From Gammaproteobacteria bacterium (lineage in GTDB: Bacteria > Pseudomonadota > Gammaproteobacteria > S012-40): a stretch of 44,106 bases of DNA. Numbering within the stretch: the stretch's first letter is position 1; the number at the start of each line of letters is the position of its first letter. Of this stretch, positions 1-44,106 are shown piece by piece. The position numbers were made by a program, and so were the translations under genes. Below the pieces are notes generated by a model that saw only the letters and a program-made list of their open reading frames with translations, was not told where the DNA came from and did not search any database. The DNA lies in contig JALUUH010000068.1 of NCBI GenBank assembly GCA_027021445.1, positions 1 through 44,106 of the forward strand, given 5' to 3'.

Positions 1-604
1 CGGCTTCGACGCCACCGGCTAATTCTCCGTCTGCGGTGGGTAAATCAAACGGTGGTAAAAAAGCCAGGCCCATGGCTGCAATGAAAAATAGCGCAAACCC
101 CAGCGGTTGATAAGCCATATTCCACAACCCGGCCTGCGAGATAACGATATCGGTTGTTACCAATGACTCTGCACGCATTGCAACCGCTGTGATCGGCATA
201 ACAATCAACATCGCGTAAGCAAGCAGTTGACCGAGAAAACGCCAGCCACCAATCATTGCATACGCACCATTTGGTCCCCAACCTGCCATGATTAATGCCA
301 CTAAGACATACGCTAATGCGGCGTTGAGAAAGAGTGCGCCAGTGGCTAAATCTGCGATAATCAAGTCAGGCGATAAAGGAATAACTGCTGCTGCAAGCAG
401 GGCCGCGATCAATAATAAAACCGGGCCAACTTCAAAAAAAAGCAAATCGGGTTTACGTGGGATGACAGACTCACGTCCCAATAATGCGATGGCGGAATAA
501 GCCGGTCCGCTGAATTGAAATCGCCGGTTTACAATCCAGGCTTCTAACACAGCGACGAGATAAACACCAATCGAAAGTATGACTAATATCAATAAGACGG
601 TCAC
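1..604 (-). CDS. nuoH: NuoH-like membrane subunit of a complex I-like enzyme (partial, C-terminus outside window)
   Basis: I translated this frame by hand. It starts at a GTG at 604-602 that overlaps the TGA of the upstream fusion gene (GTGA), so the two are translationally coupled. The 201 visible residues are very hydrophobic and contain NuoH landmarks: [20 protein letters not shown] near residues 100-120 and the [18 protein letters not shown] signature near the window edge. NuoH forms the quinone-chamber/proton-channel junction in the inner membrane. The N-terminal part is divergent: the usual ER...QxRxGPN region is replaced by [18 protein letters not shown]. Together with the unusual upstream gene this suggests a specialised complex I-like or energy-converting-hydrogenase-related (Ehr-like) complex rather than the housekeeping NADH dehydrogenase. 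Further subunits would be expected beyond position 1. Assignment to the NuoH family is firm; the function of this version is inference. Confidence 0.85.
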
Positions 605-2880
605 TGGTGAATTTCCCACGGCGACAAATCTAATGAACCAACCGCGATGAGGGCATCTCCTAATTCTTGTTGATCAGTCAGTGCATCTAGCAAACTTAAA
701 TGATGGTTTGAGGGTGCTTCTAAGTGTGCCGAGCTGACAAAACCTTTATCCATTGACAATTGAAGTGTGGCCTTGCCACGTGGTGTTTCGATGCTTGATT
801 GTCCTTTGCCACTTAGCTCATCGAGCTTAATCATTTCAGCTAAATTGATAGCTCCTGCAGCTTCTATTAGCTCAATGCTTTGCTTGATTTCATCAAGCCG
901 AATTTGCAAACGTGCCCAGGCATCACCTTCGTGACGATTGATTGTTTTGAATCCTAATGAAAGATATATTTCATCACTGCTGCGCACATCATTGTTCACC
1001 CCAATTGAGCGTGCGACTACACCGCAAAGCGCATCACTTGCCAAAAGTCGAGCGATGCCTGAGGTGCGTGGTTTTAACAGTGGTGTATTGCGAATATGTT
1101 TTATTAACTTTTCTAAAGCAGGTTTTAGCTTTGCGATTTCTGTTATGTCCGCCGCTAAAACTTTTAATTGCAATAAGCCGGCACTACGTGCCAGCCACGC
1201 AAAACCTGTTTGCTGTGCAAACAATACTAACCAGCTTAAATGGCTGGCAATTCGTTCTCGTTCCAGTGCGCCGATACGTGCTTTTGCTATGCTCGTTTCA
1301 ATCTGGATATCTGCAATATTTTCCATGGCTTTACAAATAAGCAGTTGCGATGCAACCGGGGTTAATGGGTCAAGACTTAAAAAATGTTTCACAAAACAAC
1401 CCGCGTGCATGGGCGCAGATTCGAGTAAGGCAATATTTTCAGTGATCGCATGTGATGTTGATCCGGCGACCGTATCACCATCAAGGGTGAAGGTGAGTTG
1501 CAAACCGCTTGGCAAGCCTGGAAAAAATGGCCCAAACGGCGCGTCTATCCATTCCATTTGCAGATCATCACTGCTGCGCGGTAAATCCTTAGTGACATCA
1601 ATCATTGACATAAATCCAGATTCATCATGATTCATTTGAGCGTGCTCACTGTGATCTATTGGCTCATGTTGATGCGTAGACAAGTTTTGTTTGTCGCGTG
1701 GTTCTAAAAACATGCCGCACTTAGGACAAGACCCTGGTTCGTTTTGCACAACCTCAGGATGCATGGGACAAAAATATTCCGTCGCCGTATTATCCTCTTG
1801 CAGATGTTGCTCATGCTCATGTTGATGTGTAGACGAGCTTTGTTTGTCGCGTGGTTCTAAAAACATGCCGCACTTAGGACAAGACCCTGGTTCGTTTTGC
1901 ACAACCTCGGGATGCATGGGACAAAAGTATTCCGTCGCCGTATTATCCTCTTGCAGATGTTGCTCATGCTCATGTTGATGCGTAGACGAGCTTTGTTTGT
2001 CGCGTGGCTCTAAAAACATGCCGCACTTAGGGCAAGACCCCGGTTCGTTTTGCACAACCTCGGGATGCATGGGGCAAAAATATTCCGTCGCCGTATTATG
2101 TTGCATAGACTGATCTCCATGAGTTGATGAGCTTAACTTTTCGCGTGGTTCTAAAAACATGCCGCACTTAGGGCAAGACCCCGGTTCATTTTGCACAATC
2201 TCGGGATGCATGGGACAAAAGTATTCCATGGCAGACTTATCTAGCGACGAGTGAGCTGGTTTTTCTGTTGCCACTAAAGATAAATTGGATACAGCCTCTG
2301 TAGGGTGACCTGTCTTTTCATTCGACGATGCTTGCACAGTATTCGCTTGCACTTCACGTGGAACAAGGAACATTCCGCATTTAGGACAGGATCCCGGTTC
2401 ATCCCGTATGACTTCAGGATGCATCGGGCACACGTATTCGATACGTATATGTAATGCAGGTGCATCGTAATCTTTTATGTCGAGTTGAAAAGCAGACTTT
2501 TCAAATACGGTACGTAATTCAGCAACACCACTGATTAAGTCTTGCTGAGATAAGCCAACAGAAACATCCGCTGTGGGTAAAGGGCTAAGTCCATCTTGGT
2601 TTGCAACACCGACCGTACATAAAACTTTTGGGCGCATCATTTGGGCATAAGCAATCGATGCTGCTTCGCATATAACCGGTGGAAGATCACCAACAATTAA
2701 TAACACACTCGCATGACGCGGGCTTGCTACAATCTGTAATCCTGCTGCTTCGAGGTTCAAGCCATGAGCACGGGCAATGTCTTGTCCGGGAATAACGAAC
2801 ACTTGTAATTTTTTTGCCATTGCTTTGGCAAAAAAACGTTGTAGCCCTGAAAATTTTCCTTGACGAGCACCGCTGTTCAT
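601..2880 (-). CDS. NuoB-like/NuoD-like fusion protein with five internal heavy-metal-binding (CPMHPE) domains
   Basis: A 759-residue protein in three parts. Residues about 25-130 resemble NuoB ([13 protein letters not shown] aligned to ASPRQAD...), but the cysteines that hold cluster N2 are not visible: the GSCANGG-like site reads TVGVANQDG. Residues 151-395 hold five copies of the HMBD motif (CPMHPE...PGSCPKCGM) linked by His/Glu/Gln-rich spacers such as [12 protein letters not shown]; the last three copies are almost identical. Residues about 445-759 resemble the large subunit NuoD/HycE ([14 protein letters not shown] start, [11 protein letters not shown]-terminal DLSPWEIHQ) without the Ni-binding CxxC pairs of hydrogenases and with a poor match to NuoD quinone-site residues. 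No NuoC domain is evident. The ATG follows the nuoA stop directly (TAAATG). Seen: the domains and the missing cysteines. Inferred: a redox-silent or re-purposed Q-module that binds metal. NuoB/NuoD ancestry is likely; function unknown. Confidence 0.8.
1691..2099 (-). repeat. 153-bp tandem repeat encoding HMBD plus His-rich linker
   Basis: Two complete 153-bp units (1691-1843, 1844-1996) and a partial third (1997-2099) are nearly identical. Each unit encodes one 25-residue CPMHPE...GMFLEPR domain and a 26-residue linker. The phase is a multiple of three, so unit gain or loss keeps the reading frame. The two outer HMBD copies (codons 151-175 and the next) are more diverged, pointing to recent amplification of the last three. 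Confidence 0.9.
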
Positions 2881-3243
2881 TTATTGTCTCCGCAGTGCAC
2901 CCTGACTCCATCCGTATAATAAACCCAGAAATAGAATAAGCAGAAAAACACCCATATCTAACAAGGCGACAATGCCTACTTCTTTATAAACAACAGCCCA
3001 CGGATACATATAGGCCATTTCCATATCAAAGGCTAAAAATAACAGTGCATAACCATAATAACGTGCGTGATAACGAACCCAGACTGGGTCGCGTGATAAC
3101 TGCCCTGCGGTTGCAGGTACATCTTTTCCAGGCTCTTGTCGCGATTTTCCCACTGCGCGAGTCAAGGCAAACAAGCTTAATGCAAAGCCAATAACACCTA
3201 TTATAAGACCGAAAAGTATTCCGTACTGTTGTAACATGCCCAC
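2881..3243 (-). CDS. nuoA: NuoA-like subunit of a complex I-like enzyme
   Basis: A 120-residue protein with three hydrophobic segments and the NuoA core RYYGYALLFLAFDMEMAYMYPWAVV (split here as RYYGYALLFLAFDME and MYPWAV), including the conserved acidic FDxE motif of the second membrane helix. NuoA lies next to NuoH and NuoD at the Q-site/membrane-arm junction. It is the first visible gene of the minus-strand operon and abuts the fusion gene with no gap. The start may be GTG 3243 or, two codons later, ATG 3237, which has AGG at a good distance. Length and motifs are normal for NuoA, unlike its two divergent partners. Confidence 0.92.
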   Translation of the reverse strand: MGMLQQYGILFGLIIGVIGFALSLFALTRAVGKSRQEPGKDVPATAGQLSRDPVWVRYHARYYGYALLFLAFDMEMAYMYPWAVVYKEVGIVALLDMGVFLLILFLGLLYGWSQGALRRQ

Positions 3244-3643
3244 CTATAAGTATCCCTATTCTTAAGTTAATTTAGAGTACTCGGCCCTCATGAGCAATGC
3301 TAACGAATCAACTACAAGTATGCAATAAGAATCAGTTATATAAAATTGATAGCAAACATGCACGCTAACATTGTTGAATGTTTTGACATTACTTCTGTGC
3401 ATTGAAGTGACGACACGCCCTAACATCAACCGCATTTTTTTTCCATCCTCGCATTTTGATTTTTACGATCAATGGTTAAATTGAATCGCACAAGCTAAAT
3501 AACCAGGTTGCATTTAACTTAAGGTATGTTCTTTAAAGATTGGTGTAGCACCTAGCTAAATCAAACGGGCACTATTTATGCTTGGTTAGGTCGTCAATAA
3601 ACCCAATATCCTCGCTGTTTATCGCGCGATAGGAAGATGTCAT
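3244..3643. promoter_or_regulatory. Divergent intergenic region with MerR-operator-like core
   Basis: This 400-bp AT-rich gap separates the nuo-like operon from the outward cytochrome gene and must hold both promoters. At 3542-3555 it carries GGTGTAGCACCTAG, which matches 13 of 14 bases of the core of the putative MerR operator at 34412-34425 (GGTGTAGCGCCTAG). Clear -35/-10 boxes at MerR spacing are not seen around this copy, so shared regulation is only a hypothesis. No RNA gene or ORF is convincing here. Confidence 0.4.
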
Positions 3644-4975
3644 ATGCACACACGAATCAAAAAAATCACCCCTAAGCTTATAATTACATATTTTGTTTTG
3701 ATGGTAATAAGCCAAACGTTGTTAACCACAGACGCTGAAGCAATACCTGCGTTTGCGCGCCAAACCAGTCAACCTTGCACGAGTTGTCATTCACAACATT
3801 TTCCAACGCTCAATAGTTTTGGTCGAATGTTCAAAGCTTCGGCTTACACCATGGTTGGCAGTCAACCACAAGTTGAGGGTAATGGTATGTCATTACCCGA
3901 GTCACTCAATGCTGCATTAGTCGGTAATTTGCAATACATTAATGCTAACGAGCAAGAGATTGGTTTCCCTGCGGCTCTTTCATTATATCTAGCGGGTAAA
4001 GCTGGGAACAACGCAGGATTTTTGTTTGAAGTGCCATTCGATAATCAAAAAATTGAAGCCATGGATGATAGTGGCAATTCTATCAAAGGTGAAACCATGG
4101 GTGCGGTCGCTCGCTTTGGCTCATTTAAAGCCAATTATGTGGATCAGCTAGGCGATTTTTTTGTTGGCACTCATGCTTATAGTACCGAAATGGCTGGCCC
4201 TGCTTATGGTTATGAACTCCTTTCTACGGGTGCCATGGGCATGAATGTCGCGCAAACTGGTGCTAATGCGATGGGTGCGATAGGTATGCATATGGAGCAC
4301 GGTGCGACCTTAATGTCGCAGTTTATGAAGGCCATGCCTGACGCAGATATGCCGATGGCTGGCGCCGCAACAGGGTTAGGTGCATCGGTGCAAAATAATC
4401 TAGGTTTTGCTTACTTTTCATCTTATGTTGCGGAACAAAAAGTAGAACATTTTGTTAGCCCAGCATTGGGAAATTATTTAAGGGTAGCATGGACTCCTTC
4501 TTATGCAGGCTTTGATTTTGGCGCGGGTTTTCAATCATACTTTGGAGAAACCACGGCGGGTAGCAAGAACGTTAAGGCAAAAGCAAATACCTTGGATTTT
4601 CAGGCACAGGGAGAAATACTGGGCAAAGCCGTCGGTTTATATGTGACCTATGCTAATACGCCAAAATCCTCCATGGGATCAATAAACCATTACAATATGT
4701 CCACAGGTGGCGATAATACTGCGCTGGGTGTACTGGCTGAGGTGGGAGTGATAGACAAGCTTTCGCTTTCACTCGGTTTTGTGAATGCAACTTTCTGGAT
4801 GGATATGGAAAATTCAATGGGCATGAACATGTCAATGAAGCAAGAGGGTAGTTCCGCGACGGTTGGCGTGGAATATCTTTTTCTACCCAATGTGCGTTTT
4901 GCGCTGCGTTATGCAAGCTTTGGTCGCGACCTCAATGACTCTTCGAGCACAGCAACCATCTATGCGGGTATTTAA
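3644..4975 (+). CDS. Cyc2-like outer-membrane cytochrome c-porin fusion
   Basis: A 443-residue exported protein. A signal peptide ends near AEA at residue 33; a single haem-binding CTSCH at 45-49 follows in the context IPAFARQTSQPCTSCH and is trailed by FPTLNSFGRMFKASAYTM. That arrangement (PxFARQT, CxxCH, then FGRxFK) is the hallmark of Cyc2-type fused cytochrome-porins and related monohaem barrel proteins. The remaining ~380 residues alternate polar and hydrophobic stretches with many Gly, Tyr and Phe and end in an aromatic-rich strand, as expected for a beta-barrel. Cyc2 proteins take electrons from outside the cell (Fe(II) in iron oxidisers). Here the substrate is unknown; a Met/Ala-rich stretch around residues 190-250 is unusual. 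It is divergent from the complex I-like operon and could feed or accept electrons. Family call moderately sure; Fe oxidation not claimed. Confidence 0.6.
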   Translation: MHTRIKKITPKLIITYFVLMVISQTLLTTDAEAIPAFARQTSQPCTSCHSQHFPTLNSFGRMFKASAYTMVGSQPQVEGNGMSLPESLNAALVGNLQYINANEQEIGFPAALSLYLAGKAGNNAGFLFEVPFDNQKIEAMDDSGNSIKGETMGAVARFGSFKANYVDQLGDFFVGTHAYSTEMAGPAYGYELLSTGAMGMNVAQTGANAMGAIGMHMEHGATLMSQFMKAMPDADMPMAGAATGLGASVQNNLGFAYFSSYVAEQKVEHFVSPALGNYLRVAWTPSYAGFDFGAGFQSYFGETTAGSKNVKAKANTLDFQAQGEILGKAVGLYVTYANTPKSSMGSINHYNMSTGGDNTALGVLAEVGVIDKLSLSLGFVNATFWMDMENSMGMNMSMKQEGSSATVGVEYLFLPNVRFALRYASFGRDLNDSSSTATIYAGI

Positions 4976-4996
4976 TTCGGCATAAAATACCGTCAT

Positions 4997-5308
4997 TTAA
5001 ATCGGGATCAAGCATAGATCTTGATCCCGATTGATTCTCTTATCGCTGAGCGGATCAATTTCCAGTTTTGCATGCCCTTTAATGGCAATAATATCTTGTC
5101 CCGGCCAACCAAAAGAGTTCACAGGTATTGCTGGAACAGCGCGAATACTTTCCTCCACGGGGCCGGTGACATGCCGAATGAGATGTGCATCTTTTGCTTG
5201 CATGCGATAGAGGGTTTTTTCACTATGCCCATCATCTGCAAAAATAGTATTTCCAAATAATACGGATACCGTTAATATTGCCGAAATAGATAGGGTTTTG
5301 TTGCTCAT
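4997..5308 (-). CDS. Small secreted protein of unknown function
   Basis: A 103-residue protein starting at ATG 5308 behind a strong AGGAGG ribosome-binding site. It has a clear signal peptide (K, hydrophobic SISAILTVSVLFGNTIFA, cleavage before DDGHSEK). The mature part of about 80 residues is polar, with no cysteine motif except one Cys near the end, and I do not recognise a family. Its last eleven codons form the terminator hairpin, so the true C-terminus may have been remodelled. It is convergent with the Cyc2-like gene and divergent from the FAD enzyme at 5389; a role in the same envelope redox process is possible but unsupported. Confidence 0.55.
   Translation of the reverse strand: MSNKTLSISAILTVSVLFGNTIFADDGHSEKTLYRMQAKDAHLIRHVTGPVEESIRAVPAIPVNSFGWPGQDIIAIKGHAKLEIDPLSDKRINRDQDLCLIPI
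5000..5032. terminator. Hairpin with 13-bp perfect stem, probable bidirectional terminator
   Basis: AATCGGGATCAAG (5000-5012) and its exact complement (5020-5032) enclose a 7-nt loop. It lies 25 bp after the cytochrome stop and covers the last codons of the opposite small gene. T-tracts are weak on both sides, so termination efficiency is uncertain. Confidence 0.6.
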
Positions 5309-5388
5309 ACAATCCTCCTGATTGAAATGTTATACTCAGAGCTTCTAATTTAACGAATTGAAATATTTTTTAAGTTGACTAATTTAGT

Positions 5389-6573
5389 ATGAAGAAAAAA
5401 ATATTTATTATTGGAAATGGGTTTGCATCATTATTTTTGATTCAGTACTTTCTTTTATTACCTGTATTTCCTTTTTTTACCGGGTTTTTCCGGCGGATTT
5501 ATGCAAAATATGAAATTACGGTGATTGGCAATGGGTCTTTTATTTATTTCCCCGCCATTCCCGAGTTCATCACGGGTAAAAAAAACAAAGAAAAAATTAC
5601 ACTGGATATTCGACCTTTTCTGAAGCGTAGAAATATTCAATTTATCAATGCAATGGTGATTGACATCCAGGACGGTGGACGCACAGTCATCACTAATAAT
5701 GGCCATTATAAAAATGATATGCTGTTTTTAGGTATTGGGCCTAGCTTTTTAAAAAATGATATTGCCGGCACCCAGGCACATACCTTGTCCCCGTGTGACG
5801 GGCCAGATAGTATGGCCTTATTTATTGATAAACTTGAGTCCATGGATAGCGGGGTTATTTATCTGGGATTTAAAATTAATAAAAAAGACGGTTTTGTTTC
5901 CGGACGCGCAGGACAAATGTATGAATGTGCTTGCTTATTAGATTATGCATTAAAAAAACGCGGGGTACGTGATAAATTCGAAATCCACTTTTTTTCGTCA
6001 AATTTAAGCCAGGGCGATTCTGGATTGATTACGGATAAATTACGCGAACGAGACATTATACTAGATTATGCTTATGAACCCGTGGAGTTTGTTGCAGGAG
6101 GTATGTTAGATCAAGACGGTACTTTTCGAAAAGCTGATTTAGTACTTTTTTCATCCGGCATAACCGGTTTTGATTGGTTACAAAAATCGTGTTTGCCTGT
6201 TTCCAAAGGTGGTCAAATCGCAGTAGATAAATACGGCCAAGTTAATGGCTTAAGCCAAGTTTTTGCGGCTGGAGATTGTGCCAGCCATGAGAATCCTCCA
6301 CCATGGGTTCCGCACCAGGCACATATGGCGCAACTACGCTCCCAAGCCGCAGCAAAAAACATGGCATTAGTGCTTGCTGGCAAAAAATCAAAACACCTTT
6401 ATCGTTTTGAGCTGTCGTGCATCATGAATATGGAAAATGATGCGCTATGGTTGCATATGGCCAGCGATAATAAACCCCCTTTTTGGAATATTTTCCCCAA
6501 GCAATCAAAAATACTGACGCGTGTGAAAAATAATTTTGAAAGATTTTATTTGTTTTATTTGAAATATTTATAG
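5389..6573 (+). CDS. FAD-dependent pyridine nucleotide-disulphide-type oxidoreductase (NDH-2/SQR-like)
   Basis: A 394-residue protein with an N-terminal dinucleotide fold (FIIGNGFAS, residues 6-14) and the second FAD-contact motif VFAAGDCAS near residue 300, the arrangement of type II NADH dehydrogenases, sulfide:quinone reductases and related flavoproteins. The central NAD-binding Rossmann motif is poorly kept. The first beta-alpha-beta unit contains an unusual hydrophobic insert (LLLPVFPFFTGFF) that could be a membrane-contact helix. No redox-active CxxxxC or SQR cysteine pair is evident, so the substrate is unknown; a membrane-bound quinone reductase is the best guess. No good Shine-Dalgarno precedes the ATG. 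Codon use is noticeably AT-rich. Confidence 0.65.
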   Translation: MKKKIFIIGNGFASLFLIQYFLLLPVFPFFTGFFRRIYAKYEITVIGNGSFIYFPAIPEFITGKKNKEKITLDIRPFLKRRNIQFINAMVIDIQDGGRTVITNNGHYKNDMLFLGIGPSFLKNDIAGTQAHTLSPCDGPDSMALFIDKLESMDSGVIYLGFKINKKDGFVSGRAGQMYECACLLDYALKKRGVRDKFEIHFFSSNLSQGDSGLITDKLRERDIILDYAYEPVEFVAGGMLDQDGTFRKADLVLFSSGITGFDWLQKSCLPVSKGGQIAVDKYGQVNGLSQVFAAGDCASHENPPPWVPHQAHMAQLRSQAAAKNMALVLAGKKSKHLYRFELSCIMNMENDALWLHMASDNKPPFWNIFPKQSKILTRVKNNFERFYLFYLKYL

Positions 6574-6740
6574 AGACCTACTTTCTGTTTGTTGCCGTTA
6601 TTCTTATAGAAAAACCCCTGAAAATAATCGATCGGGTTAACAATACGAATACCATTTTTATCATAGGGACGTTTTAAATTGGCGACAATTTGGATGGTTT
6701 GTTTTGGTTTTAAACGTTCTTTTAGCAGAATAAAACTGTT
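6555..6740 (-). pseudogene. Open C-terminal remnant of an unrecognised gene
   Basis: On the minus strand a frame different from ccdB stays open and reads ...SFILLKERLKPKQTIQIVAN...YFQGFFYKNNGNKQ..., ending at TAA 6557-6555, inside the 3' end of the flavoprotein gene. It has protein-like composition but no start of its own and no family I can name. It may be the truncated tail of a gene cut by insertion of the ccd module; it may also be chance. Confidence 0.25.
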
Positions 6741-7056
6741 AGATGCCCGTCAATAATAAATCAATTGCTCCGAGTATTTCGTAGCGATAGTTTTCGAGAG
6801 AAATTGATTCTTTTTTAAGAATGGATTTTGGAACTGAAGTCAGTTGATGAGTGAGTAATACAAATGATTTTTCCTCAATTTTTATGATAGGGCAAAGTTT
6901 TTTAACATTATTATCATTTAGTATTTTTAGCGGGGAAAGAGGGATAACAATTCGTGAATTTAAATTATCCAATAAATCGCTTTGCACATTTACAATATAA
7001 GGGTAAGTCTTTTTCGTATTCTTATTTTCATTTTTATATAGCGTGAATTGGCTCAT
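6739..7056 (-). CDS. ccdB: CcdB-type toxin
   Basis: A 105-residue protein matching the CcdB family over its whole length: an N-terminal FTLYKNENKNTKKTYPYIVNVQSDLLDNL, the IVIPLSPL strand, the P-I motif and the C-terminal AIDLLLTGI helix. CcdB poisons DNA gyrase when unpaired from its antitoxin. The gene overlaps ccdA by one base (TAATG), as expected of a co-transcribed TA operon. The usual C-terminal Trp-Gly-Ile of F-plasmid CcdB is here Leu-Thr-Gly-Ile, so gyrase activity should not be assumed. Confidence 0.88.
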   Translation of the reverse strand: MSQFTLYKNENKNTKKTYPYIVNVQSDLLDNLNSRIVIPLSPLKILNDNNVKKLCPIIKIEEKSFVLLTHQLTSVPKSILKKESISLENYRYEILGAIDLLLTGI

Positions 7057-7301
7057 TAAAAATTTCTGTATGAGTCAGAAAATAGGCCATTTTCTTCGGC
7101 TAAGTTATTTAGCGAATTTAAGGCTTGTTTATTCTCTTTTAGCCATGTTTCCCGTGCAACCTTCTTCACTTGTTGTGTTAAAGCATGTTCTAATGTGGCT
7201 GAAAGGTTGATGTTTAATTCCTTGGCCTTTTTAAGTAAATCGCTGTTTATGCTGAGATTTGCTGATTTTTTAGGAGCTGTTTCATTATATATTCTTTGCA
7301 T
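7056..7301 (-). CDS. ccdA: CcdA-type antitoxin
   Basis: An 81-residue ribbon-helix-helix protein if started at ATG 7301 (MQRIYNETAPKK), which has GAGGA seven bases upstream; an in-frame start at 7328 is less likely. The N-terminal part (KKSANLSINSDLLKKAKELNINLSATLEHAL) gives the DNA-binding domain and the C-terminal NGLFSDSYRNF tail corresponds to the CcdB-binding region that ends in an aromatic residue. It neutralises CcdB and represses the operon. Confidence 0.86.
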   Translation of the reverse strand: MQRIYNETAPKKSANLSINSDLLKKAKELNINLSATLEHALTQQVKKVARETWLKENKQALNSLNNLAEENGLFSDSYRNF

Positions 7302-7742
7302 ATTTGTATCCTCATGGTTTATGCGCACAGATCGTGTTGTTTAAATGTAGCACAGAGATAGGCATCTAACAAGACGCAGCTTTGCCCAATACCAAATGAG
7401 TTTGAAGTAAGCCCTTATTTCCAATACGGAATGAGTCTAAGGTAGGTGAAATAAGCTTAAATTCTGTCATGATTCTCTGAAGTGGTCTAATTTGAACCAG
7501 GCCCTCGATTAAGAGCAAATGAGATAAAACTTAATTTAAGGTTATACAGACGAACTTATCCAAGGCAATCAAGCCATCGCCTTTCGCAACAACAGTGGGG
7601 TCATATATGACTCCAGCGCTCTCTTCTATCCAAAATATATTTTCTATAGGAAAGTACAGCGAGTATTGCCGGGCTTGTCCAACAATATAATAAGGTTGTG
7701 GTTCGCAAGCTCACACGAATCTATCCTTCTTCGTTATGTGTT
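7302..7742. other. Intergenic region with attC-like half site
   Basis: This 440-bp gap holds no convincing gene. At 7360-7386 it reads GGCATCTAACAAGACGCAGC..., where ATCTAAC fits the integron RYYYAAC core and the following AAGACGC resembles an attC left arm. A matching GTTRRRY right arm is not clear. The rest contains nothing I can name; promoters of ccdAB and possibly the tail of vapC transcription lie here. Confidence 0.3.
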
Positions 7743-8120
7743 TTATGGCCTAAAAGATTTGAGCTGTAATTCATTAACAATCTTGAAATGCTTTACGTTG
7801 CTAGAAACAAGCACCATATTATTTTCGACCGCTGTAGCAGCTATAATGGCATCACCCGCTCTCATGTTTGATGAAAGAGCATACTCTTCCACATATATCA
7901 GCGCTCGGTGTCCTATGTTCTCGGTGAAAGGTAAAATTGAAAATTCAAATTCACTGATAAAATCTTTCACATATTTGTGGTGAACTTTGTTCTTTGCCCC
8001 CTGGAGCAATTCCATGTAGTTCTGAATGGAAAGATATCTGTCTTCATCCTTTTCAATGAGTTTGGCTGCTTTCTCACTCCCCCTTTGAACCCATATCAAA
8101 ATGTCGGTATCAAAGATCAT
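7743..8120 (-). CDS. vapC: VapC-like PIN-domain toxin
   Basis: A 125-residue PIN ribonuclease. The acidic active-site residues are visible: MIFDTDILIW at the start (D4), E in YMELLQG near residue 37, and D in RAGDAIIAATAVENN near residue 93; the segment LVSSNVKHF closes the fold. VapC toxins cleave RNA, often initiator tRNA or the sarcin-ricin loop. It overlaps the end of its antitoxin gene by 11 bp on the minus strand. Confidence 0.88.
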   Translation of the reverse strand: MIFDTDILIWVQRGSEKAAKLIEKDEDRYLSIQNYMELLQGAKNKVHHKYVKDFISEFEFSILPFTENIGHRALIYVEEYALSSNMRAGDAIIAATAVENNMVLVSSNVKHFKIVNELQLKSFRP

Positions 8121-8346
8121 GCCGAGGCTTTCTCAGGTTTTCTAGCTCTTTTAGTACTGCCGTCTCCGACTCACTGTACATTCCAAAAAATGGATGGTCT
8201 TTGACCTTCAGTTCTGACTTCTCTCTAGCAGGTTTTATTATCCCTTTTACTTTACCGTGATAAAGAACTGTAACACTCTCATTCCTATCGAGAGCTTTTA
8301 GAATATCATTCGTCTTATACCTCAGATCAACTATAGAAGCCTTCAT
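8110..8346 (-). CDS. Phd/YefM-family antitoxin
   Basis: A 78-residue protein from ATG 8346 (MKASIVDLRYKTN); a start two codons upstream is also possible. The N-terminal half fits the Phd/YefM fold: DLRYKTNDILKAL, ESVTVLYHGKVKGIIKP. The C-terminal half (SESETAVLKELENLRKPR) is the toxin-binding tail. It precedes and overlaps the PIN toxin gene, giving a Phd-VapC hybrid pair that is common in bacteria. Confidence 0.82.
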   Translation of the reverse strand: MKASIVDLRYKTNDILKALDRNESVTVLYHGKVKGIIKPAREKSELKVKDHPFFGMYSESETAVLKELENLRKPRHDL

Positions 8347-8452
8347 AACCATCTCAGTAATAATTTTTCAATATGACTATTTATTCTAGTCATTTTGTCA
8401 GGAATATCAAGAGGTATATTTTATCTATTTGATTCAGAGTATTGCGACTATG

Positions 8453-8612
8453 GTTGGTGCTTGCGCATCAAATAGGGGCACACATCAAACAAGCAAATAA
8501 GAGTCCCAAATAGGGGACAGACCATGATTAAAGTGTTTTTCAGCATTGCGGGAGATGATTAATGCCACGCAGGGCGCGTATCTCAATACCGGGAATAGTC
8601 TGGCATATCATT
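8453..8612 (+). pseudogene. RAYT (REP-associated tyrosine transposase) 5' stub with upstream REP-like sequence
   Basis: ATG 8562 begins MPRRARISIPGIVWHII, the highly conserved start of IS200-like RAYT transposases, but the homology stops at about 8612 where IS3-like sequence begins. Upstream, CAAATAGGGG occurs twice (near 8468 and 8503), the second within CCCAAATAGGGGACAGAC, the usual sort of sequence found before RAYT genes. Only about 17 codons remain, so it is inactive. Confidence 0.7.
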
Positions 8613-8967
8613 TTCTGCCAACGCTTTATCTTTACGATTTAACTCTTTTTTAGGGCCTTATTTTCTTGGGTTAATGCTTTCATTTTTGAGCGAGAATCCG
8701 CTTTACTCATTTCGGAGGAACTCACGATATCAAGTTTCCACTGCTTAACATGGTGTGGATAAATACCTTGTTCCCTGCAATATTCACTGAGTGCTTCTTC
8801 GCTCATTGTGCTACTGAGAATGACTACATTAAGTCGTTCTTCTAATGTCCAATCTTGTGGGCGTTTATCTTGGCTCAAGCCATTTATCTCTTTAGTTGAA
8901 TGGGTTTCAAATTCTTGGTTTCTTGCTTTAACGATCCAGTTTTCTAATGTTGAACAACCTATCATAA
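8613..8967 (-). mobile_element. IS3-family orfA fragment
   Basis: The minus strand encodes an IS3-like OrfA segment: STLENWIVKARNQEF, RPQDWTLEERLNVVILSS, SEEALSEYCREQGIYPHHVKQW, then ALTQENKALKK. The N-terminal helix-turn-helix is cut off near 8967 by group II intron sequence, and the C-terminal side near 8613 by the RAYT stub. At 8645-8653 the strand reads CTAAAAAAGAG; a -1 shift there continues ELNRKDKALAE, which is the normal continuation, so this is either a slippery A-AAA-AAG site or a frameshift. No orfB follows, so the element is dead. Confidence 0.72.
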
Positions 8968-9220
8968 ACGAAACAAAGGACGTTTTTGTTGGGGTAGTAA
9001 TTATGTGCGTAAAGATGGAGAAGTAAAGTGGGTTGAGTTGTTTCGTATGGCGGATATTCCTGTCCGTTACCATACGAAAATACGAAGTGAAGCTAATCCC
9101 TATGATATGCAATATGATGATTACTTTAAGCGCCGCGCTGAAATTAATCGCAAAACGGCAATCAGAGACCGGATGTTTTTCTCTTCAGATGCTTATGCTA
9201 AATTAACGCAATGGAAATAA
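8966..9220 (+). pseudogene. C-terminal remnant of a group II intron-encoded protein
   Basis: The frame ending at TAA 9220 reads NKGRFCWGSNYVRKDGEVKW, then LFRMADIPVRYHTKIRSEANPYD and YDDYFKRRAEI. The ...RHxKIRxxANPYDP..YFxxR pattern is typical of the far C-terminus of group II intron reverse transcriptase/maturases with an HNH region. The reverse transcriptase domain itself is absent; the upstream edge meets the IS3 fragment near 8967. The GTG at 9005 is not a real start. Confidence 0.6.
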
Positions 9221-9272
9221 CAATATTACAAATAAGCAGCCGGGTCGTAAGCGATCGGCTTAAGAAAGGCTT

Positions 9273-9306
9273 GAGCTGTATGATGGGAAACTATCACGTA
9301 CAGTTC
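9273..9306 (+). ncRNA. Group II intron domain V (first copy)
   Basis: A 34-nt hairpin with all domain V features: GAGCTGTA paired to TACAGTTC, a 2-nt CG bulge, TGATGG paired to CTATCA, and a GAAA tetraloop. A domain VI-like helix (CGGGT...ACCCG, 9318-9343) follows, so the intron 3' end is near 9345. It sits downstream of the matching maturase tail. No 5' intron domains are present: this is a 5'-truncated relic. Confidence 0.82.
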
Positions 9307-9365
9307 TTAGGGAGGAACGGGTCGTAAGGCCCTGACCTACCCGGTGCCTTGATGGAGAAATATTT

Positions 9366-9842
9366 TTGCTTATCAGAAAGGCTAAGGCTACAGAAGCAAA
9401 CTCATTAACAGAACTTACAGTGAACTCAAAAGCTTATTGGGGCTACTCCGAAAAATTCATGGCTGCGTGCATTGATGAGTTGGTGGTTCCAAAGGAAAAA
9501 TTAGAAAATCCGAATTTTTGCTATATGGTTGCCGAGGTTAACAATAAGTTGCTCGGTTATTATGGTTTGGAGCCATTATCGAAAGTAGAAATCGAGCTGT
9601 CAGCTCTGTTTGTAGAGTCAAGTAATATTGGGTCTGGTATTGGGAAAGCACTTCTAGCACATGCAATGAACGTTGCACTTGATATGGGAGGAATAGATTT
9701 AGTCCTTCAATCCGACCCTAATGCTGAGGGGTTCTATATTGCAAATGGTTGGCTTCTTACAGGAAAACGAGAATCATTGAGTTTTCCTGGGCGTTACCTA
9801 CCAACGTTTAGTATTTCGTTGCGTGAAAGTATGAATACATGA
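9366..9842 (+). CDS. GNAT-family N-acetyltransferase
   Basis: A 158-residue protein of one GNAT fold: beta strand LIRKAKATEANSLTELT, central SALFVESSNIGSGIGKALLAHA with the acetyl-CoA pyrophosphate loop (xxGxGIGKxLL, about residues 84-98), and the C-terminal LVLQSDPNAEGFYIANGW motif. The substrate is not predictable. The start is a TTG at 9366 immediately after group II intron debris; an ATG at 9352 is in another frame, so the native start may have been lost or shifted when the intron arrived. Like the TA pairs around it, this is typical integron/island cargo. Confidence 0.8.
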   Translation: MLIRKAKATEANSLTELTVNSKAYWGYSEKFMAACIDELVVPKEKLENPNFCYMVAEVNNKLLGYYGLEPLSKVEIELSALFVESSNIGSGIGKALLAHAMNVALDMGGIDLVLQSDPNAEGFYIANGWLLTGKRESLSFPGRYLPTFSISLRESMNT

Positions 9843-9908
9843 ATAACAAGGTAAATTTAACGGATTGCCAAAAAAATAATAGCACTTGCAATAATCTCGT
9901 TATGAGAT
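9843..9908. other. Possible attC-like spacer between GNAT and higB
   Basis: The short gap begins ATAACAAGG and ends CTCGTTATGAG, with inner segments GGATTGCC and GCAATAATC that can partly pair. Size (about 62 bp) and ends resemble a degenerate attC site, but the core boxes deviate from RYYYAAC/GTTRRRY, so this is weak. Confidence 0.22.
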
Positions 9909-9920
9909 ACAATTTGAAGT

Positions 9921-10211
9921 ATGCTCATCATTATTCGAAAGCGATTGTTGGATTTTGCTAAAAAGCATCCGAATACTTCTGTATCCTTAGATGCATGGTA
10001 TCGAATAGTCAAACAAACCGAGATAGCTAACTTTTCGGAATTAAGAGAAATATTTCCAAGCGCGGACAAAGTAGGTAATTTGATCGTATTTAATATCGGT
10101 GGCAATAAAATCAGGCTAATTGCTGCCATACACTTCAATACTCAATGTTTGTATATTCGCTACGTTTTAACACATGTTGAATACAACAAGGGGAAATGGA
10201 AAAAATCATGA
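9921..10211 (+). CDS. higB: HigB-like mRNA interferase toxin
   Basis: A 96-residue RelE-superfamily toxin of the HigB branch: RLLDFAKKHPNTSVSLDAWYRIVKQ, the FPSADKVGNLIVFNIGGNKIRL core and the C-terminal YIRYVLTHVEYNKGKWKK with His and Tyr of the predicted active surface. HigB cleaves ribosome-bound mRNA. As in classic higBA operons, the toxin gene comes first; its TGA overlaps the next ATG. Confidence 0.9.
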   Translation: MLIIIRKRLLDFAKKHPNTSVSLDAWYRIVKQTEIANFSELREIFPSADKVGNLIVFNIGGNKIRLIAAIHFNTQCLYIRYVLTHVEYNKGKWKKS

Positions 10212-10609
10212 ATAGGCAATTAGAGAACATATCGAAAGTGTGGCCAAGCATTAAAGCTGTCTTCTCCGTTCCACATTCTGAAGCAGAATACCTAGCGCTA
10301 GTTAAAACACTGGATAGTTTAGTTGATGAGGTCGGAAATAATCAAAACCATAAATTGGCACCCGTAATGGAAACAATCGGAAATCTGATTGAAAATTATG
10401 AGAATCAAGCCTGTAAAATAAAGGAGGCTTCTCCGATTGATGCGCTTAAATACCTTATGCAAGAACATGATCTAAAGCAATCTGATTTACAAGAAATAGG
10501 GAGTCAGGGCGTGGTATCTGAAGTACTAGCTGGAAAGCGAATACTCAATCTTGAACAGATAAAAAAAATCAGTAAAAAATTTCATGTTTCACCGTTAGTG
10601 TTCATTTAG
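10208..10609 (+). CDS. higA: HigA-like antitoxin with XRE-type HTH
   Basis: A 133-residue protein if started at ATG 10208 (MNRQLENISK), which overlaps the higB stop (ATGA); ATG 10196 in the same frame is an alternative. The C-terminal 60 residues (YLMQEHDLKQSDLQEIGSQGVVSEVLAGKRILNLEQIKKISKKF) form the helix-turn-helix of HigA antitoxins that autoregulate the operon. The N-terminal part (SEAEYLALVKTLDSLVDEVG) matches the long HigA subclass. Confidence 0.87.
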   Translation: MNRQLENISKVWPSIKAVFSVPHSEAEYLALVKTLDSLVDEVGNNQNHKLAPVMETIGNLIENYENQACKIKEASPIDALKYLMQEHDLKQSDLQEIGSQGVVSEVLAGKRILNLEQIKKISKKFHVSPLVFI

Positions 10610-10633
10610 TATAGAATAAATTTAGTAATTAAA

Positions 10634-10668
10634 ATGGCATAACAACACGCCCTGAGGTGGACAACAAG
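10634..10668. other. attC-like left arm interrupted by mobile elements
   Basis: TGGCATAACAACACGCCCTG followed by AGGTGGACAACAAG strongly resembles the left arm of integron attC sites of the VCR type (TAACAA..ACGCC.T.AG..GGAC). The right arm is missing; an IS1111-like fragment starts at about 10674. Members of IS1111 and of group IIC introns are known to use attC as a target, and both families are represented directly downstream. Confidence 0.4.
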
Positions 10669-10673
10669 TTTTT

Positions 10674-11016
10674 TCACACCTGCGAAATTCCCTGAAGCAA
10701 AGGTGATCCGCGCTTTTTCAGTGCATTAAGGTAGGTTGATTCGTCGTATGGCTTTTTGTCTTTCCAGCACCGAAAAGCAATCCTAATCCACTTGAAAGCC
10801 AGTGAACGAATGACGGCATTATATTGTTTTCCCCTATTGATTTGTTGCTCATAATAAGCTCTCGCCCAAAATGAATAACGCACCGTTTGGCCTGCCCATT
10901 CGACAAAGGTTTGCCGTAGAAATGTGGGGCAACTATAAGGCCAGTGAACCCATTTCTTTTGACCACTCTGCTCAACAACCGGTGCAATCCCGCGTATTTT
11001 TGCACCTCGGTAGCGG
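10674..11016 (-). mobile_element. IS110/IS1111-family transposase C-terminal fragment
   Basis: The minus strand encodes IAPVVEQSGQKKWVHW, CPTFLRQTFVEWAGQTV, SFWARAYYEQQ, then ALAFKWIRIAFRCWKDKKPYDESTYL, a strong match to the C-terminal (transposase_20) part of IS110/IS1111 enzymes, ending at TGA 10674. Its preceding piece, EVQKYAG, lies in another frame near 10990, so there is a frameshift in the fragment. The N-terminal DEDD catalytic domain is absent; group II intron coding sequence begins about 11017. Inactive relic. Confidence 0.75.
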
Positions 11017-11634
11017 CAATGCCGTGACTTTCTGGAAGGCAAACTGAAGCTCGAGCTGAATATGGAGAAAACCCATATCACGCATGTGAATGATGGCTTT
11101 GTCTTTCTGGGACACAGAATTATTCGAAAACGAGGCCCAAAAGGTAATATGCGTGTGGTCTCCGGTATTCCAAAGGATAAAGCCAAAGCCTTTGCTCACT
11201 CGTTGAGTCAAACACTATCGGGAGATTATAGTTGTAGCAAGATTGACAAGGTAGAAAAGCTCAATCAGAAACTCAAGGGTTGGTCGCAGTTCTATCGTCA
11301 TACTGACTTCACTGCAAAAGTTTACCGTAAAATAGATCGCATCGTTTTCTGGAAACTAGCGCACTGGTTGGCTCGCAAGTATCGCTGTTCAGTCAGATCG
11401 TTATTGATGAAATGGTGTAAACGACCGACACCTAATCAGGCTAAGACATGGGTTCTATTTGGCAAGACTAACCAGGGTTATTTATTCGATGCTTCACTAT
11501 TTCGATTAGTGAGCAGCAAAAAATTATCCTTTCGTTGGAGACTGCCGGAATCAAACCCGTATCTTAGAGTAGAAATAAGAAAGACAGTCACCTCTCGCTA
11601 CGCGGATGTTGCAATGGCCGTTGGCCATGATTAA
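11017..11634 (+). pseudogene. Group II intron reverse transcriptase/maturase, C-terminal fragment
   Basis: From about 11017 the frame reads RDFLEGKLKLELNMEKTHIT, HVNDGFVFLGHRIIRKRG, the end of the RT domain, followed by the thumb/maturase X domain (KLNQKLKGWSQFYRHTDFTAKVYRKIDRIVFWKLAHWL split over residues 70-115) and a basic tail. The YxDD active site and all upstream RT motifs are missing, so it cannot be active. ATG 11062 is an internal Met, not the true start. It ends five bases before domain V, the normal arrangement. Confidence 0.8.
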
Positions 11635-11639
11635 GTGGA

Positions 11640-11673
11640 GAGCCGTATGCGCTGAAAGGTGCACGTACGGTTC
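11640..11673 (+). ncRNA. Group II intron domain V (second copy)
   Basis: A canonical 34-nt domain V: GAGCCGTA paired with TACGGTTC, CG bulge, TGCGCT paired with GGTGCA, GAAA tetraloop. A domain VI hairpin follows (GAGGCAGAA 11682-11690 with TTCTGCCTC 11707-11715) and the intron should end near 11720-11724. It differs in sequence from the copy at 9273, so the two relics come from different introns. Confidence 0.88.
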
Positions 11674-11947
11674 GGAGAGGAGAGGCAGAAAAATAGTTCG
11701 ACTACGTTCTGCCTCTTACTCTACTGCCAACACAAGTTAAAGGCATTTTTTCTACAATATTATCTTCACGATATCCCATATATATGGGGTTATGTACAAG
11801 ATGAAAATTTCGTAGACTCAGATTTTATTGCATATTTTTGTTGGGTAAAGCCGTACTGATTGCATACAATGTATGAGTGCATCAGGCTACTCACAGTGGC
11901 GCTCAACTTGTACTTTGGTAAATTAAATTAAACATCAGGAGAGATAT

Positions 11948-13675
11948 ATCGTTAATCATTTACCTACACACTCGTTCAGCAGCCTATTTCAGACTCTCTG
12001 TAAGATCTCTATTTTTTTTATCATATCTATTATCTATTCGGCCCTTACTTTCGCCGCAACTCCGGTAAGTGACTGGATAAAATATTACGATGGACTTGGT
12101 TACAATAATGATAAGGCGGTTAAAATAGTCCACGACTCTTCTGGAAATATTTATGTAACTGGTACAGCCACCGAAGGATCACTTAATTTGGACATCTCAA
12201 CGATTAAATATGATGCTTCTGGTAATCAACTATGGATCGCTGTTTATGATGGTGGCTTAAATGATAATGCTGTAGATCTAACGATTGATAACATGGGCAA
12301 TGTCTATGTCGCAGGTAATCGTGAAATCGCTAATAACGAAAGTCAATTTGTAACAATTAAATATGATTCTAACGGAAATAAAATTTGGCTGAGTACCTAT
12401 CACGATGAAAATATTGATATTGCTGCCGCATTGACGATTGATAGTAACGGCAATACTTATGTCACGGGTTCAAGCGAAGACCATTACTACGATAAAAATT
12501 ATACAACAATTAAATATGACAACCAGGGTACTCAAATTTGGGTCGCAAATTATGACAATAGTTTAATGGACGCCACAGTTGCGATTGCAATTGATAGCGC
12601 AGGCGATGTTTACGTCACTGGTTCCAGCCAGGATCAATATTATAACGATAACTATACAACGATTAAATATGACAGTCTGGGTACTCAGCTTTGGGTGGCC
12701 AGTTATGACAACGGTTTCAACGATAGCGCAGTCGACTTGGTAGTAGACAATTTAGGAAGCCTCTATGTCACTGGAATTAGCGCTAATGGCACTGCCAACG
12801 ATTATGCTTCTGTCAAATATGATGCTGCAAATGGTAGTCAACTTTGGGTTTCACGTTATGACAATGGTGACGAAGATCAAGCCATCGGACTTACTGTTAA
12901 TGATGCAGGTGATATCTATGTAACAGGATCAAGTAAAAATTCTTCTGGTAAATTTGATTATGCCACCATTAAATACGATAAAAACACAGGTACTGTCATC
13001 TGGTTTAGCCGCTATGATAACGGAGAAATAGATACAGCTAAAGATCTCGCTATCGATGACACCGGAAATATTTATATTTTCGGTACCAGTAAAGCTTCCG
13101 CGGGAAATCAAGACTACGCCACTATCAAATACAGTTCACAAACTGGTGATGAAATTTGGGTAGTGCGTCACGACAGTGGATTCATTGATACGGCAATCGC
13201 GTTATCAGTGGACACAAACAGTTTTTATGTGACAGGTTTCAGAGCAGGTAACAATAATATTGATTATGCCACAATAAAATATACTCAAAGCACGGGTCCC
13301 GATTTAGTAATGACTGGTATTAGCGGTCCTGCAACTGCGGTTCAAGGTGATGCCATTGTTCTTAACAGTACAGTTGAAAATCAGGGTGGTACCACTGCAG
13401 GTGTTTTTCGTTTGGGATACTATCTCTCAACTGATTCGAGTATTACAACTGCAGATGTTTACCTAGGTGAGCGTAATGAATATGGCTTACTTGCGGCAGG
13501 TGCAAGCAGTAGTGGAAATCATTCATTTGGACCATTAACTATCCCAGCTAACTTGACACCGGGAAGCTATTATATTGGGGCTATTGCAGATTACCTGGAC
13601 TCTGTTGTCGAAGATGATGAGGCTAACAATGCACTAAGTGGAAATAGCATCACTATTACTATTTCACCACTCTAG
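11948..13675 (+). CDS. Exported SBBP beta-propeller protein with CARDB domain
   Basis: The first canonical start in frame is TTG 12188, but the frame is open back to 11927. Between 11948 and 12060 it encodes an evident signal peptide (FFIISIIYSALTFAA) behind AGGAGAG at 11937-11943, and the first beta-propeller repeat also lies upstream of 12188. I therefore place the start at or near the ATC at 11948; a lost or rare start codon must be assumed. Eight ~51-residue repeats of the type DYATIKYD..G...W...YD.G..D.A..L..D..GN.YVTG form a propeller (SBBP family). The last ~115 residues (DLVMTGISGPATAVQGD ... YYIGAIADYLDSVVEDDEANN) are a CARDB adhesion-like domain. Role: probable cell-surface or secreted binding protein. 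It is followed convergently by hutG. Confidence 0.72.
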   Translation: MVNHLPTHSFSSLFQTLCKISIFFIISIIYSALTFAATPVSDWIKYYDGLGYNNDKAVKIVHDSSGNIYVTGTATEGSLNLDISTIKYDASGNQLWIAVYDGGLNDNAVDLTIDNMGNVYVAGNREIANNESQFVTIKYDSNGNKIWLSTYHDENIDIAAALTIDSNGNTYVTGSSEDHYYDKNYTTIKYDNQGTQIWVANYDNSLMDATVAIAIDSAGDVYVTGSSQDQYYNDNYTTIKYDSLGTQLWVASYDNGFNDSAVDLVVDNLGSLYVTGISANGTANDYASVKYDAANGSQLWVSRYDNGDEDQAIGLTVNDAGDIYVTGSSKNSSGKFDYATIKYDKNTGTVIWFSRYDNGEIDTAKDLAIDDTGNIYIFGTSKASAGNQDYATIKYSSQTGDEIWVVRHDSGFIDTAIALSVDTNSFYVTGFRAGNNNIDYATIKYTQSTGPDLVMTGISGPATAVQGDAIVLNSTVENQGGTTAGVFRLGYYLSTDSSITTADVYLGERNEYGLLAAGASSSGNHSFGPLTIPANLTPGSYYIGAIADYLDSVVEDDEANNALSGNSITITISPL

Positions 13676-13679
13676 TATT

Positions 13680-14687
13680 TTAATAGTTTTTGCATAAAGT
13701 TACAGTTTTTTGGTTCTTCGCGATTTCATACACTAAACGCGCTGCTAGGTTAGCAGTGCGTTGCTCACTATCATAGTTTGGGTTGAGTTCGGCAATATCA
13801 GTGGTGCGCCACACTACCTGATATTTTTTACAAACTGTTTTAATTAATTTAAGCGCATTGATTACAAAGAGTGGATCGACTCCGAGAGCCGCAGGTGCGC
13901 TGACGCCGGGTGCTGTGCTTGCGGGGAATACATCAAGACAGACGGTCAAATAAAGCTCATCTATTTGGGATAAAAATTGCGAGAGTGATTTTTCTATTTC
14001 AGTTAAATGCGCTAGTGTGCAGTTCGTATCTAGATGCCAGTGAACCTTTTTTTGTTTTGCAAATTTAAATAATGCGTGGCTATTAGCGCTGGGGTTTATT
14101 CCAAAGACATAATAATTGAAATTCTTTTTGTGTTCCTTACACCACGCAGATATTTGTCGGAAAGCTGTGCCTGAATTTGCGTGTGGATTAGGGTTTCGTA
14201 GATCAAAATGAGCATCGAAATTAATAATTCCAAGGTGTCGTTTGGGGGCGTTTGCAGATAAATAGTGCGCTGTGCCTAGAAAGCTCCCCCAAGCCATTTC
14301 ATGTCCGCCTCCGAGGATGATTGGTTGACCATTTGCGCTGAGTATTTTGCAGACTTGTCGCGCCAGGGATTGCTGTGCTGCTTCGAGATTTTCATCGTTG
14401 CAACTTATATCGCCAGCATCATGCACTGAAATATTTGTTGGAAAAACTGTATTTGCAAGTGCCGTTCTGATTTGTACTGGCCCTTGCTTCGCTCCGGGTC
14501 GGCCTTGGTTGCGTCGAACACCTTCGTCACAGGCAAAGCCAATGAGGGTGACCGAGTCTTTTAAATCACTTATGTTATCCCACGGTTGTATTTTTTGATG
14601 TAGACGTGCTGAATTTCCTGCGGTGGTTTTCTGCGCGGTATTATCGATCCTGCCTTTCCATAAAGACATGTCAGCAGGTTTATACAT
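13680..14687 (-). CDS. hutG: Formimidoylglutamase (arginase/ureohydrolase family)
   Basis: A 335-residue ureohydrolase that would hydrolyse N-formimidoyl-L-glutamate to glutamate and formamide, the last step of histidine breakdown. Mn ligands are visible in GGGHE (about residue 127) and NFDAHFDLR (about 160). The third metal motif reads TVCLDVFPASTAPGVSAPAA: the usual first Asp of DxD is Cys here. A strong GGGAGG site precedes ATG 14687, and the gene overlaps the end of hutI by 8 bp. No hutH or hutU is in the window. The SAP(A) context favours HutG over agmatinase or arginase. Confidence 0.88.
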   Translation of the reverse strand: MYKPADMSLWKGRIDNTAQKTTAGNSARLHQKIQPWDNISDLKDSVTLIGFACDEGVRRNQGRPGAKQGPVQIRTALANTVFPTNISVHDAGDISCNDENLEAAQQSLARQVCKILSANGQPIILGGGHEMAWGSFLGTAHYLSANAPKRHLGIINFDAHFDLRNPNPHANSGTAFRQISAWCKEHKKNFNYYVFGINPSANSHALFKFAKQKKVHWHLDTNCTLAHLTEIEKSLSQFLSQIDELYLTVCLDVFPASTAPGVSAPAALGVDPLFVINALKLIKTVCKKYQVVWRTTDIAELNPNYDSEQRTANLAARLVYEIAKNQKTVTLCKNY

Positions 14688-15894
14688 GTTGCCCTCCCAC
14701 CCAGATATCCCTGGGTGAATGCATATTAATGCTGTAACTCAGCTGATTAGGATGTGCTATATCCCATAATACGAGATCCGCATCATAACCTGATTTTAAT
14801 ATTCCTTTGCATTGATTCAGTGCCAGTGCTTGTGCGGCATGACGGGTTACACCGAGCATTGATTCTTCAGGGGTCAGGCCAAATAAAACACAGGCTTGAT
14901 TCATCGCAAGAAGTAAGGATGCCATAGGGGCACTTCCTGGGTTGCAATCAGTGGCCACCGCCATCGCTAGTTTGGCGTTTCGCATGGCTTTTATCGGTGG
15001 TTTTTGTGGCTCATTGAGGTAATAAAATGCAGCTGGTAATAATACGGCAACCACGTTATTTTGTTTGAGCATTTTAATCTCTTCGATGCGTATAAATTCT
15101 AGATGATCAGCCGATAAACCGTTGTACTTGGCGATTAATGTTGCGCCTCCTTGATGGCTTAATTGCTCAACATGGCCTTTTACTCGAAAACCTAAGTCGC
15201 TCGCAGATTGATACACTTTTTCGCATTGTTGTAAGTTAAAACCGATGTCTTCACAAAAAACATCGACCGCATCAGCCAGTTTTTTACGCGCGATTTGGGG
15301 CAATACTTGTTCGCAGATGAAATCAATATAGTCGTCTGCGTGTTCTTTATATTCTAGAGGAATGGCATGCGCGCCTAAATACGTGGTTTGTACCTTAACC
15401 TGTATTTGATCTTGCAAAGACTTTGCGACCTCCAGCATGCGAAGCTCGGTATCTAAGTCTAAACCATATCCGGACTTGATTTCGACGGTGGTGACGCCTT
15501 CTTTACATAATTGTCTTAGGCGTGATAGGGCGTCTCGTTTTAAAATGTCGCTACTTGCTTTTCGAGTGGCTGTGACAGTGTTATTAATTCCCCCCCCATG
15601 TTGCGCAATTTCTGCGTAGCTTATGCCTTGCAAACGCTGCTCAAATTCATCCGCTCTATGGCCCGCGTATACCAGATGTGTATGGCAATCAATGAATCCA
15701 GGTGTTAACCAGCCGTTATGTCCATCCACTCTATTTGCATTGTTGAAAACAGGGGCTTGATCTCGTTTTCCTAACCAGGTGATGCGCTTGTTATGAACCG
15801 CGAGTAATGCATTTTCAATTTTTCCGAATGGCTCGCCGTTGTTTTGCATCGTTGCGAGGTTGACGTTTTCAATAATCCAATCAGCTTGTTGCAA
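14680..15894 (-). CDS. hutI: Imidazolonepropionase
   Basis: A 404-residue amidohydrolase. The metal-binding HTH is in DCHTHLVYAGHRADEF (about residue 70), followed by TTVEIKSGYGLD, LGAHAIP, HVEQLSHQGGA and the late Asp of ATDCNPGSAP, all signatures of HutI. It converts imidazolone-5-propionate to N-formimidoyl-glutamate, the substrate of the adjacent HutG. Length is normal for the family. The pair is transcribed leftwards; the promoter should lie upstream of 15894. Confidence 0.93.
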   Translation of the reverse strand: MQQADWIIENVNLATMQNNGEPFGKIENALLAVHNKRITWLGKRDQAPVFNNANRVDGHNGWLTPGFIDCHTHLVYAGHRADEFEQRLQGISYAEIAQHGGGINNTVTATRKASSDILKRDALSRLRQLCKEGVTTVEIKSGYGLDLDTELRMLEVAKSLQDQIQVKVQTTYLGAHAIPLEYKEHADDYIDFICEQVLPQIARKKLADAVDVFCEDIGFNLQQCEKVYQSASDLGFRVKGHVEQLSHQGGATLIAKYNGLSADHLEFIRIEEIKMLKQNNVVAVLLPAAFYYLNEPQKPPIKAMRNAKLAMAVATDCNPGSAPMASLLLAMNQACVLFGLTPEESMLGVTRHAAQALALNQCKGILKSGYDADLVLWDIAHPNQLSYSINMHSPRDIWVGGQHV

Positions 15895-16382
15895 GTGTTA
15901 TGACTCCATAAAACGAGGCTAAAAGGGCATGTTCATTTATAAAGAATTGGCGAAATTAATCGCTTGTTTGGCTGACGGCAAGCCGTTAGTTTGTCAAATT
16001 TACTCAATCATTTTAATGCAAGGCATAGTCCGCGACGGGTGTAGCTCAGATTTAGTGATAAGAATAAGTCTAATGCAGATGCTAAATTACGTTATAATAA
16101 ACAAGGAAATAAAATAACTGTAAAAAAATAAGCAGTGCATATTTTGCAAATATACCCCTTTTTTAGCCCAGCATATGGTGTCATGATACAGTGCGTATTT
16201 ACTTTCAATTACAAATTTATGCTGTTTGAATGATAACCACTGTTTAGTTTGGAATTTCTTGCTTGAATTGAGATGGAAGTTACCGATGAAAACTAAATCC
16301 TTGCTTCATTGGGGGCTAAACATGGAAACAGAGAGCGTAGGTGTAATTACGCTGAAGTAGTAAGAAGATTTAGATCTAAATA
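15895..16382. other. Intergenic region upstream of hutI and the giant surface gene
   Basis: This 488-bp AT-rich gap contains the divergent promoters. A 62-codon frame (15929-16117, MFIYKELAKLIACLADGK...) has no recognisable family and may be a gene remnant. A 24-codon frame at 16286-16360 (MKTKSLLHWGLNMETES...) lies just before the giant gene and could be a leader peptide. Neither is well supported. Confidence 0.3.
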
Positions 16383-19300
16383 ATGATTAGCATGAAACTG
16401 ATGAAAAAAAGGTTTGATATTTCCAACACCGCACACGGTCGTGCAAATGGATATATTAACTACATAATACGTAAGTTCCTGCGCCTCACCCGTTTTTCCA
16501 TCACGCTTTTTCTGCTACCGGCCTTTGTTTCGCTGTTGCCTCAGTCTTGGCAGCAGTCTATGATTTTGAATTCCTTAAAACTAGATACTGCCGAAGCGGC
16601 CATTCGTTTTGAGCAAGAGGTTGCTCGGAATTCGGTCAATAATGGTTTTTTTTCTAGCACGCTTGTACTGACGGTTACAGCGAATACAACTGCGGGCAAT
16701 TCGATTATTATTACGGCGGCCTCTAGTCTCAATCCGGTCTCATCCGCGAGTTGTAGTGACTCGCGAGGCAATACATATACACGAGATGCAACGGTTCCCA
16801 GTTCTGGCAGCAATACCCGGCTCACCATTTGTGCGGCTCATAATACCACGGCACTTACCCCCAGCGATACCATCACCATTAATTTTGGTTTTACGGTACA
16901 AACTCGCGTTGCGGTAGCGAATGAATTTTCCGGTATTGCGACGGTATCGGCATTAGATAGAATATCACTTAATTCTGGTATATTTTCTAGCGCGCCATTT
17001 ACCGGCTCTACCGGCATCACTTCCCAGGCAAACGAACTCGTTATAGGCGCCGTTGCGGTTGCCGGCCCCAACAGTGACTCATTCAATACCGATCCGACTT
17101 ATACGGTACTCGGGCGTGTTGGCACTAATAGCTCCTCCTTCGGAAGCAACCAAACCATTAATTCAGCCTATAAAATTGTTTCTTCCATCGGTAGTCAATC
17201 CTTGAGCTCGTCGATCATGAGTCCCTCTCGATCCTGGGCTGCAGGGGTAGTCACTTATAGAGCGGCGGCCGTTACTGTTAATACGGCCCCCATGGGTGGT
17301 TTTACGAACAGTAATATAATTCCTGCTGCGCAAATCACCCAAGCCACGGATGGCAGTGGGGTACTCACGATTACCTGGAAAGCCGTGGATGCAGAGATGG
17401 ACAACGTTACGCTGAACACCTTTGAGTATTCGGTCGATGGCGGCAGTGTGTGGAATATACCGAGCAATGGGGATGCATCGGCCTCTTTAATAGCCAGCGG
17501 GGCTCCCTGGAGTTCGGCCACGACGTTTGCCGCTGCTGCTGCACACAGTTTTACGTTTAATACACAACATGCTGATGTCACAGGATTAGCTGGTATAGAT
17601 CAAAGCGATGTACAAATCCGTTTCACTGTCAACGATGGGACCCTCGATAGTGTTGTGCCGGTCGCCTCGGTGAATGTGCAAATCGATAATGCTTTGCCCA
17701 CCGCGACCTACGCCTCCGCTTCTTATGATTCCGCCAGTAATACTTTGAGTATTACCGGTACCAACTTCGATACGATGGCTCCGGTGGGAACCGATATTAA
17801 AAACATCGTCAATGGGAATAATTTTATCTGGGATATTAATGGTGATAATGCCATCACCCCAGATGTTGGCTTTGCGCTTGCTGATGTCATGAGTCTTACC
17901 GTGAGTAGTGCAACCACCTTGACCTTAGTATTGACGGAGGCCAAAGGCATCTCGTTAGAAGGTACGACGGATTTTGGTTCGATGGGCGGGGCGGATACCT
18001 TTGATGTCAGCAATGGTTTAAGCGTGGATCTTTTTGGTAACATCGCCACTGCCGATGGGGTGGCCAATGCGCCGATTACTATTAATGCTGCTAATATGGC
18101 CCCCGTCGGTGGTTTCATCGCGGATAATGTCATTCCCAGCGCACAAGTCGTACAAGCCAGCGATGGCTCGGGGCTGTTAACGATTACTTGGAAAGCCGTG
18201 GATGCCGAGGCCGATAATGTCACCTTGAACAGCTTTGAGTATTCAGTGGATGGTGGCAATGTGTGGAATACACCCACCAATGCGGATGCCTCTTTGGCTC
18301 TCTCCGCCAACTGGGCTGATAACGGCTCGGCCTGGACTTCCGCCACCACGTTTGCTGCCGCCACTGCGCACAGCTTTACCTTTGATACCCAACATGCCGA
18401 TGTCACAGGATTAACGGGCATAGATCAAAGTGATGTGCAGATTCGTTTTACCGTTAACGATGGCACGATAGACAGTGTGGCTCCCGCCACCTCGATGAAT
18501 GTGCGAGTGGATAATGCCATACCGACCGCCACCTATAGCTCCGCTTCTTATGATTCAGCGACGAATACTTTAATCCTCACTGGCAGTAATTTTACCAGTA
18601 TCGCAAATACCGGTTCTGATGTTAAAGGCCTGGTGGATTGGACGAAGTTCCTTTGGGATATTAATGGGGATAATGGCATGACCGCCAATGTCAGCCTTGC
18701 ACTCGTCGATGTCACCAGTCTCACCGTGAGCAATGCGACCACCTTGCGCTTGGTCTTGACCGGCGCCGCCGCAACCGCCTTGGAAGGCACGGCGGATTTT
18801 GGTTCGGTGGGTGGTGTGGATACACTGGATATTAGCACCGGTTTTAGCGGGGATGGGGTTGGTAATGTTGCCACTGCCGATGCCGTGGCCAATGTCCCGA
18901 TGATTATTAATACGGTTAATACGGCTCCCGTCGGTGGTTTCGCCGCCAACAATGTCATTCCCAGCGCACAAGTCGTACAAGCCAGCGATGGCTCGGGGCT
19001 GTTAACGATTACTTGGAAAGCCGTGGATGCCGAGGCCGATAATGTCACCTTGAACAGCTTTGAGTATTCAGTCGATGGTGGCAATGTGTGGAATACACCC
19101 ACCAATGCGGATGCCTCTTTGGCTCTCTCCGCCAACTGGGCTGATAACGGCTCGGCCTGGACTTCCGCCACCACGTTTGCTGCCGCCACTGCGCACAGCT
19201 TTACCTTTGATACCCAACATGCCGATGTCACAGGATTAACGGGCATAGATCAAAGTGATGTGCAGATTCGTTTTACCGTTAACGATGGCACTTTCGATAG

Positions 19301-22300
19301 CGTGGCACCGGCCACCTCGGTGAATGTGCCTGTCGATAATGCCATACCAACTACCACCATCACCTCGGCTTCTTATAATGCGACCAGCAATACCTTAAGC
19401 ATCGCCGGCACGAACTTCGATACCATCGCCACGGTAGGCACCGATATTAAAGGTTTGGTAAATTGGAACCAATTTATTTGGGATATCAACGGTGATAATA
19501 CCACCACGCCCGATATTACGTTCGTCCTGGGCGACATCAGCTCGGCGACGATCACCTCGGCCACCACCCTAACGATTATCCTAAGCAACGCCAAAGCTGC
19601 GGGGATTGAAGCCACGCCGGGTTATGGTCAAGCCGCTGACGATGACACCTTGGATATCAGCGCTGGTTTTAGCGTGGATAATTTCGGTAATGTCGCCACC
19701 ACCGATGCCGTTGCTAATGTGTTATTGAATACCAATACCAATGTCTCAGGCACTATTTACAGTGATACCGGCAACACCTTTATTGCCAATGGCAGCTTGA
19801 TTCGTTTACTGATCAATGGTCAGGATGCTGGCACCGATACCACCCTCAGCGGTATGTACAACATCCCCACAAACGGCTTAGTCCCCGGTGACACCTTATT
19901 GGTTTATATCGACGGTGCGACGAACGACGGCACCAGCGTCACGGTATCCGACGGCGCTGAAATTACCGACTTAGATGTGTTCGCCAACCACCTTATCTTG
20001 CGCCATGATAATGCGGGCAGCCTCAGTAATTCCTTATTATCCACGGCCATCGGTGGGGAACTCGACTCGGAAATCCTGTATCGGGTCGATGCCAATAATG
20101 TGTTGACAATTTCGGGGGGGAATACCGTGTTATCGGTACCCAGCGGACACCGTATGACCCCCGGTGGTGATGTTATCGCTCACCATGTGAATATCGCGGG
20201 CACCTTTGATGCGGGTGACATCATCTTTAGCGTTTCTGGCAATTGGGATAACACCGGTATGTTCACCGCCGGGACCTCAACCGTGGTCTTTGAAGGCGCG
20301 CAAAATACCATTGGCGGCATCACCACTTTCTATGAACTAGTGAAATCCGTGGACGCGGTGAACATCAACTCGAAAGCCAGTCGTCGCTCTGCAGTACCCT
20401 CGACTCAGGGCCGCAGTGTTCGTCGTAACGTATCGGGTGCGTCGATAGACAATAATGTCTTATTGTTTCAACCCGGCAGTATCACCTCGGTCGCGTATAA
20501 CCTCATGTTAGTGGGTGCCGATGATAGCAAGCTCACACTCGGTTCTGTCGCAACCGGTGATGCGTGGTATCTCAGTGTCTTAAACAGTGCCACTTATCGT
20601 GCTGATTATTTAAGTATCCAAGACTCCAATGCCTCAGGTGGTCGCTTTGTTACAGCCACGAACTCCATCGATGCCTTGCGCAATGTAAACTGGAAAATAC
20701 TCGGCGCCGGCCAAGCCGTCAGCTCAGCCGTCGCTGAAATCAACCCAACCGCCCTCTCGGTTAACAGCACCGCCAATCGCATGCGTTACAGTCTCTTGCC
20801 CACGATCGAAGACAATAACGGCGGTGTCGACCAAATCCGTATTATCTTCCCCGCCGATTATCGTAATATCAGCGTGATCGATGTCACGGTGGAGAATATT
20901 CCACTCGAAGTACAATGTGTCGACCACACCCCTGGCGAATATTGCGCAACCATTACCGATAATACAGTGAACATTAATCTCGGGGGAGCTTTGCTCAGCA
21001 GTACGCCCATTCATGTCACCTTGGATATTGATGCGCCGGCCACTGCCTCGGTGGATACTATTCTCAGTACTGTGACCAATACCGGCACTGTGGCCGCACC
21101 TTTTACCGCCGTTGCCGGGGATGCCGATGGCGTTGTGAATAACGATAATAGCAACCAATTAGAAATTGTCGGCCCAGCCGATGCGGATTTATCCGCGCTG
21201 GTGGCCGAGCCACAAGTGCTCGCCAGTGACGGAGTGGCCGTGAGTACATTGACCACGACACTCCATAACAGCAGCAACTTACCGGTACGCGGTAAAACCG
21301 TCACCCTGAGCAGTAACCGTGGCGTGATCGATACCATTGTGCAACCCAGTGCAAGCACCGATGCTAATGGCATAACCCGCGGATCCATCACTTCCGAAAC
21401 CTATGGCACCGCCATCATCACCGCCAACGATACCACTGATGGGGTGATCATTAGCCAACAAGCCGAAGTCTATTTTAACCAAGGCCAGGTGCTGGAATTG
21501 GTGAAAACCGTTAACCGCAAAGAAGCCCAGGTGGGAGATGTTTTAACCTATCAAATCGAAATCAAAAACACCGTGGATTATGCGGTGGTCGATGTCAAAC
21601 TCGATGATAGCTTGCCACCCAATTTCAGATACGTGCAAGGCAGCGCACGGCTGAATGGCGAGGCCATGAGCGAACCAACCGGTAACCGCATTAAACGTTT
21701 TGTGATCGGTACTGTAGCGCCCTTGCTCGACCGTAATAACAATGGCCAAGCCGATGCCGGGGAGTCTGGTTACGACACCTTGAGTTATCAAGTGATTGTC
21801 GGCGCAGGTGCCACTCCCCGCAGTTACCTCAATCAAGTGATTGCGGTGGATTTATGTAATACCTGTTACATTTCCAACCGCGCCGAAGCGACGATTGATG
21901 TCGCCCTTGATCCGTTATTTGATCTGGGCACGGTGATCGGAAAAGTCTTCGAAGATCACGACCGCGACGGTTACCAAGGAAGCCATGAACCCGGTATAGC
22001 AGGTGCTATGGTGGCCTTAGACAATGGCAGCTATGCGCTCACCGATTTATACGGGCGTTATCACTTCCCGGCGATAAAACCCGGACAACGCTTGATTAAA
22101 ATCAATCTCGACAGCGTCGGCCCAGGTTCTTTTGCAACCACCGATGCAGCCAAAGTGGTTTCTGTCACTCCGGGACTAATGGCCAAAGTCAACTTTGGGG
22201 TGATTCAACTGACTGAGAATGAAACCATTGGGCGTGCAGGCGAGCGGGATTTTAAATCTAGTAGTCAGGAAACTGAGAAATCGACTATGGGAGTGGAGCC

Positions 22301-25160
22301 GATCCCGAACCTTAGCGTGAAATTTCCTCCGCCCGACGTGGTGATTAATACTTATCAAGTCCCGGTTTCCGGCGTGACCTCGCCGGGTAATCTGATTCGA
22401 GTAAACAACAAAGACGTGCCGGTTCAACAAGACGGTCAGTTCGCGATTATGCTTGATGTGCAAGCCGGCACGAGTGAGATTGTGGTGCAAGTCCAAGACC
22501 CGAAAGGCTATCGTGGTGAGGTTAAACGTAAAATTAACGTATCCGATACACAACTGTTCTTCATGGCCTTTGTCGATGGTGAAATTGGTCTATTACGCAG
22601 AAATGGCTATCTTGAAGGTGCGGGCATGAGTGACGCCCAGCAAGCCTATAGCAAGGGACGGGTTAGCTATTACCTGAAAGGTATGATTAAAGGCAAATAC
22701 TTGATCACTTCGGCCTTTGATACCCGTACTCAAACTTTTGGCAATCTGTTTAAAGATCTCGATGATTCCGAAAGTGATTTATTGCTCACTAATCTTGATC
22801 CTGAGCGAGCTTATCCGATCTATGGTGATGATGCCCAGCTGATCAATGATGCGGCAGGTCAAGGTAAGTTTTTTCTCGCCTTGGACAGCGAAGAAATCCG
22901 CTTACTCATGGGTAATTATCCGGTGAATCTCGGTGATGGTCAGCTTGCGAGCTATCGGCGCACTCTTTACGGCGGTCATTTGCAATATGATTCTGCGAGC
23001 AAAACCCAGTATAACGAAAGTTATACAAAAGCGGAGGTGTTTGCTGCGGAAACTCGATTAGCCCATCAACAAGACGAAATTTTATCCACTGGTGGTTCCT
23101 TGTATTATCTAAGCCAGCGCAATATTACTCCGAACAGTGAGCAAATCACCTTGAATGTGCGTGATAAAAACACAGGTAATTTGCTTAAAGAAATTTCTTT
23201 ACAGCAAGGCATAGACTATCGAATTTATTATGAGCATGGACGGATATTCTTCCATCGAGCCGTGCATCTTTATGGGCGTGAGGATGAGTTAGTCGATGTG
23301 AATGCCACCTTGGGTAACCCGGTAACCATCGTCGTAGACTATGAGTATGAATCAAATAACATCGATCAAATCGCTGCCGGGGGTCGAGTACGCCAACAAC
23401 TCGGTGATCATATCGCGCTTGGAGCAACCGCCGTGCAGGATCAACTCTCGGGTGAGCGTTATCGCTTACAAGCGGTAGACGGTGAATTACGTTTCTTAAC
23501 CGGCACTCGCTTCAGCGCCGAAGTGAGTCAATCCGAAGGTGCGGGTAGGGTGAAAAATCTGAGTACCGATGGTGGTTTGAGCTATAAGTTGCAAGTGGCA
23601 CCTGCAACGATAGGTAAAGCCTGGAAGTTCAGCGCGACCTCGGATCTCGGCGAATGGGTTGATGTGCCGAATCGACTAATCGCCGATGCGTTCATCACTC
23701 GTGTGGATGCAGGTTTTAGCTCCAGCAGTGAAAACAAAGGCGGTCAACGTGATAATTATCGCGCCAGGCTGCGCTATATGTTAACTCGCAACAATCTATT
23801 ACAGGCCAAGCACGAACGCTTTGAGTTGCAAACACCTTCAATTACATCCAATACCATGCAAAGTATCACGCAAACCTCGTCACTGCTGTGGAAACACCAA
23901 CGCCAAAGCTGGCGCTTAAGCGGTGAGTTACAAACACGTGAAACCACGCTTAATGGGGTTCGCCGTGAGCAATTACTCAGCGCGCTACGTCTCGAAAACA
24001 ACTTGACGCAAAATTTTTCTACCTTGATTGAAGCCCAACAAACTTTGCGCGGCAAAGAAAATAGCCACTTAAGATTTGGCACAAAATACAAACTGTTTAA
24101 ATACCTTACCTTAAAAGGCAGCACGACGCTCACCGAGGATGATCGTAGCACCGAAGCCGGGGCCAGTTATCAGATCAATAAAAACCGCTTTTACATCAGC
24201 GAACGGGTCACCGAAGAAAGTACGGGCCAACAAAATACGACCACCATTGGCGAAGAAGCAGCGATTGGTGATAATACGCGAGTGTATTCTGAACTGCAAA
24301 GAGAACGCGGGGATAAAGGAAAACGCGAGGTCTCATTGGTGGGTGTGGAGCAACGCTGGCTGCCTAGCAAACGTTGGACCTTCCGGCTCTTCGGCAATTA
24401 CTCCACCGCCAGCTCAGTCTATGCGGATTTGCAAGGTGCGACGCTCGGAGGAACGATCAATTATAGCGATGCGATCCGTTGGGATATTTCCACGCGTAAC
24501 GAGATTCGTCGTCAATGGGGAAGCCAGCGCTTAATACAATGGTTGACTAGTAATAATGTGAACTTGAAACTCTCGCCCAGTTATTCGTTACTCGGCAAAT
24601 GGCTTTATAGCCAAAGCAAAGATTTGGATACGCAAACCGTGACGGCCTTGTTCAAAGAAGAAAGCATTGGCTTGGCGATTAGACCGATTCACTTTGATCG
24701 TTTCAATGCGTTAGCGCGTTATACGGTACTCAGTGATAAAAATCCGCAAAACGTGAGTATTACCGCTTTTGGCAGTGAAGCGACAGTGAAGCATATCGCG
24801 GCTAGTGATTTTAGTTTGGATTTAAGCAAACGCATCGAGTGGGTAGAAAAGCTGGCTTTTAAACGCACGCGTTATGAAGACCCGATCCGTGCGACGATTA
24901 ACACCAACACCATGTTATCTATTCATCGTTTGAATATTAAGATTTGGAAAAAACTCGAACTGGGTGGCGAATATCGGATTCTTTATCAACGCGAAACACG
25001 CACCCGACGAGATGGTTGGTTAGCCGAAATTGGATTAAGGGCGACGACGAACCTGCGCGTTGGCCTGGGTTATAATTTCACGGACTTCTCGGACAATATT
25101 GCGTCAGAAAATAATTATTCCGTGCAGGGCGTATTCTTTAGGGTTCAGGGTGTGTTGTAA
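16383..25160 (+). CDS. Giant multidomain surface protein with C-terminal outer-membrane barrel-like region
   Basis: A 2925-residue protein. A long signal region (FSITLFLLPAFVSLLP) ends near AEA at about residue 72. Residues 75-300 form a Ser/Thr-rich beta domain. Three 275-residue modules (about 301-575, 576-850, 851-1118) each pair a VNTAPVGGF...TWKAVDAEADNVTL...YSVDGG unit with a ...ATYSSASYDSATNTL...GTNF unit. Then come a possible carbohydrate- or fibre-like region, a Big-1/invasin-type domain (about 1600-1690), a DUF11-like domain (about 1700-1830), and an SdrD-B/CarboxypepD-regulatory-like domain (VIGKVFEDHDRDGYQGSHEPG, about 1850). Residues about 2050-2925 are rich in alternating amphipathic strands and end in YSVQGVFFRVQGVL, as in outer-membrane barrels. 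It is probably an adhesin or matrix component anchored by its own barrel; function unknown. Codon use is more GC-rich than in neighbouring genes. Confidence 0.85.
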   Translation: MISMKLMKKRFDISNTAHGRANGYINYIIRKFLRLTRFSITLFLLPAFVSLLPQSWQQSMILNSLKLDTAEAAIRFEQEVARNSVNNGFFSSTLVLTVTANTTAGNSIIITAASSLNPVSSASCSDSRGNTYTRDATVPSSGSNTRLTICAAHNTTALTPSDTITINFGFTVQTRVAVANEFSGIATVSALDRISLNSGIFSSAPFTGSTGITSQANELVIGAVAVAGPNSDSFNTDPTYTVLGRVGTNSSSFGSNQTINSAYKIVSSIGSQSLSSSIMSPSRSWAAGVVTYRAAAVTVNTAPMGGFTNSNIIPAAQITQATDGSGVLTITWKAVDAEMDNVTLNTFEYSVDGGSVWNIPSNGDASASLIASGAPWSSATTFAAAAAHSFTFNTQHADVTGLAGIDQSDVQIRFTVNDGTLDSVVPVASVNVQIDNALPTATYASASYDSASNTLSITGTNFDTMAPVGTDIKNIVNGNNFIWDINGDNAITPDVGFALADVMSLTVSSATTLTLVLTEAKGISLEGTTDFGSMGGADTFDVSNGLSVDLFGNIATADGVANAPITINAANMAPVGGFIADNVIPSAQVVQASDGSGLLTITWKAVDAEADNVTLNSFEYSVDGGNVWNTPTNADASLALSANWADNGSAWTSATTFAAATAHSFTFDTQHADVTGLTGIDQSDVQIRFTVNDGTIDSVAPATSMNVRVDNAIPTATYSSASYDSATNTLILTGSNFTSIANTGSDVKGLVDWTKFLWDINGDNGMTANVSLALVDVTSLTVSNATTLRLVLTGAAATALEGTADFGSVGGVDTLDISTGFSGDGVGNVATADAVANVPMIINTVNTAPVGGFAANNVIPSAQVVQASDGSGLLTITWKAVDAEADNVTLNSFEYSVDGGNVWNTPTNADASLALSANWADNGSAWTSATTFAAATAHSFTFDTQHADVTGLTGIDQSDVQIRFTVNDGTFDSVAPATSVNVPVDNAIPTTTITSASYNATSNTLSIAGTNFDTIATVGTDIKGLVNWNQFIWDINGDNTTTPDITFVLGDISSATITSATTLTIILSNAKAAGIEATPGYGQAADDDTLDISAGFSVDNFGNVATTDAVANVLLNTNTNVSGTIYSDTGNTFIANGSLIRLLINGQDAGTDTTLSGMYNIPTNGLVPGDTLLVYIDGATNDGTSVTVSDGAEITDLDVFANHLILRHDNAGSLSNSLLSTAIGGELDSEILYRVDANNVLTISGGNTVLSVPSGHRMTPGGDVIAHHVNIAGTFDAGDIIFSVSGNWDNTGMFTAGTSTVVFEGAQNTIGGITTFYELVKSVDAVNINSKASRRSAVPSTQGRSVRRNVSGASIDNNVLLFQPGSITSVAYNLMLVGADDSKLTLGSVATGDAWYLSVLNSATYRADYLSIQDSNASGGRFVTATNSIDALRNVNWKILGAGQAVSSAVAEINPTALSVNSTANRMRYSLLPTIEDNNGGVDQIRIIFPADYRNISVIDVTVENIPLEVQCVDHTPGEYCATITDNTVNINLGGALLSSTPIHVTLDIDAPATASVDTILSTVTNTGTVAAPFTAVAGDADGVVNNDNSNQLEIVGPADADLSALVAEPQVLASDGVAVSTLTTTLHNSSNLPVRGKTVTLSSNRGVIDTIVQPSASTDANGITRGSITSETYGTAIITANDTTDGVIISQQAEVYFNQGQVLELVKTVNRKEAQVGDVLTYQIEIKNTVDYAVVDVKLDDSLPPNFRYVQGSARLNGEAMSEPTGNRIKRFVIGTVAPLLDRNNNGQADAGESGYDTLSYQVIVGAGATPRSYLNQVIAVDLCNTCYISNRAEATIDVALDPLFDLGTVIGKVFEDHDRDGYQGSHEPGIAGAMVALDNGSYALTDLYGRYHFPAIKPGQRLIKINLDSVGPGSFATTDAAKVVSVTPGLMAKVNFGVIQLTENETIGRAGERDFKSSSQETEKSTMGVEPIPNLSVKFPPPDVVINTYQVPVSGVTSPGNLIRVNNKDVPVQQDGQFAIMLDVQAGTSEIVVQVQDPKGYRGEVKRKINVSDTQLFFMAFVDGEIGLLRRNGYLEGAGMSDAQQAYSKGRVSYYLKGMIKGKYLITSAFDTRTQTFGNLFKDLDDSESDLLLTNLDPERAYPIYGDDAQLINDAAGQGKFFLALDSEEIRLLMGNYPVNLGDGQLASYRRTLYGGHLQYDSASKTQYNESYTKAEVFAAETRLAHQQDEILSTGGSLYYLSQRNITPNSEQITLNVRDKNTGNLLKEISLQQGIDYRIYYEHGRIFFHRAVHLYGREDELVDVNATLGNPVTIVVDYEYESNNIDQIAAGGRVRQQLGDHIALGATAVQDQLSGERYRLQAVDGELRFLTGTRFSAEVSQSEGAGRVKNLSTDGGLSYKLQVAPATIGKAWKFSATSDLGEWVDVPNRLIADAFITRVDAGFSSSSENKGGQRDNYRARLRYMLTRNNLLQAKHERFELQTPSITSNTMQSITQTSSLLWKHQRQSWRLSGELQTRETTLNGVRREQLLSALRLENNLTQNFSTLIEAQQTLRGKENSHLRFGTKYKLFKYLTLKGSTTLTEDDRSTEAGASYQINKNRFYISERVTEESTGQQNTTTIGEEAAIGDNTRVYSELQRERGDKGKREVSLVGVEQRWLPSKRWTFRLFGNYSTASSVYADLQGATLGGTINYSDAIRWDISTRNEIRRQWGSQRLIQWLTSNNVNLKLSPSYSLLGKWLYSQSKDLDTQTVTALFKEESIGLAIRPIHFDRFNALARYTVLSDKNPQNVSITAFGSEATVKHIAASDFSLDLSKRIEWVEKLAFKRTRYEDPIRATINTNTMLSIHRLNIKIWKKLELGGEYRILYQRETRTRRDGWLAEIGLRATTNLRVGLGYNFTDFSDNIASENNYSVQGVFFRVQGVL
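17283..19737 (+). repeat. Three tandem 825-bp modules within the giant gene
   Basis: Modules start near 17283, 18108 and 18933, a spacing of 825 bp (275 codons). The segment 18126-18466 of module 2 and 18951-19291 of module 3 differ at only one of 341 positions (G/C at 18248/19073), while the rest of the modules has diverged, including module 1. This patchwork points to recent gene conversion or unequal crossing-over. Confidence 0.93.
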
Positions 25161-25198
25161 GGAAAGTTATTGCGAATCCATCCCTAAGGGTTTTAGCA

Positions 25199-26380
25199 TC
25201 ATACATACTGACCTGCACACCACCCCGAAGACCATGCCCATTGGAAGTTATAACCGCCTAACCAACCGCTCACATCAAGGACTTCACCAATAAAATACAG
25301 TCCGGGGTTTTTTTTACTTTCCATGGTTTTGGAAGAAATTTCATCGCAATCCACACCGCCAAGCGTTACTTCTGCGGTTCGATAGCCTTCAGTGCCGTTA
25401 GGTTTTATATTCCAATGCTGTAAGCTTGAACTGATCTGCTCAATGAGTTCGTAACTGATGTTTTGTAAAGAGGACTCCTGTAAACTTTTTTCCAGTTTCA
25501 CCTCTAATAGACGTTTTGGTAAATAATTTTTTAACGCTGTTTTCAGTAATAGCTGGGGCTTATTATTTTTTGTATCTTTTAATTCATCAACAAGTCTAAT
25601 GTCGGGCAATAAATTAATTTCAACAAACTCACCGGGACTCCAATAAGAAGATATTTGTAAAGCTGCTGGTCCGCTCAATCCACGATGAGTGAATAATAGG
25701 TTTTCGCGAAAATTATACTGAGATGTATTCATTATTGCATCGACTGCTATGCCAGATAACGGGCTTAAGATTTTTTTATCTTTGTCATGTAATGTAAAAG
25801 GGACTAAACCTGCGCGAGTGGGCCATATCTTCAGATCAAATTGCTCAGCGATTTTGTAACCAAGAGGCGAAGCTCCCATTTTAGGAATAGATAATCCGCC
25901 GCTAGCAACGACTATGGTTTGACAATGATAGTTATTACTTGAGGTATGTATTAAATAATGATGATTTGATTTTTTTTCGATATTAGTGATTTTAGTATTG
26001 AGGCGTATGTTTACGCCAACGGCTTCCGCTTCATCTACCAGCATATCCCGAATTTCTTTTGCGCTATGGTCGCAAAATAATTGACCATGTTCACGCTCAT
26101 GGTATGCAATATTATGTTTCTCAACCAGCGCAATGAAATCCCATTGGGTGAAGCGATTTAATGCAGATTTACAAAAGTGAGGATTGTTTGAAATGAAGTG
26201 ATCTGCTTCAACAGAGTAATTCGTAAAATTACAACGTCCTCCGCCCGACATCAGGATTTTTTTGCCTACTTTGTTAGCATGGTCAAGTACTAAAACATGG
26301 CGTCCGCGTTTTCCAGCTTCAATCGCGCACATTAAGCCGGAAGCGCCAGCACCTATAATTATGACATCTGTTTTTTTCAT
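25199..26380 (-). CDS. YhiN/HI0933-family flavoprotein
   Basis: A 393-residue FAD protein with N-terminal VIIIGAGASGLMCAIEAGKRG (GxGxxG, residues 10-15), the family signature KVGKKILMSGGGRCNFTN near residue 45, and the C-terminal TLGGVDCDEISSKTMESK and GLYFIGEVLDVSGWLGGYNFQWAWSSG blocks that define the HI0933/YhiN group. No enzymatic reaction is firmly established for the family; an aminoacetone oxidase annotation is often copied. It is convergent with the giant gene (39-bp gap) and monocistronic. Confidence 0.9.
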   Translation of the reverse strand: MKKTDVIIIGAGASGLMCAIEAGKRGRHVLVLDHANKVGKKILMSGGGRCNFTNYSVEADHFISNNPHFCKSALNRFTQWDFIALVEKHNIAYHEREHGQLFCDHSAKEIRDMLVDEAEAVGVNIRLNTKITNIEKKSNHHYLIHTSSNNYHCQTIVVASGGLSIPKMGASPLGYKIAEQFDLKIWPTRAGLVPFTLHDKDKKILSPLSGIAVDAIMNTSQYNFRENLLFTHRGLSGPAALQISSYWSPGEFVEINLLPDIRLVDELKDTKNNKPQLLLKTALKNYLPKRLLEVKLEKSLQESSLQNISYELIEQISSSLQHWNIKPNGTEGYRTAEVTLGGVDCDEISSKTMESKKNPGLYFIGEVLDVSGWLGGYNFQWAWSSGWCAGQYV

Positions 26381-26976
26381 TTTGAGATAATCAACAATAT
26401 CGCAGTTTGCAGTAATTTTTCGAGATTCAAAACTTGTGATGTAGTTGGTTGCTCATTGAGTCTCTCATATTGATAGGGTATACCATTTTAGATTGCAATC
26501 AATGAGTATATTTATTGTTTTTAACGTACGTCGGAGAGCCTGATTGTTGCCGGGTATTTTTGAGCAACGGAGTTCGGTGGTTGTTGAGTATTTACCCGCG
26601 ATTATTCCCAGTAGAGTGATAAAATGTGATTCTTAAGCCTTGCTTTAACCTAAAATCCTCAGTTGGACGGCGTGAAGACGACTGCATGGATGCAGGGGGT
26701 AGAACAACGCATAGAGCAGTTGTCGAGTGCGTTTTTAAGCGTGAATCGCGAAGCTTCCGCGTCCTGCTTACGCGCCTTACCTATGTCCATATAGGCAAGG
26801 CGCGATGAGACGGAATAGCCAACTATTGCAACGATTCGCAACAAAGCGAGTCACGCTTAAAAGCGTGCTCTTCATGGCGTAGCGCATTCACCGTCTGAGT
26901 GAGCTTGATAGGCATACGCATTTTCATTTTAATCAATAACATAACGAAGTTTTGAAGCGGTCAACTGAGGACAGGT
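26381..26976. other. Intergenic region dominated by a MITE-like repeat
   Basis: There is no convincing coding sequence in these ~600 bp. The left 270 bp holds the promoter region of the flavoprotein gene; the right part is the repeat described separately. Confidence 0.5.
26656..26972. repeat. MITE-like element, about 317 bp, with TCCTCAGTTG terminal inverted repeats
   Basis: The left end ATCCTCAGTTGGACGGC (26656-26672) and the right end GCGGTCAACTGAGGAC (26957-26972) are imperfect inverted copies. Inside are a strong hairpin GCGCCTTACCTAT/ATAGGCAAGGCGC (near 26772-26804), a palindrome CACGCTTAAAAGCGTG (near 26860), and further nested inverted segments. A 20-nt piece, TAAAATCCGCAGTTGGACGG, recurs at 30234-30253 with one mismatch. 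No transposase is encoded. Confidence 0.6.
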
Positions 26977-27417
26977 TCAATACGCTTCTTCCCAAGAAAT
27001 ATAATTTTCTAGCTTCTTGATTTTGTATTGTTGCTCGTTAATTATTTCTTTGACCACATCGCCCAAGGAGACCATGCCTAATACCTCCTTTTTTTCCATA
27101 ACCGGTAAATGGCGAATTCGATTTTGCGTCATAATAACCATGCTTTCGTCAATTTGTTGGTCGGGTGAGACAAAATAGACGTGACGGGTCATAATGTCTT
27201 TAATTTTGGTGTTTTTTGAGGTGAGTCCTTTTAGAGCGACTTTGCGTGCATAATCCCGTTCAGAAACAATCCCAATCAGTTCTTTGTCTTGCATGACTAC
27301 CAGCGCGCCAATGCCTTTATCATTCATGATTTCGAGTGCATCTAGAACACTATCTTCAGGTCCTACGTTCCAGATATCATGGCTTTTATTGTCGAGTAAT
27401 TTTCCGATGGTAATCAT
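26977..27417 (-). CDS. CBS-domain pair protein
   Basis: A 146-residue cytosolic protein starting at ATG 27417 (MITIGKLLDNKSHDIW) with GGAGAA upstream; the longer frame to 27627 runs into a MITE and is not coding. Two CBS motifs fill it: GPEDSVLDALEIMNDKGIGALVV ... GIVSERDYARKV and VSPDQQIDESMVIMTQNRIRHLPVM ... GMVSLGDVVKEII. Such stand-alone pairs bind adenine nucleotides or SAM and regulate partners that cannot be guessed here. It is flanked by repeats on both sides. Confidence 0.88.
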   Translation of the reverse strand: MITIGKLLDNKSHDIWNVGPEDSVLDALEIMNDKGIGALVVMQDKELIGIVSERDYARKVALKGLTSKNTKIKDIMTRHVYFVSPDQQIDESMVIMTQNRIRHLPVMEKKEVLGMVSLGDVVKEIINEQQYKIKKLENYISWEEAY

Positions 27418-27487
27418 ATATTTGTTCTCCAAACGATCTAGTTTTATAAACTTCCCTGTTTTAGGCGCAAATTTAGCGATATTCCTC

Positions 27488-27695
27488 CTAGGAGGCTGTC
27501 CGAGAACAGCGATTGTAGCGCACGCTCTAGCACATCCATGTGCTTCGCAGCATAAGGCCATCCGTGGCCAAAAGGGCAAACCATTTTGAGTCAGATTTTT
27601 CGACTCAATGAAACGAATATTGAGCATATTTAACGAATTTAATCGGACAATGGATTAGTCGCAGTAGGTCAGTCTGTGCTCGGACAGGCTCCTAG
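27488..27695. repeat. 208-bp MITE-like element with 17-bp terminal inverted repeats
   Basis: The ends CTAGGAGGCTGTCCGAG (27488-27504) and CTCGGACAGGCTCCTAG (27679-27695) are inverted with one mismatch. Neighbouring bases extend a CCTCCTAGGAGG palindrome at the left border. The right 36 bp recur at 42990-43025 and, inverted, at 32622-32656, so this is a dispersed family. No ORF of substance lies inside. Confidence 0.75.
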
Positions 27696-27733
27696 TAGTA
27701 TCGGCATATATTCTATATTCCTTAAAGTGCTAA

Positions 27734-27763
27734 CTAGGAGGCTGTTCTCAGACAGCCTCCTAG
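27734..27763. repeat. Solo palindrome of the same repeat family
   Basis: CTAGGAGGCTGT, a TCTCAG loop and ACAGCCTCCTAG form a perfect 12-bp stem. The arms are the MITE ends without an interior, 38 bp from the full element and 31 bp beyond the HD-GYP stop, where it may also act as a terminator. Confidence 0.7.
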
Positions 27764-27794
27764 TCCAAATTATTGAGCGTTGATAGTTTAATTA

Positions 27795-29024
27795 TTAATA
27801 GCCACCGACAAACATATTCGGATCTATGCCCCATTTACCTGGGTTTTCATAGGATATGATTTTGGCGGATACATCAGGTGATGTGTTTGCGAGGTCGAGA
27901 ATATAAGGTTTGTTGATGTAGCCCTTTTTATCAGGATTAAAAATGACCTTTACGATAGGGTGTAGTAAACCGTTTTCACCTTGCTCAATAACGACGGCGA
28001 TATGACCGTTTTCTAAACGAACCAAGGTGCCAACGGGGTATATGCCAACCGTGTGAATAAATTTTTGCACGAGTTCTTTATTGAAGTGTTGATGACTCCA
28101 CTCCAGCATTTTTTTCAATACAGATGTTGGGGGTTCGCCGCGATGATAGCAGCGGTCTGATACTATGGCATCATATACATCGGCGATAGCTGCCATTTGT
28201 CCGTATTGACTGATGTTGTCACCCTTGAGGTTATTGGGATAACCTGTTCCGTCTACGCGTTCGTGATGTTGGCAAGAGACTATGATGGAGTCGTCATGAA
28301 CACCGCTGTATTCAGCCAATATACATCCGCCATACTCAACATGTTTTTGAATGATTTTGAACTCATCTTCGGTAAGTCTGCCTGGTTTGTTTAGAATTTC
28401 ATCCGGTATTTTGGTTTTTCCTATATCATGCAATAGGCCGCCGACACCGAGTTTATGTATGGCATCATAGTTAAAGCCCAATTCTTTACCAAAAGCGATG
28501 AGTAATACTGAAACTGATACAGAGTGTTCAAAGGTATAGCGGTCGCTATTGCGTATTAAGTCTAAACTTAACAGTGCATCTTTGTTTCGGAGTACAGAAT
28601 CCACTAGTTTACTGACAGATTGATTGGCTTTTTCGATATCGACTTGCCTACCCATGCGAGCTTCAATCAATATTTCTTTAATCGTTTTTTGCGCATCAAC
28701 ACGTGCATATTGTGCTTTGATTAACTCTTCACCGACGGTCACTTTTTTAATGTCTGATTTTTTTGATTTTATATGTATGACTTTATTAAGCTGGTTGTTA
28801 AGGTCTATTTGTACCTCAGCTTGCGGTGTCGCATTTTCGAAATCCAAGCCTTTGTCGGTATCGATATATAAGTCGACAACTCCCGCTTGAATAATTTTTT
28901 CAATTTGATTCGCTTGTTCTACTTTAAATTGATTTAAAAAAAAGGGATGATTTACCCAGCTGCAATTTAGGTCATGAATATACATTCCAGTAACTAGGTC
29001 AGATACTAATATTTTTTTAATCAT
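27795..29024 (-). CDS. HD-GYP cyclic di-GMP phosphodiesterase with N-terminal DUF3391
   Basis: A 409-residue protein from ATG 29024 (MIKKILVSDLVTGMYIHDL), the normal beginning of DUF3391; a TTG 11 codons upstream is less likely. Residues ~1-140 form DUF3391 and ~160-340 the HD-GYP domain with HSVSVSV, LLHDIGKTKIP, CQHHERVDGTGYPNNLKGD and IADVYDAIVSDR. The catalytic His/Asp ligands and the GYP loop are intact, so it should hydrolyse c-di-GMP. A C-terminal extension (GIYPVGTLVRLENGHIAVV) is normal for this subfamily. It is flanked by repeats and monocistronic. A PilZ protein is encoded at 39279. Confidence 0.92.
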   Translation of the reverse strand: MIKKILVSDLVTGMYIHDLNCSWVNHPFFLNQFKVEQANQIEKIIQAGVVDLYIDTDKGLDFENATPQAEVQIDLNNQLNKVIHIKSKKSDIKKVTVGEELIKAQYARVDAQKTIKEILIEARMGRQVDIEKANQSVSKLVDSVLRNKDALLSLDLIRNSDRYTFEHSVSVSVLLIAFGKELGFNYDAIHKLGVGGLLHDIGKTKIPDEILNKPGRLTEDEFKIIQKHVEYGGCILAEYSGVHDDSIIVSCQHHERVDGTGYPNNLKGDNISQYGQMAAIADVYDAIVSDRCYHRGEPPTSVLKKMLEWSHQHFNKELVQKFIHTVGIYPVGTLVRLENGHIAVVIEQGENGLLHPIVKVIFNPDKKGYINKPYILDLANTSPDVSAKIISYENPGKWGIDPNMFVGGY

Positions 29025-29057
29025 ATCTGTAAATTTCTCAATAAATGCAGTTAACAA

Positions 29058-29448
29058 GTAGATGTGTATTAATAAATACGCATAAATTGCATGGATAAAT
29101 AAGATTTATTCCCTAGCTTATGTCGGTAGGAAAAGGTTTTTTATGAAATATTTTTTGTAACTATTTGAGATATAGGTTTTAGTGTGCGTTATATACCCGT
29201 AGTGATTGAGATTTAGGTGTTATTGCATTCGTGGCCACGTTTACCCGAAGAGGGCACCGAAGGAAATTCCTCGCAATAGGTCTGCTATTACTCGTTATTT
29301 CGCCTCGCCATAAAACAAAAGTGTTTAAATTTTCGCCATCGCACCGGAAAGTGAGAATGCCGAAGTCGCTAACTGGCGTAACCTTTGCCTATACATCCGT
29401 ATATCGCTTTTTTTCATTAATTATTCTGTCATACTAGAGGTTGTTAAC
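29058..29448. other. Intergenic region with dispersed repeat; no supported gene
   Basis: A 390-bp gap between divergent genes. The left part contains two tandem units of a dispersed repeat (see 29167). A 68-codon frame at 29231-29437 is basic, has no recognisable family and no ribosome-binding site. The start of kynA has AGAGG at 29435-29440. Confidence 0.5.
29167..29219. repeat. Dispersed intergenic repeat (TATACCCGTAGTGATTGAGA family), two units
   Basis: GAGATATAGGTTTTAGTGTG...TATATACCCGTAGTGATTGAGATTTAGG. The same motif occurs at 35447-35490 and, inverted, at 40884-40917. It lies only between or at the edges of genes. Confidence 0.7.
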
Positions 29449-30231
29449 TTGCCACTTTCCTATCAAAAATACTTAGCACTAGATCAATTGTTAGAAATAC
29501 AAACGCCACGTTCGGATGGCCCCGAACATGATGAAACCTTATTTATTATTATCCATCAAACATACGAGTTGTGGTTTAAGCAAATACTACATGATTTATC
29601 ATTTATTCAAAATGCATTTCAGCAAGGTAATCAATCTGAAATTTTTCAAGGTTTTAAACGTGTATTATGTATTCTAAAAGTATTGGTTAATCAAACGGAT
29701 ATTCTAGAAACGATGACCCCGGTTGCATTCAATGGTTTTCGCGAGAGATTGGATACTGCCAGTGGTTTTCAGTCTGCGCAGTTTAGAGAGCTAGAGATAG
29801 TACTTGGGCAGAGAAACAAATTTGTATTATCTCGTTTTGATAAGCAAAGTAAAGAATATAAAAAGCTTGATGCTTTATTGGGTCAACCAAGCTTGTGGGA
29901 CTCTTTTCTTTTGTTCTTAAAAAATCATAATTGCCAAATTCCAGAAACTAGCTTGCATCGTGATCTCAGTTGTTCAACCAGCTCGTCGGTAGAAGTACAA
30001 GCAGAATTAATCAAAATTTATCATAAGCGATCTAGTTTTATGGAAATGTGCGAGCGTTTTGTTGATCTTGATGAAGGGATTCAAGAGTGGCGATATCGGC
30101 ATGTAAAAATGGTTGAACGTACGATTGGTATGCAAGGTGGTACGGGTGGTTCAACGGGAGTGGATTACTTAAAAGAATCCATTTTTAAACCACTATTTCC
30201 GGATCTATGGGAAATACGTGTGTCGCTTTAA
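29449..30231 (+). CDS. kynA: Tryptophan 2,3-dioxygenase
   Basis: A 260-residue haem enzyme that opens the indole ring of L-tryptophan to N-formylkynurenine. Diagnostic segments are HDETLFIIIHQTYELWFKQI (distal His and substrate residues, about 28-47), FRERLDTASGFQSAQFRELE, and the C-terminal GMQGGTGGSTGVDYL with the substrate-carboxylate loop. The start is TTG 29449, eight bases after AGAGG; no ATG is available. It overlaps the next gene by 14 bp, forming a kynurenine-pathway operon. No kynurenine formamidase is seen. Confidence 0.94.
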   Translation: MPLSYQKYLALDQLLEIQTPRSDGPEHDETLFIIIHQTYELWFKQILHDLSFIQNAFQQGNQSEIFQGFKRVLCILKVLVNQTDILETMTPVAFNGFRERLDTASGFQSAQFRELEIVLGQRNKFVLSRFDKQSKEYKKLDALLGQPSLWDSFLLFLKNHNCQIPETSLHRDLSCSTSSSVEVQAELIKIYHKRSSFMEMCERFVDLDEGIQEWRYRHVKMVERTIGMQGGTGGSTGVDYLKESIFKPLFPDLWEIRVSL

Positions 30232-31465
30232 GTTAAAATCCGCAGTTGGACGGTGCGTAGATACTTTTTTTAATTCTCCAAATCATTTATCTCGATTTTA
30301 CCAGCAGTTTAGGGTCACAGAAAGAATATTACTGACCGGACATTCTCATCAAGCATGGCCGGACTGTGCGCTAGCAGGGCATATGCAAGCGTGGAAAGAT
30401 GCGGCTGAATTTGTTGATAACAAGTGGGCACAGGCTTTTGATAAAGCGAATGAAGTCAGAAAAGGCTTTGCTCAACGATTAGATGATACCAGCGGACGCT
30501 ATTCGCTGAGCCAGAACACCCATGATTTAGTCATTCGATTTATTTCAGCGTTGCCGTTAAAAGATAAACCCAGGTTAATTACCACAAATGGTGAGTTTCA
30601 TTCGATTAGACGCCAGCTTAACCGTTTAGAAGAAGAAGGGGTAAAAATAACGCGGATCGACAACACGCAAATGGAATATGTGGTCGATGATATTATCAAT
30701 GCGATGAATGATAAAACATCTGCCGTATTAGTGTCTTCCGTATTTTTTAATAATGGGCAAATTCTTCAAGGGATCGAAAGACTTGCTAAAGCATGCGATC
30801 AATTTGATATTAAGTTACTGGTTGATGCATACCACCATATTAATGTCGTGCCATTTTCTATTCAACAAAATTCTCTAGAAAACGCCTACGTGGTTGGCGG
30901 CGGGTATAAGTATTGTCAGCTCGGTGAGGGAAATTGCTTTTTGCGATTTCCAGAGCACTGCGCCTTACGCCCGGTCATTACCGGATGGCTAGCTGAATTT
31001 GATTCGCTTTATAAAGCCTCTGAAAACGGCGCAAGGGTTAGCTATAAAAGCGCAGATGATCGCTTTGCAGGTGCGACCTATGATCCGACTTCTCATTATC
31101 GAGCAGCCGAGGTGTTTCATTTTTTTGATGAGCAAAAAATGACCCCTGAGTTTTTGCGTGAGCAGAGTCAGCGGCAAATTGGTTTATTAATGCAACGCTT
31201 TGATGAGGCAGATTTTGAGCAAAAAATTATTCAGCGAGATTTGAATTATAGTTTAGCAACAACGGCAGGTTTTCTTGCATTAAAAAGTCAATATGCAGAA
31301 AAAATAAAAAATGAATTATCAAAGCATGATGTTTATTCGGATGTACGCGCAGATGTTTTGCGATTAGGCCCAGCGCCTTATTTATCTGACCAACAATTAG
31401 CAACAGCAATGGATTGTTTGCAAGATATAGTGCGAAAAATAGAGCATAAATTTACAGTTTCTTGA
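30218..31465 (+). CDS. kynU: Kynureninase-like PLP enzyme (aminotransferase class V fold)
   Basis: A 415-residue fold-type I PLP protein. It has the class V core: LLVDAYHHINVVPF (PLP Asp) and the Schiff-base Lys in VVGGGYKYCQLGEGNCFLR (about residue 230). Position directly after tryptophan dioxygenase supports L-kynurenine hydrolysis to anthranilate and alanine. Its sequence is not a close match to the classic enzyme, so kynureninase is likely but not certain. The only start is GTG 30218, inside kynA, and the first ~12 codons coincide with a repeat motif (TAAAATCCGCAGTTGGACGG) also found at the end of the MITE at 26656, so the native N-terminus may be near FNSPNHLSRFYQQF. Confidence 0.75.
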   Translation: MCRFKLKSAVGRCVDTFFNSPNHLSRFYQQFRVTERILLTGHSHQAWPDCALAGHMQAWKDAAEFVDNKWAQAFDKANEVRKGFAQRLDDTSGRYSLSQNTHDLVIRFISALPLKDKPRLITTNGEFHSIRRQLNRLEEEGVKITRIDNTQMEYVVDDIINAMNDKTSAVLVSSVFFNNGQILQGIERLAKACDQFDIKLLVDAYHHINVVPFSIQQNSLENAYVVGGGYKYCQLGEGNCFLRFPEHCALRPVITGWLAEFDSLYKASENGARVSYKSADDRFAGATYDPTSHYRAAEVFHFFDEQKMTPEFLREQSQRQIGLLMQRFDEADFEQKIIQRDLNYSLATTAGFLALKSQYAEKIKNELSKHDVYSDVRADVLRLGPAPYLSDQQLATAMDCLQDIVRKIEHKFTVS

Positions 31466-31523
31466 TTCGTGTGACAAAAAAATACCTGGTATAATACGCC
31501 TAAACCAAACAAAGAGAAGGCTT

Positions 31524-32318
31524 ATGCTAAGCCAGCGAACCAAATATATCAGTTCATCTGACAATACCCAGTTCAAGCAAATAAAAAAGTTAGCTAAATC
31601 CTCTCGTGAACGCAGAAAACTAGGCAAAACCTTAATTGACGGAGTGCATCTTATTGAAGCACTTGTGGATGCGGGTCTCGTACCAGAGCTTATTCTCGTG
31701 GCGGAGCATAAGTACAAATTAGATAATAAAATTATGCAATGTCTTCAGCAATTTCCCCAGACCGAGATTGCTGTTGTTAATCAAAATTTGTTTACATCGC
31801 TAGCGATAGTAGAAAATTCAGTTGGAATTCTCGCCGTCATATCAAGCAAAATCTCTTATTTGCACACAGCCCAGGTCAGTCAATGTGCGGTCTTGCTGGA
31901 GAATATACAAGACCCTGGAAATATGGGCAGCATATTACGTACTGCGGCAGCTTCTGGCGTGGACAGCGTATTTCTCTCAAAAGGGTGTACTGAAGCCTGG
32001 TCTCCTAAGGCTTTACGCGCGGGAATGGGTGCTCATTTTGGTATTTCTATTACAGAAAATGCAAGCCTTAAACATTGCGCAGGCCAATATAAAATCGTTG
32101 TGGCTACCAGTTTAGATGCAAATACGCAGATTTATGATATTGAGTTATCAGAAAATATTGCTTTTATTTTTGGTAATGAAGGAGCAGGTTTATCAGCTGA
32201 ATTACGCGCGCTGGCAACACACCAAGTAAAAATACCCATGATTGGGAATGTAGAATCACTTAATGTTGCTGCTGCAGCGGCGATTTGTTTGTATGAACGG
32301 GTACGGCAAACACAATAA
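31524..32318 (+). CDS. SpoU/TrmH-family RNA 2'-O-methyltransferase
   Basis: A 264-residue SPOUT protein. An N-terminal L30e-like substrate-binding domain (QFKQIKKLAKSSRERRKLGKTLIDGVHLIE) is followed by the knotted methylase domain with VLLENIQDPGNMGSILRTAAA (motif 1), IAFIFGNEGAGLSAEL (motif 2) and IPMIGNVESLNVAAAAAICLYE (motif 3), all complete. It methylates a ribose of rRNA or tRNA with SAM; the exact nucleotide cannot be told. A ribosome-binding AGAGAAGG precedes the ATG. It is monocistronic and followed by a REP-like hairpin. Confidence 0.93.
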   Translation: MLSQRTKYISSSDNTQFKQIKKLAKSSRERRKLGKTLIDGVHLIEALVDAGLVPELILVAEHKYKLDNKIMQCLQQFPQTEIAVVNQNLFTSLAIVENSVGILAVISSKISYLHTAQVSQCAVLLENIQDPGNMGSILRTAAASGVDSVFLSKGCTEAWSPKALRAGMGAHFGISITENASLKHCAGQYKIVVATSLDANTQIYDIELSENIAFIFGNEGAGLSAELRALATHQVKIPMIGNVESLNVAAAAAICLYERVRQTQ

Positions 32319-32339
32319 TACTTTAATTTTTCCTAAATG

Positions 32340-32425
32340 GGGTCAGACTCGATATAGTGATCATCGAGTCTGACCCTTATATAATAGACCCTGATATAAT
32401 ATGACCCTAGTATAATATCCGACCC
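32340..32425. repeat. REP-like hairpin followed by phased GACCC repeats
   Basis: GGGTCAGACTCGAT (32340-32353) pairs perfectly with 32363-32376 across a 9-nt loop: a 14-bp stem just after the methylase stop, of the GGGTCAGACTC type found with RAYT transposases. It is followed by three imperfect units ending in GACCC (TTATATAATAGACCC, TGATATAATATGACCC, TAGTATAATATCCGACCC), 15, 16 and 18 bp long. It may terminate transcription as well. The remaining gap to 32622 contains nothing I recognise. Confidence 0.65.
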
Positions 32426-32621
32426 TAATACCCCGGTATATCACTGGCTATCTCAATTATGCTACTTACTGGTCTTTGTTAAGTTTAGAGGCATATGTAG
32501 ATTTTCCTGAGCCAACAGGGCTTTCTATGAAGTGAATATATGCATGGTTTGAAAATAGAGTATTACAAAATTGTAATGATACGGTCACTCGATGGTCAGA
32601 AATTACTTGCTATTCTTAATA

Positions 32622-32656
32622 CTAGAAGCCTGTCCGAGAATAGAGAACCTACTGCG
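32622..32656. repeat. Inverted partial copy of the 208-bp MITE end
   Basis: CTAGAAGCCTGTCCGAGAAT ... ACCTACTGCG matches the reverse complement of 27660-27695 with few differences. It lies just upstream of the YHS gene that starts the metal locus. Confidence 0.6.
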
Positions 32657-32702
32657 GAAAATTCTTGGTTTGAAATCTTTGGAGAGAAAGAAGAGGTGTG
32701 AG

Positions 32703-33191
32703 ATGACGTCACTTAATAATCATTGCCCGGTCTGTGGTATGAAAACGGAAGCGGATGTTCCTTCTGTGGAGTACCACAAAATGTATTTTCATTTCTGTTC
32801 TGAACAGTGTCGGGAAACATTTGTTGCCCATCCGGTTCTCTATAGTACTAAAGTTGGAAAGCAACGAAATGAAATTCTTAAACGACGAACCATGCGCCTG
32901 GCCGAACCAGTGAATGACGAGCTGGCGGAGCTGATTATTCCCTATTTGACAGCGGTGATGGGTGTGCAGGAGGTGGTTGTTGAGAGTGACAAAGTAAACA
33001 TTACCTATGATTTGTTACAGGTGACGGAGAGTCAGATCGAAAAAATGTTGCATGAGATCGGTCTGCAGCTTGGCGGCAGTTGGTTGGAGATTCTACGCCG
33101 TGGCTGGGTACACAATAGCGAAGAGATCGAACTGGAAAATTTGGCGGCACCACCTGCGCCACATTATAACCACACACCACCACAGTCCTGA
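32703..33191 (+). CDS. YHS-domain protein with C-terminal HMA-like fold
   Basis: A 162-residue soluble protein starting at ATG 32703 (GAGG seven bases upstream; the frame open to 32592 crosses a repeat). Residues 8-47 form a YHS domain with CPVCGM and FCSEQCRETF, a probable Cys-based metal site as in copper and mercury loci. Residues ~65-120 (LAELIIPYLTAVMGVQEVVVES, VNITYDLLQVTESQIEKMLHEIG) look like the beta-alpha-beta fold of heavy-metal-associated domains but without the CxxC. The tail is Pro/His-rich. First gene of the metal locus, 14 bp before the PII-like gene; probable metal chaperone or sensor. Confidence 0.7.
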   Translation: MTSLNNHCPVCGMKTEADVPSVEYHKMYFHFCSEQCRETFVAHPVLYSTKVGKQRNEILKRRTMRLAEPVNDELAELIIPYLTAVMGVQEVVVESDKVNITYDLLQVTESQIEKMLHEIGLQLGGSWLEILRRGWVHNSEEIELENLAAPPAPHYNHTPPQS

Positions 33192-33205
33192 CGGAGGTAA
33201 TAGAG

Positions 33206-33532
33206 ATGGACTATCGAAAAGTGACCGCGATTATCCGGCGCGATGTACTGGAAAAAGTGGAGCGAAAATTACAAGAGATGGGGGTGCAGGGAATTAGTGT
33301 CACCAAGGTCAAGGGCTATGGCGAATATGTAGATTTTTATTCCAGAGACTGGATGGTAAACCACGCTAGGATCGAGATATTCACGCATGAAATAAATGCT
33401 GATGCCATTGCTCAGGCTATCATGGAGGCGGCTCACATGGGTTTGAAAGGTGATGGCATTGTTGCGGTATTGCCCGTGGAGAAACTCTACCGAATCCGCA
33501 CACGTGCGCTAGCGGAAAGTGACGAAATTTAA
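33206..33532 (+). CDS. PII-like signalling protein with shortened T-loop
   Basis: A 108-residue protein with the PII fold: MDYRKVTAIIRRDVLEKVERKL, GVQGISVTKVKGYGE, MEAAHMGLKGDGIVAVLPVEKLYRIRT (B-loop and C-terminal motif). The T-loop is shorter than in GlnB/GlnK (YGEYVDFYSRDWMVNHARIE) and lacks the uridylylated Tyr-51 context. It sits between a YHS protein and a DUF2231 protein rather than beside amtB or glnA, so a nitrogen role is unlikely; a metal-linked or transporter-linked PII (compare CutA/PII superfamily) is inferred. A GGAGG site precedes the ATG. Confidence 0.85.
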   Translation: MDYRKVTAIIRRDVLEKVERKLQEMGVQGISVTKVKGYGEYVDFYSRDWMVNHARIEIFTHEINADAIAQAIMEAAHMGLKGDGIVAVLPVEKLYRIRTRALAESDEI

Positions 33533-33562
33533 TATCTCTATAATCTATAAAGGAACATTCTA

Positions 33563-34165
33563 ATGCCTGAAATTATACCTAATTTTCATCCCATTTTTGT
33601 CCATTTCACGGTGGCATTGTTGTCACTGTCTGTGGGGCTTTTTGTTATCACACCGTTCATAAAGTCGCCCCTTAAGGAACAATGGCAAACCGTTGCTTAT
33701 TGGTCATTGTGGTTTGGCGCGGGTATTACGGTTATCACCGGTTTTGCTGGGCTTGATGCCTATAATACCGTGGCTCACGATACTCCATCACACCTGGCAA
33801 TGACCGAGCATCGCAACTGGGCCATCGTTGCTATTGTGTTGTTCCTTGCGTTAGCTGCTTGGTCCATCATCTGGGTGCGCAAGAGCAGAGACTTAGGTAT
33901 TGCCTTTGTGATTTCCATGGTCATCGCAGGCGGAGTATTAGCCTCTACCGCGTGGCATGGTGGTGAGCTGGTTTATCGCTATGGTTTGGGCGTGATGTCA
34001 TTACCTAAGGCGGAAGGTGAAGGTCATAGCCATAGCGGCGGCGGTGGTCACGATCATGCTGATAATAACAGTAAAGCTGGTAGTAACCATGACGAAACGA
34101 GTGATATGGAGATGGATTTTGATGGCATGGACGAGACCATGAGTGATGATGGTCATGCGCATTAA
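33563..34165 (+). CDS. DUF2231 membrane protein with His-rich tail
   Basis: A 200-residue inner-membrane protein with four predicted helices: HPIFVHFTVALLSLSVGLFVI, the second around WSLWFGAGITVITGF, NWAIVAIVLFLALAAWSIIW and a fourth near FVISMVIAGGVLAS. The FHPIFVHF and HRNW motifs fit DUF2231. The last 45 residues form a His/Asp/Met-rich tail (GHSHSGGGGHDHAD, DMEMDFDGMDETMSDDGHAH) apparently able to bind metal. Third gene of the locus; the function of DUF2231 proteins is not established, but they are frequent beside copper genes. Confidence 0.78.
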   Translation: MPEIIPNFHPIFVHFTVALLSLSVGLFVITPFIKSPLKEQWQTVAYWSLWFGAGITVITGFAGLDAYNTVAHDTPSHLAMTEHRNWAIVAIVLFLALAAWSIIWVRKSRDLGIAFVISMVIAGGVLASTAWHGGELVYRYGLGVMSLPKAEGEGHSHSGGGGHDHADNNSKAGSNHDETSDMEMDFDGMDETMSDDGHAH

Positions 34166-34239
34166 CGAGCGCGGGTTTAGCATAAACGAAGTTTTCACTG
34201 TTGTGCTGATAATTATGAGTGTAAACGCAGGAGGTAGTG

Positions 34240-34386
34240 ATGCCACATGAGATTATGGATACGATGCATGATGTAGGAATGCCGGGTAGTCATCATTGGT
34301 TGTTTTGGGTGATTGTGGTAGCAGGGTTTGCGTTATTGTTATTTTTGGTTTGGAGGTTTGCTATACGCAGTAAACGCTCTGAATAA
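34240..34386 (+). CDS. 48-residue single-pass membrane peptide
   Basis: A small frame with GGAGG six bases before ATG 34240: MPHEIMDTMHDVGMPGSHHW, then LFWVIVVAGFALLLFLVW and a basic RFAIRSKRSE end. It has one transmembrane helix with a short Met/His-rich periplasmic-side segment and a positive cytoplasmic tail, the usual topology of small metal-locus membrane peptides. No family name is offered. It is placed between the DUF2231 gene and the merR-type gene in the same direction. Confidence 0.6.
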   Translation: MPHEIMDTMHDVGMPGSHHWLFWVIVVAGFALLLFLVWRFAIRSKRSE

Positions 34387-34403
34387 AAATATTCAAAAAA
34401 AGA

Positions 34404-34435
34404 TTGACCTGGGTGTAGCGCCTAGGTTTTACGCT
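34404..34435 (+). promoter_or_regulatory. MerR-type promoter/operator
   Basis: TTGACC (34404-34409) and TACGCT (34430-34435) are separated by 20 bp, the overlong spacing used by MerR-family activators. The spacer holds an imperfect dyad ACCTGGGTGTAGCGCCTAGGT (34408-34428; arms ACCTGGGTG and CGCCTAGGT). It probably controls the regulator gene 40 bp downstream and the genes behind it. Confidence 0.7.
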
Positions 34436-34474
34436 TAGGAACATGAAACGATACAAGAATGATAAGTGATCAAC

Positions 34475-34879
34475 ATGTTAACAGTCAGCGAGCTATCAAA
34501 AGCAGCACAAACTACAGCGGACACAATTCGTCACTATACACGTATTGGCTTGTTAACGCCATTGCGTGACCCTAGTAATGATTACCGGCTTTTTAGCGAT
34601 ACGGACATTAAGAGAGTGAAATTTATCCTTCGTGCCAAAGGACTTGGTTTTACCCTGAGCGATATTAAAATAATTTTTAAACATAGCAATGATGGACAGT
34701 CACCCTGTCCGGCGGTAAGAGATATTATTCGACAGCGCATCGATGAAAACAGGAGTCGGTTGGCTGAGCTCAATGCACTGCAGCAACGAATGGATAAAGC
34801 CCTGGATAAGTGGAAATCGATGCCGGACGGCGAACCTAATGGGGAAGCGATCTGTCATTTGATTGAATCGATCGTATGA
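34475..34879 (+). CDS. MerR-family metal-responsive regulator
   Basis: A 134-residue regulator from ATG 34475 (MLTVSELSKAAQTTADTIRHY); a GTG nine bases upstream is possible. The N-terminal winged helix with IRHYTRIGLLTPLRDPSNDYRLFSDTD is followed by the dimer helix. The metal-site cysteines are in SPCPAVRDII (about residue 75) and the C-terminal AICHLIESIV. The Cys spacing is closer to MerR/ZntR/PbrR-type than to CueR (no CxxxxxxxxC loop), so the metal is uncertain; the neighbouring CopA suggests Cu(I). It should bind the 20-bp-spacer promoter directly upstream. Confidence 0.85.
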   Translation: MLTVSELSKAAQTTADTIRHYTRIGLLTPLRDPSNDYRLFSDTDIKRVKFILRAKGLGFTLSDIKIIFKHSNDGQSPCPAVRDIIRQRIDENRSRLAELNALQQRMDKALDKWKSMPDGEPNGEAICHLIESIV

Positions 34880-34909
34880 TGTTGTGGAAGTTAAAAAAGG
34901 AGACATAAT

Positions 34910-35437
34910 GTGAAAAACAAATTACTTACGGTAGCGACAGTGGTTCTTTTTGTACTAACTAATATCGCCATAGCAGATAAAGATCATCATAAGGAAGATG
35001 ATTTACCTAAATCTGCGCCCTGTATGATGATGTCGGGTGGAATGCCGATGATGAATATGAAAAAAATGCAAGAACACATGGCCAAGATGCAACAAACCAT
35101 GGAGCGGATACGCAGTACTGAAAATGTTAAACAGCGACAAGAACTCATGCAGCAACATATGAAAGAGATGCACCAAGGCATGGGAATGATGAAGGGCATG
35201 ATGTCAGGTTCGGTCGGTGAGAAACAGATGCACAACAAAATGCCGGGACAGATGAATGGTAAAGCGATGCCGGAAAAAATGACTGAGCGTATGCAGATGA
35301 TGGATATGGCGGACAGTAAGGCTATGAGAGACTGTCACCGTATGATGGAACAGCGGATGGACATGATGCAGGGCATGATGAGTCAGATGACGGAGCATAT
35401 GATGCGGCAACAAAAAATGGATATGGAAATGAAGTAA
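34910..35437 (+). CDS. Met-rich periplasmic protein of the metal locus
   Basis: A 175-residue exported protein with a GTG start after GGAGAC. A signal peptide (NKLLTVATVVLFVLTNIAIA) is followed by a helical region made largely of Met, Gln, Lys, Glu and His (for example MPMMNMKKMQEHMAKMQQTM, HQGMGMMKGMM, MMQGMMSQMTEHMM). Dozens of Met residues give many MxxM-type Cu(I)-binding sites; two single Cys are present. It resembles Spy/CpxP-like or Met-rich copper-buffering proteins in composition only. Located between the MerR regulator and copA, probably copper sequestration in the periplasm. Confidence 0.72.
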   Translation: MKNKLLTVATVVLFVLTNIAIADKDHHKEDDLPKSAPCMMMSGGMPMMNMKKMQEHMAKMQQTMERIRSTENVKQRQELMQQHMKEMHQGMGMMKGMMSGSVGEKQMHNKMPGQMNGKAMPEKMTERMQMMDMADSKAMRDCHRMMEQRMDMMQGMMSQMTEHMMRQQKMDMEMK

Positions 35438-35446
35438 AGTCTTAGA

Positions 35447-35490
35447 TATACCCGTGGTGTTTGAGATATAGGTTTTTAGTGCGCGCCATA
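35447..35490. repeat. Dispersed intergenic repeat (TATACCCGTRGTG family)
   Basis: TATACCCGTGGTGTTTGAGA followed by TATAGGTTTTTAGTGCGCGCCATA matches the two units at 29167-29219. It fills the gap between the Met-rich protein and copA. Confidence 0.65.
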
Positions 35491-35528
35491 TGGCCGTAAG
35501 TAGAATACCAACAGTTAAGGGAGCGACT

Positions 35529-38009
35529 ATGAATACCGATCCAGTCTGCGGTATGGAAGTGGGAGAAAAGGGGAGTCATCACGCGGATCACGATGGCCAG
35601 ACATACCACTTTTGTAGTGAGAGTTGTCAGCACAAGTTCGAGGCTGATCCCACGCAATATGTGCAAAGTGAAGCTATCCCGAATGAATCTATCCCGGAAC
35701 CGGAAAAAAAATCGCATAGCTGCTGTGGTGGCAAGCACCATGGCCATCAAGAGTCGACTGCTGCAAACCAGGTAGTTGATGAGTCGGCGATCTACACCTG
35801 CCCCATGCATCCTGAAATCGAACAGCAAGGGCCAGGTAGTTGTCCCAAATGTGGTATGGCACTGGAACCAAAAGGGGTTCCCTTGATTGCGACCAAAACC
35901 CAATACACCTGCCCTATGCATCCCGAAATCATCCAGGATAATCCCGGTAGTTGCCCTAAATGCGGTATGGCATTAGAGGCGATGACTGTCGAGATGGAGG
36001 ATGATAGTAGTGAACTCGACTACATGAGCAAACGTTTCTGGGTTAGTGCGATATTAGCAATTCCGGTGTTATTCAGCGCGATGGCCGCTGAGTTCTGGCC
36101 GGAAGCGATGGCCGAAGTGATCGACCCCAGCCTGCGCCAGTGGCTTGAAATGATCGTGTCAGCACCCGTGATCATCTGGGGTGGCTGGATATTTTACGTA
36201 CGTGCGGTGCAGTCGGTGGTCACCCTCAATCTGAATATGTTTACCCTGATCGGACTCGGCGTATCGGTTGCGTTTACTTACAGCGTGATCGCAACCCTCT
36301 TCCCCGGCATTTTTCCGCCCGAGGTTTTCAACGATGTCGGCGTGGTGCCAGTCTATTTCGAGGCGGCTGCGGTGATCACCGCACTGATTCTACTCGGCCA
36401 AGTTTTGGAGCTGCGCGCGCGTAGTCAAACCAATGCTGCGATCAAGCTATTACTGGGGCTGGCACCCAAAACCGCACGTATCGTGCGTGAAGATGGCACT
36501 GAAGAAGACATACCCATGGAGCATGTGCAGGTCGGGGATACGCTACGCGTGCGACCCGGCGAAAAAATTCCGGTGGATGGCCGCGCGATCGAAGGCGAAA
36601 GCAATGTTGATGAATCCATGGTCACTGGTGAGCCGCTGCCCGTCGCCAAATCAGCGGGCGAGCGTTTGATCGGGGCCACAGTTAACGGTACGGGCAGCTT
36701 GCTGATGCGCGCCGAGAAAATCGGTGCAGATACCTTGTTATCTCAAATCGTCAATATGGTGGCCGAAGCGCAGCGTTCGCGGGCGCCGATTCAACGCCTG
36801 GTCGATCTGGTTTCGGGCTATTTTGTCCCGGTCGTGGTCATCATCGCAGTGATTACCTTTATTGTTTGGAGTGTGTGGGGGCCAGAACCCGCCATCGCTT
36901 ACGCGGTGATTAATGCGGTCGCCGTATTGATCATCGCCTGCCCCTGTGCACTGGGGTTGGCCACTCCGATGTCCATCATGGTGGGTACGGGCAAAGGGGC
37001 GATGATGGGCGTGTTATTCAAAAATGCGGAGTCGCTGGAAGTATTGCGCAAAGTAGACACACTCGTCGTGGATAAAACCGGCACCCTCACCGAAGGCAAA
37101 CCAAAATTGGTTGCGGTCTTTGCCAATCAGGAGTTTACCGAAAACGATAACCTGCGTCTCGCCGCCAGCCTGGAACGCGCTAGCGAACATCCACTCGCAG
37201 AGGCCATTGTGCAGGGTGCACAAGAGCGCGGCGTGGCGCTCATTCAGGCTGAAGATTTTCAGTCGGTCACCGGTATGGGGGTGACCGGCATTGTTGATGG
37301 CCACAACGTGGCCTTGGGCAATCTTAAATTACTGCAAAGCCTGGACATCGAAGCCGGTGATTTACCGCAGCAAGCAGATAGCCAACGCGCTGAAGGCCAG
37401 ACCGTGATGTTACTCGCGATAGATGGAAAAGCGGCCGGACTCATTGGCGTCGCCGATCCCATTAAAGAAACCACGCCGGAAGCAATTCGTGACCTGCATG
37501 CAGAAGGAATTCGGGTGGTCATGTTAACCGGTGATAGTCGCAAAACAGCCGAAGCCGTGGCCGCCAAGCTCGATATCGACCAGGTACAGGCTGAAGTTCT
37601 GCCTGAGCAAAAAGCGGACGTGGTTAAACAGCTTCAGGCCGAAGGTCATATTGTTGCCATGGCCGGTGACGGCATTAACGATGCGCCCGCTTTAGCCCAG
37701 GCACATGTCGGTGTGGCGATGGGTACGGGTACCGACGTGGCGATGGAGAGTGCGGGCGTGACGCTAGTCAAGGGTGACCTGCGTGGCATCGTGCGTGCGC
37801 GTCGCTTGAGTCGTGCCACCATGCGCAACATCCGTCAAAACCTGTTTTTTGCGTTTATCTATAACGCCGCCGGAGTCCCGGTTGCTGCCGGATTGCTCTA
37901 TCCAGTATTTGGCATTCTGTTGTCACCTATTATTGCGGCCGCCGCCATGAGTTTTAGTTCGGTATCAGTGATCACCAATGCGCTTAGATTGAAACGAGCG
38001 AATGTCTAG
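35529..38009 (+). CDS. copA: Copper-translocating P1B-type ATPase with YHS and two HMBD domains
   Basis: An 826-residue transporter from ATG 35529 ([21 protein letters not shown] upstream; the earlier ATG 35490 lies in a repeat). N-terminal order: YHS domain (DPVCGM, FCSESC; residues 1-45), His-rich linker, two HMBD motifs (CPMHPE...CPKCGM at about 91 and 128) in place of the usual HMA domains. Then eight-helix core with [10 protein letters not shown] (about 471), phosphorylated Asp in DKTGTLTEG (about 515), ExHPLAEAI nucleotide loop and [13 protein letters not shown] (about 712). The CPC motif and late [10 protein letters not shown] and [15 protein letters not shown] segments indicate Cu(I) export. 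Core gene of the locus. Confidence 0.95.
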
Positions 38010-38024
38010 AAGGAGAATTAAACC

Positions 38025-38687
38025 ATGCACGGGGCTAATGAATATGCTTACGGGATGTGGGTGGTGGCCGCGTTTAATATTGGCATCTTCCTGTTTTTCA
38101 TGTTGAGTTTCCTCAAACCACGCGGTGGTCAGGAGTGGCGAAGCATGGGAGTGGTGACTGCGTTTCTGGCCGCGCTATTTGCTGAAATGTATGGATATCC
38201 ATTGACGATTTATTTGTTATCCGGTTGGTTAGGTGATGCCTATCCGGTGTTGCAACCGTTTAGTCATAAATACGGTCATCTCTGGGTAGTGGTGTTTGGT
38301 GGTTCTACGTTGGCGTGGGCGATGGTGATGGGCTTGAGTCTGGTATTTATGCTCATGGGCTATATGCTACTTTCAAAAGGTTGGACCCAGATTCACGGGG
38401 CGCGTGGCGGTCTGGTTTCTGATGGCATCTATGCTTACGCACGCCATCCGCAATATACCGGCCTGTTCCTGGTCATTATCGGTTTTCTGGTGCAGTGGCC
38501 AACATTACTCACCGCTTTAATGGCGCCTATTATGCTCTATGCCTATGTACATTTGGCCAGAGTTGAAGAGCGGCGTGCCGAAGCAGAGTTCGGCGAGGCA
38601 TACAACGAGTACGTGCGTAAAACGCCGGCTTTTTTTCCTCCACTTAAGCAGTGGAAGGCATTTTTAACCGTAGATGTAGGTGATTAG
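38025..38687 (+). CDS. ICMT/PEMT-like membrane methyltransferase
   Basis: A 220-residue protein with about five membrane helices and the isoprenylcysteine carboxyl methyltransferase-type C-terminal motif: GIYAYARHPQYTGLFLVIIGF, then ARVEERRAEAEFGEAYNEYVRKTP. The RHPxY and EExxxxxxFGxxYxxY blocks bind SAM. Such proteins often accompany copper ATPases, but the substrate there is unknown. The gene begins 15 bp after copA with GGAGAA, in the same operon. Confidence 0.82.
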   Translation: MHGANEYAYGMWVVAAFNIGIFLFFMLSFLKPRGGQEWRSMGVVTAFLAALFAEMYGYPLTIYLLSGWLGDAYPVLQPFSHKYGHLWVVVFGGSTLAWAMVMGLSLVFMLMGYMLLSKGWTQIHGARGGLVSDGIYAYARHPQYTGLFLVIIGFLVQWPTLLTALMAPIMLYAYVHLARVEERRAEAEFGEAYNEYVRKTPAFFPPLKQWKAFLTVDVGD

Positions 38688-38698
38688 GAGGTGAGTGC

Positions 38699-38995
38699 AT
38701 GAGTGGTTTAGGGTCGTTACTTTTTTTTGCCATTTTATTTTATCTCATGATGCGCTTTGGCTGTGGAGCACATATGATCCACGGCCATGGCAAACATAGT
38801 CAGCCGCAGAAAAAAAGCAAAGAGGGTAAATATATCGATCCTGTTTGTGATATGGAAGTTGATGCAGATCAGGCTTATAGCATGATGCATGAAGGTGAGC
38901 TTTATCGATTTTGTACGCGCAGCTGTCTGAGTAAATTTGATACTGATCCTGGGCATTATATGAATAAAAAACCTGGAGAAGAACATGTCATGTAA
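38699..38995 (+). CDS. Membrane-anchored YHS-domain protein
   Basis: A 98-residue protein: N-terminal helix (GSLLFFAILFYLMMRFGCG), His-rich HMIHGHGKHSQPQKK, then a YHS domain (YIDPVCDMEVDADQAYSMMHEG, FCTRSCLSKFDTDPGHYM). DPVCDM instead of DPVCGM is a small deviation. A perfect TAGGAGGTG ribosome site overlaps the previous stop, and the gene overlaps DUF5676 by 11 bp. Likely a membrane-tethered metal-binding partner of CopA. Confidence 0.82.
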   Translation: MSGLGSLLFFAILFYLMMRFGCGAHMIHGHGKHSQPQKKSKEGKYIDPVCDMEVDADQAYSMMHEGELYRFCTRSCLSKFDTDPGHYMNKKPGEEHVM

Positions 38996-39275
38996 TCATC
39001 ATCAACAGGGAATTTCATTGCTCGGCGTAGGCCATGCGACCAGCTTGTTATTGGCGATTAGCTTTGTGTTATGCGTTGCTTTTGATTTGCTTCTGCCGGA
39101 GCATGCCATGTACGAAGCTTGGCAAAAACTGCTGCCGGGTTTTGAGTGGATCAGTTGGAAAAGTTTTTTCCTAGGCGTGATTGAAGCCTATGGTTACGGT
39201 TGGTTCTTTGCGTTGATCTGGGTGCCAATCTACAATTTCGTCGTACTTCGAGCAGGACAACAAAATTCGGAGTAA
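38985..39275 (+). CDS. DUF5676 small membrane protein
   Basis: A 96-residue protein with two helices (ATSLLLAISFVLCVAFDLLL and FLGVIEAYGYGWFFALIWVPIYNFVVL) matching the DUF5676 family (GHATSLLLAISFVLCV, W.SF..G..E...YGW..A...V..YN). The N-terminus MSCNHHQQ carries Cys and His. Families of this type sit beside copper ATPases and YHS genes; function unknown. Translationally coupled to the YHS gene. Confidence 0.78.
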   Translation: MSCNHHQQGISLLGVGHATSLLLAISFVLCVAFDLLLPEHAMYEAWQKLLPGFEWISWKSFFLGVIEAYGYGWFFALIWVPIYNFVVLRAGQQNSE

Positions 39276-39278
39276 AAC

Positions 39279-39614
39279 ATGATAGCTAAGGATAAGACAC
39301 GAGCCCCTATAGTGGAGCATCGATGGAAAAAACGCCGCCAAATAGTATTGGATGTGGTTGTCCGGGATCGCACTGGTTTGAGCTTACGAGGTACGGGCCG
39401 TGATATTTCCAACCATGGCATGTTTATTCGAGTCCCACCACAAGCGGTATCGGCAAACAAGGTGGTAGAAATTGAGTTTCCCAACTGTGCTTGCGTGCGT
39501 GGCTGGGTAATGCATACCACCGATGAAGGCATAGGAATTATGTTTCATTCAGTGGGCAATACAGAGCAAGATTTTCTCAGGCAATTGCTGGCGGAAAAAC
39601 CGGTAACGAAATAA
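39279..39614 (+). CDS. PilZ-domain protein
   Basis: A 111-residue single-domain protein with the PilZ pattern: basic KKRRQIVLDVVV (RxxxR-like region), GRDISNHGMFI (D/NxSxxG) and the WVMHTTDEGIGIMFHS C-terminal strands. The R-x3-R spacing is not a perfect match, so c-di-GMP binding is probable but not certain. It begins 4 bp after the DUF5676 stop, so it appears to be the last member of the metal operon, followed by gdhA 19 bp later. The HD-GYP enzyme at 27795 could be its counterpart in the cell. Confidence 0.75.
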   Translation: MIAKDKTRAPIVEHRWKKRRQIVLDVVVRDRTGLSLRGTGRDISNHGMFIRVPPQAVSANKVVEIEFPNCACVRGWVMHTTDEGIGIMFHSVGNTEQDFLRQLLAEKPVTK

Positions 39615-39632
39615 AGAAAAAGGAAAATAAGG

Positions 39633-40883
39633 ATGGATAAAAAATGTATCTGCCAAGAAACTCAACGCCATTTTCTTAATCAGGCGTTTGACAGCTTAAC
39701 CTTAAAAGACTCGCAGCAGGAATTATTGCTCTCGTCATTTCGCGAAACGCGGATTACGGTGCCCGTAACCTTATACCATAACGGTGAAAATACATTGCAT
39801 ACCTTTCAAGGTTATCGGGTGCAGCATAATCATTCACGCGGACCGTTTAAAGGTGGCTTACGTTTTCACCCGGATGTCAATATGGGGGAGATACAGGCGC
39901 TGGCCCAACTGATGACCTGGAAGACAGCCTTAGTAGATATTCCTTTTGGTGGCGCTAAAGGTGGTATCGCCGTTGATCCCCGAAAGTTAAGTGAGTCCGA
40001 GTTGGAAGAACTTTCCAGACGTTTCTGTCAAAAGATGGCTCCGATCATTGGTGTGCATAAAGATATTCCCGCGCCGGATATCGGTACCAATCCCCAAGTG
40101 ATGGCGTGGATGCTGGATGAATACAGCAAAACCCACGGTTACCGAACAGCGATTGTTACGGGTAAACCGATAGCGCTAGGAGGCAGTGCTGGGCGCTTGG
40201 AAGCAACGGGTTATGGGGTCGCCCATCTTGCCCATAAGGCAGCGACTGCGCTGTCATTGGTTCCTGAACATAGCAAGGTTGTGATCCAAGGTTTTGGTAA
40301 CGTAGGTTCCCATACTGCGATTGGCTTAGCGAACAAGGGTTACAAAATCATTGGACTCTCTGATGTCAATGGTGGCGTGATGAATACAGCGGGTATTTCT
40401 ATCGATCAGGCCTTAGCACAGATAACCGAGCAAGGAACATTAACCGGACTGGCTGGCACTTCGCCTATTAGCAATGCCGACTTGCTTGAACTCTCGTGTG
40501 ATATTTTGGTTCCCGCTGCACTGGAAGCGACCATTACCTGTGATAACGCTGATGCGATTCAAGCTCAGCTGATTGTAGAAGCCGCTAATATGCCCATCAC
40601 TCATCGTGCAGATGATCAGTTGAAGCAACGGGGTGTTGTGGTGGTGCCAGACTTGTTGGCCAATGTAGGTGGTGTATTGGCTTCTTATTATGAATGGGTG
40701 CAAAACCTCCAGCAGTTTCCATGGGAGCGTGACACGGTATTGAGTCGTTTAGAAAACCGACTTTCCAGTACTTATGAAACGGTGAGTATTTTGGCGCAGG
40801 AAAAAAAAATCGACCTGCGTGCTGCGGCCTATGAACTTGCAATCCAGCGGGTCGAGCAGGCTATTCGGTTACGTGGGTTTTGA
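39633..40883 (+). CDS. gdhA: Glutamate (Glu/Leu/Phe/Val family) dehydrogenase
   Basis: A 416-residue dehydrogenase interconverting glutamate and 2-oxoglutarate plus ammonia. Conserved blocks: GYRVQHNHSRGPFKGGLRFHP, the catalytic lysine in WKTALVDIPFGGAKGGI, then PAPDIGTNPQVMAWMLDEY, GRLEATGYGVAHLA and the Rossmann motif VVIQGFGNVGSHTAIGLANKG, whose strand ends in LSDVNGG, suggesting NAD preference. Length is typical of the hexameric short type. AAAAGGAAAATAAGG precedes the ATG. A link to the adjacent 2-oxoacid oxidoreductase through 2-oxoglutarate is plausible. Confidence 0.94.
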   Translation: MDKKCICQETQRHFLNQAFDSLTLKDSQQELLLSSFRETRITVPVTLYHNGENTLHTFQGYRVQHNHSRGPFKGGLRFHPDVNMGEIQALAQLMTWKTALVDIPFGGAKGGIAVDPRKLSESELEELSRRFCQKMAPIIGVHKDIPAPDIGTNPQVMAWMLDEYSKTHGYRTAIVTGKPIALGGSAGRLEATGYGVAHLAHKAATALSLVPEHSKVVIQGFGNVGSHTAIGLANKGYKIIGLSDVNGGVMNTAGISIDQALAQITEQGTLTGLAGTSPISNADLLELSCDILVPAALEATITCDNADAIQAQLIVEAANMPITHRADDQLKQRGVVVVPDLLANVGGVLASYYEWVQNLQQFPWERDTVLSRLENRLSSTYETVSILAQEKKIDLRAAAYELAIQRVEQAIRLRGF

Positions 40884-40917
40884 ACCTAAATCTCAATCGC
40901 TACGGATATATACCTAT
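40884..40917. repeat. Inverted copy of the TATACCCGTAGTG repeat
   Basis: CCTAAATCTCAATCGCTACG followed by GATATATACC is the reverse complement of the repeat at 29190-29219. It starts right after the gdhA stop. Confidence 0.65.
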
Positions 40918-40951
40918 ATTGGATAAAGGTTCATTAATTAAGGAGTGTCAT

Positions 40952-41248
40952 ATGTCAATCATTAAAGTTTGTAAAAAATCACTGCTCGTAGCGCTGTTTT
41001 CTGGTCTGGCCTTGCCCTTATTTGCGAGCGAGCTTACGGATGCGCAAGCACTGTTTAAAAAGAATTGTTCTTTTTGTCATGCGATTGATAAAAAGAAACT
41101 TGGACCAGCCGTTAATGCGATGAATAAAAAAGCAGATTTTTTACGTGAAACGATCGCCAAGGGGAGGAAGTCTATGCCCGCCTATGCAAAAAAATTGACG
41201 AGTCAAGAGATTGATATGTTAGTTGAATATTTACTGAAACAGCAGTAA
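40952..41248 (+). CDS. Small periplasmic c-type cytochrome
   Basis: A 98-residue class I cytochrome c starting at ATG 40952 (AGGAG ten bases upstream; the frame open to 40880 crosses a repeat). Signal peptide SLLVALFSGLALPLFAS is cleaved before ELTDAQ. The haem site is CSFCH (39-43) and the axial Met is in GRKSMPAYAKKLT (about 76); the terminal helix is EIDMLVEYLLKQ. It resembles cytochrome c-551/552 shuttles. It ends 6 bp before the rquA-like gene, in the same operon. Confidence 0.88.
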   Translation: MSIIKVCKKSLLVALFSGLALPLFASELTDAQALFKKNCSFCHAIDKKKLGPAVNAMNKKADFLRETIAKGRKSMPAYAKKLTSQEIDMLVEYLLKQQ

Positions 41249-41254
41249 AACGCG

Positions 41255-42055
41255 ATGACATCAGAGCGCTGTAAAAATAGTAAACTCATTAGGGGAGTCT
41301 GGCGATGTTTTCTCGATGGCAAACCAGAATATTTGGTGCGTCACTATTGGTGGGCTTATCTCTGGCACTGGGGGGTATGGTTTTTTGATCACCAGGCAAT
41401 TATTAATATGATTTTGTTCGGTCAATATCGCACACTTTCTCAGCGTGCCTTACACGCTTGCATGCAGGATAGGCCCGTAGGCCGATTGTTACAGCTCACT
41501 TGTGCCTATGGAAGCATGACACCCTCATTGCTCAAGGCAATGGATGATGAGCTTTATCTCATGGATGTCGCAGAAATACAGTTGAGTGCGACGCGTAAAA
41601 AATTGACTGATACACAGCAAAAACGCCTGCTTTCAGTACAAATGAATGCTGAGTTTCTGGCTTATAAGGAGAATGCATTTGCCACGGTTCTGATTTTTTT
41701 TCTATTACATGAGTTACCACCTGCTGCACGAGCACGTAGCATCAGTGAAGCCATTCGGGTGTTACAACCCGGCGGCCGTTTTGTTATCACCGAGTATGCT
41801 GCTAGACCGGAAAAAAACCTGCTTTGGCGATTCTGGGCCACGCGTATTATGTTGCAATGGCTAGAACCGTTTTTAGCCAGTTTTTGGCAGATGGATTTGG
41901 CGGAAGTATTGTACGAACATGCACAGCAACAGGGAAAGTCGATTCGGCAAGTGGATGAGTTTCACTGCTTTTCCGGTTTTTATCGTGTTGCTATTTTTGA
42001 ATTGGATGGATCACCAAGCTCCTCCTCAGCAAATCCCTCCCTCCCAGGGACTTGA
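41255..42055 (+). CDS. rquA: RquA-like methyltransferase, probable rhodoquinone biosynthesis protein
   Basis: A 266-residue class I methyltransferase-like protein. The segment YLVRHYWWAYLWHWGVWFFD, then HQAIINMILFGQYR, is typical of RquA, as are RLLQLTCAYGSMTPSLL (variant SAM loop), AEIQLSATRKKL, VLIFFLLHELPPAARARSI and LQPGGRFVITEY. RquA converts ubiquinone to rhodoquinone, the low-potential quinone used for fumarate reduction without oxygen. The C-terminal SPSSSSANPSLPGT tail is unusual. Flanked by two cytochromes and PFOR-type genes. Recognition is from memory of the family; confirm by alignment. Confidence 0.75.
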   Translation: MTSERCKNSKLIRGVWRCFLDGKPEYLVRHYWWAYLWHWGVWFFDHQAIINMILFGQYRTLSQRALHACMQDRPVGRLLQLTCAYGSMTPSLLKAMDDELYLMDVAEIQLSATRKKLTDTQQKRLLSVQMNAEFLAYKENAFATVLIFFLLHELPPAARARSISEAIRVLQPGGRFVITEYAARPEKNLLWRFWATRIMLQWLEPFLASFWQMDLAEVLYEHAQQQGKSIRQVDEFHCFSGFYRVAIFELDGSPSSSSANPSLPGT

Positions 42056-42210
42056 CGGTGGTTCATCCTTCTTTAAAGGGAAGACTTAGGCGTTCTTGCT
42101 TCGTCGTTGAAAAAATGTTCTTAAAACAGGGTATAAAGAGAACAGGAGTCGGAGGGTGTGTTCTGAAGGCGGATTTTAGGTTGCAGCAATAACAATTGGA
42201 GTCATAAATA

Positions 42211-42969
42211 ATGGATAAAAAAAAGCACATCGAAACATGCCCTGTCGTGATACCGCGACGTTTTTACGATTGTACCCTGAATGAGAAGCTTTTATACACT
42301 TCGTTTTTATTGCTTGCGGGACTCGCTTATCTGATGGCCTTGGCTTATCTCTATACAAGTTACAATGGTATTGATGGTGAGCCGGGATTATCCGTAGAAG
42401 ATGTCGCCGAAAATTATTATGGCAATCGTAGTGGTACCCGTTTGGAATCTGCACTGCGAGGTCCAATGGCGGGCTATATCGAGACTGAACAGCGTAACCA
42501 TATCGTTGAGTGGCTGAAATCAGGTGCGCCTGAAGCCGATTATACACGCCTCATAAAACCCATACTTGCAGAGCGTTGTGTGGTTTGTCACAGCCCCAGT
42601 TCTGGTCTGCAAATCCCCGATTTATCGAATTATACAGGGGTTAAGCAAGTGGCTAATGTCGATACCGGTGTTTCGTTGCACAGCCTGATGAAGGTGTCGC
42701 ATATTCACCTGTTTGGCATTGCATTAGTGGCGCTGGCGATTGGCCTCGTGTTTCGCTTTGCACTACTGCCTACATGGTTTCAATATACTTTAACCTTGTC
42801 GCCGTTTGTCGCTATTTTTACCGATATTGCTGCGTGGTTTCTGACTAAATGGGATCCGATTTACGCTTATACGGTGATCATTGCTGGGGCTGTGCTCGGT
42901 TTGTCGTGGGCGCTGCAAATTCTTATTTCACTGTATCAAATTTGGTTTTTACGTTGCCGTGCAGATTAG
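42211..42969 (+). CDS. Membrane-anchored monohaem cytochrome c of unknown role
   Basis: A 252-residue protein: an N-terminal helix (LLYTSFLLLAGLAYLMALAYLY), a periplasmic domain with one CVVCH (123-127) in the context RLIKPILAERCVVCHSPSSGL, and three or four C-terminal helices (HLFGIALVALAIGLVFRFALL, QYTLTLSPFVAIFTDIAAWFL, YTVIIAGAVLGLSWALQIL). His residues in MKVSHIHLFG could ligate a second haem. Domain order resembles membrane cytochromes of unknown function in methylotrophs and sulfur bacteria; I cannot name a partner. 155 bp after rquA; that gap holds no gene. Confidence 0.72.
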   Translation: MDKKKHIETCPVVIPRRFYDCTLNEKLLYTSFLLLAGLAYLMALAYLYTSYNGIDGEPGLSVEDVAENYYGNRSGTRLESALRGPMAGYIETEQRNHIVEWLKSGAPEADYTRLIKPILAERCVVCHSPSSGLQIPDLSNYTGVKQVANVDTGVSLHSLMKVSHIHLFGIALVALAIGLVFRFALLPTWFQYTLTLSPFVAIFTDIAAWFLTKWDPIYAYTVIIAGAVLGLSWALQILISLYQIWFLRCRAD

Positions 42970-42989
42970 CTCTATAACAACGCTTAATT

Positions 42990-43035
42990 CGCAGTAGGTC
43001 AGTCTGTTCTCAGGCAAGCTCTTAGGAGCTTGTTC
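42990..43035. repeat. Copy of the 208-bp MITE right end joined to a left end
   Basis: CGCAGTAGGTCAGTCTGTTC...GGCAAGCTCTTAG matches 27660-27695 at 31 of 36 positions and is followed by TTAGGAGCTTGTTCTTAAG, which resembles the left end. A CAAGCTC/GAGCTTG hairpin forms at the junction. Confidence 0.6.
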
Positions 43036-43078
43036 TTAAGCATTTTGCAGTCAACACATCATGAGGAGACGGTAAGCC

Positions 43079-43675
43079 ATGGTCATGGGAACTAAAGTGG
43101 ATGTTGCTTTACATGATATCCGATTACACGGTCGAGGCGGTCAAGGCACGGTCTCCGCCGCTGCATTGCTGGCACTGGCTGCATTTGAAGATGGCTTTGA
43201 AAGTCAGGCGTTTCCGAAGTTTGGCTCCGAACGGCGCGGGGCACCTGTCGAGGCTTATGTACGGGTTAGCCGTTCGCCGATTCGTGCGCATAATCAGGTG
43301 TATACCCCGGATGCGGTGGTGATTCAGGATGCGGGTTTATTGCGTTCTGAGCCACTGCTACGTGGCTTAAAAAGAGGTGGTTTGGTTATCTTGAATGGTG
43401 AGCAGTCCGTCAATAGTGAGCTCGATGATTTTCGCTGGGTTTGCCTGCCTGCGAGCCAGATTAGCGAGCGCCATATTGGTCGGCCTCTGCCTAATACTGT
43501 GTTGTTAGGCGCATTGGCAGCGGCGACGCAGTGGGTAAACCTAACCGCCTTGGAAAAGGCGGTTGCCAACCACTTATCGAAAAAAGGTGAAGCGATGGTA
43601 AAGGCCAATATCGAAGCCCTGCGGGCAGGTTATACCGGTGGTTTAACGGTGCTAAAAGAAGGTGTATCTGCATGA
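43079..43675 (+). CDS. 2-Oxoacid:acceptor oxidoreductase, gamma subunit
   Basis: A 198-residue gamma-domain protein: [20 protein letters not shown] (residues ~15-35), [31 protein letters not shown] and [16 protein letters not shown] are the standard PorC/KorC landmarks. With alpha, beta and (delta) ferredoxin-like subunits it oxidises pyruvate or another 2-oxoacid to acyl-CoA with reduction of ferredoxin. The substrate cannot be read from this subunit. GAGGAG precedes ATG 43079, and its stop overlaps the alpha-subunit start (ATGA). Confidence 0.9.
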
Positions 43676-44106
43676 AAAAATTACTGGAAGGATCACAAGC
43701 CGTGGCTGCAGCGGTGCGCCTGTGTCGACCCCAAGTGGTGGCGGCTTATCCCATCACTCCACAGACGCACATCATTGAACGGCTGGCGCAGGACGTGGCT
43801 AACGGTGAACTGGATGCTGAGTTCATTAATGCCGAGAGCGAGTTTGGTGCGGCGTCCATTGTATTGGGTGCCGTCGCTGCCGGAGCACGTGCATTTACCG
43901 CGACCGCCTCGCAAGGCTTGTTATTAATGATCGAGGTGCTTTATAACATCGCTGGTTTACGCCTGCCGGTAGTCATGGTCTGTGCCAACCGAGCAGTCGG
44001 TGCACCGATCAATATTTGCAGCGATCATCAAGACAGTATGGCCTTACGTGATGCGGGTTGGATTCAGCTTTATGTAGAGAGTAATCAGGAAGCCGTGGAT
44101 ACCTTA
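43672..44106 (+). CDS. 2-Oxoacid:acceptor oxidoreductase, alpha subunit (partial)
   Basis: Read by hand: 145 codons remain open to the window edge. [87 protein letters not shown] and [16 protein letters not shown] are the conserved N-terminal blocks of PorA/KorA. Coupled to the gamma subunit by ATGA. Beta subunit expected just beyond 44106. PorA rather than KorA is favoured by the gamma-alpha order but not proven. Confidence 0.92.

Follow-up and report, generated by a model that had tools for sequence, protein, structure and literature searches.

Gene content of the locus

We analysed a stretch of 44,106 nt (hereafter the window), which comprises positions 1 to 44,106 of the forward strand of contig JALUUH010000068.1 in assembly GCA_027021445.1. 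The source is a Gammaproteobacteria bacterium (Bacteria; Pseudomonadota; Gammaproteobacteria; S012-40), the genome assembly of which is 67% complete. The features considered here are as follows.

32703..33191, + strand: YHS-HMA protein of 162 amino acids, with an N-terminal YHS domain and a C-terminal HMA-like fold without CxxC
33206..33532, + strand: PII-NG-type PII protein of 108 amino acids (PF00543, short T-loop, GEY..F...D signature)
33563..34165, + strand: DUF2231 membrane protein with a His-rich C-terminal tail (Pfam)
34240..34386, + strand: short ORF of 48 amino acids, apparently with one membrane span and without a Pfam match; gene status uncertain
34404..34435, + strand: putative MerR-type promoter-like site, read by eye
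34475..34879, + strand: MerR-family regulator (Pfam and comparison with ZntR and CueR)
34910..35437, + strand: Met/His-rich protein of the copper cluster, probably exported, without a Pfam family
35490..38009, + strand: CopA, a P1B-type copper ATPase with an N-terminal YHS and two HMBD domains (Pfam, motifs)
38025..38687, + strand: isoprenylcysteine-methyltransferase-like membrane protein, which recurs in such copper clusters
38699..38995, + strand: small YHS protein (Pfam)
38985..39275, + strand: DUF5676 two-span membrane protein (Pfam)

The PII gene starts 15 bp after the YHS-HMA gene, with GGAGG preceding its ATG, and the CopA gene lies about 2 kb further downstream. As the first-pass annotation of this DNA had stated, a YHS/HMA-like gene precedes PII, and DUF2231, MerR and CopA genes all follow it on the same strand. 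Inspection by eye showed short stretches of repeated GAGTCTGACCC and TATAATA at 32340-32420, between an rRNA-methyltransferase-like gene and the YHS-HMA gene. Elsewhere in the window, on the - strand at 601-2880, an ORF encodes a complex I 49-kDa-like protein (PF00346, 65 bits) with five tandem HMBD repeats (PF19335, 230 bits) N-terminal of the PF00346 domain, and the gene downstream of it is a relative of NADH dehydrogenase subunit 1. It is unusual for a metal-binding array to be fused with a respiratory/hydrogenase-type subunit in this way.

The CPC, YN and MSxSS motifs of CopA line up with those of E. coli CopA and make Cu(I) the predicted substrate. Having Cys where ZntR has C79 marks MerR sensors of divalent metals. 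The regulator in the window has a Cys at that position, where CueR has none, suggesting that its inducing metal may be other than Cu(I); it also has one C-terminal Cys. This ZntR-like, divalent-metal Cys contrasts with the Cu(I)-type motifs of the CopA encoded downstream. The putative site at 34404-34435 consists of TTGACC, a 20-bp spacer with the imperfect dyad ACCTGGGTGTAGCGCCTAGGTT, and TACGCT; it was picked out by eye, and a standard sigma-70 scan of the window did not list it. The sigma-70 and terminator scans were themselves at or below chance, and a metal-MerR-like operator pattern had no match in the window. Because the promoter-like site falls between PII and CopA, the two genes may be on separate transcripts.

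A PII lineage with a rebuilt T-loop

The ORF at 33206..33532 had been described as a PII-fold protein with a shortened T-loop and no uridylylation Tyr. The fold is confirmed by a PF00543 (P-II) match of 58.7 bits against a cut-off of 25, by PDB sequence matches that are PII proteins in every good case, and by a predicted model (from 4 sequences, mean pLDDT 73) whose top PDB fold matches are PII structures. Comparison with the PDB found no solved structure of this PII subtype; 9P1X, a distant match only, was rejected in that role. CutA1 (PF03091), DUF190, DUF3240 and the c-di-AMP receptor gave no Pfam match at E<=1. The CutA likeness drawn in the first-pass annotation is a weak analogy, and c-di-AMP, which it listed among the ligands to try, has no support.

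We built a profile (A1) from 12 subtype rows and used it to search 369 class genomes and 398 from the phylum. The scores form two sets: canonical PII reaches about 82 bits at most, and the subtype scores 90 bits or more. In the class sample, 38 loci fall in the upper set, equivalent to about 10% of genomes, and 17 loci outside the class do so, from a single family of the phylum; a scan of genome contigs for related loci returned three close relatives only. In the tree, the split between subtype and canonical PII has branch support of 100/100. Relatives from different families are 64-80% identical; they share an invariant core and keep the T-loop signature. The window's genome also carries separate canonical PII genes, one of which adjoins amtB. 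Below the score gap are three divergent short-T-loop PII proteins (L233, L234 and L229; 32-34% identity), whose neighbours also include RND or CopA genes, which makes the metal-linked group wider than our profile cut-off.

An alignment of 60 subtype sequences, the window included, with 22 canonical PII proteins places the T-loop 7 residues shorter in all 60, with the signature GEY..F...D. The claim of a missing uridylylation Tyr stands in part: the RGxEYxV motif is missing from the subtype loop, but the loop of the window protein retains a Tyr/Phe as Y45, and the alignment decides whether Y45 or W49 falls at the Y51 position. In canonical PII, Y51 is the uridylylation site, and 2-oxoglutarate and Mg-ATP are bound with the help of Q39, K58 and K90, as well as R38. 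Within the subtype, R38 is replaced by Glu in 54/60 sequences, Q39 by Tyr in 53/60 and K58 by His in 42/60, and none of the 60 has Lys at position 90; the window protein has Y41, H53 and I85 at the canonical Q39, K58 and K90 positions. Residues that are kept include G27 (60/60), D88 (55/60), G89 (57/60) and R103 (49/60), and R101 is His in 24/60. Because the Q39, K58, K90 and Y51 features are altered while the residues of the nucleotide cleft are largely kept, we suggest that nitrogen inputs are probably gone from the subtype and that residual adenylate binding is possible.

The retained cleft residues (G27, D88-G89 and R103) would also suit a protein that senses energy status only, binding adenylates and coupling ATP-driven CopA or proton-driven RND export to the energy state of the cell, with no metal input. 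We regard this as improbable, because virtually none of the 60 sequences has kept K90 or K58, R101 is often His and the pairing with YHS-HMA, described below, suggests a metal input.

Other positions bear on the main rival to the docking adaptor that we favour below, namely a trimer that binds copper or another metal directly, either like CutA1 or as a chaperone or buffer, through T-loop residues E40, D48 and H53 or a C-terminal motif, and that uses no nucleotides. E40 is conserved in 90%, D48 in 98% and H53 in 42/60 of the subtype, and nine relatives from one subclade (L065, L169, L174, L175, L176, L177, L179, L181 and L184) carry a C-terminal Cys-x4-Cys motif, of which we found no earlier description for metal-linked PII in the literature searched. 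Metal sensing has been proposed for PII-NG proteins by analogy with CutA1 (PMC7726332). However, the window protein has neither a Cys nor the C-terminal motif, no strictly conserved classical set of metal ligands was found in it, the H53 position is Tyr or Cys in 15/60 subtype sequences, CutA1 gives no Pfam match, and the nucleotide cleft still has its GDG and R103. Direct metal binding is an alternative that we consider rather unlikely.

Most subtype PII genes lie near metal genes

For subtype loci and canonical controls, we took flanking DNA reaching as far as about 6.5 kb in either direction and scored it against named reference genes; the controls combined the canonical loci that scored best with our profile, a non-random choice, with records from a plasmid search. 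Copper or heavy-metal genes occur within 6 kb at 52 of the 60 subtype loci (window excluded) and at 0 of the 21 canonical loci. The metal setting noted earlier for a single case thus becomes a measured association. Within the same distance of the 60 subtype loci we found RND genes (33), CopA (27), MerR (16) and YHS-HMA (12), and the seven RND neighbours tested all score above the TIGR00914 cut-off for CusA/CzcA (1193-1321 bits versus 701). The first-pass annotation had named amtB or glnA as the neighbours that would speak against its reading; neither lies within 6 kb at any of the 60 subtype loci, whereas 10/21 canonical loci are beside amtB and 1/21 is beside glnA.

These data also bear on the idea that the gene is an ordinary nitrogen-signalling GlnB or GlnK that came to lie in a metal island by chance. 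Such a protein would account for the P-II domain match, but the subtype forms a separate branch, is without the Y51 T-loop motif, Q39, K58, K90 and any amtB or glnA linkage, and occurs in a genome that already encodes canonical paralogues. Tree, residues and neighbourhood together rule out a canonical nitrogen PII for practical purposes, and we assign this idea almost no weight.

The order YHS-HMA, PII, DUF2231 and MerR is conserved in the closest relatives (L083, L084 and L085), with CopA further downstream in L085 and a CusA-type RND gene upstream in L083 and L084. DUF2231 adjoins PII in 5 surveyed loci. Close relatives sit directly after TolC-MFP-CusA/CzcA genes, and plasmid relatives from Burkholderiaceae (Burkholderia, Paraburkholderia and Cupriavidus) are also in copper clusters, without YHS-HMA. 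Because its closest relatives share its gene order and two of them have an RND gene upstream, the window cluster appears to be a variant of a cluster that contains RND genes. An RND pump was rejected as the partner of PII in the window's own genome: the contig has none, and the 67% complete assembly has no heavy-metal RND match above the CusA/CzcA cut-off. The commonest partner is thus missing or unassembled there.

No tested metal gene lies within 6 kb at 8 of the 60 subtype loci; among those inspected, some are divergent and near unrelated genes such as thrS, and one (L170) has a YHS-HMA/MerR/CopA cluster about 12 kb away on its contig. In L170 and L171, the operon of the subtype PII contains no metal genes but FAD-dependent, methyltransferase, patatin or CBS-domain genes. 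In addition, L171 encodes 2-oxoacid:ferredoxin oxidoreductase-like subunits similar to those at 43079-44106 of the window.

At another locus (L081), the entire copper cluster of the window is conserved, including GDH, but PII is absent, and in L088 the PII is truncated. Both cases would be expected of a degenerate passenger with little function. Against this, identity between families is high, the core is invariant and the T-loop signature is conserved. The genome with L081 moreover retains a subtype PII on the same contig (74746 bases), at L061, about 22 kb from the L081 cluster and behind a TolC-MFP-CusA operon. We consider a passenger very improbable.

A proteobacterial PII group linked to heavy-metal efflux pumps has been described as PII-NG (Sant'Anna 2009, J Mol Evol 68:322, according to the accounts in PMC11617674 and PMC7726332). 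Its Geobacter member GSU2134 shares an operon with czcABC and is induced by cobalt stress (PMC7726332). The window protein fits this group because it has the PF00543 domain, falls in a clade apart from GlnB and GlnK, is linked to heavy-metal pumps, with CopA downstream in the window and CusA/CzcA-type RND pumps beside its relatives, and belongs to a subtype found in proteobacterial hosts. The lineage is therefore one already recognised, which the first-pass annotation did not name.

A recurrent YHS-HMA partner

In the protein encoded just upstream of PII, the YHS domain scores 30.0 bits, slightly below the Pfam cut-off of 30.3, and its Cys11, Cys32 and Cys36 are invariant across 46 sequences. 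The other half gives a weak Pfam match to HMA (E 0.21); it is predicted to fold as beta-alpha-beta-beta-alpha-beta, and HMA copper domains are the top fold matches (E 0.05, probability 0.99) of what is a low-confidence model (pLDDT 56). CxxC is absent from this half, which makes a classical Cu(I) chaperone improbable, and we rejected that identity for YHS-HMA. A C-terminal CCNKPP tail was likewise rejected as a mark of pairing with PII, as it is also present without an adjacent PII.

A separate search found YHS-HMA homologues in 40 of the 369 class genomes at E<=1e-6, some by weak matches. Relatives occur in copper clusters both with and without PII. In 10 surveyed loci, not counting the window, YHS-HMA is within 500 bp of PII, and this adjacency is scattered on the tree, where well-supported branches require no fewer than 4 changes; the pairing thus recurs or persists. 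We found no earlier description of it in the literature searched. YHS-HMA is the best candidate for passing a metal signal to PII.

A proposed role in tuning metal export

Among proteins that integrate the nitrogen, carbon and energy state of a cell, PII proteins are the best studied. For PII-NG, known since 2009, we found no established ligand or target in the literature searched. We hypothesize, with somewhat better than even confidence, that the window protein is a trimeric cytosolic PII-NG adaptor that has lost its nitrogen inputs and docks to a pump or partner encoded nearby, thereby tuning copper or heavy-metal export. Such a trimer would have dropped the GlnD-type T-loop and the 2-oxoglutarate site while being retained in a copper or heavy-metal export module. 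Bound metal and/or adenylate would set its conformation, and the rebuilt, shorter T-loops would then dock on the local export machinery or on a metal-handling partner, much as PII proteins dock on membrane partners, GlnK on AmtB and SbtB on SbtA. The metal-nucleotide sensor envisaged in the first-pass annotation would be a plausible role.

Candidate targets are the CusA/CzcA RND pump or CopA in most relatives, and CopA, the YHS-HMA protein or DUF2231 in the window's genome. CopA is not a trimer, so the analogy with GlnK and AmtB suits CusA better than CopA. We can also envisage a two-part cytosolic copper relay, in which YHS-HMA would bind metal through its three invariant Cys residues and signal to a PII trimer that gates CusA or CopA in the manner of GlnK on AmtB, placing the control of metal efflux after translation; this is a tentative proposal that we consider rather unlikely.

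Beyond these candidate targets, the survey yields a sequence signature by which the group can be found and a recurrent partner in YHS-HMA. If PII does gate export, there would be a post-translational layer of metal resistance outside the scope of models built on transcriptional sensors.

Comparison with known systems

Like PII-NG proteins, the window PII is a PF00543 member from Pseudomonadota that lies outside GlnB and GlnK and is linked to heavy-metal efflux, but its own neighbours differ, being YHS-HMA, DUF2231, MerR and CopA on a contig without an RND pump. CutA1 has a fold class and a metal context in common with it (PMC7726332), whereas membership in PF00543 and the missing CutA1 Pfam match set the window protein apart. 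The YHS-HMA protein resembles HMA copper chaperones and YHS and TRASH domains in its YHS cysteines and HMA-like fold, and differs from the chaperones in an HMA half without CxxC.

SbtB and CPII are, like the window PII, specialised PII proteins encoded beside a non-nitrogen transporter; their partners differ, and the window protein has no Cys motif. We take the C-terminal Cys pair of SbtB to recall the Cys-x4-Cys of the one metal-linked subclade. Compared with GlnK and AmtB, the window PII has no AmtB link, a T-loop 7 residues shorter and replacements at R38, Q39, K58 and K90, but it has in common with that system the PII fold, a transporter-linked gene and, possibly, the logic of docking.
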